Made by a program: the position numbers and the translations under genes. Below the pieces are notes generated by a model. That model was given only the letters and a program-made list of their open reading frames with translations, searched no databases and was not told where the DNA came from. From an uncultured Actinomycetales bacterium (lineage in GTDB: Bacteria; Actinomycetota; Actinomycetes; S36-B12): a DNA stretch of 64,000 nt. The stretch spans positions 1 through 64,000 of the forward strand of contig CAJXYI010000001.1 in NCBI GenBank assembly GCA_913063435.1, written 5' to 3'. This document shows, piece after piece, positions 1 through 64,000 of this stretch. Position 1 is the first letter of the stretch. Each line of letters starts with the position of its first letter.

Positions 1-925
<925 letters not shown>

Positions 926-955
926 TGCCTCCAGTCCAGTTCGCTCACACATCAC

Positions 956-1795
956 ATGACCGAGGACGCTGCCCCGCGCAATAGAGCCGGACGCAACCTT
1001 CCGGCAGCGATCGGCTCGGGGGTCGTTCTCGGTGTCCTCGTCCTCGTCAGCCTGCTGTGGGTCAAGTGGCTGTTCGGTGTCCTCGCCGGGATCGTCCTCC
1101 TGATTGCTCTGCGGGAATTGGTCGGTGCTTTCGCGCAGCGGGATATCCGATTGGCGAGGACTCCGCTGTATCTCGCGATCCCCGTGGCGATGTCGGCGGC
1201 CTACCTGTGGGGCCCGACCGCCCTTGTGTTCATCATCGGTCTGGCATTCGTCGTGATCCTGTTCTGGCGGCTGCGCCGAGGAACCGATGGCTATGTTCGC
1301 GATGCCAGCGCCAGTGTCTTCGTTCTGGCCTATCTGCCGTTGATGGCCGGGTTCGTGATGCTGATGCTCGCAGCAGACGACGGTCCGGCACGCATCGTGA
1401 CATTCATCGTGCTGACGATCGGCAATGACATCGGGGGCTATGCCACCGGAGTTCTCTTCGGTCGCCATCCCATGGCGCCGCAGATCAGCCCGAAGAAGTC
1501 ATGGGAGGGTTTCGCTGGATCCCTCGTCGTCCAGTCGCTGCTGGGCATCGGCCTGTTCATCTGGTTACTCGACGCACCGTGGTGGCAGGGACTCATCATG
1601 GGTGCGAGCCTCACCGTTACGGCAACGGCGGGCGACCTCGCCGAAAGCGCCGTCAAGCGTGACCTCGGCGTGAAGGACATGGGCACGATGCTCCCCGGAC
1701 ATGGCGGGATCATGGATCGACTGGACTCCCTGGTGATCAATGCCTTCGCAGCCTGGGCGTTGTTCGCGGTGTTCCTCGGCCCGCCGCTGTTCTGA
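956..1795 (+). CDS. cdsA: Phosphatidate cytidylyltransferase (CDP-diacylglycerol synthase)
   Basis: Makes CDP-diacylglycerol from phosphatidate and CTP for membrane phospholipid synthesis. The 279-aa protein is strongly hydrophobic with several membrane segments. Near residues 230-260 it carries the CDS signature: SAVKRDLGVKDMG followed by PGHGGIMDRLDS, with the paired metal-binding acidic residues. The ATG at 956 has no strong Shine-Dalgarno sequence, so the exact start is less certain than the identity. It follows frr by 30 nt, probably in the same transcript. Confidence 0.93.
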   Translation: MTEDAAPRNRAGRNLPAAIGSGVVLGVLVLVSLLWVKWLFGVLAGIVLLIALRELVGAFAQRDIRLARTPLYLAIPVAMSAAYLWGPTALVFIIGLAFVVILFWRLRRGTDGYVRDASASVFVLAYLPLMAGFVMLMLAADDGPARIVTFIVLTIGNDIGGYATGVLFGRHPMAPQISPKKSWEGFAGSLVVQSLLGIGLFIWLLDAPWWQGLIMGASLTVTATAGDLAESAVKRDLGVKDMGTMLPGHGGIMDRLDSLVINAFAAWALFAVFLGPPLF

Positions 1796-1825
1796 CGAGG
1801 CAGGTGTGTCGTGATCGATCGGGTA

Positions 1826-1856
1826 CCGAGGGAGTGCCGAGGGAGTGCCGAGGGAG
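1826..1856. repeat. 11-nt tandem repeat (2 full + 9 nt)
   Basis: The unit CCGAGGGAGTG occurs twice and then as the nine bases CCGAGGGAG, between cdsA and rlmN. Each unit carries a purine-rich GAGGGAG core. The last copy ends 25 nt before the rlmN ATG, too far to be a normal ribosome binding site. No function is evident. Confidence 0.7.
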
Positions 1857-1881
1857 CAGTGCGACCTGAGACACTGAGCGT

Positions 1882-2976
1882 ATGCCAGCCCCCGGTGAAC
1901 TGAGGTTCAGCGCGCCTCGACGTGGTAAGCCCCCGCGGCACCTGCTCGACATGGATCTGACGGGTCGACGCGAGGCGGTCGGCGAACTGGGGCTGGCGGC
2001 CTTCCGGGCTGATCAGGTGTCCCGGCAGTGGCTGTCTCGATTGTCCTTCGATCCCGAGGACTGGACCGATGTTTCCCCGGGCGATCGAACCTTGATCGAA
2101 CAGGCACTGCTTCCGCCCCTGATGGATGAGGTGAACCATCTGGCCTGCGATGAGGACACCACGGTCAAGAGCGTGTGGCGACTGCATGATGGATCGCTGG
2201 TGGAGAGCGTCTTCATGGACTACGGCGATCGGGTCACCATGTGCGTGTCCTCGCAGGCTGGCTGCGGGATGAACTGCCCGTTCTGTGCGACAGGGCAGGC
2301 CGGCCTGACCCGGAATCTGTCGACCGCCGAGATCGTCCAGCAGGTTCTGGTCGGCTCGCGCTGGGTTCGCGATCTTCCGGATTCGCGCACCCGGGTGTCG
2401 AATGTGGTGTTCATGGGGATGGGAGAACCACTGGCGAACTATGCGGCGGTCGTGGCAGCGATCCGCCGCCTGATCGCTGCACCGCCCGAGGGCCTGGGGA
2501 TGTCCGCGCGCGGGATCACCGTGTCGACCGTCGGCCTCGTGCCTCGCATCGATGATCTCGCCGATGAGGGACTTCCGGTCCGTCTCGCAGTCTCCCTGCA
2601 CGCGCCAGACGATGAACTCCGGGACACGCTGGTGCCGGTCAATACCCGATGGCGGGTTTCCGAGGTGCTCGATGCCGCGTGGCGATATGCCCATAGCACC
2701 GGTCGCCGGGTGAGTATCGAATACGCCCTGATTCGCGATATCAATGATCAGGCCGAACGAGCGCGGATGCTCGTGGATCTGCTGCGCGGGCACCTCGTGC
2801 ACGTCAACCTGATTCCGTTGAATCCGACGCCGGGATCCATCTGGACCGCATCGGATCCCGAGGTTGAACGCGAATTCGTACGCATCCTTCGTGAAGGAGG
2901 AATCTCGACCACGGTGCGCGACACCCGGGGCCGCGAGATCGACGGTGCCTGCGGACAGCTGGCTGCCAAGTCCTGA
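1882..2976 (+). CDS. rlmN: 23S rRNA/tRNA adenine-C2 methyltransferase RlmN
   Basis: Radical-SAM enzyme that methylates C2 of A2503 in 23S rRNA and A37 in some tRNAs. The 364-aa length fits. The 4Fe-4S motif CGMNCPFC gives cysteines at residues 128, 132 and 135. The two catalytic cysteines of the family correspond to Cys121 (CVSSQAGC) and Cys357 (DGACGQL). The [10 protein letters not shown] segment is also typical. It follows cdsA with an 86-nt gap that contains a short tandem repeat. An ATG with plausible context at 1882 was chosen. Confidence 0.95.
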
Positions 2977-3012
2977 CCTCGGGTCGTTCTCGATGCGCTA
3001 GCGTCGCCTGCC

Positions 3013-4896
3013 ATGGGGATCGCCTACGACGAGGTCTATCGGCACAGCATCGCTGACCCGCGCGGATTCTGGGGCGAGGCTGCTGGATTGATCGACTGGA
3101 CCACGACACCGAGCGTGGTCCTCGATGACGCGCGACCACCGTTCTATCGGTGGTTCGCCGATGGTGAGCTCAATACCTGCGCGAATGCGCTGGACCGTCA
3201 CGTTGATGCAGGTCATGGTGATCGCATCGCACTGATTCACGACAGTGCGGTCACCGGTGTGGTCACACGCTTCACCTATGCCGAGCTTCGCGAGGCGGTG
3301 TCACTGTTCGCCGGTGTTCTCTCGGCACAGGGTGTCAGCGCTGGCGATCGGGTGATCATCTATCTGCCGATGGTTCCCGAGGCCATGATTGCGATGCTGG
3401 CGTGTGCGCGCATCGGAGCGGTGCACTCGGTGGTCTTCGGTGGTTTCGCTCCCGAAGAACTCGCCGCACGCATCGACGACGCGAAGCCGCATGTCGTCAT
3501 CACGGCATCGTGCGGGATCGAGGGTCGACGCATCATCGAGTACAAACCCATGGTCGACGAGGCGCTGCGGATAGCCTCGCATGAGCCCGTATCGACGATC
3601 GTCTTGCAGCGCCCGCAGGTGCAGGCGCAGATGGGCGATCGGGATATCGACTGGCACGAGGCGATGTCGACATCGCAACACATAGCTCCGGTGACGGTAC
3701 GTGCGACGGATCCGCTCTACATCCTGTACACCTCCGGGACGACGGGGCGCCCCAAGGGCATCGTGCGGGATAACGGAGGCCATGCGGTGGCACTGGCCTG
3801 GTCGATGCGCCATGTGTACGACATCGGCCCCGGTGACGTGTGGTGGGCCGCCTCTGATGTCGGGTGGGTAGTGGGTCACTCCTACATCGTGTATGCGCCG
3901 TTGATCGTCGGCGCCACCACGGTGATGTTCGAAGGCAAGCCCGTGGGAACGCCTGATGCGGGTGCGTTCTGGCGGGTGATCAGCGACCACGGGGTCAAGG
4001 GCCTGTTCACCGCGCCCACCGCCATCCGCGCGATCAAGAAGGAGGATCCGCAGGGAGCGTTGCTCGGCGATTACGACATGTCCAGTCTCGAGGCCCTGTT
4101 CCTGGCGGGAGAGAGGCTCGATCCGGATACCTACTATTGGGCCACCCGAATGCTCGATGTCCCGGTGGTCGACAACTGGTGGCAGACCGAGACCGGTTGG
4201 CCGATCGCGGCGAACCTGCGAGGGCTGGATCCCATGCCGATCAAGCCCGGATCGCCCACGGTCGCTGTGCCCGGGTTCGCTGTGCGCATCGTCGATGACG
4301 CCGGTGTCGATGTTCCGGAGAATGTGGACGGGGCCATCGTCATCGACCTGCCATTGCCACCGGGAACGCTACCGACCCTGTGGGGTGATGACGAGAGGTA
4401 TGTCGCCTCCTACCTGTCGACTTTCCCCGGCTGCTACACCACGGGAGACGGCGGCTACCGCGACGAGGATGGCTATCTGTTCGTGATGGGTCGAACCGAT
4501 GATGTGATCAATGTCGCCGGGCATCGGTTGTCCACCGGCTCTATCGAAGCCGTTGTCGCATCGCACCCAGCAGTGGCCGAGTGCGCGGTGATCGGTGTGC
4601 ACGATCCCCTCAAAGGGCAGTTGCCGCGCGCTTTCGTCGTGCGCAAAGCCGGTGTCGAGATGGACGATGAGACCATTCATTCCCAGATCAAGGCTGCCGT
4701 TCGCGAGCGAATCGGTGCGATCGCCTCGCTCAAGGATGTCGTCACTGTCCAGGCCTTGCCGAAGACCCGCTCGGGGAAGATCCTGCGTAGGACCATGAGG
4801 GCGATCGCCGATGGTCGAGACGAACCAGCCCCCTCGACCATCGAAGATCCCGCGGTCCTCGAGCGAATAGCGCCGCTGTTGAGGTCGACGCAGTGA
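3013..4896 (+). CDS. prpE: Propionyl-CoA synthetase (PrpE-type acyl-CoA synthetase)
   Basis: ANL-superfamily enzyme that activates propionate (or another short acid) to its CoA ester through an acyl-AMP. Length 627 aa matches PrpE (E. coli about 628), shorter than most Acs. Visible motifs: P-loop YTSGTTGRPKG, the PrpE-like stretches VRDNGGHAVAL and DVGWVVGHSYIVYAPL, the adenylation motif WQTETGWP, GRTDDVINVAGHR, and the C-terminal PKTRSGK loop. The catalytic lysine is Lys589, the site acetylated in some relatives. Its stop overlaps the next gene by 4 nt, so it is probably co-expressed with the CoA-transferase. Acetyl-CoA synthetase is a less likely alternative. Confidence 0.86.
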   Translation: MGIAYDEVYRHSIADPRGFWGEAAGLIDWTTTPSVVLDDARPPFYRWFADGELNTCANALDRHVDAGHGDRIALIHDSAVTGVVTRFTYAELREAVSLFAGVLSAQGVSAGDRVIIYLPMVPEAMIAMLACARIGAVHSVVFGGFAPEELAARIDDAKPHVVITASCGIEGRRIIEYKPMVDEALRIASHEPVSTIVLQRPQVQAQMGDRDIDWHEAMSTSQHIAPVTVRATDPLYILYTSGTTGRPKGIVRDNGGHAVALAWSMRHVYDIGPGDVWWAASDVGWVVGHSYIVYAPLIVGATTVMFEGKPVGTPDAGAFWRVISDHGVKGLFTAPTAIRAIKKEDPQGALLGDYDMSSLEALFLAGERLDPDTYYWATRMLDVPVVDNWWQTETGWPIAANLRGLDPMPIKPGSPTVAVPGFAVRIVDDAGVDVPENVDGAIVIDLPLPPGTLPTLWGDDERYVASYLSTFPGCYTTGDGGYRDEDGYLFVMGRTDDVINVAGHRLSTGSIEAVVASHPAVAECAVIGVHDPLKGQLPRAFVVRKAGVEMDDETIHSQIKAAVRERIGAIASLKDVVTVQALPKTRSGKILRRTMRAIADGRDEPAPSTIEDPAVLERIAPLLRSTQ

Positions 4897-5993
4897 CAGG
4901 ACCCCTCGCCGGAGTCGTCGTCGCCGATCTGTCCCGTGTGCTCGCCGGCCCGTACGCCACCATGATGCTCGCCGATCTCGGTGCGGAGGTCATCAAGATC
5001 GAGCGCCCTGGCGTAGGAGATGACACGCGAGCCTGGGGTCCACCGTACGCCGACAACGGCCAGAGCACGTACTTCCAAGCCGTCAACCGGAATAAGACCT
5101 CGCGTGCGATCGATCTCACCTCGGTCGAGGGGCAGGAGAAGGTGCGGCAGATCATCGAGCGAGCGGATGTTCTCGTCGAGAACTACAAGCCCGGAGCGCT
5201 CGAGCGGCTCGGTTTGGGCTACGCCGATCTGCACGCCAGGTTCCCGTCACTCATCTACTGCTCCATCACCGGATTCGGATCAGACCGGGGCGCGGATCTG
5301 CCCGGCTACGATCTCCTCGTCCAGGCCATGGGCGGATTGATGAGCATCACCGGCCCTGGCCCCGACGAACCCACGAAAGCCGGCGTCGCGGTCGTGGACG
5401 TCATCACCGGCCTGCATGCCACCGTGGGCATCCTGGCTGCGCTTCGACACCGCGATGCGACGGGCGAAGGGCAGCATGTCGAGGTCAGCCTGCTGACCTC
5501 GCTGCTGTCGGCACTGGTCAATCAGGCATCGTCGGTGGTCGGCGCCGGTGTGGTCCCGCAGATCATGGGCAATGAGCACCCGTCGATCACGCCGTATGCG
5601 GTGTATCGCACCGCGGATCGCCCCATCGTGCTCGCCGTGGGCAACGATCGGCAATTCGCCGCGTTAGTCGACGTACTGGGGGTAGCCGAACTTGCCGTCG
5701 ATGATCGGTTCGCGACCAATCCCGCCCGCGTTTCGCATCGCGAGGAGTTGACCGCGCTTCTCGAGCAGCGCCTGAAAGGCGCGGGTGCCGACCACTGGCA
5801 GGACCGACTGCATGCCGTCGGGGTCCCATGCGGTCCCATCAACGACATCGAGCAGGCGATCGACCTGGCGCAGCGGCTGGGTTTGCAGCCCGTAGTCGAC
5901 GCTGGTGGTGTGCCCGGCATCACGAATCCGATCGGCTTCTCCGCCACACCGGCGACCTACCGCAGCGGCCCTCCGGATCTGCCCACCGAATAG
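4893..5993 (+). CDS. Family III (CaiB/BaiF) CoA-transferase, probably succinyl-CoA:glutarate type
   Basis: Moves CoA between acyl-CoA and a carboxylic acid. The 366-aa protein opens with the family start PLAGVVVADLSRVLAGPYATMMLADLGAEV and has the catalytic aspartate at Asp169 (AVVDVITG), the position of Asp169 in formyl-CoA transferase. It starts at GTG 4893 inside the upstream stop. The next gene is a glutaryl-CoA dehydrogenase 91 nt downstream. That pairing (transferase plus GCDH) is known for glutarate use, so glutarate is the inferred acceptor. Substrate is not readable from sequence alone; other dicarboxylates remain possible. Confidence 0.85.
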   Translation: MTGPLAGVVVADLSRVLAGPYATMMLADLGAEVIKIERPGVGDDTRAWGPPYADNGQSTYFQAVNRNKTSRAIDLTSVEGQEKVRQIIERADVLVENYKPGALERLGLGYADLHARFPSLIYCSITGFGSDRGADLPGYDLLVQAMGGLMSITGPGPDEPTKAGVAVVDVITGLHATVGILAALRHRDATGEGQHVEVSLLTSLLSALVNQASSVVGAGVVPQIMGNEHPSITPYAVYRTADRPIVLAVGNDRQFAALVDVLGVAELAVDDRFATNPARVSHREELTALLEQRLKGAGADHWQDRLHAVGVPCGPINDIEQAIDLAQRLGLQPVVDAGGVPGITNPIGFSATPATYRSGPPDLPTE

Positions 5994-6084
5994 CCCTCCG
6001 CCCGACCCGGCGGGGTCGACTGATGAGGGGAAGACGCAGGCGACGGGCTACCCTGGGAGCACACCCGAGGGAAAGGTCCGTCAC

Positions 6085-7260
6085 ATGCCGAAGGCGCCCG
6101 TTACACCGCTGGCCCTGCTCGATATCGACCACCTCCTCACCGAGGAGGAGCGAGCGATGCGTGATGTCGTGCGTGACTTCGTCGAAACCCGGATCAAGCC
6201 TGAGGTCGCCGACTGGTTCGAGGCGGGAACGATCCCCGCGCGTGAGTTGGCCCGCGAATTCGGTGACCTCGGTGTGCTCGGCATGCACCTCGAGGGCTAT
6301 GGCTGTGCGGGAACGAATGCAGTGTCCTACGGCCTCGCCGCGATGGAACTCGAAGCCGGTGACTCCGGAATTCGCTCGCTGGTCAGCGTGCAAGGGTCGC
6401 TGGCGATGTATGCGATCCACGCCTTCGGATCGGAGGAGCACAAACAACAGTGGCTGCCCGGCATGGCGAAGGGAGAGCTGATCGGCTGCTTCGGACTCAC
6501 CGAAGCCGATTTCGGTTCGAACCCATCGGGGATGCGCACCGCGGCCAAGCGCGACGGGGATGACTGGATCCTCGACGGCTCGAAGATGTGGATCACGAAT
6601 GGCACCGTCGCCGATGTCGCGATCGTGTGGGCACAGACCGATGACGGTATTCGTGGGTTCGTCGTGCCTACCGATACACCGGGTTTCCATGCGAATGAGA
6701 TCCACAAGAAGTTGTCCCTGCGCGCTTCGTTAACCGCGGAATTGGTCTTCGATAGCGTGCGGCTGCCAGCTGATGCGGTCCTGCCGGATGTCGTGGGTCT
6801 GAAGGGCCCGCTGTCGTGCTTGAACGAGGCCCGCTTCGGTATCGCCTACGGCACCCTGGGTGCGGCTCGAGACTGCCTGGAGACCGCTATCTCGTATTCG
6901 ATCGACCGTGAGCAGTTCGACAAGCCGATCGCCGGATATCAACTCACCCAGCGCAAGCTCGCCGACATGGCCGTCGAACTCGGCAAGGGCATGCTGCTGG
7001 CGATCCACCTGGGCCGGCTCAAGGATGAGCACCGGGTCACAGCCGAGCAGATCAGCGTCGGCAAGCTCAACAATGCCCGGGAGTCACTCGCGATCGCGCG
7101 GGAATGCCGCAGCATCCTCGGCGGCAACGGCATCACGTTGGAATACCCGATCATCCGGCACATGAACAACCTCGAATCGGTGTTCACCTACGAGGGCACG
7201 AACGAGATGCACACCCTGGTCATCGGCCAGGCGCTCACGGGCATCCCGGCTTTCCGCTAG
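6085..7260 (+). CDS. Glutaryl-CoA dehydrogenase-like acyl-CoA dehydrogenase
   Basis: Flavoenzyme expected to oxidise and decarboxylate glutaryl-CoA to crotonyl-CoA. From ATG 6085 it is 391 aa; a longer frame exists upstream, but GAGGGAAAGG 8 nt before this ATG decides the start. Features: GYGCAGTNAVSYGL, typical of glutaryl-CoA dehydrogenases; LTEADFGSNPSGM; KMWITNG; and the catalytic glutamate Glu370 in TYEGTNEMH. It ends convergently on the next gene, the two stops sharing the palindrome CTAG (7257-7260). Adjacent CoA-transferase and diamine catabolic genes support the glutaryl-CoA substrate. Confidence 0.88.
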   Translation: MPKAPVTPLALLDIDHLLTEEERAMRDVVRDFVETRIKPEVADWFEAGTIPARELAREFGDLGVLGMHLEGYGCAGTNAVSYGLAAMELEAGDSGIRSLVSVQGSLAMYAIHAFGSEEHKQQWLPGMAKGELIGCFGLTEADFGSNPSGMRTAAKRDGDDWILDGSKMWITNGTVADVAIVWAQTDDGIRGFVVPTDTPGFHANEIHKKLSLRASLTAELVFDSVRLPADAVLPDVVGLKGPLSCLNEARFGIAYGTLGAARDCLETAISYSIDREQFDKPIAGYQLTQRKLADMAVELGKGMLLAIHLGRLKDEHRVTAEQISVGKLNNARESLAIARECRSILGGNGITLEYPIIRHMNNLESVFTYEGTNEMHTLVIGQALTGIPAFR

Positions 7261-8624
7261 GAGCCGAGCAGGCGGGACATCCACCGGGCGCGGCGTGATT
7301 CGCGACCGGTGCGCGCCTCGGTCGCGTCGGCGCTCGTCATGGCGCGCAGGCCTGCGTTGACTCCGACCCAGCGCAGCGGCTCGGGTTCCCATCTCGGCGA
7401 GGAATGGTTGACCCACGGCAGCCGCGTGCGCTCGGTGTCCTGCTCGGTGATCAGCTCGGCCAATGTCCGCCCGCCTAGATGCGAGGTGCCAACGCCGTCG
7501 CCCACGTAGCCGCCCGACCACGCAAGTCCGGTGGATCTGTCCAGACCGCATGAGGCGAACCAGTCCCGCGGGATGCCCAGGGGTCCGCCCCAGGCGTGGG
7601 TGACCGACGACCCGCCGATCGCAGGGAACAGGTCGACCAACGTGCGCCACAACTCGTGGAATACCTCGGTATCCCGGTCGTACTCGGGGCTGATGTCCGA
7701 GCCGAAGTGATAGGGCGCACCGCGCCCCCCGAATGCCAGGCGGCCGTCCGCGGTGCGCTGGCCGTAGATGATGAGGTGGCGATAATCGGCGAACGTCTCC
7801 CGCTCGGCCAGGCCGATGCTGGCCCAGGTCGGATCGTCGAGCGGCTCGGTGGCGATCATGAGCGAGTAGACCGGGGCGAGGGTGCGCCGGTGCCCCGGCA
7901 GGTTCGCGGTATAGCCCTCGGTTGCGCGCACGACGATAGGTGCGCGAACGCTTCCCGCTACCGTTCGGATGATGCCGGGTTCCAGCGAGCGCGCCGGGGA
8001 GTGCTCGAATAGTCGGGCCCCCCGAGAGACAACGGTTGCGGCCAGGGACCGGACCAAACGTGCGGGATGGATGGCTGCACAGTGTGGTGTGTAGGTGGCC
8101 GCGAGTACATCGGTAGCGCCTATCCGTTCGCGGGCGGCATCGGCGTCCCAGAATGCATAGTCTTGCGCGCCGAATCCGAAGGATCGCCACGTGTCGATCT
8201 CGTCGCGTGCCCGCTGGACCTGAATCGGGGTACGGGCGGCCACGATCGACCCTGCGTGGGCGGCCTGGATGTCCCAGCCCTCGCGACGACTGGCGGCCAG
8301 GATGTCGTCCACGGTGTCGTGCATCGCCTGCTGCTGGGCGATGGCTTGATCGCGTCCATATCGGCGGGCGATGGCCGTCATCGATGCGGGGAACAGCGCC
8401 GATGCCCAGCCGCCGTTGCGGCCGCTGGCTCCGAAGCCCGCGTGCTCGGCCTCGACGAGGACGATCGAGAGCGAGGGGTCGAACTGCTGCAGGTAGTACG
8501 CGGTCCACAGCCCGGTGTACCCGGCTCCGACGATGGCGACATCGGCGTGGGTGTCGCCATCGAGCCGCGTGCCGAGCGGCTGCCCGAGGTGCTCGGGCAG
8601 GGTCGCCTCCCACAGGGAGGTCAT
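7257..8624 (-). CDS. FAD-dependent amine oxidoreductase (DAO/PuuB-like), copy 1
   Basis: 455-aa flavoprotein of the D-amino-acid-oxidase/glycine-oxidase fold. The N-terminal dinucleotide motif VAIVGAGYTGLWTAYYL binds FAD, and GFGASGRNGGW is the typical PuuB-group second motif. Relatives include gamma-glutamylputrescine oxidase. The ATG at 8624 overlaps the upstream stop (ATGA), so the longer frame reaching 8876 is rejected. It is the last gene of an operon with an aminotransferase and an AsnC regulator. A paralogue at 18700-20112 shares the C-terminal DTERTRL block. No gamma-glutamylputrescine synthetase is in the window, so the real substrate may be a free amine. Confidence 0.82.
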   Translation of the reverse strand: MTSLWEATLPEHLGQPLGTRLDGDTHADVAIVGAGYTGLWTAYYLQQFDPSLSIVLVEAEHAGFGASGRNGGWASALFPASMTAIARRYGRDQAIAQQQAMHDTVDDILAASRREGWDIQAAHAGSIVAARTPIQVQRARDEIDTWRSFGFGAQDYAFWDADAARERIGATDVLAATYTPHCAAIHPARLVRSLAATVVSRGARLFEHSPARSLEPGIIRTVAGSVRAPIVVRATEGYTANLPGHRRTLAPVYSLMIATEPLDDPTWASIGLAERETFADYRHLIIYGQRTADGRLAFGGRGAPYHFGSDISPEYDRDTEVFHELWRTLVDLFPAIGGSSVTHAWGGPLGIPRDWFASCGLDRSTGLAWSGGYVGDGVGTSHLGGRTLAELITEQDTERTRLPWVNHSSPRWEPEPLRWVGVNAGLRAMTSADATEARTGRESRRARWMSRLLGS

Positions 8625-9286
8625 GTCCGCGTCCACCTCCGCAGATACTGCGGGACGTCGGCGTCGCGGCTGAGATCGTCGGGCTCGGGTGTCCCGAAGG
8701 ATTCCACGAGGGGCACGACACCGGCCCATACACGCGAATACACCGGATCGGCGAGATCCTCCTCGAGATCCTCCGGACCACCGGTGCGGACCTTGACCGA
8801 GCATTCGGCCAGCGGCAGCGACAGGGTCATCGTGGCCTTGAGCTCCTGGGCCGCCGGTGGTCGGATGTCGGCCCACCGGTCGGGCAGCAGGTGATCGCTG
8901 ATCGCCCGCAGCGCGGCCAATTCCTCATCGCCTTCGAGCCGGCGGGCGGTGCCGAGGATCATCACGCTGCGGTAGTTCATGCTCGACTCGAAGGAGCTTC
9001 GCGCGAGCACGAGCCCATCGAGCAAGGTCACCGTCACACAGGTGGGTTGTCCTTCGGCGAGACGCTTGAACAATCGCGAGGCACTGGATCCGTGGAACAC
9101 GACGTCATCGCCGAGCCGTGCGTATCCGACAGGCACGACGAACGGCTGGCCGTCCTCGACGACCGCGACATGCGCGACGAGGCCGGCGTCCAAGATCGCG
9201 TAGAGGGTTTCGCGATCTGTGACGCCACGCTCGGGGGCGCGTTTGATCGTCGTGCGTGGGCTGGTGCCCGGAGCCGGTTGCGTCAC
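8621..9286 (-). CDS. Pyridoxamine-5'-phosphate-oxidase-family (FMN-binding split-barrel) protein
   Basis: 221-aa protein with a split-barrel flavin-binding pattern: the ILDAGLVAHVAVVEDGQPFVVP opening, GDDVVFHGSSASR, and a SMNYRSVMILGTARRL strand pair. Such proteins bind FMN, F420 or heme; not all are true PLP-making oxidases. It starts at GTG 9286 overlapping the aminotransferase stop, and its own stop overlaps the FAD oxidoreductase start, so it is locked between two amine-catabolic enzymes. A role in PLP supply to the aminotransferase or in flavin chemistry is only inferred. Confidence 0.78.
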   Translation of the reverse strand: MTQPAPGTSPRTTIKRAPERGVTDRETLYAILDAGLVAHVAVVEDGQPFVVPVGYARLGDDVVFHGSSASRLFKRLAEGQPTCVTVTLLDGLVLARSSFESSMNYRSVMILGTARRLEGDEELAALRAISDHLLPDRWADIRPPAAQELKATMTLSLPLAECSVKVRTGGPEDLEEDLADPVYSRVWAGVVPLVESFGTPEPDDLSRDADVPQYLRRWTRT

Positions 9287-10683
9287 AGGATGTTCGACGC
9301 TTCGGTGAGGACCTGGCGCAGGATCTGCTCGACCTCGTTGAAATGCGACTGGTCGATGATGAGCGGCGGAGCGAGTTGGATCACCGGGTCGCCGCGATCG
9401 TCAGCGCGGCAGTACAGGCCGTTGTCGAATAGGGCCTTGGACAAGAACCCGCGCAGCAACCGCTCGGATTCCTCCTCGTTGAACGTCTCGCGAGTCTCGG
9501 TGTCCTTGACCAGTTCGATCCCGTAGAAGAACCCCGCACCGCGAACGTCACCGACGATCGGCAGGTCGAGTAGCTTCTCCAGGGTGCGGCGGAATGCGCC
9601 CTCATTTTCCTTGACGTGGTCGTTGATGCCCTCGCGCTCGAAGATGTCCAGATTGGCCATCGCGACAGCAGCTGCCACGGGATGACCGCCCCAGGTGTAG
9701 CCATGCAGGAACGCGTTCGTGCCGTGCTTGAACGGCTCGAACAGTCGCTCACTGGCGATCATGGCACCGAGTGGCGCGTAACCGGAGGTCATGCCTTTGG
9801 CGCAGGTGATGATGTCGGGGGTGACGCCGAATCGGTTGATGGCGAACATGTCGCCGATACGCCCGAAGGCCGTGATGGTCTCATCCGCGACGAACAGCAC
9901 GTCGTAGGCGTCGCAGATCTCGCGGACCCGCTCGAGATATCCGGGCGGGGGAGGGAAGCAGCCGCCGGAGTTCTGCACCGGCTCCAAGAACACCGCCGCA
10001 ACGGAATCGGCACCCTCGAATTCGATGGCCTCGGCGATGCGATCGGCAGCCCAGAGTCCGAATGCCTTCTCGTCGTAGCGGTATTCCTCCGGAGCCCGAT
10101 AGAAATTCGTGTTCGGGACCTTCACGCCGCCGGGGACGAGGGGTTCGAAGGGGATCTTCGCCGGGGGGATGCCGGTGATGCTCAGGGCTCCCTGCGGCGT
10201 GCCGTGATAGGCAACCGACCGCGATATCACCTTGTGCTTGGTCGGCTTTCCCGTCAGCTTGAAGTACTGCTTGGCCAGTTTCCAGGCGCTTTCGACCGCC
10301 TCACCACCGCCGGTGGTGAAGAACACGCGGTTGAGATCCCCGGGGGCGTAGGACGCGAGGCGCTCGGCGAGTTCGATCGCTTTGGGATGCGCATAGGACC
10401 ACAGCGGGAAGAACTCCAGCTCCTGCGCCTGGCGGGCCATCGCCTCGGCGAGTTCGGCGCGACCATGGCCGACCTGGACGACGAACAACCCGGCCAGACC
10501 ATCGAAATAGCGGCGGCCCTGGTCATCGAAGATGTAGGGCCCTTCGCCACGCGTGATGATCGGGACATGACCACCGCCCTCGTAGACGGAGTGGCGGGTG
10601 AAGTGCATCCATAGGTGACGTCGAGCTCGCTCGGCAAGCGCGTCTGCGTTGCCCTCGGTCACATACTGCGGAGTGGTGGTCAT
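9283..10683 (-). CDS. Class III aminotransferase, putrescine/diamine:pyruvate type (SpuC-like)
   Basis: PLP enzyme of 466 aa. Visible: GPYIFDDQGRRYFDGLAGLF, the phosphate-binding TTGGGEAVESAWKLA, Asp267 in LFVADETITAFGR (pairs with the PLP ring nitrogen) and Lys296 in TCAKGMTSGYAPLGA, the Schiff-base lysine. This pattern is that of SpuC-type omega-aminotransferases that use putrescine or cadaverine with pyruvate. Context is strong: an AsnC regulator upstream, an amine oxidoreductase downstream, aminoaldehyde dehydrogenases and a polyamine transporter divergent. beta-Alanine:pyruvate transamination is the main alternative. Confidence 0.85.
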   Translation of the reverse strand: MTTTPQYVTEGNADALAERARRHLWMHFTRHSVYEGGGHVPIITRGEGPYIFDDQGRRYFDGLAGLFVVQVGHGRAELAEAMARQAQELEFFPLWSYAHPKAIELAERLASYAPGDLNRVFFTTGGGEAVESAWKLAKQYFKLTGKPTKHKVISRSVAYHGTPQGALSITGIPPAKIPFEPLVPGGVKVPNTNFYRAPEEYRYDEKAFGLWAADRIAEAIEFEGADSVAAVFLEPVQNSGGCFPPPPGYLERVREICDAYDVLFVADETITAFGRIGDMFAINRFGVTPDIITCAKGMTSGYAPLGAMIASERLFEPFKHGTNAFLHGYTWGGHPVAAAVAMANLDIFEREGINDHVKENEGAFRRTLEKLLDLPIVGDVRGAGFFYGIELVKDTETRETFNEEESERLLRGFLSKALFDNGLYCRADDRGDPVIQLAPPLIIDQSHFNEVEQILRQVLTEASNIL

Positions 10684-10732
10684 GCTCTCTTCCTCGTTTT
10701 CGGTGCTTCGGTTTCCGGCACTGTCGTCGGCA

Positions 10733-11218
10733 TCAGCGGGTTCCCCACGAATAGATCTGCTTACGCAATTTCAAGTACACGAACGTCTCGGTGTTGCGGA
10801 CTCCCGGAACGGCTCGGATTCGGCGGTTGACGATCTCGAGCAGGTGGTCGTCATCCTCGGCGACGACCTCGGCCATCACATCGAACCCTCCCGCGCAGAT
10901 GACGAGGTAGTCCACCTCAGGCATGTCCTCCAACTCGTCGGCGGCAGCCTCGACGTCCCCGTCGATGTGGATGCCGATCATGGCCGCGCGAGGGAAGCCG
11001 ACCTGCAGGGGGTCGGTGACGGCGACGACCTGCATGACGCCGGTGTCGATCAGTCGCTGGACGCGTTGGCGCACGGCCGCCTCGGACAGCCCGACGACCT
11101 TGCCGATGGCCGCATAGGACCGGCGCCCGTCCTGCTGGAGCTGGTCGATGATCGCCTTGCTGACATCGTCGAGGCGCGCAGGGGTCGGCCTGATGGCACG
11201 TCGGGCAACCGCGGTCAC
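10733..11218 (-). CDS. Lrp/AsnC-family transcriptional regulator
   Basis: 161-aa regulator: an N-terminal helix-turn-helix (residues about 17-60; [19 protein letters not shown] and [13 protein letters not shown]) followed by a RAM ligand-binding domain ([17 protein letters not shown]). It starts at GTG 11218. It heads the minus-strand amine operon and diverges from the aldehyde dehydrogenase genes, the usual layout for a local regulator. The 224-nt divergent region contains an imperfect inverted repeat that may be its operator. The inducer is likely an amine or amino acid of the pathway, by inference. Confidence 0.9.
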
Positions 11219-11255
11219 CCCACCAGGATGCGGTATCGATCAGGGGAAAGCAAGT

Positions 11256-11312
11256 GAATCCGCGGCAAAATGATCATTCAACGACTGATTTCGTCGAATT
11301 CTGCCGCGATTC
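11256..11312. promoter_or_regulatory. Inverted repeat and palindrome in divergent promoter region (candidate Lrp/AsnC operator)
   Basis: Between the AsnC regulator and the first aldehyde dehydrogenase, GAATCCGCGGCA at 11256-11267 is matched by an inverted TGCCGCGATTC at 11302-11312 with one extra base. The 10-nt palindrome AATGATCATT lies at 11269-11278 between the arms. The stretch is AT-richer than its surroundings. Lrp/AsnC proteins bind such imperfect palindromes, often at their own promoter. Regulator binding is inferred, not shown. Confidence 0.45.
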
Positions 11313-11442
11313 TCGACGAAGTCCATGGAATCCCGATAGCGTCGGCGGTAGTTCGGGCTGTCGACCGGACCGACCAGATCCCGCCAGACTCATCCGTTCC
11401 ATCCCGACCCACCCGCACCGTCGCTGGGAGAAGGAGATCACC

Positions 11443-12888
11443 GTGGCCACCCGCGAAATCCGAAACGTCATCAACGGCGCATCCGTCCCCGCTGCCGAGG
11501 GCCAGACCATCGATCTGGTCGACCCGACCACCGGACAGGTCTTCGCTACGGCACCCCAGTCGGGTGCGCAGGACATCGACCGTGCCTATGCGGCGGCTGC
11601 CACCGCATTCGAGGGCTGGCGCGACACCGTGCCCGGGGAGAGGCAGAAGGCGCTGCTGGCGATCGCCGATCTGTTCGAGGAGCACGCCGAGGAACTCGTC
11701 GCATTGGAAAGCGAGAACTGCGGCAAGCCGGTTGCGGTGACCATGAGCGAGGAGATCCCGCCCATGGTGGACCAGATCCGGTTCTTCGCCGGTGCAGCCC
11801 GCGTGCTGGAGGGGCGCGCGGCCGGGGAGTACATGGCCGGTTTCACCTCGATGATCCGTCGCGAGCCGGTCGGAGTGATCGGTCAGGTCACGCCGTGGAA
11901 CTACCCGATGATGATGGCCGTGTGGAAGTACATTCCCGCGATCGCAGCGGGTAACGCCGTCGTGTTGAAGCCGTCGGACACCACGCCTGCGTCGACTGTG
12001 CGGATGGCGGAGTTGATCAGCGAGGCCGAGATCCTGCCGCCGGGTGTGTTCAACGTCGTATGCGGGGATCGAGAGACCGGTCGCAGCCTCGTCTCGCATC
12101 CCACGCCCCAGATGGTGTCCATCACCGGATCGGTCCGCGCCGGCATGGAGGTGGCCGGGGAAGCGGCCCGCGACGTCAAGCGCGTCCACCTCGAACTCGG
12201 AGGCAAGGCTCCGGTTGTCATCTTCGATGACGCGGATATCGAGGCTGCAGCCGAATGGCTTGCGGTCGCGGGATATTTCAACGCCGGTCAGGACTGCACT
12301 GCTGCGACCCGCATACTCGTGGCGCCGGGAATCCATGACGACTTCGTCGCGGCGATGGCCGAGCAGGCCCGTGGTACCGCGACGACATTCGAGGATGGCC
12401 CAGGTGGTGAAGCGCTGGTACCTCCGGTCAATAACGCCGCGCAACTCGAGCGCGTGCTCGGATTCTTGCAGCGGGTGCCCGCCCATGCCGAGGTCGTCGT
12501 GGGCGGCAACCGACAGGGTGACCGAGGATTCTTCGTCGAGCCGACGGTCGTGTCCGGCCTGCAACAGGATGACGAGATGATCCAGAACGAGATCTTCGGT
12601 CCGGTCATCACGATCCAGCAGTTCACCGACGAAGCCGAAGCATTGCGCTGGGCCAACGGCGTGCACTACGGACTGGCGTCGTCGGTGTGGACCAAGGACT
12701 TCGGGCGTGCGATGCGCATGGCGAAGGGCTTGGATTTCGGATGCGTATGGATCAATACCCACATCCCACTGGTCGCCGAAATGCCCCATGGTGGGTTCAA
12801 GCACTCCGGATATGGCAAGGATCTGTCGATGTACGGGTTCGAGGACTACACGCGGATCAAGCACGTGATGGCCAGTCTCGAGAGCTGA
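11443..12888 (+). CDS. Aminobutyraldehyde dehydrogenase-like aldehyde dehydrogenase, copy 1
   Basis: NAD(P)-dependent aldehyde dehydrogenase, 481 aa, expected to oxidise 4-aminobutanal to GABA or the five-carbon homologue to 5-aminovalerate. Motifs: [30 protein letters not shown], catalytic glutamate in LELGGKAP, catalytic cysteine in GQDCTAATR, and the [15 protein letters not shown] end. Start GTG 11443 is chosen because AAGGAG lies 6 nt upstream; the longer frame from 11254 lacks such a site and would add 63 unrelated residues. It is followed 28 nt later by a paralogue, and divergent from the AsnC-aminotransferase operon. Confidence 0.88.
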
Positions 12889-12916
12889 CGGCAGTCACTG
12901 ATTGATGGGAGAACAG

Positions 12917-14368
12917 GTGGACACCCTAGACGTTATCGATCCGGCAGTCGGGACGCCGATTGCCACGGTCGAGCTCGCTGGTCCAGAGCAGGTGGATGCC
13001 GCGGTGCGCAAGGCGCGTGAAGCTTTCGCGGATTGGTCGAGGCAGTCACCCGGTGCACGTGGTGATGCACTGCTCGCACTCGCCGAACGTCTGCGTGCAC
13101 GGGCCGATGAGTACGCGATGGTGGAATCGAGGCAAACAGGCAAGACATTGCGCATGGCGACGGAGTTCGATGTGCCCGGGTCCATCGACAATGTCGTCTT
13201 CTTCGCCGGCGCGGCTCGCATTCTGGAAGGGCGAGCTTCGGCGGAGTACGACCCCGATCACACCTCGGTCATCCGTCGCGAACCCGTGGGTGTCGTCGGC
13301 TCAGTGGCACCGTGGAACTATCCGCTGCAGATGGCGATGTGGAAGGTCCTGCCCGCCATCGCCGCGGGAAACACGATCGTGTTGAAGCCGGCGGAGATCA
13401 CGCCGTTGACCTCGGTGATGCTCGCCGAGGATGCGCTCGCAGCGGGTATTCCCGAGGGTGTGCTCAATGTGGTGGTGGGCACCGGACCTGTCGCCGGTGA
13501 GGCGCTCATCAGCCACCCGGATGTCGACATGGTGTCCTTCACCGGCTCGACGCCCATCGGCAAGCGGGTCATGGAGGTCGCTTCGGCTCGAGCGGCTCGG
13601 GTGCATCTGGAACTCGGTGGCAAGGCCCCCTTCGTAGTGTTCGATGACGCCGATCTCGAGGCGGCCGTGCACGGTGCAGCCGCCGGTGCGCTGATCAACA
13701 CCGGACAGGACTGCACTGCGGCGACACGGGCCTATGTCCAGCGACCGCTGTATGACGCGTTCGTCGCCGGGGTCAGTGACCTGTTCGCCTCGATCCGGAT
13801 CGGCGACCCGCGTGACCCGGATATCGACATGGGATCGCTCGTGTCGACACGTCAGGCCGAACGCGTGGCGGGGTATGTGGATCGGGCCCGCGCCGATGGC
13901 GCCAAGGTGCGAGTGGGTGGGCAGGTCCCCGGTGGCGCACTCTCGGCAGGTGCGTTCTATCCCGCAACCGTCATCACCGATGCTGCTCAGGACTCCCAGA
14001 TCGTGCAGGAGGAGGTCTTCGGACCGGTCCTCGTCGTGTTGCCGTTCGACTCCGATGACGAGGGAATCGCTCTGGCGAATGACACGCCTTTCGGGCTCGC
14101 GGCTTCGGCCTGGACCACCGACGTGTTCCGCGCCCAGCGTGCCCAGCGCGAGATCCGGGCCGGATGCGTGTGGCTGAACGACCACATCCCGATCGTGAGC
14201 GAGATGCCCCACGGGGGGATGAAACAGTCCGGTTTCGGCAAGGACATGTCGCTGTATTCACTGGAGGACTACACCATCGTCAAGCACGTCTCCTGGGACA
14301 TCACCGGCCAGCCCAGGAAGCAGTGGCATCGGACGGTTTTCGCCGATCGGTCGGGCACGGATCGGTAA
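12917..14368 (+). CDS. Aminobutyraldehyde dehydrogenase-like aldehyde dehydrogenase, copy 2
   Basis: Second aldehyde dehydrogenase, 483 aa from GTG 12917; GGGAGA a few bases upstream favours this start over TTG 12902 or ATG 12905. It has the same core as copy 1: [30 protein letters not shown] with the active glutamate, GQDCTAATR with the active cysteine, and PHGGMKQSGFGKDMS. The pair could divide aminoaldehydes from semialdehydes (for example 4-aminobutanal versus glutarate semialdehyde), but this cannot be read from the sequence. The C-terminus carries about 25 extra residues compared with copy 1. Confidence 0.86.
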   Translation: MDTLDVIDPAVGTPIATVELAGPEQVDAAVRKAREAFADWSRQSPGARGDALLALAERLRARADEYAMVESRQTGKTLRMATEFDVPGSIDNVVFFAGAARILEGRASAEYDPDHTSVIRREPVGVVGSVAPWNYPLQMAMWKVLPAIAAGNTIVLKPAEITPLTSVMLAEDALAAGIPEGVLNVVVGTGPVAGEALISHPDVDMVSFTGSTPIGKRVMEVASARAARVHLELGGKAPFVVFDDADLEAAVHGAAAGALINTGQDCTAATRAYVQRPLYDAFVAGVSDLFASIRIGDPRDPDIDMGSLVSTRQAERVAGYVDRARADGAKVRVGGQVPGGALSAGAFYPATVITDAAQDSQIVQEEVFGPVLVVLPFDSDDEGIALANDTPFGLAASAWTTDVFRAQRAQREIRAGCVWLNDHIPIVSEMPHGGMKQSGFGKDMSLYSLEDYTIVKHVSWDITGQPRKQWHRTVFADRSGTDR

Positions 14369-14481
14369 CGACCGGGATGGTGAAACGACAAGGCGACACC
14401 TTGGCAACCAGAATGTGAATGATCGTGGCATGATGCGCCCGGGAACCGAAGCCACCGGGTGCGACGGGCCGACAGGACGCA

Positions 14482-14505
14482 TACGTATGACCCGTACGTA
14501 TGACC
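14482..14505. promoter_or_regulatory. Direct repeat TACGTATGACC x2 upstream of the binding-protein gene
   Basis: TACGTATGACC occurs at 14482-14492 and again at 14495-14505, 13 nt apart, and ATACG follows at once. CATACGTATG is itself palindromic. The repeats end 5 nt before the AAGGAG ribosome site (14511-14516) of the binding-protein gene. They could be an operator, or a leader structure controlling translation. The stretch is unlike the local high-GC background. Confidence 0.4.
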
Positions 14506-14525
14506 ATACGAAGGAGATGACCACC

Positions 14526-15752
14526 ATGACGAAGCGACCGTTGAGCCCTGAGGCTGCCGCCATCGTGCGGATGTCCCGCTCGGCCCTGTCCCGGCGACGC
14601 CTGCTCCAGGCCGCCGGTATCGGTGGTGTCGCTGCCGCTGCTGCAGCCTGCGGCGCCGGTGGCGGTGCGGATGATCCGACCTCGGCGGCTCCCTCTCCGA
14701 CGGCTCCGGCGGATCAGTCCGATGCCGAGAAGGTCGTGCTGTGGTCCAACTGGGTGGAATACCTCGATGTCGATGAGGAGACCGGCGCCTACCCGACGCT
14801 CGAGCGATTCGAGGAGCAGACGGGGATCTCGGTCAGCTACAACGAGGACATCAACGACAACAACGAGTTCTATGCCAAGGTGCGCGCCCAGCTCGAGCAG
14901 GGACAGTCGATCGACCGCGACATCGTCGTTCTGACCGACTGGATGGCCGGTCTGTGGATCAACAACGGCTTCGCGCAGAAGCTCGATAAGAGTCTCATCC
15001 CGAACTCGGCCAACCTCATCCCGCGGCTGCAGGACGTGTCCTTCGACAGGCCGCGTGATTACACCCTTCCCTGGCAGGGTGGCTTCGCCGGATTGGGCTA
15101 CAACGTGCCCGGTATCCAGGACGCGCTCGGCGTCGATTCCCTGACGAGCCTGGACCAGTTGTTCGATCCCGCGCTGCGCGGTCGCATCACGGTGCTGTCG
15201 GAGATGCGCGACACCATGGGCTGCATCATGGCCTGGCAGGGCAATGACCCGTCGAACTTCACCGATGACCAGTTCCAGCAGGCCATCGCGGCGCTGGCCG
15301 AGCAGATCGACAACGGCCAGATCCGCCAGGTCGCCGGTAACGACTATCTCGCAGCATTGGAGACCGGCGACGTGATCGCCGTCATCGGCTGGTCCGGAGA
15401 CGTGCTCGCACTGGGCGAGGACTTCGGTTTCTCCCTGCCCGAGAGCGGCGGCACGCTGTGGACGGACAACATGCTCATTCCGTCGACGGCGACTCACAAG
15501 AAGAACGCCGAGCAGTTGATGAACTACTACTACGACCCCGTCATCGCTGCCGAGGTCGCGGCCTACATCAACTACCTGTGCCCGGTCAGCGGTGCGAAGG
15601 AGGCCATGGAGGCCATCGATCCTGAGCTCGCCACCAGCCAGTGGATCTTCCCGACCGACGCCGAGCTCGACGAAGCCTACGTGTTCATGGACCTCACCCT
15701 GGAGCAGGACGAGAACTACCAGCGCGAGTTCCAGCGGGCCGTCGGCCTGTAG
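14526..15752 (+). CDS. ABC transporter substrate-binding lipoprotein, spermidine/putrescine (PotD/PotF-like)
   Basis: Extracellular solute-binding protein, 408 aa from ATG 14526 (AAGGAG at 14511-14516). The signal region has SRRRLL at residues 22-27, a twin-arginine-like motif, then a hydrophobic run ending in AAAC with lipobox Cys42, so it is probably a Tat-exported lipoprotein. After a Ser/Thr/Pro linker come PotD-type features such as VVLWSNWVEYLD, DIVVLTDWMAGLW and the late WTDNMLIPSTATHK. It leads the transporter operon (ATPase and two permeases follow). Polyamine specificity rests on family and context. Confidence 0.87.
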   Translation: MTKRPLSPEAAAIVRMSRSALSRRRLLQAAGIGGVAAAAAACGAGGGADDPTSAAPSPTAPADQSDAEKVVLWSNWVEYLDVDEETGAYPTLERFEEQTGISVSYNEDINDNNEFYAKVRAQLEQGQSIDRDIVVLTDWMAGLWINNGFAQKLDKSLIPNSANLIPRLQDVSFDRPRDYTLPWQGGFAGLGYNVPGIQDALGVDSLTSLDQLFDPALRGRITVLSEMRDTMGCIMAWQGNDPSNFTDDQFQQAIAALAEQIDNGQIRQVAGNDYLAALETGDVIAVIGWSGDVLALGEDFGFSLPESGGTLWTDNMLIPSTATHKKNAEQLMNYYYDPVIAAEVAAYINYLCPVSGAKEAMEAIDPELATSQWIFPTDAELDEAYVFMDLTLEQDENYQREFQRAVGL

Positions 15753-15830
15753 TTTCCGACAGGGATCAGCGGGATTCAGCACGGGTAGGCACGGGTGATC
15801 CCGGTTGGTACGGACTCGAGGAGGACGTAG

Positions 15831-16967
15831 GTGAGCATGTCGTCGGGGTCGGCAAGCCTCGGGTTCGAGGTCAAGGACCTGGAACTGATCAACCTCACCA
15901 AGCGATTCGCCGATTTCGTCGCTGTCGACGACCTGACCCTGACGATTCCCGCAGGATCGTTCTTCGCACTGCTGGGGCCGTCGGGTTGCGGCAAGACCAC
16001 GACGCTGCGCATGGTCGCCGGCTTGGAGGATCCGACCGAGGGGCAGATCCTGCTCGGGGGGGATGACCTCACGCGATTGAAGGCCTATCAGCGGCCGGTC
16101 AACACCGTGTTCCAGTCCTATGCGCTGTTCCCGCACCTGGACGTGTTCGAGAACGTCGCCTTCGGACTGCGGCGTCGAGGCATCAAGGACGTCTCGGCGG
16201 CGGTCACCGCCATGCTCGAGTTGGTCGAGTTGGGCAATCTGGCTCGGCGTAAGCCCGGGCAGCTCTCCGGCGGGCAGCAGCAGCGCGTGGCAGTCGCTCG
16301 CGCGTTGATCAACCACCCCGGCGTGCTACTGCTCGATGAACCCCTGGGTGCATTGGATTTGAAGCTCCGGCGGCAGATGCAGCTGGAATTGAAACGCATC
16401 CAGACCGAGGTGGGAACGAGTTTCGTCCACGTCACCCACGACCAGGAAGAAGCCATGACCATGGCCGACACCGTGGCGGTGATGAACCAGGGCCGCATCG
16501 AACAGATGGGTGCGCCGGTGGATATCTACGATCTGCCGCGCACCCGCTTCGTGGCGACCTTCCTCGGCCAATCCAATGAGGTGTCCGGCCGGGTGACGGG
16601 AACATCGGGAGGCGATCTGCTGATCGAAGGTGCGGGGTCGCGATTCACTCTGCCCGTCACTCGATCGGCGGTCGACACCGGTGACATTCTGGTGGGTGTC
16701 CGGCCGGAGAAACTGTCGATCTCGGCACAGGGCAGCGACATCGGTGACGATGTCAACTACGTCACCGGCAAGGTCACCGACGCTTCCTTCACCGGGGTGT
16801 CCACCCAGTATCTGGTGATGACGTCCTGGGGTGGGGAGTGGATGGTGTTCGAGCAGAACCGCAGCCTGGGTGGGACGTTGCGCCCCGGGGACGAGGTCAC
16901 CGTTCACTGGCGACCCGAGCACACCTTCGGTCTCGCGGTGGACGGGTCTGCGGCGGAGTCGGCCTGA
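15831..16967 (+). CDS. potA: ABC transporter ATPase, spermidine/putrescine (PotA-like)
   Basis: Cytoplasmic ATPase of the uptake system, 378 aa. Walker A GPSGCGKTTTLR, Q-loop FQSYALFPHL, signature LSGGQQQRVAVARAL, Walker B LLLDEPLGALD and the switch histidine in VTHDQEEAM are all intact. A C-terminal TOBE domain (about residues 285-370; VGVRPEKLSI) is typical of the PotA/MalK group. It starts at GTG 15831 after GAGGAGG. The gap of 78 nt from the binding-protein gene is larger than others in the operon. Polyamine assignment follows from the operon. Confidence 0.9.
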   Translation: MSMSSGSASLGFEVKDLELINLTKRFADFVAVDDLTLTIPAGSFFALLGPSGCGKTTTLRMVAGLEDPTEGQILLGGDDLTRLKAYQRPVNTVFQSYALFPHLDVFENVAFGLRRRGIKDVSAAVTAMLELVELGNLARRKPGQLSGGQQQRVAVARALINHPGVLLLDEPLGALDLKLRRQMQLELKRIQTEVGTSFVHVTHDQEEAMTMADTVAVMNQGRIEQMGAPVDIYDLPRTRFVATFLGQSNEVSGRVTGTSGGDLLIEGAGSRFTLPVTRSAVDTGDILVGVRPEKLSISAQGSDIGDDVNYVTGKVTDASFTGVSTQYLVMTSWGGEWMVFEQNRSLGGTLRPGDEVTVHWRPEHTFGLAVDGSAAESA

Positions 16968-16970
16968 GTC

Positions 16971-17879
16971 ATGCCGGCCATCGTTCCCACGACTACGACG
17001 AAAGCCGACGCCCCCGCGGCTTCAGCGGGCTCGTCGCAGCGGCGATCTCGCACGGCGTATCTGCTGCTCCTGCCCGGCCTGGGTTGGCTCGGTGTCTTCT
17101 TCGTCATCCCGATCGCGACGCTGTTCTTCACCAGCCTGCAGGCACCGGTGGAAGGCCGATCCGGGGTGTATCAGGCGGCATTCCAGATCAGCAATTACGC
17201 CCAGGCCCTCGGGGATTACTGGCCGCAGTTCGTGCGGTCGTTCATCTATGCAGGTATCGCCACCATCCTCGCCCTGATCATCGCCTACCCGCTGGCGTAC
17301 TTCATCGCCTTCAAAGCGGGTCGTTGGCGCGCGATCATGCTCGTCTTGGTCGTCGCGCCGTTCTTCGCCTCGTTCCTCCTGCGCACCTATGCCTGGCGGA
17401 CCATCCTGTCGGACGAGGGCGCGATCACCACGGCGTTGAATGCGCTGCACCTGCTGCCCGAGGATCGCATTCTCAATACGTCCATTGCCGTGGTGTTGGG
17501 TCTGACCTACAATTTTCTGCCGTTCATGATCCTGCCGCTGTATGCCTCGCTGGAGAAGATCGATCCCCGATTGATCGAGGCATCGGGAGACCTGTACGCC
17601 CGGCCATTCACCGGGTTCCGCAAGGTGGTGTTCCCGCTGAGCCTCCCGGGAGTCGTGGCCGGCACCCTCCTCACCTTCATCCCCGCTGCCGGTGACTTCA
17701 TCAACGCACGATTGCTCGGTGCGCCAGGTGACAGCATGGTCGGGACCGCGATCCAGGTGAACTTCCTGCAGTTCCGCGACTATCCGATAGCCAGTGCCCT
17801 GTCCTTCATCCTCATGGCGTTCATCCTCGTCGTGGTGTTCACCTACATCCGGCGTGCGGGCACGGAGGATCTGGTCTGA
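16971..17879 (+). CDS. potB: ABC transporter permease, spermidine/putrescine (PotB-like)
   Basis: 302-aa inner-membrane permease with about six transmembrane segments. The cytoplasmic EAA loop that contacts the ATPase is visible as EASGDLYARPFTGFRKVVFPL, followed by LPGVVAG. A Thr/Ala-rich cytoplasmic N-terminus of about 25 residues precedes the first membrane helix. It begins 3 nt after the ATPase stop, and its stop overlaps the start of the second permease (TGATG). Confidence 0.9.
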   Translation: MPAIVPTTTTKADAPAASAGSSQRRSRTAYLLLLPGLGWLGVFFVIPIATLFFTSLQAPVEGRSGVYQAAFQISNYAQALGDYWPQFVRSFIYAGIATILALIIAYPLAYFIAFKAGRWRAIMLVLVVAPFFASFLLRTYAWRTILSDEGAITTALNALHLLPEDRILNTSIAVVLGLTYNFLPFMILPLYASLEKIDPRLIEASGDLYARPFTGFRKVVFPLSLPGVVAGTLLTFIPAAGDFINARLLGAPGDSMVGTAIQVNFLQFRDYPIASALSFILMAFILVVVFTYIRRAGTEDLV

Positions 17880-18688
17880 TGCGCTGGCTGCGACGCAACA
17901 TCATCGGGATCATCGCGGTCCTCGTCCTGGTCTATCTCTTCGTGCCCATCGCGGTCGTGGCGGTGCTGAGTTTCAACCAGCCTGAGGGCAAGTACAACAT
18001 CACCTTCAACGAGTTCTCGCTATCGGCATGGGCGAATATGTGCGGGGTTCCGGGGGTGTGCGAATCGTTTGCTCTCAGCATTCAAATCGGTCTCCTCGCA
18101 ACGGTGATCGCCACGATCTTCGGCACGATGATCGCCTTCGCACTCGTGCGCTATCGCTTCCGCGGACGGGATACGACGAATCTGCTCATCTTCCTTCCCA
18201 TGGCCACCCCGGAGGTCGTTCTGGGATCGAGCCTGCTGGCGCTGTTCTTGAACATCACCTTCCCGCTGGGCTTCTGGGCTGTGACGATCGCGCACATCAT
18301 GTTCATCATCAGCTTCATCGTGGTCGCGGTGAAGGCGCGTCTGCAGGGGATGGATCCACGTCTCGAGGAGGCCTCGCGTGATCTCTACGCCAGTCCACGG
18401 GCGACCTTCCGGTACGTGACCTTCCCCCTCGTGCTGCCGGGCATCCTGGGTGCCGCGCTGCTGGGATTCGCGCTGAGCTTCGATGACTTCATCATCACGT
18501 TCTTCAACGCGGGCACCATGGTGACCTTCCCGGTCTACATCTGGGGTGCGGCCCAGCGCGGGATCCCGGTGCAGGTCTATGCCCTGGCCACGCTGGTGTT
18601 CTTCCTCTCTCTCGTCCTCGTCCTCGTCGTTCAGGGTGTCAACGCCCGTAGGCGACGCCGGCTCGAAGCCGCCGTCGCCGCCTCCTAG
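17879..18688 (+). CDS. potC: ABC transporter permease, spermidine/putrescine (PotC-like)
   Basis: 269-aa permease partner of the preceding gene, with about six membrane helices. The EAA loop EEASRDLYASPRATFRYVTFP is followed by LPGILGAALLGFALSFDDFIITFF; the FDDF motif is characteristic of PotC/YdcV-type subunits. The ATG at 17879 overlaps the PotB stop. The C-terminus ends in an Arg-rich cytoplasmic tail. It is followed 11 nt later by an amine oxidoreductase. Confidence 0.9.
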   Translation: MRWLRRNIIGIIAVLVLVYLFVPIAVVAVLSFNQPEGKYNITFNEFSLSAWANMCGVPGVCESFALSIQIGLLATVIATIFGTMIAFALVRYRFRGRDTTNLLIFLPMATPEVVLGSSLLALFLNITFPLGFWAVTIAHIMFIISFIVVAVKARLQGMDPRLEEASRDLYASPRATFRYVTFPLVLPGILGAALLGFALSFDDFIITFFNAGTMVTFPVYIWGAAQRGIPVQVYALATLVFFLSLVLVLVVQGVNARRRRRLEAAVAAS

Positions 18689-18699
18689 GCGGTGCGATC

Positions 18700-20112
18700 G
18701 TGGCCTTCAGCAACGTCATCTCCGATTCTGCACGTTCGTCCTTCGCCGACGCCGTTCAGCGGCCCTACTGGCTCGACCGACCCGATCGCCCCGACCCCCG
18801 ACCTCGACTCCAGGCTCCCATCACCGCCGACCTCCTGGTGGTGGGTGCCGGCTTCTCCGGACTGTGGACCGCCTATGAGGCCGCCGTTCGCCACCCCGAC
18901 CTCGACATCGTGCTCGTCGATGGCGGACAGGTCGGGCATGCGGCATCCGGCCGCAATGGCGGTTTCGTCGCGGCATCGCTTACTCATGGCCTGGCCAAGG
19001 GAATGGCCCGGTGGCCGAAGGAGATGCCCGAACTAGAGCGCCTCGGCCGGGAGAACCTCGACGCGATCGCCGCGACGGTGGCGGCTGAAGGTATCGACTG
19101 CGACTTCATTCGCAGTGGAGAAGTCGCCGTTGCCGTCGAGGGTTATCAGATCGATGACCTTGTCGAGACGGTCGAGCAAGCCCGCGGCCTCGGTGTCGAC
19201 CTCGAACTGTTGAGCGCCGAGCAGGTGCGGGCGCGACTCGACTCGCCGACCTATCTCGCGGGAGTCGCCGACGCTCACGGCGTCGCGATGGTCGATCCGG
19301 CTCGATTGGCCTGGGGTCTCGCGGCGGCGTGCGAGCGCCGGGGGGTGCGGATCTTCGAGAACACCCCCGTGCGATCCCTCGGGCGCATCGGTGCCGGAGT
19401 GCTGGCCGGTACCGACCATGGCCGAGTGCGCGCCGGAAGGGTTGCGCTGGCGACGAGCGCTTACCCGCCGCTGCTGTCTCGACTCGGCAACTACATCGTC
19501 GCCGTATACGACTCGGTTCTCATGAGCGAACCGCTTTCAGCCGAACAGCGAGCGTCCATCGGCTGGCAGGGCAGGGAGGGTTTCGCGGACTCGGGCAACC
19601 AGTTCCACTACTACCGGATCACCGAGGATGCGCGGATTCTGTGGGGTGGCTACGACGCGTCGTACTACGGAGATATGGGCCCGCACCGAGAGAACAACCC
19701 TGATGCCTATGGTCGACTCGCCGAGCACTTCTTCACCACCTTCCCCCAGCTGACCGGATTGCAGTTCACGCACAAATGGGCTGGTGCCATCGACACCTGC
19801 TCGCGATTCAGTGCCTTCTGGGGGACGGCGATGGGTGGGCGGATTGGGTATTCCCTGGGTTTCACCGGTCTCGGTGTGGGGGCATCGCGATTCGGTGCCC
19901 AGGTGATGCTCGACCTGCTCTGGGGTGAGGACACCGAGCGGACCAGGTTGCAGATGACTCGCACCAAGCCGATCCCATTCCCGCCGAGGCCGCTGCGCGA
20001 TGCTGCGATCGGTGTCACCCGCTGGTCGATCAACCGAGCCGATGAGAATTCCGGTAAACGCAACCTGTGGCTGCGAACGCTGGATCGCATCGGGCTCGGC
20101 TTCGACAGCTGA
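18700..20112 (+). CDS. FAD-dependent amine oxidoreductase (DAO/PuuB-like), copy 2
   Basis: 470-aa flavoprotein of the D-amino-acid-oxidase fold. FAD-binding motif LLVVGAGFSGLWTAYEA near residue 45; GHAASGRNGGFVAASLTHG beyond it; and a C-terminal TGLGVGASRFGAQVMLDLLWGEDTERTRLQM block matching the paralogue at 7257-8624. Gamma-glutamylputrescine oxidase is the nearest named relative, but with no glutamyl-amine ligase here a free polyamine or other amine is equally possible. The GTG at 18700 lies 11 nt after potC, so uptake and oxidation are probably co-expressed. Confidence 0.82.
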   Translation: MAFSNVISDSARSSFADAVQRPYWLDRPDRPDPRPRLQAPITADLLVVGAGFSGLWTAYEAAVRHPDLDIVLVDGGQVGHAASGRNGGFVAASLTHGLAKGMARWPKEMPELERLGRENLDAIAATVAAEGIDCDFIRSGEVAVAVEGYQIDDLVETVEQARGLGVDLELLSAEQVRARLDSPTYLAGVADAHGVAMVDPARLAWGLAAACERRGVRIFENTPVRSLGRIGAGVLAGTDHGRVRAGRVALATSAYPPLLSRLGNYIVAVYDSVLMSEPLSAEQRASIGWQGREGFADSGNQFHYYRITEDARILWGGYDASYYGDMGPHRENNPDAYGRLAEHFFTTFPQLTGLQFTHKWAGAIDTCSRFSAFWGTAMGGRIGYSLGFTGLGVGASRFGAQVMLDLLWGEDTERTRLQMTRTKPIPFPPRPLRDAAIGVTRWSINRADENSGKRNLWLRTLDRIGLGFDS

Positions 20113-20130
20113 CCCGGATTCGACAGCTGA
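20101..20130. repeat. 12-nt direct repeat spanning a stop codon
   Basis: TTCGACAGCTGA occurs at 20101-20112, where it encodes the last codons and stop of the oxidoreductase, and again at 20119-20130 in the intergenic space. The 18-nt spacing suggests a small tandem duplication. It leaves the reading frame intact. No function is evident. Confidence 0.6.
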
Positions 20131-20147
20131 TCCAGAGAGGAAAGACC

Positions 20148-21362
20148 ATGGGCATGCGAGTCCTGGCCATCGGGTCCGGAGGCGTCGGAACCTCTGCGGC
20201 GTTGATCGCTGCGCGTCGCGACTTCTTCGAAGCCTGGGTGTGCGCCGATTACGATGAAATCAGGGCGCGCCAGCTCGTTGATCGTGTCGGTGATCCACGA
20301 TTCGCGAGTGCTCGAGTGGATGCCTCGAGTGCCGATGCGGTGCAGGCACTGTGTCAGGAGCACCGGATCACGCATGTGCTCAACGTCGTCGATCCGCGTT
20401 TCGTCATGCCGATCTTCAGCGGTGCGTTCGCTGCGGGATGCGACTATCTGGACACGGCGATGAGCCTGTCCCAGCCGCATCCGCAACATCCGCATGAACT
20501 CGCCTTCGTCAAGCTCGGTGACGAGCAGTTCGATCAGGGACCTCGATGGCAAGAGTCGGGCCACCTCGCGTTATGCGGGATCGGAGTGGAGCCGGGGTTG
20601 GCTGATGTTTTCGCCCGATACGCCTCCGATCACCTGTTTTCGCAGATCGACGAGATCGGAGTGCGCGACGGAGCGAACCTGGTGGTCAGCGGATACGACT
20701 TCGCACCGAGTTTCTCCATCTGGACCACGATCGAAGAGTGCCTGAATCCACCGGTCATCTGGGAGAAGGATCGCGGGTGGTTCACCACCGCTCCGTTCAG
20801 CGAACCGGAGGTGTTCGACTTTCCCGAGGGAATCGGGCCGGTGGAATGCGTCAACGTCGAACACGAGGAGGTGCTCCTCGTGCCACGTTGGATCGACTGC
20901 AATCGGGTGACCTTCAAATACGGCCTCGGCGATGAGTTCATCGAGGTGCTGCAGACCTTGCATAAACTCGGACTCGATCGCACCGATCCGGTGGATGTGC
21001 GTGGTGCGCGAGTGAGTCCGCGCGATGTCGTCGCAGCGTGCCTGCCCGATCCGGCGAGCCTGGGGGACCGGATGAGCGGATTGACGTGCGCTGGCACGTG
21101 GGTGACCGGAACCGGCGTTGATGGTGCACCGCGCGAGGCGTACCTGTATCACGTCGCCGACAACGAGTGGACGATGCGGGAATACGGGACCCAGGCCGTG
21201 GTGTGGCAGACCGCGATGAACCCGGTCATCGCATTGGAGTTGCTCGCGACCGGTGCGTGGCAGGGCGCAGGGGTGGTCGGGCCGGAGGCCTTCGATGCGG
21301 TTCCGTTCCTCGACCTACTCGCCGATGGCTACGGCCAGCACTGGGCCATCCGCGATCACTAG
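20148..21362 (+). CDS. Saccharopine dehydrogenase-family protein, carboxy(nor)spermidine dehydrogenase-like
   Basis: 404 aa from ATG 20148 (AGAGAGGAAAG upstream). N-terminal Rossmann motif VLAIGSGGVGTSAALIAARR binds NAD(P). The layout resembles carboxynorspermidine dehydrogenases: ITHVLNVVDPRFVMPIF, GCDYLDTAMS, GIGVEPGLADVFARYASDHLF, DPASLGDRMSGLTCAGTWV and the C-terminal PFLDLLADGYGQHW. Those enzymes join a diamine to aspartate semialdehyde. No partner decarboxylase is in the window, and the setting is catabolic, so the enzyme might work in the oxidative direction on a substituted polyamine. The reaction is therefore uncertain; the family is not. Confidence 0.75.
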   Translation: MGMRVLAIGSGGVGTSAALIAARRDFFEAWVCADYDEIRARQLVDRVGDPRFASARVDASSADAVQALCQEHRITHVLNVVDPRFVMPIFSGAFAAGCDYLDTAMSLSQPHPQHPHELAFVKLGDEQFDQGPRWQESGHLALCGIGVEPGLADVFARYASDHLFSQIDEIGVRDGANLVVSGYDFAPSFSIWTTIEECLNPPVIWEKDRGWFTTAPFSEPEVFDFPEGIGPVECVNVEHEEVLLVPRWIDCNRVTFKYGLGDEFIEVLQTLHKLGLDRTDPVDVRGARVSPRDVVAACLPDPASLGDRMSGLTCAGTWVTGTGVDGAPREAYLYHVADNEWTMREYGTQAVVWQTAMNPVIALELLATGAWQGAGVVGPEAFDAVPFLDLLADGYGQHWAIRDH

Positions 21363-21421
21363 CCCAACCCTTCCCCACCCCGCATCCCCCACCCACCGTC
21401 CGAATCCCGCCCATCAGTTCT

Positions 21422-21486
21422 GCGTCTGAGTTACCTGAATGGTCGCTAACTCGATGAGTTAGCGACCATTCAGGTAACTCAGACGC
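21422..21486. terminator. Perfect 31-bp inverted repeat (hairpin) between convergent genes
   Basis: Bases 21422-21452 are the exact reverse complement of 21456-21486, with a 3-nt loop GAT. It sits between the convergent 3' ends at 21362 and 21507, a likely bidirectional transcription stop. No U-tract follows, so a Rho-independent mechanism of the classic kind is not certain. The stem contains GGTCGC near its tip, a motif shared with the palindromic repeats at 58437 and 59571. From 21363 to 21421 nothing else is seen. Confidence 0.75.
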
Positions 21487-21506
21487 GCAAGGAGTGGGTG
21501 GTGGGG

Positions 21507-22310
21507 TCAGGCCTGGAGGTCGCCGCGGGCGACGCTGATGGTGCTGTGCGTGGGATCACCGTCGAACTCCTCGGCGGAGATATCCACGATGCGGAAGCGA
21601 TCCAAGGCGATCCCCGGGGGCAGCGGCAGGGTGCTCGTCTCACCCGGACCCACAGCGCCGAGGGACACCATGGCGGAAGCATCCTCGGTCAGCAGCCACA
21701 CCTCGTAGTAACCCTCGGTGGCCGGCAGGCCTTGGAGATCGACGGTGACGCTGTCGCCGACATCGGTGCTCTGCACCCGAGCGATGCCCCTGGAGGGGAA
21801 GCCCGGGAGCGGTTCCAAGGATGCCTGCGCGACGACGGTGGGTTCGGTGTTCGATCCCTGGGTCCACACGACGCCGCCGATGGCTCCGAACAGCACGCCG
21901 ACGGCGGCAGCCGCGGCCAGCCACGGCGCTGAGCGGCGCCGCAGCGGCACGACGACACCCGTGTCGTCGCTGCCTGCCGGGCCTTGTTCGGTGGTGGGCG
22001 ATTCCGCTATGGGCGACTGCTGACCGGCTGACACCGGTGTACGGGCGTCCTGTGGGCGCTGCGAGGTCGCATCGGCACTGATCTCCGTGCTGATCTCCTC
22101 CCACACCCATGGAGCGGGGGAAGAGACATCTGCGGCATCGCCGCTGCGGGTGATACGCACGATGCGGCGCAGGGAGGCCAGATCGGCCTGGCAGGTGTCA
22201 CAGGTGGCGAGGTGATCGGTGTCGATGTCGGTGCGCTCACCGAGGGCGGCGAGGGCGAGTTCCTCGGGATCGCAGTGTGTGTGATCACCGCGGGTCGTTT
22301 CCTGGCTCAT
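21507..22310 (-). CDS. Anti-sigma factor, RskA type
   Basis: 267-aa membrane anti-sigma factor. The N-terminal cytoplasmic zinc motif is visible as DHLATCDTCQ (His-x3-Cys-x2-Cys). A single membrane helix, LAAAAAVGVLFGAIGGVVW, lies near residues 133-151. The extracytoplasmic part has the RskA C-terminal pattern (LPATEGYYEVWLLTEDA, then SLGAVGPGETSTLPLP). It overlaps the end of the sigma-factor gene by 26 nt, the usual arrangement of a sigma and its inhibitor. Release probably needs regulated proteolysis, as for RskA. Confidence 0.88.
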   Translation of the reverse strand: MSQETTRGDHTHCDPEELALAALGERTDIDTDHLATCDTCQADLASLRRIVRITRSGDAADVSSPAPWVWEEISTEISADATSQRPQDARTPVSAGQQSPIAESPTTEQGPAGSDDTGVVVPLRRRSAPWLAAAAAVGVLFGAIGGVVWTQGSNTEPTVVAQASLEPLPGFPSRGIARVQSTDVGDSVTVDLQGLPATEGYYEVWLLTEDASAMVSLGAVGPGETSTLPLPPGIALDRFRIVDISAEEFDGDPTHSTISVARGDLQA

Positions 22311-22986
22311 CGTGGATCACCTCCCAACGGGTGCGTAGTCGGTTCAGGGAACGTCGGATGTGGCTTTTCACAGTGCCGAGCGGCAGGTCGAGTCGCTCAG
22401 CGATCTCGGTGTGGGTCAACTCCTCGTACAGGGCCAGGCGCATTATCTGTCCCGGGGGTTCACCCAACCGGGCGAGCTCGTCGGCGATGACCATCCGGTC
22501 CACGACGCCATCGAGCCCGGCAGCCGAGCCAACCTCGGGTGGATCACCATCGGGGACGGATCTGTCCCGTGCCCGCTCGGCCCATCGATCGGCGATGCGC
22601 CTTCGTGTGATGGTCATCAACCACCCCGGCAGTGATCCTGCGGCAGGATCATAGGAGTTCCGCGAGCGCCAGGCGGAGATAAACACGCGTTGGGTGACGT
22701 CGTCGGCCTCGTGCCCGTCTCCGAGCGCCCGCCTCGCAACGCTGTAGACCAGCGGCGACCAGCGACGGTAGACCTCCTCGAAGGCGACGTCACCGTCCCC
22801 GTTCGCCAAGGCCGAGGCGAAGTCCCGTCCGCTCGCTGAGTCATCGAGCTCGCGACGACGCTCGGGTTGGGCGCTCACACCCGCACCTCCTGCCTGCCGC
22901 AGACGTTCGACTCGACGGTCGTCGAGCCGGATCGTTCGGCGGGAGTCCAGCGAGGTCACGGTGGCCAACGCCTGAGATGAGGTCAT
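22285..22986 (-). CDS. ECF RNA polymerase sigma factor, SigK-like
   Basis: 233 aa. Region 2 runs about residues 55-125 (VYRRWSPLVYSVARRALG, then DVTQRVFISAWRS), and region 4 about 165-220 (YEELTHTEIAERLDLPLGTVKSHIRRSLNRLR). About 50 poorly conserved residues precede region 2. Partner anti-sigma is downstream and overlapping. ATG 22986 overlaps the sortase stop, so it is co-translated with the surface-protein genes upstream. It probably drives its own operon, by analogy with other ECF sigma genes. Confidence 0.9.
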   Translation of the reverse strand: MTSSQALATVTSLDSRRTIRLDDRRVERLRQAGGAGVSAQPERRRELDDSASGRDFASALANGDGDVAFEEVYRRWSPLVYSVARRALGDGHEADDVTQRVFISAWRSRNSYDPAAGSLPGWLMTITRRRIADRWAERARDRSVPDGDPPEVGSAAGLDGVVDRMVIADELARLGEPPGQIMRLALYEELTHTEIAERLDLPLGTVKSHIRRSLNRLRTRWEVIHDEPGNDPR

Positions 22987-23714
22987 GTGTCACCCCGTCG
23001 ATCGCTCATGGCAACCGCCGTGATGACCACGTTATCGGTGTATCCCAGGGTGGTCGCATCGAAGGGACCACCGCAGGTGATCAGGGTCAGTCGGTGAGGG
23101 CCGGCCCCGGAGAACAGGTCGGCGAGCGGCACGACCTCCTTGTCGAAGGACTCACGGGCGACGACCTCGTAGCGCAGCCGCTGACCGTCCTCGGTCGTTA
23201 CGACGATGCGATCGCCGAGTTGAAGGTCACCGAGGTTGTAGAACGCCCCGGCTCCCTGACGGACGCCATCCTTGTGACCCACGACGACGGTGGATCCGGT
23301 GCTGGCACCGGCGACCTGGCTGTACTGGTACCAGCCGGTGCGCAGGACATCGGTGGGTACCTCGACTTTGCCGTCACCGATCAGACCCACGATGTCGACA
23401 GGGGCATCGACACCGAGGCTGGGGATGGTGATCTGACGCGGGATCGCCGACTGGTCACGCAGGGGAATCTCGGTGGCGTCGACGCGATCGCCCAACCGGC
23501 GGACACCCTCAGGTAGAACCGGGGGAGCGTCGACTGATTCCGGCGACGTCTGCGGTGCGGTATCGGACTGGTCGGTGTCCGAACTTGCCGCGGGGCGGGT
23601 GCCCTGCGACGCGACCGATGAACCCGACCCCGCCGACACGATCACGGCGAGGCCGGCGATCAGCGCGATTGCGCTGAGCACAGCCACCACGATCGCGGGG
23701 CGGGGTCGGGTCAT
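22983..23714 (-). CDS. Class F sortase
   Basis: 243-aa secreted, membrane-anchored transpeptidase-like protein. An N-terminal helix (VVAVLSAIALIAGLAVIV) precedes a Ser/Thr/Pro linker and the sortase domain from about residue 85 (IPSLGVDAPVDIVGL). Catalytic histidine in VVVGHKDG and catalytic cysteine in LTLITCGG are present; an arginine follows downstream only weakly. The domain fits the actinobacterial class F group. It lies between the DUF4397 gene and the sigma factor. Its substrate is not obvious, as the neighbour lacks a clear LPXTG motif. Confidence 0.87.
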   Translation of the reverse strand: MTRPRPAIVVAVLSAIALIAGLAVIVSAGSGSSVASQGTRPAASSDTDQSDTAPQTSPESVDAPPVLPEGVRRLGDRVDATEIPLRDQSAIPRQITIPSLGVDAPVDIVGLIGDGKVEVPTDVLRTGWYQYSQVAGASTGSTVVVGHKDGVRQGAGAFYNLGDLQLGDRIVVTTEDGQRLRYEVVARESFDKEVVPLADLFSGAGPHRLTLITCGGPFDATTLGYTDNVVITAVAMSDRRGDT

Positions 23715-23770
23715 CGGGTCACGTTTCCTTTACTTGGTCCACTAACTCGTTACCAGGATGTGGTGCGTGC

Positions 23771-24595
23771 TCAGTTGCGGCTGGCCGACAGGCGCACGCC
23801 CGCACCAACGAGGCCGATCGCGGCGACGCCGGCCAGAGCCAGTGCCCACATGGGGGTGCCGGTGGTGGAGCCGCCGCCGGCGGGCACGACATCCGGGCCT
23901 GCACCGAGACCGGTGATGACCTGGGTGGCCAGAGCGAGGTTGCCCTCTTCGGCCGAACCCCACGCGTACACGATCGTGTTGGCGCCCTCAGCCAGGCTCA
24001 CCGGCGCCGGGCCGATCGCGGTGGTGTCGGTTCCGGCGAGGTTCACCGCGGCCTCGTAGTCGCCCGCAGGAACGGTGGCCAGATCCTGGTTGGGGTTGGT
24101 CAGGTTGGCGAAGAGCACCGCACCATCGGCGAGCACATCGACGGCCGGGGCCGCGGCGACGTGGCGCACGGTCAGACGAGCTTCGCCCGCGGCGATCGGC
24201 TCGATGTCGTTGACGAAGACGTTCAGCGCCGGTGCGCCATCAGCATCCAGGTTCGCGGTGACGGTGGCGTTGATGCCCGCGGGCACCTCGACACCATCAG
24301 CGGACAGGACCGGGTCAGCGTCATCGGGGGTGGTGCCATCGGCGTAGACGGCCAGGTCGTAGCTGCCGGCCGGGACCATCATGGTCTCCAGCGTGCCCGG
24401 GGTGAAGTCGTCGATGAGCAGGTTGCCATTGGCATACACGTCGACCACGTCAGCGCCAGCACCCTCGGGGATGCCATGCAGGACCGAGACGGTCGCCTCG
24501 TCGGCGGCGGAGGCCGGGGTGATGGCCAGGGCGAAGCCGAGGGGGAGGGTCGCGGCGGCGGCGATCACGCCGGCGCGGCGGATGTTTCGGGTCAT
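23771..24595 (-). CDS. DUF4397 domain-containing surface protein
   Basis: 274 aa. Signal peptide at residues 1-31 (RRAG start, cleavage near PASAAD), followed by two DUF4397 units: VSVLHGIPEGAGADVVDVYANG (about 36-57) and LTVRHVAAAPAVDVLADG (about 141-158). The C-terminus is a Gly/Ser/Thr linker, one membrane helix (WALALAGVAAIGLVGAGV) and a short basic tail, as in cell-wall proteins. The expected LPXTG is absent; VPAGGG and TTGTP occupy its place. It is first in an operon with a class F sortase and an ECF sigma pair, so it is probably the major output of that system. Confidence 0.85.
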   Translation of the reverse strand: MTRNIRRAGVIAAAATLPLGFALAITPASAADEATVSVLHGIPEGAGADVVDVYANGNLLIDDFTPGTLETMMVPAGSYDLAVYADGTTPDDADPVLSADGVEVPAGINATVTANLDADGAPALNVFVNDIEPIAAGEARLTVRHVAAAPAVDVLADGAVLFANLTNPNQDLATVPAGDYEAAVNLAGTDTTAIGPAPVSLAEGANTIVYAWGSAEEGNLALATQVITGLGAGPDVVPAGGGSTTGTPMWALALAGVAAIGLVGAGVRLSASRN

Positions 24596-24667
24596 GGATG
24601 TACCTTCCGATAGGGATCGATCGCGAATCGATCGACTCTCTATCTGCTTCTTCGGTCGGAGGTGCCC

Positions 24668-25549
24668 CTACGGATGCACCCGGGACGAAGTTTTTTCCTT
24701 CGCCCCCTCCAGGTCCCACCAGATCGTGGCCAGGCGTCGGAGAGTGCCGCGATCGGCGGCCGTGACCGCCTCAGCGATCTCGTCTGCGCGGTCGACCGGC
24801 AGGCACAGGCGGACGCAGGTGGCCTCGGCCTGTGCGCGGGGATCGAGGGCGGTCCGCTCGGTGACGTCATCGAATTCGATCAGGTGTGCGTCATAGCCGG
24901 CCTCGCGGATGATCGCCAGGGCGTCATCGGCGGTGGGTGACGTGGGGCGGTCGAGGTCCCAGAACTGCTTCCACAGTGGGTTCATCCAGGTCAGGGGGTG
25001 GCGCGTGGGGAGCTCGAGGACGACGCGGCGGTGAGCGTGCTCGCTCAGGGCCTGGACGAATCCGGCCAGGTCGGGCACGTTGTAGGCGACGTGGTGGCAC
25101 ACGACGACATCGGCGATCGGCGTGCGTGGGGCCGCCTCGGGCCAGTCACCCAGGATCTCGGTGTGGACGACACCGCGCTGGTCTGCGGTGGCGGCGAAGG
25201 CCTCGAGCATGCCCTGCTGATGATCGACTCCGATCACCGAACCGGCCGGGGGGACGAGGGCGAAGGCAGCCCGGCCGCCACCGCAACCGACGTCGAGCAC
25301 GCTGCCGTTTTCTGGGCCACCTTCGAGTAGCGCGTCGCGCGCTGCGGAGTGCGACGGGGAGTCGGGAACGGGGCCGTCGGGGGCGAGGAACTGCGCGACG
25401 GGATGGATCCAGGGGTTTGCCGGGGCCTGGGCCATGATCTCGTCCGGGATCGCCCAGGCCGCCAGATCCTGCGCCCACCTCTGCTGGATGGTGAGTGGGT
25501 CGTTCCGGTCGGCGCTCCGGCGGGCGGTGGTGGTTCGTTCGTCGGACAT
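24668..25549 (-). CDS. Class I SAM-dependent methyltransferase
   Basis: 293-aa predicted cytoplasmic methyltransferase. Motif I is clear as VLDVGCGGGRAAFALVPP near residue 80, followed by an acidic motif II (VIGVDHQQGMLEAF) and VVVCHHVAYNVPDLAGF. The target is unknown. The C-terminal third has no recognisable extra domain. It is transcribed toward the DUF4397 gene with a 72-nt gap and is divergent from the SOS operon. It may be a separate transcription unit. Confidence 0.82.
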   Translation of the reverse strand: MSDERTTTARRSADRNDPLTIQQRWAQDLAAWAIPDEIMAQAPANPWIHPVAQFLAPDGPVPDSPSHSAARDALLEGGPENGSVLDVGCGGGRAAFALVPPAGSVIGVDHQQGMLEAFAATADQRGVVHTEILGDWPEAAPRTPIADVVVCHHVAYNVPDLAGFVQALSEHAHRRVVLELPTRHPLTWMNPLWKQFWDLDRPTSPTADDALAIIREAGYDAHLIEFDDVTERTALDPRAQAEATCVRLCLPVDRADEIAEAVTAADRGTLRRLATIWWDLEGAKEKTSSRVHP

Positions 25550-25617
25550 GCAGCCAGCCTAGGCGTGATTGCGGGGGTTGACCGGTGTCGGACCGGGGAG
25601 GTACCGTGATGCATCTA

Positions 25618-25633
25618 TCGAACATCTGTACGA
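25618..25633. promoter_or_regulatory. LexA SOS box
   Basis: TCGAAC-ATCT-GTACGA matches the actinobacterial SOS consensus TCGAAC-N4-GTTCGA with one mismatch in the second half. It lies 43 nt upstream of the DUF6504 gene that starts the polymerase operon, a normal operator position. All genes downstream belong to DNA-damage tolerance, which supports the call. Confidence 0.75.
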
Positions 25634-25675
25634 TAAGCATCACGGGTCACCCCGTCCGATCCACCGGAGGTCGCC

Positions 25676-25996
25676 ATGGCTGCTCCCGCCGCCACCCGTC
25701 AGCATTCGACGGCTCAGCATTCGAGCGGTCAGCACGCGATCGTCGAGCGATGCGCATCCGATGGCGCGCCCCAGCAGTATCGCGCGGGGGGCCGACACTA
25801 CGTGGTGACCGAGGTGCACGGGCACTGGGTCACCGGCACCCCGTGGTGGTTGACCGGCCAGGACGTCGACACCCACACCTGGCGGGTGACGGTCGCTGCC
25901 GACTCCCCGCGAGGTTCCCGCGGCTCCGGCCGCGTGGTCGAACTGCGGGCTACCGGCAGCCACTGGCAGCTCACCCGCGTGGGAGGTGCCCGATGA
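25676..25996 (+). CDS. DUF6504 family protein
   Basis: 106-aa protein of unknown molecular function found next to SOS polymerase genes in Actinobacteria. The conserved core is GRHYVVTEVHGHWVTGTPWWL followed by WRVTVAAD and VVELRATGSHWQLTRV, a short beta-rich domain. The N-terminal 28 residues include imperfect QHS-type repeats encoded by a 15-nt tandem repeat at 25700-25744. An SOS box precedes it and its stop overlaps the HEPN gene start (ATGA at 25993-25996). It is likely an accessory to the error-prone polymerase, inferred from context. Confidence 0.8.
   Translation: MAAPAATRQHSTAQHSSGQHAIVERCASDGAPQQYRAGGRHYVVTEVHGHWVTGTPWWLTGQDVDTHTWRVTVAADSPRGSRGSGRVVELRATGSHWQLTRVGGAR
25700..25744. 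repeat. 15-nt in-frame tandem repeat in the DUF6504 gene
   Basis: CAGCATTCGACGGCT at 25700-25714 is followed by CAGCATTCGAGCGGT at 25715-25729 and a diverged third unit beginning CAGCACGCG at 25730. They encode repeated Gln-His residues in the protein's N-terminus. Copy-number change would not shift the frame. Confidence 0.65.
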
Positions 25997-26376
25997 GCGC
26001 CCCGACCGACCTGCTCATCGCGGCCCGGCGCGGATTGCTCGAAGCGACCCTCGCCGACACCGCGGCTGCCCGCTACGCCGCCGCCCACCTAGCCGCGCTG
26101 CGCGCTGCTGCCGCAGTCCTCGCTGCGCGGGCTCGACCGAACGGGCGCCGGTCTGGCCCGCGCAGCGTCTGGCTGCTGCTGCCGCGCGTGGCTCCCGAAC
26201 TCACCGAGTGGGCCCAGTTCTTCGCCGCCGGATCAGCCAAACGATCCCTGGCCGGTGCGGGTGTCGCGGTGGTGAGCATGCGCGAGGCCGACGACCTGTT
26301 GCGCGATGCGCAGGCCTTCTGCGACCTCGTGGCCTCCACGGTCCCGGGGCAGGCGGTTCTGCCGGCGACAGGATGA
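25993..26376 (+). CDS. SAV_6107-type HEPN domain protein
   Basis: 127 aa from ATG 25993, overlapping the DUF6504 stop. Mostly helical: TDLLIAARRGLLEATLADTAAARYAAAHLAALRAAA followed by SVWLLLPRVAPELTEWAQFFAAGSAKRS. It resembles the small HEPN proteins found beside the dnaE2-type polymerase gene in Streptomyces (SAV_6107 group). The canonical HEPN RNase motif Rx4-6H is not obvious, so a nuclease role is doubtful and a structural or polymerase-partner role is possible. It precedes dnaE2 by 3 nt. Confidence 0.75.
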   Translation: MSAPTDLLIAARRGLLEATLADTAAARYAAAHLAALRAAAAVLAARARPNGRRSGPRSVWLLLPRVAPELTEWAQFFAAGSAKRSLAGAGVAVVSMREADDLLRDAQAFCDLVASTVPGQAVLPATG

Positions 26377-26379
26377 GCG

Positions 26380-29300
26380 GTGCCCGCTAAGTCGACAGGG
26401 GGGCTGCCGTTCGCGCATCTGCATGTCGCCTCGTCCTTCTCGATGCAGTACGGCGTCACTTCACCGGAGGATCTCGTTGCACGTGCGGTGCAGCACGGTC
26501 AGTCCGCGCTCGCGGTGACCGACCGTGATGGGGTGCGCGGTGCCGTGCGGTTCGTGCGCGCGGCGGCCGCGGTCGGACTGCCCAGCGTGCTTGGTGCCGA
26601 GGTGCGCATCGCGCCGGCCACACCCCACCGGTCTCAAGAAGTGAGCACGGGTGGGCGGCGCACTCCGGTGCGCGGAGGGACCTGGCGTGATGTGCCCACC
26701 CAGCGGGTGGTTCTTCTCGCCCGCGACCGGCGCGGGTGGGCGTCACTGTGTCGGCTGCTCAGCACCGCCTACACCCGCGAACCGGCAGCACTCACCCTCG
26801 ATGATCTCGCCGATCGTCACGAGGGATTATTCGTGCTGCTCGGCCCACGCAGCGATGTCGTCGCCGCGATCGACGCCCGCCGTTTCGATCTCGCCGAGCA
26901 GGCCGTCGCGCCCTGGCGGGAGATCTTCGGTGCGCACCTGCGCATCCAGATCACCTCTCATCGCCACGAACGCGGGGCCCTGTCCACCGCAACCGCCGCC
27001 CGCACCCTCGGTTGGGCGCGCGAGCGTGGCCTGGCCACGGTGCTCGCCCACGCGGTGCGGTTCGCCGATCCGGAACAGGCGCGCATCAGTGACATCCTCG
27101 ATGCGGCCCGGCGTCTGGTTCCCCTCGATGTCCGCCATCGCGAACGAGTCAACGCGCAAGGATTCCTCGCCGACACCACCTTCATGACCGACCTCGCCGG
27201 TGAGATCGCCCGGGCAGCTGGTGCAGGCGGCGATGTCGCGCGAGGCCTGCTCACGGATGCGGCCGAACTCGCCGAGCAGTGCGCGCTCCCCCCTGCCGAT
27301 CTGGGCATCGGCGAGGTGTTCGTGCCCGAGGATTCCCTCGTGCTGCCAGCCGGTGTGCACGATGCCGATGCGATTCTGCGGGCACGCTGTGTCGCAGGTC
27401 TGCCTCGATACACCGGAGCCCAGGCTCGCGAAGCCACCACTCGCCTCGATGCCGAACTGCGCACGATCACCACGATGGGTTTCGCCACGTACTTCCTCAC
27501 CGTCACCGAGGTCGTCGACCTGGCCCGGGCCCGGGGCATCCGCGTCGCCGCCCGCGGCTCAGGAGCCGGCAGCCTCGTCGTGCATCTGCTCGGCATCAGC
27601 GGGGTCGACCCGATCGAGCACGGGCTGCTCATGGAACGTTTCTGCACCCCGCTGCGCCGCGAGCTGCCCGATATCGACATCGATGTCGAATCAGCACGAC
27701 GCACCGAGGTCTACGACGCGATCCTCGAACGTTTCGGCACCGACCGGGTCGCCTGCGTATCGATGCCCGAGACCTATCGGGTCCGCCACGCCATTCGAGA
27801 CGTCGGTGCGGCACTGGGCTGGCCGCCCGGTGAGATCGACATGATCGCCAAGGCATTCCCGCGGGTGCGGGCCCGGCAGGTGCGCGCGGTGCTCGCCGAA
27901 TTACCCGAACTGCGCAACTCCGGTCTCGGTCGCCTCGCCGCTCGCGGCGAGTTGGACATGGTGCTCGATCTCGTCGAGGGACTCGATGGTCTGCCCCGCC
28001 ACCTTGCGATGCACCCGTGCGGGGTGGTCATCTCCGATGCGAGCCTGCTCGATCGCACGCCGGTCGAACCCAGCGGCGCCGGCTATCCGATGTCTTCTTT
28101 CGATAAGGACGACGTCGAACACCTCGGTCTGCTCAAACTCGATGTGCTCGGGGTGCGGATGCAATCGGCACTCGCGTACGCCGTAGACGAAGTCGCTCGC
28201 ATCGACGGTGAACGCATCGATCTCGATGCGATTCCCCAAGACGATGATCGTGCCTTCGCGCTCGTGCAATCCACACGCACCTTGGGATGCTTCCAGATCG
28301 AATCGCCCGGTCAGCGGGAACTCATCGGCAAGTTCGCCCCCGAGACGTTCCACGATCTCATCGTCGACATCTCGCTGTTCCGCCCCGGTCCGATCTCCTC
28401 GGACATGATCACCCCGTTCCTCGACGCCCGACACGGTTGGCGCGAACCGTCGTATCTGCACGACGACCTGCGCCCGATCCTCGCCGAGACCTACGGCGTC
28501 GTGGTGTTCCACGAACAGGTCCTACGCATCATCGCCACGATGACCGGATGCTCCCTGGCCGAGGCTGATGAAACCCGACGCAGTATGAAGACCCCCGATG
28601 TGCGTGCCGAGATCCAGCAGTGGTTCGTTCCCACCGCACGTCATCGTGGATACGACGACGCGACCGTCGATGCAGTGTGGGAGGTACTCGAAGGGTTCGC
28701 CTCCTTCGGCTTCTGCAAAGCCCATGCCGCCGCGTTCGCACTACCGACCTATCAATCGGCATGGTTCAAAGCACATCACCCGGCGGCGTTCCTCGCTGGA
28801 GTTCTGACCCACGATCCCGGCATGTATCCCAAGCGGCTCATCCTCGACGACGCACGCAACTTCAAGATCACGATCCTCGGACTCGACATCAATGTCAGTG
28901 ATGATTGCTATCGCGTGGAGCGGGTGCCGAGCGGTTTCGGTATTCGTCTGTCACTACTCGATGTATCGGGCATGTCGGCCGAATACGTCGATCGCATCGT
29001 GGCGAACCGGCCCTATGCCGATCTGCCCGATTTCCAGCACCGTGTTGGATTGCCGTTAGCCATGACCGAGAAACTCATCCGTGCCGGAGCCTTCGACGAT
29101 GTGTATGGGTTGAGGCGAGCGTCAGCCCCGCGCGGTGCCACTGGGATCACGCACCGCGATCTGCTGCTGCAGGCTGCCGACCTGGCTCGGGGATCCCATC
29201 GTGGTGAGCACAGGCAAGCGCAACTCGAACCGAGGGGATCCGTCGAACAGCTCAGTTTCGATTCCCTCCAAGCAGCCAGCTCAGTCGCGATGACCGAATC

Positions 29301-29892
29301 TGCACAGGCCCCTGTACAGGCCCCCGCACGGGCCCCCGCATCGACCGGACTGCCGGAGGTGACCGACGCCGAACGCGTCGAAGCGGAATTGCAGATCCTC
29401 GGACTCGACGTCACCCGTCACGTCGTGGACTTCCACGCCGAACTACTCGATCACCTTGCAGTGACCCGCTCCCGCGACCTGCTGGGATGTCGCACACGTT
29501 CCACCGTGCTCGTCGCCGGGACCGTGATCATGAATCAGACCCCACCGGTGCGCAGCGGACGTCGTGTCATCTTCACCACTCTCGACGACGCGACCGGTCC
29601 GATCGACATCGCGTTCTTCGACGATGTGCAGCACGCCTGTGCCACGACGGTCCTCACCGCTGACATGCTGCTCGTGCGCGGCATTACCCGACGTACCGGA
29701 CCTCGGGGGATCTCCATCCGCGCCACTGCCTGCTGGGATCTCGATGAGGTGCAGCGCGTCTGGCGTGACGCGGGCCTCGCTGGTGTGCGCATGCTGCTCG
29801 GCGAGGGTCGCAATGATGATCGCAGCGATCATCGCGGTGTGGCGCACAATGGGGTTGTGCGTCATCCCTATCTGCTCCCAGGTTCTCGCTGA
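26380..29892 (+). CDS. dnaE2: DNA polymerase III alpha subunit, error-prone DnaE2-like
   Basis: 1170-aa C-family polymerase. N-terminal PHP domain (FAHLHVASSFSMQYG), palm with catalytic aspartates in PDIDID (431, 433), and the third-aspartate region in LKLDVLGVRMQ. The tail carries an OB-type fold (TVLVAGTVIMNQTPPV) rather than a full replicative C-terminus. The setting (SOS box, DUF6504, HEPN, DinB) marks it as the damage-tolerance paralogue, not the replicative enzyme. GTG 26380 is 3 nt after the HEPN stop; the dinB start overlaps its own stop. No imuA is seen in the operon. Confidence 0.9.
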   Translation: MPAKSTGGLPFAHLHVASSFSMQYGVTSPEDLVARAVQHGQSALAVTDRDGVRGAVRFVRAAAAVGLPSVLGAEVRIAPATPHRSQEVSTGGRRTPVRGGTWRDVPTQRVVLLARDRRGWASLCRLLSTAYTREPAALTLDDLADRHEGLFVLLGPRSDVVAAIDARRFDLAEQAVAPWREIFGAHLRIQITSHRHERGALSTATAARTLGWARERGLATVLAHAVRFADPEQARISDILDAARRLVPLDVRHRERVNAQGFLADTTFMTDLAGEIARAAGAGGDVARGLLTDAAELAEQCALPPADLGIGEVFVPEDSLVLPAGVHDADAILRARCVAGLPRYTGAQAREATTRLDAELRTITTMGFATYFLTVTEVVDLARARGIRVAARGSGAGSLVVHLLGISGVDPIEHGLLMERFCTPLRRELPDIDIDVESARRTEVYDAILERFGTDRVACVSMPETYRVRHAIRDVGAALGWPPGEIDMIAKAFPRVRARQVRAVLAELPELRNSGLGRLAARGELDMVLDLVEGLDGLPRHLAMHPCGVVISDASLLDRTPVEPSGAGYPMSSFDKDDVEHLGLLKLDVLGVRMQSALAYAVDEVARIDGERIDLDAIPQDDDRAFALVQSTRTLGCFQIESPGQRELIGKFAPETFHDLIVDISLFRPGPISSDMITPFLDARHGWREPSYLHDDLRPILAETYGVVVFHEQVLRIIATMTGCSLAEADETRRSMKTPDVRAEIQQWFVPTARHRGYDDATVDAVWEVLEGFASFGFCKAHAAAFALPTYQSAWFKAHHPAAFLAGVLTHDPGMYPKRLILDDARNFKITILGLDINVSDDCYRVERVPSGFGIRLSLLDVSGMSAEYVDRIVANRPYADLPDFQHRVGLPLAMTEKLIRAGAFDDVYGLRRASAPRGATGITHRDLLLQAADLARGSHRGEHRQAQLEPRGSVEQLSFDSLQAASSVAMTESAQAPVQAPARAPASTGLPEVTDAERVEAELQILGLDVTRHVVDFHAELLDHLAVTRSRDLLGCRTRSTVLVAGTVIMNQTPPVRSGRRVIFTTLDDATGPIDIAFFDDVQHACATTVLTADMLLVRGITRRTGPRGISIRATACWDLDEVQRVWRDAGLAGVRMLLGEGRNDDRSDHRGVAHNGVVRHPYLLPGSR

Positions 29893-31202
29893 TGAGTCGC
29901 CGGCAACTCGGTCGCCCCGCGGCCGCAGCGAACCTGGGGGACGACGACACCGACTGCACGATCTTGCACGTCGACATGGATGCGTTCTACGCCTCCGTCG
30001 AATTGATCGATCGCCCGGATCTGCACGGCCGGGCTGTCATCGTCGGTGGCGGTGAACGCGGGGTCGTGCTGTCGGCGACCTATGAAGCACGAGCGCTCGG
30101 TGTGCACTCTGCGATGCCGATGTCCCGCGCCCGCAGGGTTGCTCCCGATGCGCTCGTCATCACCCCGCATCACGAGCGCTACGCCGAGGTCAGTGCCCAG
30201 GTGATGGATATCTTCGCGTCCATCAGTCCGCTGGTCGAGCCACTCAGTCTCGACGAAGCGTTCCTCGATATCGCCGGTGCGCGTCGACGCCTGGGGGCAC
30301 CCACGCGCATCGCGGAACTGATCCGCACCCGGGTGCACGATGAAGCACGCATCACCTGCAGTGTCGGCGTCGCGCATACGAAATTCATTGCCAAACTCGC
30401 CTCCACCGCGATCAAGCCCGATGGGCTCCTCGTCGTTCCCAGGGACGCGACATTGGACTTCTTGCATCCGCTCCCCGTGAGCGCACTGTGGGGAGTCGGT
30501 GACCGGACCGAGGAACGCTTGATCGCGCTGGGATTGCGCACCGTCGGGGATATCGCGCAGACACCGGTGGACACCTTGACCCGGGCGCTGGGTGCCGCTT
30601 CGGGGGAGCGGCTATTCGATCTCGCCTGGGGCCGTGACGACCGGCGAGTCGTTCCCGATTCACCCGAGAAGAGCATCGGGAATGAGGAGACCTTCGCCCG
30701 CGACATCGACGATCCCGTCCTCATCGGAGCCGAACTGCTCCGATTAGCCGAGAAAGTCGCTGCACGCGCGCGCGCACGTGGTCTGGCTGGGCGGACGGTG
30801 GCCATCAAGATCCGGTTCGCGGATTTCACCACCATCACCCGGTCACGGACCCTGACCACCGCCACCGATATCGGACATGAGATCCATGCCGTAGCCCAGG
30901 ATCTGTATGCCGCACTCGGATTGCAGCGGGTCCGCATCCGCCTCGTCGGGGTTCGCCTGGAGGGTCTGGTCCCGGCGGGGGATCGGATCGATCAACTCAG
31001 CCTGCTGCCCGATGCCGAGGTCGATCCGGCCGACTGGCGGGCAGCTGAAACCGCCGCCGACGGGCTGAGGGCCAGATTCGGCCCGGCCGCCCCTCGTCCG
31101 GCCCGGTTGCTGCCTCCTCACGGGCAGTCCGACCGCCCAGGCGGCAGGCACGGGTCACCGGATGGTCACGATCACCGCGACGGCGCCTCGCGTGAGGGCT
31201 GA
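29892..31202 (+). CDS. dinB: DNA polymerase IV (Y-family, DinB)
   Basis: 436-aa translesion polymerase. Catalytic residues are intact: Asp28 and Asp30 in HVDMDAFYASVE, and Asp121-Glu122 in SLDEAF, so this is an active DinB rather than an inactive ImuB. The little-finger domain follows (SIGNEETFARD). A clamp-binding motif, QLSLLP, is at about residues 368-373, then a disordered polar tail of 60 residues. ATG 29892 overlaps the dnaE2 stop (TGATG), so both polymerases are made from the same SOS transcript. Confidence 0.92.
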   Translation: MSRRQLGRPAAAANLGDDDTDCTILHVDMDAFYASVELIDRPDLHGRAVIVGGGERGVVLSATYEARALGVHSAMPMSRARRVAPDALVITPHHERYAEVSAQVMDIFASISPLVEPLSLDEAFLDIAGARRRLGAPTRIAELIRTRVHDEARITCSVGVAHTKFIAKLASTAIKPDGLLVVPRDATLDFLHPLPVSALWGVGDRTEERLIALGLRTVGDIAQTPVDTLTRALGAASGERLFDLAWGRDDRRVVPDSPEKSIGNEETFARDIDDPVLIGAELLRLAEKVAARARARGLAGRTVAIKIRFADFTTITRSRTLTTATDIGHEIHAVAQDLYAALGLQRVRIRLVGVRLEGLVPAGDRIDQLSLLPDAEVDPADWRAAETAADGLRARFGPAAPRPARLLPPHGQSDRPGGRHGSPDGHDHRDGASREG

Positions 31203-31311
31203 ACGGCAGGTACTGTTAGACGTGCACTGACCTCAGGGCTGCCCGGCGTGGGTTACCCTGCCAGCACAGACGAGTCGCCACGGACAGCCGAGTCGCCACG
31301 AGGAGGACGCC

Positions 31312-31740
31312 ATGCCGCTTTCGGAGCATGAGCAGCGACTGCTAGAGCAGATGGAGCAGGCGCTGTATGCCGAGGATCCGAAGTTCGCGACCTCGCTGCG
31401 CAGCAATTCCAGTGGTCGGGCGAGTCGAGGCCGAGCAGCACTCGGCGTCATCGTCTTTCTCGTCGGTGTAGCCACCCTGCTCGGTGGTGCCATCATCCCG
31501 CTGATCCCTCTCGGGGTCGCGGGCTTCGCCATCATGGTTCTCGGCGCGCTCTTGGCCTATCTCGGTCTGCGGCCCGGTCCGGCGGTGGCGCAAACAGAAG
31601 CCGAGCCGACAGGCGATGCTGCCCCCGGCGGGCAAGCCCCGGGCCGACCGAGCAAATCCAAGCCGGCCGGTGGGTTCATGGACCGTCTGGAAGATCGCTG
31701 GCAGCGCCGACGCGAACAGGGACCCGGCCAGGATCTGTGA
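31312..31740 (+). CDS. DUF3040 family membrane protein
   Basis: 142-aa small membrane protein. The N-terminus LSEHEQRLLEQMEQALYAEDPKFA is the DUF3040 signature; two membrane helices follow (about residues 44-85), then a Pro/Gln-rich basic tail. ATG 31312 follows GAGGAGG. The family is widespread in Actinobacteria near cell-division genes; function is unknown. Its last 65 nt overlap, on the other strand, the 3' end of the transglutaminase gene. Two 12-nt copies of CGAGTCGCCACG lie just upstream in the leader. Confidence 0.85.
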   Translation: MPLSEHEQRLLEQMEQALYAEDPKFATSLRSNSSGRASRGRAALGVIVFLVGVATLLGGAIIPLIPLGVAGFAIMVLGALLAYLGLRPGPAVAQTEAEPTGDAAPGGQAPGRPSKSKPAGGFMDRLEDRWQRRREQGPGQDL

Positions 31741-34060
31741 CATCTGCGGTTGCCTTGCGCAACAGCCCCCTTGTCGACGGAACGCCTCCCAGCTTCCACC
31801 ACGAAGCGAGACGCTGTAGTGGGGGCTGCGACCTGCTGATCGACCGCTGCACTCGAGACAACGCGTCATTCAGGTGCGACGGCGAGGGTGTGTCGGCCGG
31901 TGTCAGAGTCGGGGCGTACCGGGAGTGCTCCAACCACCACAGCAGCCGCAGCAGGGATTCCCAGCCGGCCTGATCGAAGGCGACCTCTCGACGCAGCCAT
32001 CCCGCATAATCCCGGGGAGTGAACTCCTGGGAGGAGCCGATCCCGAAACGACGTGCGGTGTCGTTGACCTCCTGCCATGCACCCTCGATCCGTTCAGCGG
32101 GGACAGGTGCGTGAGTGCGACGGCGACGACGCAACCAGCGCAGGACGAAGGGGCCGGCAATAGCACCGGTGAGGACGATGATGGCGATGAGCGGCCACAC
32201 CGGAGGCAACGACGCCGACGGCGCGGCATTCGCACCCGGATCGATATCCACCGGTGGTGGAATCGGTGGTGCTGTCGGCTGCGGATCGGACTGGGGAGTG
32301 CGATCGGGAACATCGGAATACGACGGTGCGACTACTCCCGCATCCGTTCCATCGCTACGCGGGGTTGGTTCGAACCACACCCATCCCAGGCCGTCGAACC
32401 ACAGTTCCGGCCACGCGTGAGCGTTGCGTCCCCGCACCGACCACGTGCCGTCGGCATTGCGGGTGCCAGAGGTGAAGCCGACGTTCACCCGAGCGGGAAT
32501 CCCCAGGCTGCGGGCCATGAGCGCCATCGAGGCGGCGAACTGTTCGCAGTATCCGATCCGCTCGGTGAGGAAAGCCGATACCGGGTTGTCACCGCCGCCA
32601 GCGTCGAGACTGGTGCTGTACGCGAAACCACCGTCGACGGTGAACCACTTCTCCAGTGCCAGGGCCTGACGGTAGGGCGATGCTTCCCCTGCGGTCACCT
32701 GTCGAGCCAGGTCGGCGACCATGGGCGACAGATCAGCGGGCAGCTCGGTCAAGGCCGCGAGTTCAGCCGGCGGTGGACCGGTTGCCGAGCGCAGCTGGGC
32801 GCGGGTGGGTCGGATGTCGTACGCCGACACGGTGTAGGTGGCGCCGGCAGCCGAGACATCCTGACTGCTCACGGTCCGAGTCGCTGGGTCCCAGGCCCAC
32901 TGGTCACTGAGATCACCTCGCACGCTCGTGGCGGCGAAGGGAACGGGAAGTTGTCGATTCGTCAGGTCTGCGACCGAGAGGGTGTAGCTGTGTACGGAGA
33001 CATCAGTGCCCTCGTCTCGGACCGGAGGCGGCAGCGGTTGAGTGAGGGGCAGCCTGACGGCGGACTCGCTCGAGCGCCAGGTGACCCCATCGAACTCCGT
33101 CAACGTCACCATGCGCAGATAACCGGGATCGTCGTCATCTGTGGTGTAGCGCACGACCTCCTGGCTGGAGTTGTTGACCAGGCTGCGGCGCAAGGACACG
33201 AAGGGATCCAGGCTCACCGGTCCGTCACCGCTCGCGGTTCCGCCGGCGATGGCAGCGCCGCGACCGGTACCCCAGACCGGTTCGCTGAGCCCGGGGACAG
33301 CCAGCGGAGCCACCACGGCGATGGCGATAGCCGCACCAGCGGCGGCGATCACGCGTGGATCGAAACCCAGGGATCGAGCCGGTCGTTGATGTGCCTGCGG
33401 ACCAGCGAAGCGACGGGATGCAGTCGAGGTACGCGAGGCGAACGGCCCCCAGGACAGGATGGTGGCCCGGGCATCGACGAGAAGCAGGGTCAGCCATCCG
33501 CTCGCACCGATCGGAAGCAGCCACCACGGCAGCCCGTTGGGAAGGATCGCGATCGGTAGGGAGGCCAGCACGAGCAACGGCGCCGCGGCGATGGCGGGCA
33601 GCCGCAGGGTGACGCCCAGGGCGTCCACGGCGATAGCGATGACCCCGACCCCGCCCGCAGCGAGGAGCATGAGTTCGGGACTCGTGGGAACCGGGGGGAT
33701 GAGGACCTCGGCCTCGCTGATACCGGCCTGCGCCAAGGACCGCAGGGCATCGATGGCGGTGGGGCCGGGCAGTACCCACCATGTTGCTGAGGGAAGGACG
33801 AACAGCCAGGTGAGCATCGTCACCCACGCCAGTGCGGCAGCCACCGGATGAGCGACCGCGGGAAGGCCGAGGAACCGAAGCAGGACGCCGGTTGCGGTGA
33901 TGGCGGCAACGACCAGCAGGACCGGGATGAGGAACGAGGCGCTGTCGAAGAGGGGAAGCAGCGTCAAGGATGCGGTCATCGTGGCGAGTGCTGCGGCCAA
34001 GGACGACCCCAGCCGGGCTCGACGCCATCGTGGGGTGGAAGCGGTGGCAGGGGGAGTCAT
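31676..34060 (-). CDS. Transglutaminase-like membrane protein (TgpA-type)
   Basis: 794 aa from ATG 34060; that ATG overlaps the DUF58 stop, so the longer frame to 34351 is rejected. Several N-terminal membrane helices, an extracytoplasmic transglutaminase core near residues 480-560 with catalytic Cys in GYCEQFAASMALM (near 505) and His in NAHAWPELWFDGLGWVW (near 543), then another helix (VWPLIAIIVLTGAIAGPFV) and a cytoplasmic tail. The family works with MoxR and DUF58 partners, as here. The substrate is unknown. Its 3' end overlaps the DUF3040 gene. Confidence 0.88.
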   Translation of the reverse strand: MTPPATASTPRWRRARLGSSLAAALATMTASLTLLPLFDSASFLIPVLLVVAAITATGVLLRFLGLPAVAHPVAAALAWVTMLTWLFVLPSATWWVLPGPTAIDALRSLAQAGISEAEVLIPPVPTSPELMLLAAGGVGVIAIAVDALGVTLRLPAIAAAPLLVLASLPIAILPNGLPWWLLPIGASGWLTLLLVDARATILSWGPFASRTSTASRRFAGPQAHQRPARSLGFDPRVIAAAGAAIAIAVVAPLAVPGLSEPVWGTGRGAAIAGGTASGDGPVSLDPFVSLRRSLVNNSSQEVVRYTTDDDDPGYLRMVTLTEFDGVTWRSSESAVRLPLTQPLPPPVRDEGTDVSVHSYTLSVADLTNRQLPVPFAATSVRGDLSDQWAWDPATRTVSSQDVSAAGATYTVSAYDIRPTRAQLRSATGPPPAELAALTELPADLSPMVADLARQVTAGEASPYRQALALEKWFTVDGGFAYSTSLDAGGGDNPVSAFLTERIGYCEQFAASMALMARSLGIPARVNVGFTSGTRNADGTWSVRGRNAHAWPELWFDGLGWVWFEPTPRSDGTDAGVVAPSYSDVPDRTPQSDPQPTAPPIPPPVDIDPGANAAPSASLPPVWPLIAIIVLTGAIAGPFVLRWLRRRRRTHAPVPAERIEGAWQEVNDTARRFGIGSSQEFTPRDYAGWLRREVAFDQAGWESLLRLLWWLEHSRYAPTLTPADTPSPSHLNDALSRVQRSISRSQPPLQRLASWWKLGGVPSTRGLLRKATADVTDPGRVPVRVGAASDLPDGP

Positions 34061-35328
34061 CGGCGCCCGGCCATGGCATCGGTGGTGATCTCCCGCAGGC
34101 AATCCGCCCAGGCGTGCGACACGACGTCTGAGTTCGCAGCCTCGAATCGGGGGAGCGCGGCGGCCTGCCATCGTCCCGTGCGCGCCGCCTGCAGCGCGCT
34201 CGCGATGCTGCTTTCCTCGCCGGACCATTCGGCCGGATCGATCACCAAGGCGACACCCAGATCGGCACTGCGCCGTGGGTGCTGGGTGGACAGCAGGCTC
34301 TCGATGTCCCCGGTCGCCGCCACGATAGCGACGACAAAATCGGCGTTCCACGTCTGCGTCGTCGCCTGCTGGCCGGTGAGATTGTCTCGCGTGTCGATGA
34401 CAGCCAGAGTGTCCAGGAGCAATGCCTGTCCCTCCCAGCCGCTCAGGCGAGATGTGAGCGGTTTGCCATCGAGGCCGACCACACTGATGTCGAATCCCGA
34501 ATTCAGAAGGTGTACACCGACACTGGCGGCCGCGCTCAGTGCGTTCTCAAACGACGCGTGGGGCCCTGTGCCGGCATGAGCGCTGCGCCGGTCGTCGATG
34601 ATGATGACAGCCTGTCGAGTCCAGGGTTGCTCTTCTCGTCGCACCATCATCTGCCCCGCGCGTGCGCTCGCTCGCCAGTGCACGCGGCGCAGGTCATCGC
34701 CCACGCGGTATTCGCGTGGAACGACGTCGTCGTCCCCGCGGGCTGCGAGTGCTGCCAGGGATGCATCGCCTCGTCCGAGATGCTCCGCATGGGGACTTCC
34801 CGCTGTCAGGGGCACCACCCGTGGCGTGACCAGGACGGCATCGACACCTCGAAATGATCGACGCAGGCGAACGAGGCCGAGGGGGTCGGGAGCGATCACC
34901 GAGAGAGGGCCGATGGTGAAGGCACCGCGACGTTGTGGGTGCACAGTCGTCACGATCCGACGCTGTTCGCCGGGGGCGAGAGCCGGGGTGATGCGGCGCG
35001 TGGTCTGACCCATGGAGGCAGGGATCGCATCGGCGAGCAGCAGGGTCGATGTGCGCCGGTGACCGACGTTCTCGATCGTGAGGATCAGTTCGGCCTGGTC
35101 ACCGACGCAGATATTCCGGTCGGTTACCTCACGGGTGCAGCCCAGGGCGAAACCCGTGCGTGCGACGAGTGCCAGGGACACCAGTGGCAGGAGGATGGCG
35201 ACGAGGCCTACGCTGAGCAAGTCGCGTTGACCAGACAGAACAGCGCCCATACCCAAGCCCAGGCCCACCGCGATGAGGCCCTTACCTCGCAGGGTCAGGC
35301 TGTTGACGAGGACGCGCGCGCGCAACAT
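34057..35328 (-). CDS. DUF58 domain-containing protein
   Basis: 423 aa. Two N-terminal membrane helices, an immunoglobulin-like beta region (NICVGDQAELILTIENVGHRR), then the DUF58 core with YRVGDDLRRVHWRASAR and a von Willebrand-A-like IIIDDRRSAH. It sits between MoxR and the transglutaminase; its first codon directly follows the MoxR stop and its stop overlaps the transglutaminase start. The three proteins are likely one membrane complex, with DUF58 as adaptor, by family precedent. Confidence 0.88.
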   Translation of the reverse strand: MLRARVLVNSLTLRGKGLIAVGLGLGMGAVLSGQRDLLSVGLVAILLPLVSLALVARTGFALGCTREVTDRNICVGDQAELILTIENVGHRRTSTLLLADAIPASMGQTTRRITPALAPGEQRRIVTTVHPQRRGAFTIGPLSVIAPDPLGLVRLRRSFRGVDAVLVTPRVVPLTAGSPHAEHLGRGDASLAALAARGDDDVVPREYRVGDDLRRVHWRASARAGQMMVRREEQPWTRQAVIIIDDRRSAHAGTGPHASFENALSAAASVGVHLLNSGFDISVVGLDGKPLTSRLSGWEGQALLLDTLAVIDTRDNLTGQQATTQTWNADFVVAIVAATGDIESLLSTQHPRRSADLGVALVIDPAEWSGEESSIASALQAARTGRWQAAALPRFEAANSDVVSHAWADCLREITTDAMAGRR

Positions 35329-36294
35329 CTATCCGGCCGGCACCGGCACGGTTTGCAGGAGCGAGGAGATGACCTGGGTGGAGTCGATGCGCGACACCTG
35401 CGCGTCGGTCGTCGTGATCAGCCGATGCGCCAGAACCGGTGCGGCGAGTTTCTGCACGTCATCGGGAAGGACGTAATCGCGCTGGGACAGGGCCGCCTGA
35501 GCTCGCGCCGCGCGCACCAGGTGCAGTGAAGCGCGTGGTGAAGCACCGAGTCGAACCCGTGGATCGGTTCTCGTCGCGTGCACGAGATCCACCACGTAGC
35601 GTTGGACGGCAGGGGATACGTGGACCCCGCGGACGGCGTCGACCATGGCCTGGACATCGGCCGCATCGGCGACCGGTGAGATGTCGGCGAGGGGATCGCT
35701 GCTGCCGTGACCGGTCAGCATCGCCATCTCTGATTCCGCGTCGGGGTATCCCATCGTGATGCGCGCCATGAATCGGTCGCGCTGGGCTTCGGGCAGTGGA
35801 TAGGTGCCTTCCATCTCCGCGGGGTTCTGCGTGGCGATGACCATGAACGGCTGAGCCAGCAGGTAGGTCGTTCCGTCGACGGTGACCTGACCCTCCTCCA
35901 TGCACTCCAGGAGGGCCGATTGTGTTTTCGGTGATGCTCGATTGATCTCATCGCCGATGACGATGTGAGCGAACACGGCTCCTGGCTTGAATTCAAAATC
36001 ACGTGTGTCGGCATTGAACACGCTCACCCCGACGACATCGCTGGGGAGCAGGTCGGGGGTGAACTGGATGCGGCGCACCGAACAGCCGAGGCTGCGAGCG
36101 AGGGATTTGGCCAGCATGGTCTTGCCGACACCGGGCACATCCTCGATCAGGAGGTGCCCCCCGGCGAGCAGCACGATCAGGGCGGTGCGGACGGCATCGG
36201 GCTTGCCTGAGATCACCCCGGACACCGATCGACCGATCTGGGTGACCTGGTCCACGGCGAGCGCTGCGGGTGCCGGCGTCGATGTCGAGGTCAC
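35329..36294 (-). CDS. MoxR-family AAA ATPase
   Basis: 321-aa cytoplasmic AAA+ chaperone-like ATPase. Walker A in EDVPGVGKTMLAKSLA, Walker B in HIVIGDEINRASPKTQSALLECMEEGQVT, sensor 1 in VIATQNPAEMEGTYPLPEAQRDRF. The C-terminal lid ends in DDVQKLAAPVLAHRLI. It is first in the MoxR-DUF58-transglutaminase operon and diverges from the MaoC gene; the 78 nt between them must hold both promoters. Confidence 0.92.
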   Translation of the reverse strand: MTSTSTPAPAALAVDQVTQIGRSVSGVISGKPDAVRTALIVLLAGGHLLIEDVPGVGKTMLAKSLARSLGCSVRRIQFTPDLLPSDVVGVSVFNADTRDFEFKPGAVFAHIVIGDEINRASPKTQSALLECMEEGQVTVDGTTYLLAQPFMVIATQNPAEMEGTYPLPEAQRDRFMARITMGYPDAESEMAMLTGHGSSDPLADISPVADAADVQAMVDAVRGVHVSPAVQRYVVDLVHATRTDPRVRLGASPRASLHLVRAARAQAALSQRDYVLPDDVQKLAAPVLAHRLITTTDAQVSRIDSTQVISSLLQTVPVPAG

Positions 36295-36372
36295 CCTTGA
36301 TTGTCACCCGAGCGCGTATGGCACGCCACCCCGGGGCGCTGGGTGCGGAAGGAATGCGACAGGATCATCCCT

Positions 36373-36900
36373 ATGACAACCGTGCATCCGGCCGAGCTCG
36401 GCCGCTTCTTCGAGGATTACACCGTCGGCGATGTCTACCAGCACCCCTTCGGTCGGACGATCTCAGAGGCAGATTCCACCTGGTTCACCCAATTGACGTG
36501 CAACACCAACCAGAACCACTTCAACGCCCACCTGGCGCAGAGCAACCCCATAACCGGCGGCCGGGTCATCGTCAACTCGGGTTTCACGGTGGCGCTCGTC
36601 CTGGGCCTGTCGGTGATCGACATGAGCCAGAATGCGGTGGCGAACCTGGGATGGACCGACATCAAGCTGACGCACCCGGTCTATATCGGTGACACGCTGT
36701 ATGCAGAGAGCATCTGCACGGATAAGCGTGAGAGCTCCTCGCGAGAGGGAATGGGCATCATCACGATGAAGACCCGCGGCCTCAACCAGGATGGTGACGA
36801 GATCGTGTCCTGGACCCGCTCGGTCATGATCCCCAAGCGAGAGACCGGCATCGGACAGAACTACTTCCCCGAGGCCAAGACGGGGCCGCTGTCGAACTGA
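36373..36900 (+). CDS. MaoC-family (R)-hydratase/dehydratase-like protein
   Basis: 175 aa from ATG 36373. The hot-dog-fold hydratase motif is visible in TISEADSTWFTQLTCNTNQNHFN, with the catalytic Asp/His pair of the family, and GGRVIVNSGFTVALVLGLSV after it. Relatives hydrate short enoyl-CoA or mesaconyl/itaconyl-type CoA esters. No neighbouring acyl-CoA gene supports a specific substrate. Its stop codon lies inside a 14-bp terminator hairpin shared with the convergent peptidase gene. Confidence 0.83.
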   Translation: MTTVHPAELGRFFEDYTVGDVYQHPFGRTISEADSTWFTQLTCNTNQNHFNAHLAQSNPITGGRVIVNSGFTVALVLGLSVIDMSQNAVANLGWTDIKLTHPVYIGDTLYAESICTDKRESSSREGMGIITMKTRGLNQDGDEIVSWTRSVMIPKRETGIGQNYFPEAKTGPLSN

Positions 36901-36916
36901 ACCAGTTCGACAGCGG
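36886..36916. terminator. Bidirectional terminator hairpin overlapping a stop codon
   Basis: CCGCTGTCGAACTG (36886-36899) pairs perfectly with CAGTTCGACAGCGG (36903-36916) around a 3-nt loop. It lies between the convergent MaoC gene (stop 36898-36900) and peptidase E gene (end 36920). The left arm encodes the last residues of the MaoC protein, so the stem is constrained by coding too. No T-run is present on either side. Confidence 0.7.
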
Positions 36917-36919
36917 GGC

Positions 36920-37654
36920 TCAGTTCACGGGGCCTATCGGTAGCCGGGTTTCCACCGCCGTACCGCCGACGGACTCCACCCGGTAGGCCGCGGGCCCATC
37001 GTCGGGATCGGCATCGGGGATGTCACTGACGACCTCGACGGCCTCATCGCCCTCGTACCAGATGCCCACGCGATCATCCGTGGCATACGACGTGGGGAGT
37101 GTTCCCTCGGCGACGCTGCGCTGCAGGAGCGGGCGTCGTTGCTCCTCGCTGTCGTAGTGCACTCCGTTGCCGAAGGGCAGCATGCCCAGTGCATCGGTCA
37201 CCACTTCCAGCGTGGGACCGAAGGAATCGGTCGGTCCTCCGACGTGCCAGCAGATCGAGCCCGCGCTCACTCCGGCCAGGATCGTGCCGCGTTCTGCTGC
37301 CGCACGCATCGCGGTGTCCACCCCGTGCAGACGCCACAGGGAGAGCAGATTCGCCACGCTTCCGCCGCCGACCCACACCAGGTCGCTGCGAGCCAGGATC
37401 TCCTCGGGATCTCGATTGGGCATCGTGAACAGTGCGAGGTGATCGACATCGCAGCCCACGGATGCCAGCGCTGCATAGGAGCGGGACAGATACGACGCAT
37501 CGTCTCCGCTCGCCGTCATCACCAGGCACACGCGAGGTCGCTGCGCTCCGGTTCGTCGCAGTGCATCGACAAGCATGGGTCCAGGTTTCATCACACCCCA
37601 CCGATCGGTGGGCAGGAAACCAGCGCTGGTGGCCAGGATGCGACGGGTGGTCAT
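36920..37654 (-). CDS. Peptidase E-like (S51 family) dipeptidase
   Basis: 244-aa serine peptidase of family S51. The nucleophile motif is GVSAGSICWH (Gly-x-Ser-Ala-Gly); DLVWVGGGSVANLLSLWRLHG upstream matches the family's glycine-rich segment. Known members cleave Asp-X dipeptides in the cytoplasm; cyanophycinase is a related branch. It starts at ATG 37654 overlapping the stop of the FAD protein, so both are one transcript. Confidence 0.85.
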   Translation of the reverse strand: MTTRRILATSAGFLPTDRWGVMKPGPMLVDALRRTGAQRPRVCLVMTASGDDASYLSRSYAALASVGCDVDHLALFTMPNRDPEEILARSDLVWVGGGSVANLLSLWRLHGVDTAMRAAAERGTILAGVSAGSICWHVGGPTDSFGPTLEVVTDALGMLPFGNGVHYDSEEQRRPLLQRSVAEGTLPTSYATDDRVGIWYEGDEAVEVVSDIPDADPDDGPAAYRVESVGGTAVETRLPIGPVN

Positions 37655-38958
37655 GAGACTCCTTCATGATCGTGGTAGGTCGAGCTGGTCGCGCGCACAT
37701 CGGTCAAGACAGCCTCAGCTGCACGACGGCCGCTGACCAATGCTCCCTGGATGCTCGCCGTATCCCGATGATCACCGGCGACGTAGATCCCATCACGCAC
37801 CCGCACCGGTTGACGGACATCGAGAGGGACGTTCATGGCGGGCAGCGCGTATGGGATGGGATAGGTGGCCAGGTGGTCCCACCGTCGGGTGTCGGCATCG
37901 AGGAGTCGGCCCAGATGCTGGCGGGCAGCGGATTGGGCCGCGGGATCGGTGTGCACGCCTAGGGCGGAGCACGACACCAGTGCCTCTCCCGAGGGTGCAT
38001 ACTCCGGTGCGGCGTTGCTCAGCACGACGGCGTTGACCAGGGGTCCGCGACCGAGACCGTCGAGCACGAGGACCCCGCTCCCATCGGTCAATGTCGATCC
38101 CGCAACATCGGGTCGGTAGTACCACGTCGTCACCGCGCGAGCCTGCGGAGGCGTGATCGACGGTGCCAGGCGGCTGGCGGTCGTCGGATCCGTGGCGATG
38201 ATGACCGCACGGCAATCGATGCGGCCACGTGATGTGCGCACGCTGTTCTCTCCGACCTCGGTCACCGTGGTGTGCAGGTGGACCGGCACCGGGAGAGCGG
38301 CGGTCAACTGCTGTGGGATAGCAGCCATACCGGTCGCGGGAACCGACGGTGTGCCGCGGATGAACGACCGCAGGACCAAATCGGCGAATCGTCGTGATGT
38401 GCCCAGTTCGGACTCCAGGAAGACTCCGGACAGGAACGGGCGAACGAGGCGCTGCATCAGGCGGTCATCGACGCCGGCGGATCGCAGTGCCTCCTCCGTC
38501 GTCATATCCGGCTCGGCGCGTAACGCGGCCGCAGAGCGTAGCGATCTGCTGAGTGCATAGACCGCGAAACGCAGTTCACCGGCGAGACCGCCCAGCGGTG
38601 CGGTCATCGTGCTCCAAAGCCACCTCGGCTGCCGCCTCGGATCGGCTATCCGGTACGTCCGAGCTCCGAGGGAAACCTGTGCTCCGGCGGTGAAGGCCCG
38701 CAGGTCCAGTGCAGCGTGATCGAGCACACGCCGGCCTTCAGGATAGGCGGGGTTGTACAGCTGGAAACCTCGATCGAGGCGGAACCCGTCGACGAGATCG
38801 GTGCGAATCCGACCGCCGACATCATCGGAGGCTTCCACGACGCAGATGTCGAGGTCGGTGGCACCTAGGCGGCGAGCAGCGGCCAATCCGGCGAGTCCGG
38901 CACCCACGATGACGACGTCGGCGCGACGGGGCAGTGGCGTAGCGTCCGGGATTGCCAT
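37651..38958 (-). CDS. FAD-dependent amine oxidase/protoporphyrinogen-oxidase-like protein
   Basis: 435 aa from ATG 38958. Rossmann FAD motif at residues 14-27 (VVIVGAGLAGLAAARRLG), then ASDDVGGRIRTDLVDGFRLDRGFQLYNPAYPE, and a C-terminal second FAD motif VRDGIYVAGDHRDTASIQGALVSGRRAAEAVL. These belong to the monoamine-oxidase/phytoene-desaturase group of NAD(P)-binding proteins with the protoporphyrinogen-oxidase-like fold. The substrate is unknown; heme, carotenoid or squalene chemistry would all be possible. It is coupled to peptidase E. Confidence 0.8.
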   Translation of the reverse strand: MAIPDATPLPRRADVVIVGAGLAGLAAARRLGATDLDICVVEASDDVGGRIRTDLVDGFRLDRGFQLYNPAYPEGRRVLDHAALDLRAFTAGAQVSLGARTYRIADPRRQPRWLWSTMTAPLGGLAGELRFAVYALSRSLRSAAALRAEPDMTTEEALRSAGVDDRLMQRLVRPFLSGVFLESELGTSRRFADLVLRSFIRGTPSVPATGMAAIPQQLTAALPVPVHLHTTVTEVGENSVRTSRGRIDCRAVIIATDPTTASRLAPSITPPQARAVTTWYYRPDVAGSTLTDGSGVLVLDGLGRGPLVNAVVLSNAAPEYAPSGEALVSCSALGVHTDPAAQSAARQHLGRLLDADTRRWDHLATYPIPYALPAMNVPLDVRQPVRVRDGIYVAGDHRDTASIQGALVSGRRAAEAVLTDVRATSSTYHDHEGVS

Positions 38959-39032
38959 GGTGGCGACGCTATCGCGATCGGGGGCTGTGGATGACGAACG
39001 CGTGCCGCTGCGATTCCTCGCAGAATGTCGGC

Positions 39033-39971
39033 ATGGATGATCATCAGTCACCGAGAGCGGCGAGGTGCGATGCCGATGCACCGACAGGACCGATACCCAC
39101 GGTCGGATGGATGCGACCGGAGGCGGCAGCTCGGATCGAGACGATCGTGGTGCCTACGAGTGATCATGCTTGGCAGGTCCAACGTGTGATCTCGCTCGCG
39201 CTTCGTCGTGGCGCGGACCGCCTTCATGTCGGTGAGGGAATATGTGCTGTCGTCGACGCCCGACCCATGTCCGGGGGTGTCGGCGTCGATCTGCTCGTAC
39301 CTGCGGATGCACGACACCTTGACGAGGTGGGTGCGGGTGATGTCAGTGGTCGGCTGTTCGCCGGACAACTGTCAGTCGATGGCTTGCAGCGGCTGCTGAC
39401 CCCGATCGTGGAATCCCTGTGCCTCCTGCACGATGCGGGATTGGCCCATGGCGGCATCACCATGTCGGCTGTCCACAGTCGCAGCGATGGCCGCGGTGTC
39501 CTCGTGGGCTTCGATCCGCAGGCACGAATGGATGACGACGTGGCAGATGTCGCAACGCTCATCCTCGATCACCTGCCCACCGGCAGCATCGATGGACAGG
39601 CGGCCGCGGTGTTGACGCGGGCGGTGGATAGGGATCCGCACCGGACACCCACCATGGTCGACCTCGCCCAGGTGCTGTCCAGGCTCGGGCGCGGTGTCGT
39701 GCCTGTGTCGTCGCGACGGGTGGATTCACCGCCCGCGCGTCGGCGGCTGGTTGACGCATCCGGTGTGCCGGTGCCGGAATCGATCATCGGTAGTGCCGGA
39801 GCACCTGAGGTCATCGACCCGATCAGGCGGATGCGCGGGAACCTCCCACACCGCCAGGGTCATCGTGGCGAACATCGTGCGCGCCGAGCCCGATCGGTGC
39901 CGTGGCCGCTGGTGTCGGCTGCCGCCGGATCCTCCGTGGTGACCTGGCTGATCGCTTCAGTCGTCATGTGA
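39033..39971 (+). CDS. Protein-kinase-like (pseudokinase) protein with C-terminal membrane anchor
   Basis: 312 aa from ATG 39033. The middle resembles the C-lobe of Hanks-type Ser/Thr kinases: ESLCLLHDAGLAHGGITMSAVH (residues 127-148) sits where a catalytic HRD loop would be, and GVLVGFDPQARMDDDVADVATLIL where DFG and the following helix would be. The catalytic Asp is replaced (AHGGI), so activity is unlikely. The end (about 291-311) is one hydrophobic helix, a tail anchor. No peptidoglycan-sensing domain is present. It is divergent from the FAD amine-oxidase gene. Identity is only structural inference. Confidence 0.55.
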   Translation: MDDHQSPRAARCDADAPTGPIPTVGWMRPEAAARIETIVVPTSDHAWQVQRVISLALRRGADRLHVGEGICAVVDARPMSGGVGVDLLVPADARHLDEVGAGDVSGRLFAGQLSVDGLQRLLTPIVESLCLLHDAGLAHGGITMSAVHSRSDGRGVLVGFDPQARMDDDVADVATLILDHLPTGSIDGQAAAVLTRAVDRDPHRTPTMVDLAQVLSRLGRGVVPVSSRRVDSPPARRRLVDASGVPVPESIIGSAGAPEVIDPIRRMRGNLPHRQGHRGEHRARRARSVPWPLVSAAAGSSVVTWLIASVVM

Positions 39972-39998
39972 TCCCCGACGTGAGGTGCGATGAGTGGA

Positions 39999-40889
39999 TT
40001 ACAGCGTCGCGCGGATCGCCTCGTCGATGCTGGGATCGGACCAGGCGAAATCCTGGCGTTCGAGCACCGTGGGGATCACCCGCTGGCTGCCGAGGACATC
40101 GTCGGAGAACTCGCCGAGGGCGATCTTGAGGGCGAACGCCGGAACGGGCAGAACCGTGGGGCGCCCAAGAACGCGACCCATCGCAGCGGTGACCTCGGCA
40201 TTGGTCACCGGTGCGGGTGCGGTGAGGTTCACCGGGCCGGAGTACGCCTCGTCTTCGAGAAGGGTGATCAACGCGTTCACTTCATCACGCAGGGAGATGA
40301 ACGACCAATACTGATGTCCTGATCCGATCTTGCCGCCCAGGCCGAGTCGGAAGATGGGTAGGAGTCGTTTCCACGCTCCGCCCTGGTCACTGACCACCAG
40401 TCCCGTGCGGGCGAAAGCGACTCGGATTCCGGCGTCCTGGGCGGGTGCGGCAGCGGCTTCCCACTGGGCGACGACATCGGCGAGGAATCCTGCACCCTGG
40501 GGTGAGGTCTCGGTGACCTCCCGGTCACCGGTGTCGCCGTAGTACCCGATCGCCGAACCACTCACGAGGACGCGCGGCTTGGGTTCGAGGTGTGCCATCG
40601 CCCGGGCGATCGTGTCGGTTCCGTTCACGCGTGACAGCAGGATCATGCGCTTGTAGGCAGGCGTCCATCTCTTGTCACCGACCCCGGCTCCGGCCAGATG
40701 GATGATCCCCTCGACTCCGTTCAGCGCGGCGAGATCGACCTCGCCGGTCTCGGGATCCCAGCGGATCTCATCCGGTGCGCTGGGTGCTCGGCGAACCAGA
40801 CGCACCACGTCGTGCCCTCGATCCTTGAGAACCGGAACGAGTGCGGAGCCGATCAGGCCGGAGGCACCGGTGACGCCGACGCGCATCAT
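39999..40889 (-). CDS. TIGR01777-family NAD-dependent epimerase (YfcH/SulA-like)
   Basis: 296-aa short-chain-dehydrogenase-like protein with the Rossmann motif [18 protein letters not shown] at the N-terminus, [22 protein letters not shown], and [18 protein letters not shown] typical of the TIGR01777 group, plus a DUF1731-like tail ([34 protein letters not shown]). Reaction unknown; relatives are linked to cell-division inhibition or sugar-nucleotide reactions. Its ATG overlaps the sucB stop, which is a common actinobacterial arrangement. Confidence 0.88.
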
Positions 40890-42307
40890 GCCCCCAGGTC
40901 GGTGAAGGCGGCTTCTTCGAGTCGGGTCTTGATCGCGGTGAGGAAGCGCGCAGCGTCAGCACCATCCACGAGGCGATGGTCGTAGGTGAGTGCCAGGTAC
41001 ACCATGGAGCGCACGGCGATGACATCGCCGCCGGTCTCGTCAGCGACGACGACCGGTCGCTTGACGACCGACCCGGTGCCCAGGATCGCCACCTGGGGCT
41101 GATTGATGATCGGGGTGTCGAACAGTGCGCCACGACTACCGGTATTGGTGACGGTGAACGTGCCGCCTGACAATTCATCGGGAGCGACCTTGTTCGTGCG
41201 GGTGCGCTCGGCGACGTCTGCGATGCGTCGGGCCATTCCCGCCACATTGAGGTCGCCTGCGCCGCGGACCACCGGAACGAGCAATCCGCGATCGGTGTCG
41301 ACGGCGACACCGAGATTGACATCGCCGTGATAGGTGATGGTGCCCGCGGCCATGTCCAAGGAGGCATTGACCTGCGGGTACGCGGCGAGGGCCTCGACCG
41401 CTGCGATGGCGAAGAAGGGCAGGAAGGTCAGCTTCACGCCCTCGCGGCGCTCGAAATCGACCTTCATGCGATCGCGCAGAGCAGCGACGCGTGTGACATC
41501 CACCTCGACCACGGTGGTCAGTTGGGCGGATACCTGCAGCGATTCGGTCATCCGCTCGGCGATCACCCGGCGCAGCCGGGTCATGGGTGCGGTGGTGCCC
41601 CGCAGCGCGGCAGCCTGTGGCGAGGCGGCTACCGGTGCACTCGTCGCGGGGGCGGCCGGGGCGGACGTCGCTGCGGACGACGCGGCCGTGGTGCTGGACG
41701 CGGCGGTGGCCTGAGCAGCCTGAGCAGCCTGCGCTGCGGCGAGGACGTCGGCTTTGCGGATGCGCCCGCCCACCCCGGTTCCGGTGACCTGGGACAGGTC
41801 GACCCCGTTCTGGGTGGCGAGTTTGCGCACCAGCGGAGTGACGTAGGGCTCCGCATCCGCCGAGCCGGGCGAGGTGGTCGTCGCCGCCTGCGGGGATGCC
41901 GGTGCAGCCGCAGCAGCCGCAGCTGGTGGAGGAGTCGGTGCTGATGGTGCGGGTGCCGGTGGTGTCGGAGCCGGCGGTGTGGGAGCCGGTGGTGTGGGAG
42001 CCGATGGTGGAGTCGGGGCGGCAGCGGCAGGCGCTGGTGCCGTGGCTGCAGGTGCGGGGGTGGAAGCACCGGCGGCACCGATGACGCCGAGCTGTCCACC
42101 GACCTCGACGGTGGCGTCCTCGGGCGCGTCGATCGACAGGAGGACGCCGCTGGCGGGTGCGGGGATCTCGGTGTCGACCTTGTCGGTGGAGACCTCCAGC
42201 AGCGGCTCGTCGGCCAACACGGTGTCGCCGACGGCCTTCAGCCAGCGAGTGACCGTCCCTTCGGTGACGCTCTCCCCGAGCTGGGGCATCGTGACCGGTA
42301 CCGACAT
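40886..42307 (-). CDS. sucB: 2-oxoglutarate dehydrogenase E2-type dihydrolipoamide acyltransferase
   Basis: 473-aa E2 component of a 2-oxoacid dehydrogenase complex. One lipoyl domain at residues 1-80 with the lipoylated lysine in STDKVDT, a long Pro/Ala/Thr linker (about 85-140), a peripheral-subunit-binding domain ([18 protein letters not shown], then [10 protein letters not shown]), and the catalytic domain ending in [14 protein letters not shown] with the active His. It is preceded by lpd. The E1 partner is not in the window. The linker contains a 15-nt tandem repeat. Confidence 0.9.
41961..42005. repeat. 15-nt in-frame tandem repeat in the sucB linker
   Basis: Three units, GGTGTCGGAGCCGGC, GGTGTGGGAGCCGGT and GGTGTGGGAGCCGAT on the plus strand, encode Ala-Pro-Thr-Pro-Pro repeats of the flexible E2 linker on the minus strand. 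The in-frame length means copy-number change would only alter linker length. Confidence 0.75.
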
Positions 42308-42345
42308 GGGGTCTCCTTCGCGGGTGTGGCGGTGCAGCGAGTGGT

Positions 42346-43731
42346 TCAGGCGTGGGCGTGGAGGGGTTTACCGGCTAGGGCGAGGTGTGCCTCACCCATA
42401 GCCTCGTTCTGCGTGGGGTGCGCATGGATCAGTGCCGCCACGTCTTCGGGGTAGGCCTCCCAGTTCACGATGGCCTGGGCTTCGCCGATCTGCTCACCGA
42501 TGCGAGCCCCGATCATGTGCACCCCGATGACGGGTCCGTCTTTGAGTTGGACCAGTTTGATGAATCCGGTCGTGGCGAGGATCTGACTCTTGCCGTTGCC
42601 CCCGAGGTTGTATTCGTACACCTCGATGCTGTCGGCCCCATGCTGTTCGCGGGCGGCAGCCTCGGTGAGTCCGACAGAGCCGATCTCCGGCTCGGAATAC
42701 GTCACGCGCGGAATGGTCACATCGTCGATGGGTCGTGGATTCGTGCCGGCGATGTGCTCGGCGACGAAGATGCCGTGTGCGAAGCCACGATGCGCCAGTT
42801 GCAGTCCCGGTGTGATGTCACCGACCGCGTACACCCCCGGGACGTTCGTTTGCAGATAGTCGTCGACGAGCACCCAGCCGCGGTCCATGGCGACCCCGGC
42901 CTGTTCGTATCCCAACCCCTCGGTGCGAGGTCCGCGTCCGACGGCGACGAGGAGCAGATCGGCGTCGTGGGTCGATCCATCCTCTAGGGTCACGTGGACG
43001 CCGCCGTCGTCCTGGGTTGCCGAGGCGAAGCGCACACCGGTCGTGAACGAGATGCCCCGCTTGCGGTAGGCGCGTTCGAAGGCCTTCGACAGTGCCTCGT
43101 CTTCGGCGGGCACCAGTCGCGGCAGACCTTCGACGATGTGCACCTCGGAGCCGAAGGAACGCCAGACGCTGGCGAACTCCACTCCGATCACTCCGCCACC
43201 GAGGACGATGACGCGCTCGGGAACGTAATCGAGGTTCAATGCCTGATCGGAGGTCATCACGCGGCCGCCGATGTCCAGGCCGGGAAGCGAGCGGGCGTAG
43301 GAGCCGGTGGCGAGCACGATGTGGCGACCGGTGTAGGTCGTGCCGTCGACCTCAACAGTCGTCGGTGATGTCAGTCGGCCATAGCCGGCGACGAATGTGA
43401 CGTTGCGACTTTTCACCAGGCCTTGCAGGCCCTTGTACAAACGACCGACGACGCCGTCGCGATAGGAGTTCACCGCCGGCATGTCGATGCCCTCGAGGCT
43501 CGCCTTCACACCGAAGTGTGCGCTGTCTCGAGCGGCATCTGCGACCTCGGCAGCATGCAGGAGGGCCTTGGTGGGGATGCAGCCGCGATGCAGGCAGGTA
43601 CCGCCGAGTTTGTCCGATTCGATGAGGATCACCGACAGGCCCAGTTGCGACGCACGCAGGGCGCAGGCGTAACCCCCGCTTCCCCCACCAAGGATGACGA
43701 TGTCGGCGCTGGTGGTCTCGGCGCTGGTCAT
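42346..43731 (-). CDS. lpd: Dihydrolipoyl dehydrogenase (E3)
   Basis: 461-aa flavoprotein from ATG 43731. FAD motif [20 protein letters not shown], redox-active disulfide [19 protein letters not shown] motif [17 protein letters not shown], and the C-terminal catalytic His region [15 protein letters not shown]. It sits 38 nt upstream of sucB and regenerates the lipoyl group of E2. The same E3 may serve the glycine cleavage system whose T protein is encoded three genes away. Confidence 0.93.
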
Positions 43732-43821
43732 GGGCTCCTCGTCGATGCCGTGTCGGATGCGTTCTGTCACATCCTTCCACCGGCCTTGTCGCAGGGCACC
43801 CCCACCCCGCCGCGAGGTGCG

Positions 43822-45405
43822 TCAGGGCAGCGTGCCCTCTGCGGCATCGACGGCCAGTTGGATGAACGTCCGCACCGCGGCTCCCGTTCCACCCTTGGGC
43901 GTGTAGCCGAACGGCCCGCCTTCGTTGAAGGCCGGGCCGGCGATGTCCAGATGTGCCCAGCGCACGCCGGAGGGGATGAAGTCGCGGAGGAATGCCGCCG
44001 CGGACAGCATGCCGCCCTTGCCGTCGCCGATGTTCTTGATGTCGGCGATCGCAGAGTCGAGGGTGGCCCGGGATTCCTCGGGAATCGGCAGATGCCACAT
44101 CGTCTCACCGGAGCGTTGGGAGGCCTCCCACACTGCGACGCGGACGTCGTCGTCATTGGCCATGATCCCCGATGTGCGGTCTCCGAGTGCGACGACCGCT
44201 GCACCGGTGAGAGTGGCTGCGTCGACGATGAGGTCGGGTGATTCCTCCGCCGCGCGAACGAGCGCATCGGCCAGGACGAGTCGGCCTTCGGCGTCTGTGT
44301 TGAGGACCTCCACGGTTCGACCACCGTAGATCGTGATGACATCCCCGGGACGCTGAGCATGTCCGCTGGGCATGTTCTCGGCCGTCGGCAACCAGCCGGT
44401 CACAGCGATCGGCAATTGCAGTCGGGCAATGGCGGACACGGCGGCGATAACGGCTGCGGCACCGCTCATGTCGCACTTCATCGTTTCCATGGACTTCGGT
44501 GGTTTCAGCGATAGACCGCCGGAATCGAATGTGATGCCCTTGCCGACGAAAGCAAGGTGTGCGAGCGCATCGTCGGGTTCGTAACGCATCGTCACCAGGC
44601 GGGGCGGATTCGCCGAACCCTGCCCCACCGCGGTGATGCCGCCGTAGCCCCCGACGATCAGATCCTCCTCGTCGAGAACCTCGACGGTGACGCTGGTTCC
44701 GCTCACCGCGTCTTTGGCGGCCTGGGCGATGCCCTCGGGAGCGAGTGCCGACGGGGGAGTGTTGACGAGGTCGCGAGCCGCATACACCGCTTCGGCGATG
44801 ACTGCGGCCCGTGTCGCAGCATCCTTCACCTGGGCGTCGCGGGAATCGGCGAGGAGCGAGATGGTGCGGACCGTCGGGGCGGTGTTTGGTGTCCCGGCAC
44901 CCCGGAATGCCGTGAACGCGTATGCGCCGAGCAAGGCTCCAAGTCCCACCGCTTCGACACTGTCAGCATCGGTGTCTTCGAGCACGATGGCGATACGACG
45001 AGAACGGATCGCTGCACGGGTCGCCGCTCCGGTGGCGCGACGTAATTGCTCGGCGCCGGCCTCGGTCGTAGTGTCCGGATTCGCCGTACCCAATCCGACG
45101 AGCACGAGTTGCCCGGCCCTGGCGACACCGGTTCCCGGGAGAGTCGTGATCTCGTTTACCTTGCCTGTCGCACCCAGTGCGGCGGCCGCCTGCTCGACCT
45201 TGCGACGAGCGGCAGCCGGCAGGTGTGCGGGTGCGACGACGCCGGAGCGGCGGCCTTTCGCGGGGCGCACCGGAATGACCAGTGCGTCGACGGCTGCGGA
45301 GACGGGTTTCGCCGAGGACACGGTCAGGCTCGGTGCGCTCGTGACGAAGAGCATGGCTGTATCGGGCGTCGTTGCGGCAGTCTTGGCGGGCTTTGTTCGA
45401 GGCAT
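43822..45405 (-). CDS. pepA: Leucyl aminopeptidase (PepA, M17 family)
   Basis: 527-aa cytosolic dimetal aminopeptidase. Metal and catalytic residues are in VGKGITFDSGGLSLKPP, KCDMSGAAAVIAA and the family signature NTDAEGRLVLADAL. Slightly long for the family owing to the N-terminal domain and a basic extra segment. ATG 45405; it follows gcvT with a 31-nt gap. The gcvT-pepA-lpd-sucB order is conserved in Actinobacteria. Confidence 0.94.
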   Translation of the reverse strand: MPRTKPAKTAATTPDTAMLFVTSAPSLTVSSAKPVSAAVDALVIPVRPAKGRRSGVVAPAHLPAAARRKVEQAAAALGATGKVNEITTLPGTGVARAGQLVLVGLGTANPDTTTEAGAEQLRRATGAATRAAIRSRRIAIVLEDTDADSVEAVGLGALLGAYAFTAFRGAGTPNTAPTVRTISLLADSRDAQVKDAATRAAVIAEAVYAARDLVNTPPSALAPEGIAQAAKDAVSGTSVTVEVLDEEDLIVGGYGGITAVGQGSANPPRLVTMRYEPDDALAHLAFVGKGITFDSGGLSLKPPKSMETMKCDMSGAAAVIAAVSAIARLQLPIAVTGWLPTAENMPSGHAQRPGDVITIYGGRTVEVLNTDAEGRLVLADALVRAAEESPDLIVDAATLTGAAVVALGDRTSGIMANDDDVRVAVWEASQRSGETMWHLPIPEESRATLDSAIADIKNIGDGKGGMLSAAAFLRDFIPSGVRWAHLDIAGPAFNEGGPFGYTPKGGTGAAVRTFIQLAVDAAEGTLP

Positions 45406-45436
45406 GGTGACGAAGCCTAGGGGATGGTGGGCTCGG

Positions 45437-46546
45437 CTATCGCACGTGCGAATCGACGAAGGGTGGTTTCGTCACCACGCACGGCAGTTCGCGTCCGCGC
45501 ACATCGATGGACACCGTGTCGCCCTCTGCCACCGATGGGTCCAGCAGGGCGAGGGCGATGCCCTGCCGGAGGGTGGGTGAGAAGGTCCCGCTCGTGGTCT
45601 CGCCGACTATCTGCCCATGCGCGTCGCGCACGGTCATCTGCGCCCGTGGGATTCCCCGTCCGGTTGCGAGCAGTCCGCGCAGGATTCGACTCGGTCCCTG
45701 CTCCCGCTCGGCGCGCAATGCTTGCGCACCCATGAAGTCTGGCTTGTCCCAGCCGATAGCCCAGCCGAGGCGCGCCTGAATCGGCGTGATGTCCGGTGCG
45801 AGTTCGTGGCCGTGCAAGGGATAGCCCATCTCGGTGCGCAACGTGTCGCGCGCTCCTAGTCCTGCGGGTCCGCCGCCGTGGGATTCGGCCGCAGCGAGTA
45901 GTGCGTCCCACAGGTCGGTGAGGACTGTGTTCGGGGCGATGAGCTCGAAACCGAGTTCACCGGTGTATCCGGACCGGCACACCGTGACGGGCGTGCCCCG
46001 CCATTCACACATCGTGAACGCCATGTAGTCCATAGCGGTCGGTAGTTCGAGATCATCGAGGACAGCCCGCGACCTGGGACCCTGCACAGCGATGATGCCG
46101 TGCGTGAGTTGTTGGTCGTCGATGGTTATCCCGTCCGGGGCTGCATGCTGCAGGATCTCGACGACGGTGGATGAGTTCGCAGCATTGGGCACGATGTAGA
46201 TGCCGTCGTCGTTCCACCGGTAGACGATGACATCATCGATCACACCGCCGTCGGCATTGCACAGCAACGAGTATTGCGCTTGTCCGTCGCCGATGCGATC
46301 TAGATCGTTCGCGAGCATCGTATTGACGAACTCCGCTGCCCCTGACCCGAAAATCGCCACTTTGCCCATGTGGGAGACATCGAATATTCCCACGGATTGC
46401 CGCACGGTCGTGTGCTCAGCCACCGTCCCGGTGTATTCGATCGGCATGTCCCAACCACCGAAATCCGCCACCGTGGCGCCGAGACCTGCATGACGATCGT
46501 GCAGGGGAGTTCGGCGGAGTGGGTCGGCCTGCGATGCGGTGTCCAT
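45437..46546 (-). CDS. gcvT: Glycine cleavage system T protein (aminomethyltransferase)
   Basis: 369 aa from ATG 46546; a longer frame to 46573 exists but adds only nine residues. Family features: RTPLHDRHAGLGATVADFGGWDMPIEYTG, the FDVSHMGKVAIFG segment, and SGYTGELGFELIAP. It transfers the glycine methylene to tetrahydrofolate. H, L-type and P proteins are not adjacent, so it is a detached gcvT. Separated by 90 nt from cobT upstream; no glycine riboswitch is recognisable there. Confidence 0.92.
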   Translation of the reverse strand: MDTASQADPLRRTPLHDRHAGLGATVADFGGWDMPIEYTGTVAEHTTVRQSVGIFDVSHMGKVAIFGSGAAEFVNTMLANDLDRIGDGQAQYSLLCNADGGVIDDVIVYRWNDDGIYIVPNAANSSTVVEILQHAAPDGITIDDQQLTHGIIAVQGPRSRAVLDDLELPTAMDYMAFTMCEWRGTPVTVCRSGYTGELGFELIAPNTVLTDLWDALLAAAESHGGGPAGLGARDTLRTEMGYPLHGHELAPDITPIQARLGWAIGWDKPDFMGAQALRAEREQGPSRILRGLLATGRGIPRAQMTVRDAHGQIVGETTSGTFSPTLRQGIALALLDPSVAEGDTVSIDVRGRELPCVVTKPPFVDSHVR

Positions 46547-46636
46547 GGAAGGGACGGTAGCGCTCGATCGCACGAATAGCCCCGGCAGAGCCGGATTCTG
46601 GCCGAAGCGTCAGTCGTTCGCTGATGTGCTCGTGGG

Positions 46637-47725
46637 TCATTCGCGCAGTGGTGGCGATGTCTCTGAGAGCACCGCAATCGCAGATCGCACGATCGGTACG
46701 GCGAGCAGGCCTCCGATGCCCTCCTCGTGGGGCATCGTGAGGTCGAGAATCGGGCGTAGATCCAGCCGTTCCAGGGCAATGGAATGCGCGGGTTCGCCAC
46801 TGTCTTGGCCAGCGACCCACCATTGCGGCGACCGAAAATCGAGGCGGTGGGTGACGAGTGCGGCACTGGCGACGACGAGACCGTCGAGGATCACGGGAGT
46901 TCGACGAGCCGCAGCCTGCAGGAGCATTCCGGTCAGGGCGGCGATATCGGGGCCGCCGATCCGTGCGAGGAGCCCGATCATGTCACCTCGTGCATCCTTG
47001 GCGCGATGCACCGCATCTCGGATCGCCGCTACTTTGTCCATCCAGCCGACGTCATCGATGCCGGAACCGCGTCCGGTAACCGAAATCGGATCTCTGACTG
47101 TCAGTGATGCGATCACACTCGACGCCGGGGTTGTCGCCCCGACACCGACGTTTCCCGCGACGATGAGATCCGCTCCGGAGTCGATCTCGTCATCGACGAT
47201 CGTGCGGCCGAGTTCCACCGCTGCCGCTGCCTCGTCGTAACCCATGGCGTCTTCGACGTCCATCGGCTGGGTGCCCCTGCGGATCCGCGAGCGCGCGATC
47301 CGTGGATCGATATCGTCGAGATAGTCGGATGGGGCATCGACAGCGACGTCGATGAGACGAACGGTGACGTTCACGACCCGCGCGACCGCGCAGATCGCGG
47401 CCTCATCGACGCTGATGCGTCGCATCGTCTCCGCAGTTCGCTCTGGCTTGCTGGCCGATATCCGCCTCGTGCGTGCGATCCCATGATCGCCCCCGACGAT
47501 GATGGCGACCGGACGGGTGATGGCTCGGGGCGGGCAGTTTCCCTGCACCGCCGCGATCCAGGTCCCGAGATCCTCCAGCCGGCCGAAACCGCCACCGACA
47601 CCCGACAGTTGCGACCACCGGGTGCGCGCCTGTTCCGCATGGGCCGCGTCGATGGGCTCGGCATTGCCACCCGCGGGCACCTCGTCCATGACGCCATTGT
47701 CGGGGCTGAACACCTCAGGTGGCAC
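46637..47725 (-). CDS. cobT: Nicotinate-nucleotide:dimethylbenzimidazole phosphoribosyltransferase
   Basis: 362 aa. CobT makes alpha-ribazole-phosphate for the lower ligand of cobalamin. The family core is present: VGGDHGIARTRRISASKPERTAETM, IVAGNVGVGATTPASSV, and the catalytic glutamate in MPHEEGIGG. The start overlaps the S-component stop by 11 nt, so it is the last gene of the riboswitch-controlled cobalamin operon. This suggests the cell imports a corrinoid and may attach or change its lower ligand. Confidence 0.92.
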   Translation of the reverse strand: MPPEVFSPDNGVMDEVPAGGNAEPIDAAHAEQARTRWSQLSGVGGGFGRLEDLGTWIAAVQGNCPPRAITRPVAIIVGGDHGIARTRRISASKPERTAETMRRISVDEAAICAVARVVNVTVRLIDVAVDAPSDYLDDIDPRIARSRIRRGTQPMDVEDAMGYDEAAAAVELGRTIVDDEIDSGADLIVAGNVGVGATTPASSVIASLTVRDPISVTGRGSGIDDVGWMDKVAAIRDAVHRAKDARGDMIGLLARIGGPDIAALTGMLLQAAARRTPVILDGLVVASAALVTHRLDFRSPQWWVAGQDSGEPAHSIALERLDLRPILDLTMPHEEGIGGLLAVPIVRSAIAVLSETSPPLRE

Positions 47726-48620
47726 GTGCGGTGCCGGGAAGACCTGGATCCGGAGGCGGTGTCGCGGGGGCCGCGGGTGCCGGATTCATCGCAGGCTCGG
47801 GAAAAGCGGGAACGAGTTCAGTGTTGACAGCCGCGAAGGCCACCGGCGCCTCGAAGGCTGCCCTGCGGGCGCTGCGACGCAGGGCCGATAGGACGGGATG
47901 GCCGAGAAGCACGATCAGGCCCGCGGTGAGCACGGCACGAGGTAGATCGAACGCCAGCGATGTTGAAGCCGTGAAAGCGAACCAGCGTGCGAGGTTCTCT
48001 GTGATCGCCGCACCGGGAGCGAATGCGATCTGGGTGCCGTCGGCGATGAACGGCCAGAACCACAGGTTCAGCAGGAGTCCGTAGGCGAAGGCCGCGATGA
48101 ATCCGAAACCGGCCAGCAGCGCGATCTCTCGACGCCCTCGCACCCGGGGGAGAAGGCCCGCACCCAGACCCATCCACGCAGCGGCCAGCATCTGGAACGG
48201 CAACCAGGGACCGACGCCACCGGTGAGCAGGCCCGAGGCCACCAGGGAGAGCGCACCGAGTGAGAAACCGAATCCGGGACCGAAGACACGAGCACCGAGG
48301 ATGAGGACGACCCAGATCGGCTCGATGCCGGCGATGCCTGCGCCGAGCGGCCGCAGGATCGCGATGACCGCCGCGAGGACTCCGAGGAGGGCGACAGCCT
48401 TAGCGTCCATGCCGCCGTCGAGGATCTGCGCCACGACGACCAGCAGAACGAGGGGGATGATCGCAGCGAACACCCATGGTGCGTCCGTCGAATGGGCGAC
48501 GGCGGTCGAACCTGGTTCGGCGATGAAAGGCCAGAAGAACGCGGCCAGCCCGATCACCGTGGCGAGTCCGATCGCGGCCCATGACCGCGGCCCCAGCCGC
48601 ACCGCCGTTGTCGATGTCAT
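47715..48620 (-). CDS. ECF transporter substrate-binding (S) component, probably cobalamin (CbrT-like)
   Basis: 301-aa integral membrane protein with about six or seven helices and a Pro/Ala-rich cytoplasmic tail of 50 residues. ECF-S features include PLGAGIAGIEPIWVVLILGARVFGPGFGFSLGALSLVASGLLTGGVGPWLPFQMLAAAWMG-like packing in the middle third. The B12 specificity is inferred from the riboswitch, CobT and the conserved Streptomyces-type cluster. ATG 48620 overlaps the ATPase stop. Confidence 0.8.
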   Translation of the reverse strand: MTSTTAVRLGPRSWAAIGLATVIGLAAFFWPFIAEPGSTAVAHSTDAPWVFAAIIPLVLLVVVAQILDGGMDAKAVALLGVLAAVIAILRPLGAGIAGIEPIWVVLILGARVFGPGFGFSLGALSLVASGLLTGGVGPWLPFQMLAAAWMGLGAGLLPRVRGRREIALLAGFGFIAAFAYGLLLNLWFWPFIADGTQIAFAPGAAITENLARWFAFTASTSLAFDLPRAVLTAGLIVLLGHPVLSALRRSARRAAFEAPVAFAAVNTELVPAFPEPAMNPAPAAPATPPPDPGLPGTARAT

Positions 48621-50308
48621 GACGCGTCCCCGAGAGCGCTCATGACGGCGGAGGGAGTCAGCCAGCGTGCGGGAGCATCCGGGGTCGAGAGGATCTTCGC
48701 GGCTTGCGGGGCGAACAACGGTGAACTGACGACGACGTCGGCGGTCGGCCCGTCGGCCACGATCTCCCCGTCGGCCAGGATCACGACGCGGGTGGCGAGT
48801 TCGGCGACGAGTTCGACGTCGTGAGTGGCGACCACGATCGCGTGGCCCTCATGTTGGATGCGGCGCAAGATCGTCACGAGGCGTTCCTTGGTGTCGTAGT
48901 CGAGGCCACGGGTGGGTTCGTCGAGGCAGATCACCGGTGGTCGACCACTGAGCACGACGGCGAGGGCGAGGGACAATCGCTGGCCCTCGGAAAGGTCCCG
49001 GGGGTGTGTAGCCGGATCGATATCGGGTGCGAGATCGGACAGGATCGCCGCGGTTGTGCCCTGCGGTACCCGAGCATCATGATCGGCGTCATGGCATTCG
49101 TCGGCGACCGTCGAACGAGTCAGCAGATCGGTGAACTCCTGGGGCACTAGGCCGATGGTGCGCACGAGTTCGGCTCCCCGGAGGCTGCGCGGATCGGATC
49201 CCGCGACGTCGACCTGCCCTCGAGTGGCCGCGTGCAGTCCGACGAGTGACCCCAGGAACGTCGACTTGCCGGCACCGTTGCGCCCCATCAGAGCGACCAC
49301 CTCTCCGGCGTGCAACTGCCACGACACTCCCTTGATCGCGAAGTGCGAGCCATGCGCAACAAACAGATCTCGGGTGACCGATAGCGCCGATCGGTCGGCG
49401 GCCTCGGGTGGCGTCGGGTGAGTGCTCGATGCGTGTTGTGCGTCGACCGCGTGCAGTTGCGCTCGAAGATCCCCCGCCACTCGCCGAGCATCGCGTACCG
49501 ACAGCGGTATCGGAGACCAGCCGGCGATGCGTCCTAGGCGCACGACCGGCGGTGCGATAGGCGCGGTCTCCATGACCACCGTCGGTTCGCCGACGATGAG
49601 AGGACGGCCGCCACCGGGAACGACGATGACCCGGTCGGCATATTCCACGACCCGTTCCAGCCGGTGTTCGGCAAGCACGACGGTGATGCCCAGATCGTGC
49701 ACGAGGCGTTGGACAGCGGCGAGAACCTCCTCTGCCGCACCGGGATCGAGGGCCGATGTCGGCTCGTCGAGCACCAGGACGCGGGGGGCGGCGGTCAACA
49801 CCGAACCGATGGCGACACGTTGGCGTTGACCGCCGGACAGCATGCCGAGGGGGCGCGATCGCAGATCAGTGAGGCCGAGCAGGTCGAGGGTCTCCTCCAC
49901 CCGACGACGCATCACCACGGGTGCGATCCCGAGGGATTCCATCGTGTATGCGAGTTCTTCCTCGACGGTGTCGGTGACGAAGCCTGACCGTGGATCCTGG
50001 GCGACGTATCCGACGACATCAGCGAGTTCGCGAGGGGGATGGCCTTCGGTATCGCGCCCGTCGACGACAACTCGACCGCGCAGGGTGCCCCCGGTGAAAT
50101 GCGGAACCAGGCCGTTGATGGTGCGCAGCAGGGTCGACTTCCCGCTGCCGGTGGGGCCGATGACGAGAGCGAGTTCACCCTCATTGATCGTCAGGTCGAT
50201 GTCCTCGATCGTGGGTCGAGTCGCATCGTGATAGGTGACGGTGACGGATTCCCAGCGGATCATGGGCGTCGGGTTGACGGGTGTCGGGCTCACCGGTGGC
50301 AGGCTCAT
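48617..50308 (-). CDS. ECF transporter ATPase, two fused ATP-binding domains (EcfA-EcfA')
   Basis: 563 aa from ATG 50308, which overlaps the EcfT stop; the longer frame is rejected. Domain 1 (about 15-250): Walker A GPTGSGKSTLL, signature LSGGQRQRVAIG, Walker B VLVLDEPTSALDPG, switch EHR. Domain 2 (about 310-530): GRNGAGKSTFLG, signature LSEGQRLSLALA, Walker B VICLDEPTRGLD, ATHDVE. Fusion of both cobalt/ECF-type ATPases in one chain is common in Actinobacteria. It energises the cobalamin S component. Confidence 0.9.
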   Translation of the reverse strand: MSLPPVSPTPVNPTPMIRWESVTVTYHDATRPTIEDIDLTINEGELALVIGPTGSGKSTLLRTINGLVPHFTGGTLRGRVVVDGRDTEGHPPRELADVVGYVAQDPRSGFVTDTVEEELAYTMESLGIAPVVMRRRVEETLDLLGLTDLRSRPLGMLSGGQRQRVAIGSVLTAAPRVLVLDEPTSALDPGAAEEVLAAVQRLVHDLGITVVLAEHRLERVVEYADRVIVVPGGGRPLIVGEPTVVMETAPIAPPVVRLGRIAGWSPIPLSVRDARRVAGDLRAQLHAVDAQHASSTHPTPPEAADRSALSVTRDLFVAHGSHFAIKGVSWQLHAGEVVALMGRNGAGKSTFLGSLVGLHAATRGQVDVAGSDPRSLRGAELVRTIGLVPQEFTDLLTRSTVADECHDADHDARVPQGTTAAILSDLAPDIDPATHPRDLSEGQRLSLALAVVLSGRPPVICLDEPTRGLDYDTKERLVTILRRIQHEGHAIVVATHDVELVAELATRVVILADGEIVADGPTADVVVSSPLFAPQAAKILSTPDAPARWLTPSAVMSALGDAS

Positions 50309-51495
50309 AGGGACCGCCGATCGGGTGGCTGCGGAGTTACCCACGCCGGCAGGAGTGCGATGGCAAGGGATGCCACGGCGAGGAGGGGCAATCGGGGCCA
50401 TTGGGCTGGGTCGACCGGCGTCGTCATTCCGGGAACCATCCATATCGCTGCTGCGATGAAGGCTGCCGCTGCTATGAGTCCGCTGGCCGCGGTGATCCAC
50501 TCGGGTCCGCCCCACGGATCGGGTCGATATCGGGATCGTGGTGATCGCGCTCCGGCCATCCGCACGCCGACGATCGCGACTGCGGCTGCTGACGCGAGGA
50601 GGATCACACCGACGATCGTGGTTGCCGATGCGTCGAGCATCGCGTAAACCCCGATGAGTCCGAGGGCGAGTGAACCCAGGAGTGCTGTCGCAGCGACGCG
50701 TCGCTGACGCGTTGTGCGGTTCGCGATGCGCCCGTAGCCGCGGGAATCCATCGCTGCTGCGAGATGAACGGATCGTTCCAGGGCGCCTTCGAGGACCGGA
50801 ATCGCCGAGCCTGCGATGCCACGCAGTCCGCGCACGGGTCGCCCCCGGAGCCTCCGTGCGGCTCGAACGCGCCGCAGGTCGGTGATCAACTGCGGGGCGA
50901 AGGTCACCGCGATCACCACGGCGACACCAGCCTCGTAGAGGGCACCCGGCACGCTCGCCAGGAGTCGAGCCGGTGACGCCAGTGAGTTGGCTGCTCCGAC
51001 ACAGGCCAGGATCGTGGCCAGTCGCAGGCCGTCGTAGGCGCCGGCGAGAATCTCCTCACCGGTAACCTCGCCACCGACACGTATCCCGGCGAACACGTCG
51101 GGCAGGTCCATGGTCGGCAGCACGAAGAGCACCGTTGATCCGATCGGGACGCCGAGCAGGATCTGGAACATCACGCGAATGACGATGATGATCGCGCCGA
51201 GGACGAGGAATGCCGAGAAGGTCCGCCCCCAGGGAGCATGGGGTCGGCGTGCTGACACGACGACGGCCGCAACGGCCACGATGAGACCGAGCAGGAGCGG
51301 ATTGGTCGTGCGCGATGCAGCGACGGCAAGGCCAAGCGCCCAGACCCACCATGCACCCGGATGTACCCATCGGAGGTTTCGCAGCGGACCTGGGTCAGTC
51401 GAAGCCGCAGCACAGGCGCCCGCCTCGGTCGCGGACACCGCGGTCCCCGAAGTCGCTGCTCCCGTGGTCGCTGTTCTGGCCATTCGATCAGGCAT
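50305..51495 (-). CDS. ECF transporter transmembrane component EcfT (CbiQ family)
   Basis: 396-aa membrane scaffold with about six to eight helices. The two coupling motifs of EcfT are visible: VRAARRLRG (Ala-Arg-x type) and AAMDSRGYG. The C-terminal half has extra helices compared with the usual 260-aa EcfT. It overlaps the SCO2322-type gene by 8 nt and the ATPase by 4 nt. With the ATPase and S component it forms a complete transporter. Confidence 0.87.
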   Translation of the reverse strand: MPDRMARTATTGAATSGTAVSATEAGACAAASTDPGPLRNLRWVHPGAWWVWALGLAVAASRTTNPLLLGLIVAVAAVVVSARRPHAPWGRTFSAFLVLGAIIIVIRVMFQILLGVPIGSTVLFVLPTMDLPDVFAGIRVGGEVTGEEILAGAYDGLRLATILACVGAANSLASPARLLASVPGALYEAGVAVVIAVTFAPQLITDLRRVRAARRLRGRPVRGLRGIAGSAIPVLEGALERSVHLAAAMDSRGYGRIANRTTRQRRVAATALLGSLALGLIGVYAMLDASATTIVGVILLASAAAVAIVGVRMAGARSPRSRYRPDPWGGPEWITAASGLIAAAAFIAAAIWMVPGMTTPVDPAQWPRLPLLAVASLAIALLPAWVTPQPPDRRSL

Positions 51496-52540
51496 CCGGT
51501 GACATGCTTCCCCGTGCCGTTCGACGACGCAGATAGGCCAGGGCAGCCAGCAGCGCTATCGCGATCGCACCGATAACGGCTGCGGTTGGTCCGGGTCCGC
51601 CGGTGGTGTCGGTGACAGGGGCGGAGACGATGGTGATCTGCGGATCGGGGCCGGTGAGTCGATCATCGGCCACGGGGTTCGAGCGAGCGGCAGGATCGGG
51701 CGAAGCGGCCTGGACTTCGGAATCCGCCGCGGAACCGATCGAAGTCGAATCCCTCTCGCGTCCGATCGACTCTTGGGAGAGGATCGCATCCGGGGATGGC
51801 TCATCCGCAGTCGCAGATGATCCGACAGGCGACGCCGATGAAGCTTGCCTATCGCTGCTCACGCCTGTAGTCGGAGATGGTGCGGGGCTATTCGGGCGAT
51901 CCGGTCGATTCGTTGACTGCGGTGTCGGTGCCGACTGCGACGTGGGTTCAGCCACGGGAGTCGGCTGGCGTGAGGGGGTGGAGTCCCGGGACGGAGCAGG
52001 AGACGGGGTGGGCGACGGTGTAGGAGAGGACACGACGACCGCGCATTCGCGTGCAGGATATCCGGCGAGTCCGCACACCATGCCTGACTGCGTTCGGACG
52101 GACGCGGCAGCCCGCAGAATGTCGAAACCGGTGGCAGACGGTGGTGCGGTCACGCACATCGCCCACGTCCCACGAGGGGATTCCCCCGGAGGCGCATGCT
52201 CAGCGAGTCCGGGATCGATGATGATCGCAACCCGCTTGGTGTCCGGTGCCGGTTGCGTCCCACCGCAGACCTGGTCGAAATCGGCAGCGATGCGGGGCGC
52301 GAGTCCGGCGCCTCCGGTGCCCTGACCCACTCCGAAGCGCCACCCTTCGACGCTCCCGTCGGCCGGCCGCAGGGATGCCGGTCCCCAGGACGAATACGTC
52401 CAACCGGAATCACCGCCCAGCCAGTAGCTCCAGTACCGGAAGGAGGCAGCCTCGGCCGCCGGGGCGAACGTCGGCGTGCCACCGACGATGAGCACGCCGG
52501 CTAGCGCACCCGCGGTGGCGAGTCGAGACCATCTCGGCAT
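51488..52540 (-). CDS. SCO2322-family membrane-anchored extracytoplasmic protein
   Basis: 350 aa. Signal peptide (about 1-32, cleaved near PAAEA), a folded domain to about residue 170 (FRYWSYWLGGDSGWTYSSWG, DGSVEGWRFGVG, cysteines in DFDQVCGG, AMCVTA, MVCGLA and RECAVVV), a 130-residue Pro/Ser/Thr linker, one membrane helix (AAVIGAIAIALLAALAYL) and a short cytoplasmic tail. The Tyr/Trp-rich start is weakly reminiscent of DUF4430 beta domains of transcobalamin-like proteins. It belongs to the B12 operon; cofactor capture is inferred. Confidence 0.75.
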   Translation of the reverse strand: MPRWSRLATAGALAGVLIVGGTPTFAPAAEAASFRYWSYWLGGDSGWTYSSWGPASLRPADGSVEGWRFGVGQGTGGAGLAPRIAADFDQVCGGTQPAPDTKRVAIIIDPGLAEHAPPGESPRGTWAMCVTAPPSATGFDILRAAASVRTQSGMVCGLAGYPARECAVVVSSPTPSPTPSPAPSRDSTPSRQPTPVAEPTSQSAPTPQSTNRPDRPNSPAPSPTTGVSSDRQASSASPVGSSATADEPSPDAILSQESIGRERDSTSIGSAADSEVQAASPDPAARSNPVADDRLTGPDPQITIVSAPVTDTTGGPGPTAAVIGAIAIALLAALAYLRRRTARGSMSPDA

Positions 52541-52546
52541 GATCGA

Positions 52547-53713
52547 TCAGCCCTGCCGTGTTGAGAGGAGCCGTGCGGTGAGATCCGCGCCACCGAAGTC
52601 GCGCGGGTCGGATCCGGTCGCCTCGGTGACCAGGAGACTGACTCCGAGCGCCGCGGGCCGATCGCCGGAATCCGAGCCGATGTACTCCTCGATGTTGTCG
52701 GCCAGGGCCGCGACGGCGCGGTCAGTGGCGATCCCCGAGGTGCGCGTCGCGACGAGGCCGAGTATCGACACGGCGGTGGAGTTCCAGTCGATGGCGCTGG
52801 GATCGAAGGTGTTGGGTAACGCTCCATCGTTGGTGTTCAGCAGCCGGGAAATCCATCGAGCCACTCCGGCGGCGGGATCGACGACACGATCATCAGGACG
52901 ACATTCGACGCTCGCCACCGCGCGTCGCTGATTCCTCTCGCGGACCGGGAAGGCACCGCTGAGTCCGAGGAGCGACTGGGAGGAGGAGAACGTGTCCGGG
53001 TTGAGTCCAGCCTGGTACGGCATTCCGAAGCGGTCGTCGCGCTCCGTTCCGCAGGGCACCTGCGCACGACGAAGGAAATTAGTGGCGATGCGCACGCTGC
53101 GCTTGTGCCCTCGCGGATTCAGCGCGTCGATAGCGGCCAGTGCCAATCCGGTGGAGTTCGTGTCGGGTGAGCCGCCAGCCAGATAGGGCCATCCACCCCC
53201 GCGGGTTTGACCGTCGAGCAACCAGGCTGCGGCAGCAGCGGAGGCGTCGTGTGCCCCGACTGCGTCGAGAGCGAGTGCGGCCAGCGATGTCGAATTGGTG
53301 TCGGGTCCGGTGAACGCCTCGAGGTCAGGTTCAGGGCAGGGGGCTGAGGTGTCGGCGCGATAGGACGTGAACGACCCGTCCGGGCACTGCTGGTCGATGA
53401 GCCATTCGATGGCGTCCGCAGGAACTCGCGAACCCGTCGCCTGCAGCCCCAGAATCGCGAAGGACTGACGGAACACGCCGTCGAAGGTGGGGTCGGCGGC
53501 GCCGAAGAGGCCGTCGTCGGCGGCTGGGGAGACCGTGTCCTCTGCGGCGCCGACCTGATCGGGTGCTGCTGTGGCGGATGCACCCAGAAGCGACACCGCA
53601 AGGGCGCCACCTGCGCCGATCACCAGCAGTGAACGAAGGACGGTAAATCGCCGGGAGCCAGCGGATGAGGATGCGCGCGGAAATGGTTCAGTGGAAAAGC
53701 GTAGGGAAAGCAC
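52547..53713 (-). CDS. Secreted prenyltransferase/squalene-cyclase-repeat protein (alpha6/alpha6 barrel)
   Basis: 388 aa from GTG 53713 (GAGAGG upstream; the longer frame runs into the riboswitch). Signal peptide to about residue 50 (LVIGAGGALAVSLLGASATAA). The rest consists of helical repeats, each with a DTNSTSLAALAL-like motif: PDTNSTGLALAAIDAL, LNPDTFSSSQSLLGL, IDWNSTAVSILGLVA. Terpene-cyclase catalytic motifs are missing. The same fold forms the alpha domain of intrinsic factor. First gene after the cobalamin riboswitch, so a corrinoid-binding role is a reasonable inference. Confidence 0.75.
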   Translation of the reverse strand: MLSLRFSTEPFPRASSSAGSRRFTVLRSLLVIGAGGALAVSLLGASATAAPDQVGAAEDTVSPAADDGLFGAADPTFDGVFRQSFAILGLQATGSRVPADAIEWLIDQQCPDGSFTSYRADTSAPCPEPDLEAFTGPDTNSTSLAALALDAVGAHDASAAAAAWLLDGQTRGGGWPYLAGGSPDTNSTGLALAAIDALNPRGHKRSVRIATNFLRRAQVPCGTERDDRFGMPYQAGLNPDTFSSSQSLLGLSGAFPVRERNQRRAVASVECRPDDRVVDPAAGVARWISRLLNTNDGALPNTFDPSAIDWNSTAVSILGLVATRTSGIATDRAVAALADNIEEYIGSDSGDRPAALGVSLLVTEATGSDPRDFGGADLTARLLSTRQG

Positions 53714-53854
53714 GTTGCTGTGACCTCTCAGGTGAGCGACCCACACGACGATGCGAGCCGACCACCTCACCGGCTCCGCAGAACCTGCATTCAGGCTCCA
53801 CTGGATCGGGGAGAGAGTGCGCGCGCCGTCCCGTAGACCTCGACGGAATATCAA

Positions 53855-53990
53855 GCCGCTCGCGCCCGCCAGGTGCTCCGACTTGTCGACTCGCCGATGC
53901 CGATGGCTCGGTCGGTCGCTCACGGTTGCGGGTCAGCGCCGGATTCTCACCGGCTTCCCCTGGACGTCGGGCGCGTATTCGTATTCAGTT
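53855..53990 (-). promoter_or_regulatory. Cobalamin (AdoCbl) riboswitch
   Basis: On the minus strand the conserved B12 core is clear: GAAGCCGGTGAGAATCC, then GGCGCTGACCCGCAACCGTG, and later GTCGGAGCACCTGGCGGGCG. Closing stem P1 pairs CGCGCCCG (minus strand, 53975-53968) with CGGGCGCG (minus strand, 53868-53861), eight base pairs. The rest of the leader to the GTG at 53713 (about 150 nt) would be the expression platform. It controls the downstream six-gene operon. Confidence 0.93.
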
Positions 53991-54033
53991 ATTCAACACC
54001 TCGCACCCTAGCGCACGTTCTAGGCTGATCGGC

Positions 54034-54267
54034 ATGAACGCGACGGGTGCATGGATCTGGATCTATCAGCAGGCTGATGGCCGACCGGTCGAGCCATTGC
54101 CGGCCGGGGCGGTCACATCGGGGTTCCCGTCACAGTCGGAAGCCGAAGCCTGGTTCGGAGAATCGTGGCGAGGCTTGCTCGACTCTGGTGTGGACGCGGT
54201 GAGCCTGTACGAGGGCGACCGGTTGGTCTACGGCCCGATGAGCCTGCACCCCGATAACTCAGGTTGA
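54034..54267 (+). CDS. Small conserved hypothetical protein
   Basis: 77 aa from ATG 54034; the frame extends farther upstream (from 53665) but that part is the opposite-strand riboswitch leader. The sequence WIWIYQQADGRPVEPLPAGAVTSGFPSQSEAEAWFGESWRGLLDSGVDAVSLYEGDRLVYG suggests a compact alpha/beta domain with several Trp and Tyr. I recognise it only as a small actinobacterial hypothetical. It ends 3 nt before the convergent aldo/keto reductase stop. Function unknown. Confidence 0.7.
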   Translation: MNATGAWIWIYQQADGRPVEPLPAGAVTSGFPSQSEAEAWFGESWRGLLDSGVDAVSLYEGDRLVYGPMSLHPDNSG

Positions 54268-54270
54268 TGC

Positions 54271-55269
54271 TCAGGGGCGGGGGTTGGGTGACTGGGTGAG
54301 TGCGGGGTCGCGAACAACCACGTCACCGAGTGCCGTATCGATGGCAGCGAGAGTCTGCGCATCCAATGTCACTCCTGAGGCCGCGACGTTCTCGGCCACC
54401 TGCTCGGGCCGGGATGCGCCGATGATCGCCGCGGAAATCCCCGGTTGAGCGAGCACCCAGGCGACGGCCAGTTGCGACATCGTCACACCTGCGGATTCCG
54501 CGATCGGGCGCAGCCGCTGGACGGCCTCCAGGATGGAGTCATCCATGAACCGGCTGATGAAACCAGCGCCCTCTCCACCGCTGGCACGACTACCCGCGGG
54601 AATGTCCGTGCCAGGCACATACTTTCCGCTCAGTACACCCTGGGCGATGGGTGACCACACGATCTGGCCGATGCCGTGACGCTCGCTGGTCGGCACGACC
54701 TCGGCTTCGATGACCCGCCACAGCATCGAATACTGCGGCTGATTCGACACCAGCGGTGTCAGGTTGTCGCGTTCGATGATCTGCGTGGCGGCCTCGATTT
54801 CCTCGGCGCGCCACTCTGAGACTCCCAGGTACAGGACTTTTCCTTCGCACACCAGATCGTGGAAGGTGTGAAGGGTCTCCTCGAGCGGAGTTTCATAGTC
54901 GAATCGATGGGCCTGATAGAGATCGACGTAGTCGGTTTCGAGCCGGCGCAGGGATGCGTGGAGCGATTCGCGGATGTGCTTGCGGGACAAGCCGCGATCA
55001 TTGGGTCCGGGACCTGTCGGCCAGTACACCTTGGTGGCGATCTCCAGCCCCTCGCGACGCTGATCGCGCAGGGCCCGCCCCAAAACCGACTCGGCGGCCG
55101 TGCCGGCGTAGACGTCGGCGGTGTCGAAGGTGGTGATACCGGCATCGAGAGCGGCATGAACGCAATCGATCGCCGTTTGATCGTCGATCTGCGATCCGTG
55201 AGTGATCCAGTTGCCGAGGATGATCTCGCTGACGCGCAGGCCACTTGCGCCGAGTCGGCGATGCTGCAT
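54271..55269 (-). CDS. Aldo/keto reductase
   Basis: 332-aa NADPH-dependent oxidoreductase of the TIM-barrel aldo/keto reductase family (YccK/YhdN-like). Early motif GASGLRVSEIILGNWITHG, DTADVYAGTAAESVLGRAL with catalytic Asp and Tyr, the catalytic Lys in ATKVYWPTG and His in YQAHRFDYE, and the cofactor-binding C-terminus IIGASRPEQVAEN. The substrate cannot be told. It follows the DUF3043 gene with a 5-nt gap, in one transcript. Confidence 0.92.
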   Translation of the reverse strand: MQHRRLGASGLRVSEIILGNWITHGSQIDDQTAIDCVHAALDAGITTFDTADVYAGTAAESVLGRALRDQRREGLEIATKVYWPTGPGPNDRGLSRKHIRESLHASLRRLETDYVDLYQAHRFDYETPLEETLHTFHDLVCEGKVLYLGVSEWRAEEIEAATQIIERDNLTPLVSNQPQYSMLWRVIEAEVVPTSERHGIGQIVWSPIAQGVLSGKYVPGTDIPAGSRASGGEGAGFISRFMDDSILEAVQRLRPIAESAGVTMSQLAVAWVLAQPGISAAIIGASRPEQVAENVAASGVTLDAQTLAAIDTALGDVVVRDPALTQSPNPRP

Positions 55270-55274
55270 GGGAA

Positions 55275-55913
55275 TCAGTTCCCCTTCCGAGTAGCCGGAC
55301 CGCGCGAACCTGAAGGACCTTGAGAGCCGTTGGGTTCACCGCCCCGCTTGACCCTCGGTGGAGGGAGGCGGAGCCTGCGCAACTGCAGGGTCCGCATGAT
55401 CGCGTAGAACACCGCGCCCTTGCGCTCGGACTTCTCGGGGAACCGTTCCTTCAACTGTGCCTTCAGCCGCAGAACCAGGATCGTGGAATCGACCAGGATG
55501 ATCGCGATCAGCACGAACCACGCGAGGGACACGATCGACTGAACCACCTGGTTGGGGATGAATCCCAGGATCAAGACCGCGAGTGCGATGAAGATGAAGT
55601 ACTCCGCGACGGTGAATCGGGAGTCGACGAAATCCCGAGTGAACCGTCGGACCGGTCCGCGGTCGCGTGCGGGCATGCGACTCTCGTCGCCTGCGAGGAG
55701 TGCGGCCCGGTTCTGCATGCGGGCCTGTCGCTCACGGGCCCGCGCTGCACGACGGGCCGACCGAGCATCGCCCGCAGACCGCAGCGCCTCCTTGCGGGCC
55801 TGTTCGGCCTCCTTGCGGGTGGGGGTGGGGCGACCCTTGCCGCGGGGGGTGTCGTCGATGGGTGCATCGTCGTCGGGGACGGCGGCGTCGGGGCGTTGGC
55901 GGCGGGAGAACAT
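55275..55913 (-). CDS. DUF3043 family membrane protein
   Basis: 212 aa from ATG 55913; the frame reaching 56048 is longer but begins in the divergent promoter. A basic N-terminus rich in Arg/Lys/Ala (RKEAEQARKEALRSAGDARSARRAARARERQ) is followed by RDFVDSRFTVAEYFIFIALAVLILGFIP and a second helix, VVQSIVSLAWFVLIAIILVD. This is the DUF3043 layout. Function unknown; the charged N-terminus may contact nucleic acid or ribosomes, speculatively. Confidence 0.86.
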   Translation of the reverse strand: MFSRRQRPDAAVPDDDAPIDDTPRGKGRPTPTRKEAEQARKEALRSAGDARSARRAARARERQARMQNRAALLAGDESRMPARDRGPVRRFTRDFVDSRFTVAEYFIFIALAVLILGFIPNQVVQSIVSLAWFVLIAIILVDSTILVLRLKAQLKERFPEKSERKGAVFYAIMRTLQLRRLRLPPPRVKRGGEPNGSQGPSGSRGPATRKGN

Positions 55914-56005
55914 GATGAATGCCAGGGTAGCGGTCGCAGGCTCAGCTCGCTCAGATCGGCGTCGGGGAGCGCACTTGGGGCAGCAGCGCATAGTCTGGAA
56001 GGCAA

Positions 56006-56026
56006 TGCCCCCGTAGTGACGGGGCA
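56006..56026 (+). promoter_or_regulatory. Hairpin in the pspA 5' leader
   Basis: TGCCCCCGT (56006-56014) pairs with ACGGGGCA (56019-56026) with one bulged C and a 4-nt loop. It lies 25-45 nt before the pspA start, just upstream of GGGAGGC. It may be a transcript hairpin of the leader; no terminator-like U-run follows. Confidence 0.35.
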
Positions 56027-56050
56027 GGTCGGCCAGTTCGGGAGGCATCG

Positions 56051-56788
56051 ATGGGCTTGTGGCAGCGCTTCACCATGATCTTCAAGGCCAAGGCGAGCAA
56101 AGCCTTGGACAAGGCGGAGGATCCTCGCGAGACGCTGGATTACTCCTACGAGAAGCAGCTGGAGTTGCTGCAGAAGGTGCGCCGGGGCGTGGCTGACGTC
56201 GCCACCAGCCGCAAGCGCATCGAGCTGCAGATCACCAATCTGGCCAAGCAGGCCGATAAATTGCAGGATCAGGCCAAAGCCGCGCTAGGAGCCGGCCGCG
56301 AGGACCTGGCCCGAGAAGCGCTCACCCGCAAGAGCGGCCTGCAGCAGCAGGTCGCCGACCTCACCGATCAGTTGGCGCAGTTGCAGGACCAAGAGGAGAA
56401 ATTGGTGCAAGCCTCCCAGCAACTGCAGGCCCGCGTCGATGCTTTCCGAACCCGCAAGGAGACGATCAAGGCCACCTACACAGCGGCTGAGGCGCAGACG
56501 AAGGTCAGCGAAGCCGTCACCGGGATTTCCGATGAGCTGGGTGATGTGGGGCTGGCCGTCCAGCGGGCCGAGGACAAGACCTCGCAGATGCAGGCGCGAG
56601 CCGGGGCGATCGATGAACTCGTGGCTTCTGGGGCTCTCGATGATGTTTCGGGAACGAGCAAGGACAGCCTGACGCTGGAACTGGAGCGCATGGCAAGTGC
56701 GTCACAGGTGGACGACGACCTGGCCGCGCTGCGCGCTGAGTTGTCGTCTGCGCCGGAGAAGCCGGCGATCGAATCGGATAAGGGCTGA
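56051..56788 (+). CDS. pspA: PspA/IM30 family membrane-stress protein
   Basis: 245-aa coiled-coil protein that protects the cytoplasmic membrane. N-terminal amphipathic helix GLWQRFTMIFKAKASKALDKAEDP, then a long heptad coiled coil (EKQLELLQKVRRGVADV through RKETIKATYTAAEAQTKVSEAV). Length is typical for the actinobacterial form. ATG 56051 with GGGAGGC. Followed by htpX and pspAB, forming an envelope-stress set. Confidence 0.92.
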   Translation: MGLWQRFTMIFKAKASKALDKAEDPRETLDYSYEKQLELLQKVRRGVADVATSRKRIELQITNLAKQADKLQDQAKAALGAGREDLAREALTRKSGLQQQVADLTDQLAQLQDQEEKLVQASQQLQARVDAFRTRKETIKATYTAAEAQTKVSEAVTGISDELGDVGLAVQRAEDKTSQMQARAGAIDELVASGALDDVSGTSKDSLTLELERMASASQVDDDLAALRAELSSAPEKPAIESDKG

Positions 56789-56878
56789 CCGGCACCTCAT
56801 CGGGCGGAACGCCGACAGATCCACCGTTCGAACGATCAACGCACACCGACCTTGCGAGGGAGTTGACGACCACCAGCG

Positions 56879-57787
56879 ATGGCCCGCACCCGCTTCGGCA
56901 TCGACAGGGGCCTGACGGCCCGTATGTTCGCGACCATGTTCGGTCTCGGTCTCCTCTACGTCATTCTGGGTGGTGTCCTGCTCGCCCTCGGCGTCGGCGC
57001 GATCTTCGTCCTCGCCATCATGGGAGCCCTGATCTTCGGGCAGTGGTGGTTCTCCGACTCCCTCGCACTCGGTGCGATGCGGGCCCACGAAGTCTCACCT
57101 GAGCAGGCACCGCAACTGCATGCTCTCGTCGATCGGCTCTGTGCGATGGCCGACATGGACAAGCCGCGTATCGCGATCGCAGACACCGATGTCCCCAATG
57201 CCTTCGCGACCGGTAGGACGCCGAAGCGATCAGTTGTGGTCGTGACCACGGGCCTGCTGCGACGCCTCGATCGAGATGAACTCGAGGGGGTGGTCGCGCA
57301 CGAGTTGTCGCACGTCGCTCATCGTGATGTCCTCGTGATGACCATCGCGTCTTTCACCGCGATCCTTGCCGGCTTCCTCGTGCGTTCGGCGATGTGGGGT
57401 TCGATGATGCGGGATCGGCGCGATCAGAACACGGCCTTGCTGTTCTTCGCGGTGATGCTGGTCAGCATCCTGGTCTATGCGATCTCCTACATCCTCATCC
57501 GTGCCCTTTCTCGGTACCGCGAACTCGGGGCCGATCGAGGAGCGGCCTACGTGACAGGTCGTCCATCGGCGCTGGCGCGAGCCCTGCAGAAGATCAGTGG
57601 CGACATGGCCGCGATTCCCACTCAGGATCTGCGCAAGATGGAACCGGTGAGTTCGTTCGCGTTCGCACCGGCGTTCTCGCGCGGTCGCGGTGGACTCGGC
57701 CTGGAGTCCTTGATGTCCACCCACCCATCATTGGAGAAGCGCCTGGCGCAGTTGGCGAAGATCTCCACCGAACTCGGTGAACGCTGA
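56879..57787 (+). CDS. htpX: HtpX-like zinc metalloprotease (M48)
   Basis: 302-aa inner-membrane protease. Zinc motif HELSH in GVVAHELSHVAHRD, third ligand region ELGADRGAAYVTGRP, and paired membrane helices near residues 15-55 and 155-205. HtpX removes damaged membrane proteins. It lies 90 nt after pspA and 9 nt before pspAB, which fits the known PspA-associated grouping in Actinobacteria. Confidence 0.9.
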   Translation: MARTRFGIDRGLTARMFATMFGLGLLYVILGGVLLALGVGAIFVLAIMGALIFGQWWFSDSLALGAMRAHEVSPEQAPQLHALVDRLCAMADMDKPRIAIADTDVPNAFATGRTPKRSVVVVTTGLLRRLDRDELEGVVAHELSHVAHRDVLVMTIASFTAILAGFLVRSAMWGSMMRDRRDQNTALLFFAVMLVSILVYAISYILIRALSRYRELGADRGAAYVTGRPSALARALQKISGDMAAIPTQDLRKMEPVSSFAFAPAFSRGRGGLGLESLMSTHPSLEKRLAQLAKISTELGER

Positions 57788-57796
57788 GGCGCCCGC

Positions 57797-58378
57797 ATGG
57801 GATTCCTAGACGGACTTCTGGGGCGCCGCAAGCCCGTGCGTCCGAACCTCGATGCGTTGTTCGCGGTGCCCTCTGCCGCGATCACATTGCAGGTGAGCAT
57901 GGACTTCGTATCGACAGGTCAGGGCGCGGTTGCCTTCCGCTCCGTCGAAGGACGCGCTATGGCCGATGTTGAGGCGGAGATCACCGAGTTGCTCAATGCC
58001 GATGGCGGCCCGCCCGTCCGGTTGACGACCGATTCGTTCGGGTACACGTGGCTGATCGTGTCTGAACCCGAACCCGATGTCTCGGCGATCGTCACCGACC
58101 TGCATGCGGTGAACAGCACACTTGCCGACCACGGATTCGCCCCGCAGCTGCTGTGCTCGATCGTGCCGTTCCGCGATCCTGAGGGCGCCACGCTCGCCCT
58201 GGTCTACCTATACAAGCGGGGGACGTTCTATCCGTTCGTCCCCGAGGTCGGTAGTGAGGAGCGGCGCGACAACATCACTGAATTGAAGGTGCGTGATCTG
58301 CTGACCGGTGAATTGCCCTGGGAAGCGGATCTGTCCCGGTGGTTCCCGGTCTGGGGTGCTCCGACTCTCGGCAACTGA
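57797..58378 (+). CDS. pspAB: PspA-associated protein PspAB
   Basis: 193-aa cytosolic protein; the start MGFLDGLLGRRKPV, the middle SVEGRAMADVEAEITELLN and the end FYPFVPEVGSEERRDNITELKVRDLL plus LPWEADLSRWFPVWG are typical of the PspAB family. Molecular role unknown; probably works with PspA and HtpX in membrane stress. It ends near the palindromic repeat at 58437, which likely stops transcription. Confidence 0.86.
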   Translation: MGFLDGLLGRRKPVRPNLDALFAVPSAAITLQVSMDFVSTGQGAVAFRSVEGRAMADVEAEITELLNADGGPPVRLTTDSFGYTWLIVSEPEPDVSAIVTDLHAVNSTLADHGFAPQLLCSIVPFRDPEGATLALVYLYKRGTFYPFVPEVGSEERRDNITELKVRDLLTGELPWEADLSRWFPVWGAPTLGN

Positions 58379-58436
58379 GCCCCGTCCCTGCTGTCCCCGC
58401 TGCTCCCGCTGCCCGACTGCACCCGCTGCCCCCGGG

Positions 58437-58502
58437 TTAGTCGCTGAGATGGTCGCCCTTTCGGCGATTAGTGAGGCAAAGGGCGACCCTTCCAGCGACC
58501 AA
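58437..58502. repeat. Palindromic repeat copy 1 (66 nt)
   Basis: Starts TTAGTCGCTGAGATGG and contains the inverted arms GGTCGCCCTTT (58451-58461) and AAAGGGCGACC (58478-58488), with outer bases also able to pair. It matches copy 2 at 59571-59636 at 61 of 66 positions, same orientation. It ends 10 nt after (minus-strand sense) the stop of the AbiEi/DUF559-like gene and lies between convergent genes, so it may act as a terminator. Confidence 0.75.
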
Positions 58503-58512
58503 AGCCGAAGCG

Positions 58513-59520
58513 CTATCGCCAGCGTGAGCGGCGCCGGGCTCTGATGGCCGAGATCACCGACCGAGGGTCGGTGAAGAACTGACCTGCCGCCCATCGCACC
58601 GTGTCGATCCCCACGCCGGCGAGTGCGAGGTCGCGACGCTTCTCCTTCCGCAGAGCCTGTGCCCCATCGGCGCCTTCGTACTTCAACAGTCCATCGCATT
58701 CGCCGGCGAGGTAGTCATCGAAGAGGAAGTCAAGGCGACGGGCTGTGCCGTCGGAATCGATCACACGCCATTGGAGGCCACGGATGGGGATGCCCGCTGA
58801 CAGGAAATGTCCGCGCGCGAATGATTCAGCGGGGGATTCGGCCAGAGGGGAAGTCGCCGCTGCAGCGTGCCTCAAGCGCGCGACCCCGTGGCGCCGCTTG
58901 GCGCTGCGGACCTGCTCGCTCAACTCGGCCATCGCCCATGCCATCGGCTCGGAAAACTCGACTACCTCGTGATCGGGGAGGTCCGGGCGCCCGGCGAGGG
59001 CGAGCACGCGCTGTCTCATGACGTGATCGAGCGCCATCAGGCCGATGGGCAGCGAGGATCGACGAGCTAGATCGCAGGCGGTACGCCAGGGCGACGTGGT
59101 CATCAGTCCGTCGACGGTGACGACGTCATCTGCCGTCACCGTGCCGCGATGTCGAAACAGCCCGGGATGGCGTCGAGGCGCTGCGTGGTAGCCGTGGATA
59201 TCGCGAGGGATCCCTGCGAGCAACGGGATGCCGAGGAGAAAGGCTGCGGTGTCGTGGCTGAACACCAGATCGTCATGAGTGGTGGCCATGGCGGAGATGG
59301 CGTCGAGGTGCGCCTCCCGTGCCGACAGGCCATCGACATGCGTCACGGTGACCACGCCGTGGGAGACGCGGGTGATCGTGCCGGCAGCCACAGCGGCACG
59401 CAATTGCCCTCGTGTCAGGCCAGCGGAGAGGGCGTCATGGACGGAAGTGGGCCGACCATGACTGATGGCGAGCAGGTGGCGTGCAGTGTCCTGAGGAGCC
59501 ATGGGGGCAGCGTCGCCCAA
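58513..59520 (-). CDS. AbiEi antitoxin-like N-terminus with DUF559-type nuclease-like domain
   Basis: 335 aa. The first 130 residues look like the AbiEi antitoxin winged-helix/linker (LTRGQLRAAVAAGTITRVSHGV, then HDTAAFLLGIPLLAG). The C-terminal part (PAESFARGHFLSAGIPIRGLQW, DFLFDDYLAGECDGLLKYEG, LRKEKRRDLALAGVG) resembles DUF559/PD-(D/E)xK nuclease-fold proteins. No toxin partner (AbiEii-like) is adjacent. It is flanked by the two palindromic repeats. Such fused proteins are common in Actinobacteria; an alternate ATG at 59502 is possible. Function unknown. Confidence 0.72.
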   Translation of the reverse strand: MGDAAPMAPQDTARHLLAISHGRPTSVHDALSAGLTRGQLRAAVAAGTITRVSHGVVTVTHVDGLSAREAHLDAISAMATTHDDLVFSHDTAAFLLGIPLLAGIPRDIHGYHAAPRRHPGLFRHRGTVTADDVVTVDGLMTTSPWRTACDLARRSSLPIGLMALDHVMRQRVLALAGRPDLPDHEVVEFSEPMAWAMAELSEQVRSAKRRHGVARLRHAAAATSPLAESPAESFARGHFLSAGIPIRGLQWRVIDSDGTARRLDFLFDDYLAGECDGLLKYEGADGAQALRKEKRRDLALAGVGIDTVRWAAGQFFTDPRSVISAIRARRRSRWR

Positions 59521-59570
59521 AAAGCGGTCACCCTGCAGAATCCATCCACAACCTGCACCGGATAGCAGCC

Positions 59571-59636
59571 TTAGTCGCTGAGGTGGTCGCCTTTTCGGCG
59601 ATTAGTGGGGCAAAGGGCGACCCTTCGGGCGACCAA
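59571..59636. repeat. Palindromic repeat copy 2 (66 nt)
   Basis: Begins TTAGTCGCTGAGGTGG; 61 of 66 bases match copy 1. Arms GGTCGCCTTTT and AAAGGGCGACC still pair apart from one bulge. It lies 10 nt after the nadA stop (minus strand), exactly the spacing of copy 1 from its gene, which points to a role in 3'-end formation or to a mobile repeat inserted at gene ends. Confidence 0.75.
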
Positions 59637-59645
59637 CGCCGGGTA

Positions 59646-60845
59646 TCAGTCGACCGGAGCGGTCGAGGTTGCGACCCCCGGAAGCGCCAGCATCCGATCG
59701 AGCGCGACGCGAGCCCAGTGCGCGGTGTCGGGATCGACGGTGATCTGATTGACAACGCGACCCTCGACCAGATTCTCCAGTGACCACACCAGGTGCGGGA
59801 GATCGATGCGGTTCATCGTCGAGCAGAAGCACACCGCTTTGTCGAGGAACACCACCGTCTTGTCCGGGTGGCGCAATGCCAGTCGGCGGACCAGATTCAG
59901 TTCCGTACCCACGGCGAACGCCGAGCCCGCGGGAGCGGCATCGATGGTGGCGATGATGAATTCGGTCGAACCGACCAGGTCGGCCTTGTTGATGACCTCG
60001 TGACGGCATTCGGGGTGGACGAGCACGGTGATCCCGGGCATGCGATCGCGCACATCATCGACGGACTCTGCGGTGAACCTGCCGTGCACGGAGCAGTGGC
60101 CCTTCCACAGCAGCATGCGCGCCGACCGCGCCTGCTCGATGGTCAGCCCGCCATCGGGCTTGTGCGGATCCCATACGACGCAGTCCTCGAGGGACATTCC
60201 CAGATCGCGTACTGCGGTGTTGCGGCCCAGATGCTGGTCGGGCAGGAACAGCACGCGCTCACCTCGTTCGAAAGCCCATTCCAACGACCGCCTCGCATTG
60301 CTCGAGGTGCAGATCGAGCCCCCGTTGCGACCGGTGAATGCCTTGATGTCGGCCGAGGAGTTCATGTAGGTGATCGGAATCGTGCTGTCCGCCAAGTCCC
60401 AACGGGTGAGGGTCTGCCAGGCCTCATCCACCTGATGCATCGCGGCCATATCGGCCATGGAGCAGCCGGCGGCCAGATCGGGCAGGATCACCTGCTGATG
60501 GTCGGCGGTGAGGATATCGGCGCTTTCGGCCATGAAGTGCACACCGGCGAATACGACGAACTCCGCCTCGGGTCGGGCAGCTGCCTGCTGGGAGAGCTTG
60601 AATGAATCACCCGTCACGTCGGCGAACTGGATGACTTCGTCACGCTGATAGTGGTGGCCGAGGATGAACACCCGGTCTCCCAGTGCAGCCTTCGCAGCCG
60701 CGGCGCGAGCGACGAGGTCGGGATCGCTTGCCGGCGGGAGATCACCGGGGCATTCCACCCCGCGCTCGCTGTCGGGATCGGCGTCCTGGCCGAGCAGCAG
60801 CAGTGCCAGCGGTGTCTTATCGGGTTCGACGAAGGACTGCGCCAT
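59646..60845 (-). CDS. nadA: Quinolinate synthase
   Basis: 399 aa from ATG 60845. NadA condenses iminoaspartate with dihydroxyacetone phosphate to quinolinate, using a 4Fe-4S cluster. Conserved segments: ILGHHYQRDEVIQFADVTGDSF, the cysteine of AAGCSMADMA, and CFCSTMNRIDLPHL. The Fe-S ligands lie in the AGCSM, PECRHEV and CFCSTM segments. The nadB/nadC partners are not adjacent. It diverges from the glycerate kinase, with 68 nt between starts. Confidence 0.92.
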   Translation of the reverse strand: MAQSFVEPDKTPLALLLLGQDADPDSERGVECPGDLPPASDPDLVARAAAAKAALGDRVFILGHHYQRDEVIQFADVTGDSFKLSQQAAARPEAEFVVFAGVHFMAESADILTADHQQVILPDLAAGCSMADMAAMHQVDEAWQTLTRWDLADSTIPITYMNSSADIKAFTGRNGGSICTSSNARRSLEWAFERGERVLFLPDQHLGRNTAVRDLGMSLEDCVVWDPHKPDGGLTIEQARSARMLLWKGHCSVHGRFTAESVDDVRDRMPGITVLVHPECRHEVINKADLVGSTEFIIATIDAAPAGSAFAVGTELNLVRRLALRHPDKTVVFLDKAVCFCSTMNRIDLPHLVWSLENLVEGRVVNQITVDPDTAHWARVALDRMLALPGVATSTAPVD

Positions 60846-60913
60846 CCGATAAGTGTGACACCGGTTGCCAACCCCCGCACACACCGTCTCATGCTGCCGA
60901 CCCGATTCGACCT

Positions 60914-62122
60914 ATGAGCGGGGCGCAGGGGAGCGATAGCGTCGCCGATGTGCGCGTCCTGATCGCCCCGGATTCCTTTGGGGGCACCATGTCCGCTGTC
61001 GAAGCGGCCGAGGCCATCGCAGCCGGTTGGCGTCGCGCAGCGCAGGCGAGTGAGATCGTCAGCGTCCCCCTCTCGGATGGGGGACCGGGAATGCTCGACG
61101 TGATCGTCGCCGGGTTCGATGCGCGCGGTGTCGAATCCCAGACGCTGATGGCCACCGTGCCCGGGCCCCGTGGACAGCAGGTCCCGGCCATGATCGTGGT
61201 ACAGGAGCACACCGCCTACATCGAGTCGGCCCAAGCCTGCGGCCTGCACCTGGTTGCCCGAGACGCACGGGATCCATGGACGTCCACGAGTGCGGGCCTG
61301 GGGCTGGTGCTCGACCACGCTCGCGACGCCGGCGTCGACCGCATCGTCGTCGGACTCGGCGGGACCGGAACCATCGACGCGGGGGCGGGGTTGCTCGCCG
61401 CGATGGGTGCGCACGCGTGGGACGGGGAAGGTCGAGAAGCATCCGATCAATTGCGTTGCGGACCATCGGGATTTGCGGATGTGGCACGCGTCGACATCAT
61501 GCCCGCCGTGCAGGACTGGGTCGGGGTTGACGTCATCGCCGCGGTCGACGTCGATGTGCCCCTGACCGGACCGCAGGGGGCCGCCCGTGGATTCGGTGCT
61601 CAGAAGTTCCCCGACCCGGCGGCGGTGACCGCTGCGCAACTCGGCGATCTCGAGGAGTCGATCGCGCGATTCGTCGGCCTGGTGCACGGTCATCTCGACA
61701 CTCCAGACCTCACCAACAGAGCCGGTTCGGGGGCGGCCGGGGGTATCGGCTGGGCGCTGCAGTGCCTGGGTGCCACCGTCGTTCCAGGAATCGACATCGT
61801 CGCGGCCACGGTGGGACTGCACGACCTGCTCGATGGGGTGGATGTGGTCATCACCGGAGAGGGCCGCTTGGATTGGCAGTCCCGTCGCGGCAAGGTCATC
61901 TCCGGTGTGGCCGAACGGGCCAGCGCCCGCGGGATCCCGGTCGTGGCGGTCGCAGGCCGAGTCGATCTCGGAGCCCGGGAACTCGCCGGCCTCGGAATCG
62001 TCGAGGCGTGGTCGCTTGCCGAGCAGCCGGGAGGGCTGGCCCGGTCGATGATCTCCGCCCACCAGGCGCTCGCCGATGCCGCCGCCCGGATCGCCGCCCA
62101 GTGGGGGAGTGGGGCGACCTGA
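60914..62122 (+). CDS. Glycerate kinase
   Basis: 402 aa from ATG 60914; GTG 60950 (390 aa) is an equally plausible start. The opening VLIAPDSFGGTMSAVEAAEAIAAGWRRA and PLSDGGPGMLDVIVAGF match the glycerate kinase family (GarK/GlxK type). ITGEGRLDWQSRRGKVISGVAE, ADAAARIA at the end. Phosphorylates glycerate to 2- or 3-phosphoglycerate. No neighbouring glyoxylate genes; the locus otherwise holds NAD and Fe-S genes. Confidence 0.88.
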   Translation: MSGAQGSDSVADVRVLIAPDSFGGTMSAVEAAEAIAAGWRRAAQASEIVSVPLSDGGPGMLDVIVAGFDARGVESQTLMATVPGPRGQQVPAMIVVQEHTAYIESAQACGLHLVARDARDPWTSTSAGLGLVLDHARDAGVDRIVVGLGGTGTIDAGAGLLAAMGAHAWDGEGREASDQLRCGPSGFADVARVDIMPAVQDWVGVDVIAAVDVDVPLTGPQGAARGFGAQKFPDPAAVTAAQLGDLEESIARFVGLVHGHLDTPDLTNRAGSGAAGGIGWALQCLGATVVPGIDIVAATVGLHDLLDGVDVVITGEGRLDWQSRRGKVISGVAERASARGIPVVAVAGRVDLGARELAGLGIVEAWSLAEQPGGLARSMISAHQALADAAARIAAQWGSGAT

Positions 62123-62249
62123 ACCGCCATCGCGGGCGCCCGGGCTCGAAATACGACACACTGGGGTGCATAATTCAAGGGTGAGCCTTGTCGCACGCGG
62201 CTCGCCCCGCGCAACCACTCGTCCCGCGCAATCAGGAGGAATGACACAC

Positions 62250-62594
62250 ATGACCGCTGAGACGTCGACCGATGGCATCGTCCTCACCGACACCGCTGCG
62301 AGCAAGGTCAAGACCCTGCTGGAAGCCGAGGGTCGCGAAGACCTCGCGCTGCGCATCGCCGTCCAGCCCGGCGGTTGCTCAGGCCTGCGCTATCAATTGT
62401 TCTTCGATGACCGCTCCCTCGACGGCGACATCGTCAAGGACTTCAGCGGGGTTGGTGTCGTCACCGACCGGATGAGCGCGCCGTATCTCAGCGGTGCCGT
62501 CATCGACTTCGTGGACACGATCGAAAAGCAGGGGTTCACCATCGACAACCCCAATGCGGGCGGTTCGTGCGCCTGCGGCGATTCGTTCCACTGA
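62250..62594 (+). CDS. erpA: Iron-sulfur cluster carrier, ErpA/HesB/IscA type
   Basis: 114 aa from ATG 62250, 9 nt after AGGAGGA; ATG 62241 is too close to that site. Cysteines of the family are in PGGCSGLRYQLFFDD and GGSCACGDSFH. These small proteins carry Fe-S clusters to apo-enzymes. In many Actinobacteria the gene follows nadA, as here with the glycerate kinase between. Nearby NadA is itself a 4Fe-4S client. Confidence 0.92.
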   Translation: MTAETSTDGIVLTDTAASKVKTLLEAEGREDLALRIAVQPGGCSGLRYQLFFDDRSLDGDIVKDFSGVGVVTDRMSAPYLSGAVIDFVDTIEKQGFTIDNPNAGGSCACGDSFH

Positions 62595-62667
62595 CCGACG
62601 AAGCGCATTCTGAGCCTGCAGCCCGGTTGGTATCGGTCGCGCGACCGGCACCGGTAGCCTCGCGCGG

Positions 62668-63663
62668 GTGAACATCGTCGTAACAGGTTCGATCGCCACC
62701 GATCATCTGATGACCTTCCCGGGTCGATTCGCCGACTCTCTCGTTGCCGACAAACTCGATCGGGTCTCGCTGTCCTTCCTCGTCGATGCGCTCGAGGTGC
62801 GTCGCGGAGGTGTGGCAGCGAACATCGCCTTCGGGATGGGCTATCTGGGCCTTCGGCCCGTCCTCGTCGGCGCGGTGGGCCCGGACTTCGCCGATTACGG
62901 CTCCTGGCTGGCCCGCCACGGTGTCGACATCGACAGCATCCACACTTCGCAGGTGCACCAGACGGCGAGGTTCGTCTGTACGACCGATGAGGAAGCGAAC
63001 CAAATCGCATCGTTCTATTCCGGTGCGATGAGCGAGGCGCGTGACATCGAACTGCTACCAGTCGCCGACCGGCTCGGCTCGATCGACCTGGTGGTGGTCG
63101 GTCCGAACGACCCCGAGGGAATGCTGCGCCACACCGATGAATGTCGACAGCGAGGGTTCGCCTTCGCCGCCGATCCGTCCCAGCAGCTGGCCCGCATGGA
63201 TGGCCCGCAGATCCGGCGACTCATCGATGGTGCGACATATCTGTTCACCAATGAGTACGAAGCCGCACTGACCGAGCAGAAAACAGGCTGGAGTGCAACG
63301 GAAATCGCCGATCGGGTGCACTGTCGTATTACGACCCTCGGTGCCCAGGGTGCACGCGTGGAGCGTAACGGACATCCGGTGGTTGAAGTCGGCTGCCCGC
63401 AGGAAGACTCCGTGGTCGATCCGACCGGTGTCGGTGATGCGTTCCGCGCCGGATTCCTTGCCGGTCTCGCGTTCGGGCTATCCGATGAGCGCTGCGCCCA
63501 ACTCGGGTCGACCCTGGCGACGTATGTGATCGAGACGGTTGGCACCCAGGAATACCGGCTGCGAACCGATCATGTCCGGTCTCGACTCGAGCAGACCTAT
63601 GGCCTCGACGCGGCACAGGAGCTTGTGCAGCATCTGTCGTTACAGGACGGCGTCGACGTCTGA
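62668..63663 (+). CDS. PfkB-family carbohydrate/nucleoside kinase
   Basis: 331-aa ribokinase-fold kinase (ribokinase, adenosine kinase group). N-terminal NIVVTGSIATDHLMTFPG, RRGGVAANIAFGMGYLGLRPVLVGAVGPDF, and the C-terminal active-site block DPTGVGDAFRAGFLAGLAFGLSD with catalytic Asp in GVGDAF. Substrate is not clear; adenosine kinase-like members occur at this place in Actinobacteria. Starts at GTG 62668. Confidence 0.85.
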   Translation: MNIVVTGSIATDHLMTFPGRFADSLVADKLDRVSLSFLVDALEVRRGGVAANIAFGMGYLGLRPVLVGAVGPDFADYGSWLARHGVDIDSIHTSQVHQTARFVCTTDEEANQIASFYSGAMSEARDIELLPVADRLGSIDLVVVGPNDPEGMLRHTDECRQRGFAFAADPSQQLARMDGPQIRRLIDGATYLFTNEYEAALTEQKTGWSATEIADRVHCRITTLGAQGARVERNGHPVVEVGCPQEDSVVDPTGVGDAFRAGFLAGLAFGLSDERCAQLGSTLATYVIETVGTQEYRLRTDHVRSRLEQTYGLDAAQELVQHLSLQDGVDV

Positions 63664-63753
63664 CACAGCGAACGTCACGTGGGAGCCTCAACTCCTCGAA
63701 CCCAGTTTCCGGACACTCCTGCAGCCGTTTCCAGCCGCGAGCGTCACAATCTG

Positions 63754-64000
63754 GTGGTGATGCATCCCGTCGAGCCGGAGCCCACAGCCTGGGCGCTGCC
63801 CGACCCGAGCGAGGCGCCACCGGGAACCGATGTCATCGGAATCGGGGCCGATCTTGTACCGGGAACCATCCTCAGCGCGTATCGGCGGGGACTGTTCCCG
63901 ATGGATGTCGAGCGGGGAGGGCCGTTGGGGTGGTGGTCGCCCGATCCTCGCGGAGTGCTCCCCCTGACGGGTTTGCGGATCTCGCGTTCGCTGCGCCGGT
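63754..64000 (+). CDS. aat: Leucyl/phenylalanyl-tRNA-protein transferase, 5' end (continues beyond window)
   Basis: Reading from GTG 63754, GTG 63757 or ATG 63760 gives a short N-terminal extension and then VIGIGADLVPGTILSAYRRGLFPM, WWSPDPRGVLPL and ISRSLRR, the characteristic Aat opening. The enzyme adds Leu or Phe to N-terminal Arg/Lys in the N-end rule pathway. The gene is cut by the window end at codon about 80. The exact start is uncertain among the three close codons. Confidence 0.9.
   Translation, partial: MVMHPVEPEPTAWALPDPSEAPPGTDVIGIGADLVPGTILSAYRRGLFPMDVERGGPLGWWSPDPRGVLPLTGLRISRSLRR

What the first reader, a model, noticed from the sequence alone, without database searches (positions are those of the whole stretch)
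58437..59636. Palindromic repeat family placed 10 nt after stop codons
Copies at 58437-58502 and 59571-59636 match at 61 of 66 bases, have the same orientation, and both begin exactly 10 nt past a minus-strand stop. Inverted arms could fold as 3'-end hairpins. This looks like a REP-type family used as or inserted at terminators, possibly not described in this lineage.
Basis: partly seen in the sequence, partly recalled or inferred. Interest (0 to 1): 0.55.

Follow-up and report, generated by a model that had tools for sequence, protein, structure and literature searches.

The report
Double-palindrome intergenic repeat family, 15 copies
The two repeats are part of a family of at least 15 intergenic copies, each made of two palindromes a fixed 31 bases apart and all exactly 66 bases long; the sites checked are empty in sister species, so this is a small, spreading, REP-like repeat rather than a set of transcription terminators.

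Summary
The two copies are real (61/66 identical, same orientation), but the stop-codon gaps are 10 and 9 nt, not 10 and 10. The genome (2.5 Mb actinobacterial MAG) holds 15 full copies. Fourteen came from an end-to-end pattern with a free gap of 40-70 nt; all are exactly 66 nt. Anatomy: GCGTTRGTCGC...GCGACYAACGC around two 35-bp palindromes (core GGcNGCC) whose centres lie 31 bp apart. One or two single-palindrome copies also exist. All copies are intergenic (one touches a gene's stop codon), in convergent, tandem and divergent spaces, with no fixed stop distance and no T-tract. In every locus that could be compared, congeners lack the element. The AbiEi-like gene between the two window copies is missing there as well. 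No RAYT/Y1 transposase was found. A related genus has three copies with GTCGAC arms and the same geometry, one of them in the same PspAB/nadA gap. Conservation sits in symmetric letters without covariation across the long hairpin, which fits DNA recognition better than a terminator RNA. Best reading: a lineage-specific REP/BIME- or MITE-like non-autonomous palindromic repeat. Its mobiliser, and any function of the resident copies, are unknown.

The parts
58437..58502 (+). Copy c2 of the 66-nt double-palindrome repeat
58437..58471 (.). Unit A (35-bp palindrome) of copy c2; symmetry centre at 58454
   Evidence: symmetry centres computed over the copies
58468..58502 (.). Unit B (35-bp palindrome) of copy c2; centre at 58485, 31 bp from unit A
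59571..59636 (+). Copy c1 of the 66-nt double-palindrome repeat
59571..59605 (.). Unit A of copy c1; centre at 59588
59602..59636 (.). Unit B of copy c1; centre at 59619
58437..59636 (.). Block repeat - AbiEi-like gene - repeat, absent in all three congeners, where PspAB and nadA are neighbours
58513..59502 (-). 329-aa AbiEi-like (antitoxin/regulator N-terminus) protein gene between the two copies; possible longer TTG start at 59520
   Evidence: Pfam AbiEi_4 22.3 bits, below its cut-off of 25; PADLOC AbiEi E 4.7e-15; ORF
57797..58378 (+). PspAB gene, left neighbour, conserved in congeners
   Evidence: PF22742 E 9.6e-70
59646..60845 (-). nadA (quinolinate synthase), right neighbour, conserved in congeners
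   Evidence: PF02445 E 7.5e-97

Best explanation
The repeats belong to a lineage-specific, REP/BIME- or MITE-like non-autonomous palindromic element. Shown: one element is 66 nt (72 with its GCG/CGC ends) and consists of two 35-bp palindromes, TTRGTCGC(N)GGcNGCC(N)GCGACYAA, offset by 31 bp, about three helical turns. At least 15 copies occur, all in intergenic DNA, and in every locus that could be compared the congeners lack the copy, so the family has spread in this lineage. Inferred: an enzyme acting in trans recognises the symmetric terminal words (GCGTTRGTCGC) and the GGcNGCC cores as DNA (duplex, or an extruded or single-stranded hairpin) and spreads the element. Copies survive where they do not break genes. 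Resident copies may also be a paired docking site for a dimeric DNA-binding protein, which would explain why spacing and symmetric letters are kept while other positions drift. They are not primarily transcription terminators.
For: 14 matches to TTRGTCGC-N40..70-GCGACYAA, all exactly 66 nt, with 0 in the reversed control and expectation about 0 in simulation; a 15th copy from similarity and model searches. Three symmetry centres 15.5 and 31 bp apart; conservation mirrors about the centre (r 0.79) and repeats at a 31-bp shift (r 0.39). One clear single-unit 35-nt copy and one diverged one. Intergenic in all 15, one (c13) just overlapping a gene's stop codon. Empty or clearly shorter sites in congeners at the c1/c2, c3, c5, c6 and c10 loci. 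Essentially no copies in 59 relatives except diverged homologues in G010. Invariant symmetric letters, long-hairpin covariation not above shuffles. Column 11/72 is purine/pyrimidine in all copies without complementing, as expected for recognition by a protein.
Against: No mobiliser identified: no Y1 transposase, and no lone GCGTTRGTCGC end outside copies in 260 kb of own-genome DNA. No target-site duplication could be read, because flanks are too diverged. Copy number is low for REPs. The unit-level hairpins show pairing above shuffles (0/500), so a hairpin role is not excluded. One G010 homologue lies in the same PspAB/nadA gap, which could mean ancestral presence and loss at that site.
Confidence: 0.6

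Rival explanations
1. A dispersed, selected binding site for one DNA-binding protein (global regulator or nucleoid/chromosome-organising protein), not a mobile repeat. Two dimers bind on the same DNA face, 31 bp apart.
For: Fixed length without any indel in 15 copies of median identity 70%; symmetric invariant letters; centre spacing of about 3 helical turns; R/Y column without covariation.
Against: No common theme in neighbouring genes; copies also lie between convergent genes; a 72-bp site arising de novo at many places is unlikely without copying, and congeners lack it; c1 and c2 are 92% identical.
Confidence: 0.22
2. The repeats are transcription terminators or mRNA 3'-end hairpins.
For: Strong predicted hairpins on both strands. 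Nine of 15 copies lie within about 35 nt of a gene's 3' end. In c3, c4, c6 and c13 the flanks lengthen the stem with different sequences.
Against: No T-tract terminator found; copies between divergent starts, c3 lying 12 and 25 nt from two start codons; long-hairpin covariation absent; no Rfam match.
Confidence: 0.1
3. The repeats are recombination sites that bound mobile gene cassettes, loosely like integron attC or pdif modules.
For: The 1.2-kb block repeat-AbiEi-like gene-repeat is absent in three congeners. On contigs C91 and C72 copies and single units flank PIN/Phd and PemK toxin-antitoxin genes, and four full copies lie on three short contigs.
Against: Most copies are solitary. The ends read GTTRGTC...GACYAAC, the inverse of attC order (RYYYAAC...GTTRRRY; recalled consensus). 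No recombinase was examined. Toxin-antitoxin genes are common in any accessory region.
Confidence: 0.08

Closest known systems
REP / BIME / REPIN (GTAG- and CGTC-tagged repetitive extragenic palindromes; PMC3733652, PMC2817692, PMC3116915)
   Same: 20-40 bp palindromic unit (35 here), intergenic, mostly paired as dimers, some copies inside longer flanking palindromes, sequence specific to a lineage, dispersed copies.
   Different: Only about 15 copies; both ends symmetric, with no unpaired GTAG or CGTC tag; no RAYT/Y1 transposase found; dimer spacing invariant and units fused with a 4-bp overlap; not biased to a fixed stop distance.
MITEs (Correia, RUP, Nezha type)
   Same: Short, terminal inverted repeats, intergenic, empty sites in relatives, no coding capacity.
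   Different: No target-site duplication or parental transposon with these ends could be shown; exceptionally short with a fully palindromic interior.
Untagged REP-like palindromes (e.g. reported in M. tuberculosis, cited in PMC3733652)
   Same: Actinobacterial REP-like repeat lacking the tag motifs.
   Different: Sequence not compared here; the double-unit 31-bp architecture is not described in what I read.
Integron attC sites
   Same: About 60-bp imperfect palindromes, some next to toxin-antitoxin genes.
   Different: Core-site order inverted; most copies not between cassettes; no integron integrase sought or found.

Membership tests
Tagged REP (GTAG/CGTC) | 20-40 bp palindromic unit in extragenic DNA | tested here: met
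   35-bp units, 15 of 15 copies intergenic, one touching a stop codon
Tagged REP (GTAG/CGTC) | unpaired GTAG or CGTC tag at one end | tested here: not met
   both ends symmetric GCGTTRGTCGC/GCGACYAACGC
Tagged REP (GTAG/CGTC) | high copy number (often >100) | tested here: not met
   15 full copies plus a few partial ones
Tagged REP (GTAG/CGTC) | RAYT (Y1 transposase) associated (GTAG class) | tested here: not met
   PF01797 search of own genome: no match, 94% complete MAG
BIME/REPIN | units paired at regular spacing | tested here: met
   two units, centres 31 bp apart in all 15 copies
MITE | terminal inverted repeats and dispersed copies with empty sites | tested here: met
MITE | target-site duplication | tested here: inconclusive
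   flanks show no common direct repeat; congener sites too diverged for exact junctions
MITE | parental transposon sharing the ends | tested here: inconclusive
   no lone terminal word in 260 kb of own-genome DNA; rest of genome not scanned for it
Intrinsic terminator | GC-rich hairpin followed by T run, downstream of genes | tested here: not met
Integron attC | RYYYAAC...GTTRRRY ends with cassettes and IntI | tested here: not met
   ends are GTTRGTC...GACYAAC, compared with a recalled attC consensus; IntI not searched

The most novel reading that the evidence does not exclude
The 66-nt double palindrome is the recognition and recombination site of an undescribed system in this lineage of uncultured Actinomycetota that moves small gene cassettes (AbiEi-like, PIN/Phd, PemK genes). 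Solo copies would be empty sites, and the [repeat-gene-repeat] block in the window an inserted cassette.
Probability: 0.07. Interest if true: 0.8.

Novelty: new variant of a known kind. Interest (0 to 1): 0.42.

Why it matters
Tagged REP families are catalogued mainly outside Actinobacteria and are tied to RAYT transposases. A compact, geometrically rigid double-palindrome family that spread after congeners split, in a genome where no Y1 transposase was found, raises the question of what copies such repeats. If the fixed 31-bp spacing reflects protein docking, it points to an unknown DNA-binding protein.

Tried and rejected
Rfam search of the region: nothing. BLAST and a sequence model in 59 relatives: no close copies; most weak hits are coding chance. 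A GTDB-wide pattern scan returned 8 stretches that were not this 72-nt family; the Lake MAG hit in L077 lies inside a gene. Viral contigs: none. Longer arrays of units: none. Association of all copies with AbiEi-like genes: not seen. RAYT: absent.

Full report
OBSERVATION. The copies at 58437-58502 and 59571-59636 are present, in the same orientation, 61/66 identical, with imperfect inverted arms. Shuffles give no such pair. The distances to the minus-strand stops are 10 nt (AbiEi-like gene, stop at 58513) and 9 nt (nadA, stop at 59646).

FAMILY. A BLAST-type search of the own genome (2.52 Mb, 100 contigs, 94% complete) found five clear copies. The end-to-end pattern TTRGTCGC-N40..70-GCGACYAA found 14, every one exactly 66 nt, with zero in the reversed control and zero expected in simulated DNA. 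A sequence-only model confirmed 15 full copies: those 14 plus C15:37735, whose right arm reads CCGACCAA. It also found partial ones. Copies are C1:58437 and 59571, C12:30135, C13:17935, C15:37735, C16:31447, C29:5419, C34:2504 and 12960, C39:8554, C41:19526, C56:3449, C72:763 and 2215, C91:2367.

ANATOMY. Over the copies there are three symmetry centres, at positions 17, 32.5 and 48 of 0-65. The element is therefore two 35-bp palindromes offset by 31 bp. The outer words extend to GCGTTRGTCGC and GCGACYAACGC in most copies, and each palindrome has a GGcNGCC core. Information content mirrors about the centre (r 0.79) and repeats at shift 31 (r 0.39). A single-unit 35-nt version exists on C72 near 5896, a diverged single unit on C91 near 3157, a truncated duplicate of c13 at C72:1338, and a variant long hairpin at C3:62720. 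Pairwise identity has median 70%; c1-c2 is the closest pair at 92%.

POSITION. All 15 copies are intergenic; c13 just overlaps the stop of a PIN-domain gene. They lie in convergent, tandem and divergent spaces. Copy c3 sits between two start codons 12 and 25 nt away. Nine lie within about 35 nt of a 3' end, the others do not. Neighbouring genes share no theme (PspAB, nadA, amidase, cydA, aspS/rarA, GntR and others). No T-tract terminator is present at the window sites.

EMPTY SITES. In all three congeners PspAB and nadA are directly adjacent, with 24-44 nt between the aligned parts; both repeats and the gene between them are missing. At the c10 and c3 loci the sister genome has 10 and about 23 nt where the window's genome has 106 and 103 nt. 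At c5 a congener has no spacer, against 132 nt. At c6 the space is about 53 nt shorter, while a conserved stretch to its right is retained. The family therefore expanded in this lineage; which event (insertion or loss) happened at each site is inferred from the agreement of congeners.

RELATIVES. The model found essentially nothing in 59 relatives except G010, of another genus in the same family. G010 appears to be the same assembly as the MAG VGBL01000009.1 (K_Offshore_40m), since the matches fall at the same coordinates. It holds three homologous elements with GTCGAC arms at identical spacing (GTCGAC-N17-GTCGAC-N25-GTCGAC). One of these is in the same PspAB/nadA space as the window pair. Either this space is a favoured target or an ancestral copy was lost in the congeners; I cannot decide.

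DNA OR RNA. For the long hairpin, pairing does not exceed shuffles (196/500; covariation 97/500), and the paired arms are invariant rather than compensating. Column 11/72 is always purine/pyrimidine yet pairs in only 8 of 15 copies. For the two short hairpins pairing exceeds shuffles (0/500), but that control does not remove relatedness. I read this as recognition of symmetric DNA, with a hairpin role for single units left open.

MOBILISER. No Y1/RAYT transposase (PF01797) is in the genome. No lone terminal word appeared in 260 kb of own-genome DNA outside copies. Mechanism of spread is therefore inferred, not shown.

KNOWN KINDS. By architecture this is closest to REP dimers (BIME/REPIN) and MITEs. 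It fails the tagged-REP definition (no GTAG/CGTC tag, low copy, no RAYT; compare PMC3733652), so I do not file it as a tagged REP. It works like a REP/MITE: short, palindromic, intergenic, lineage-specific.

Noticed in passing
own-genome contigs C42, C54, C27, C3, C72, C91, C56 (L181-L184, L063-L065): A second palindrome, TGTTTCCGCGGAAACA, has 12 copies (up to 1 mismatch) in the genome, three of them 36 nt apart on C42. On C72, C91 and C56 it (or its core TTTCCGCGGAAA) lies within about 30 nt of the 66-nt repeats or single units. It resembles the parS/Noc-site format (recalled, not tested).
   Followed up: partly
L063 (C72), L064 (C91), L065 (C56): Three short contigs, two of them rich in toxin-antitoxin genes, carry 4 full copies and 3 partial or single units, far denser than the rest of the genome; perhaps one accessory island.
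   Followed up: partly
L078, L080, L081: An Oscillospiraceae MAG (Lab288P3bin200) has an unrelated 84-nt palindromic element GCGTTAGTCGCAGAATC...GATTCTGCGACTAACGC in three copies, each flanked by ...CATTCTGC / GCAGAATG... .
   Followed up: no
L073 around 5330-5430: Beside copy c6 the intergenic stretch before a predicted transporter gene is almost identical in a congener and looks like a TPP riboswitch (recognised by eye; Rfam not run there).
   Followed up: no
L058 1500-1580: In G010 the GTCGAC-type element is followed by a tandem repeat with a 31-nt period, the same as the unit spacing.
   Followed up: partly
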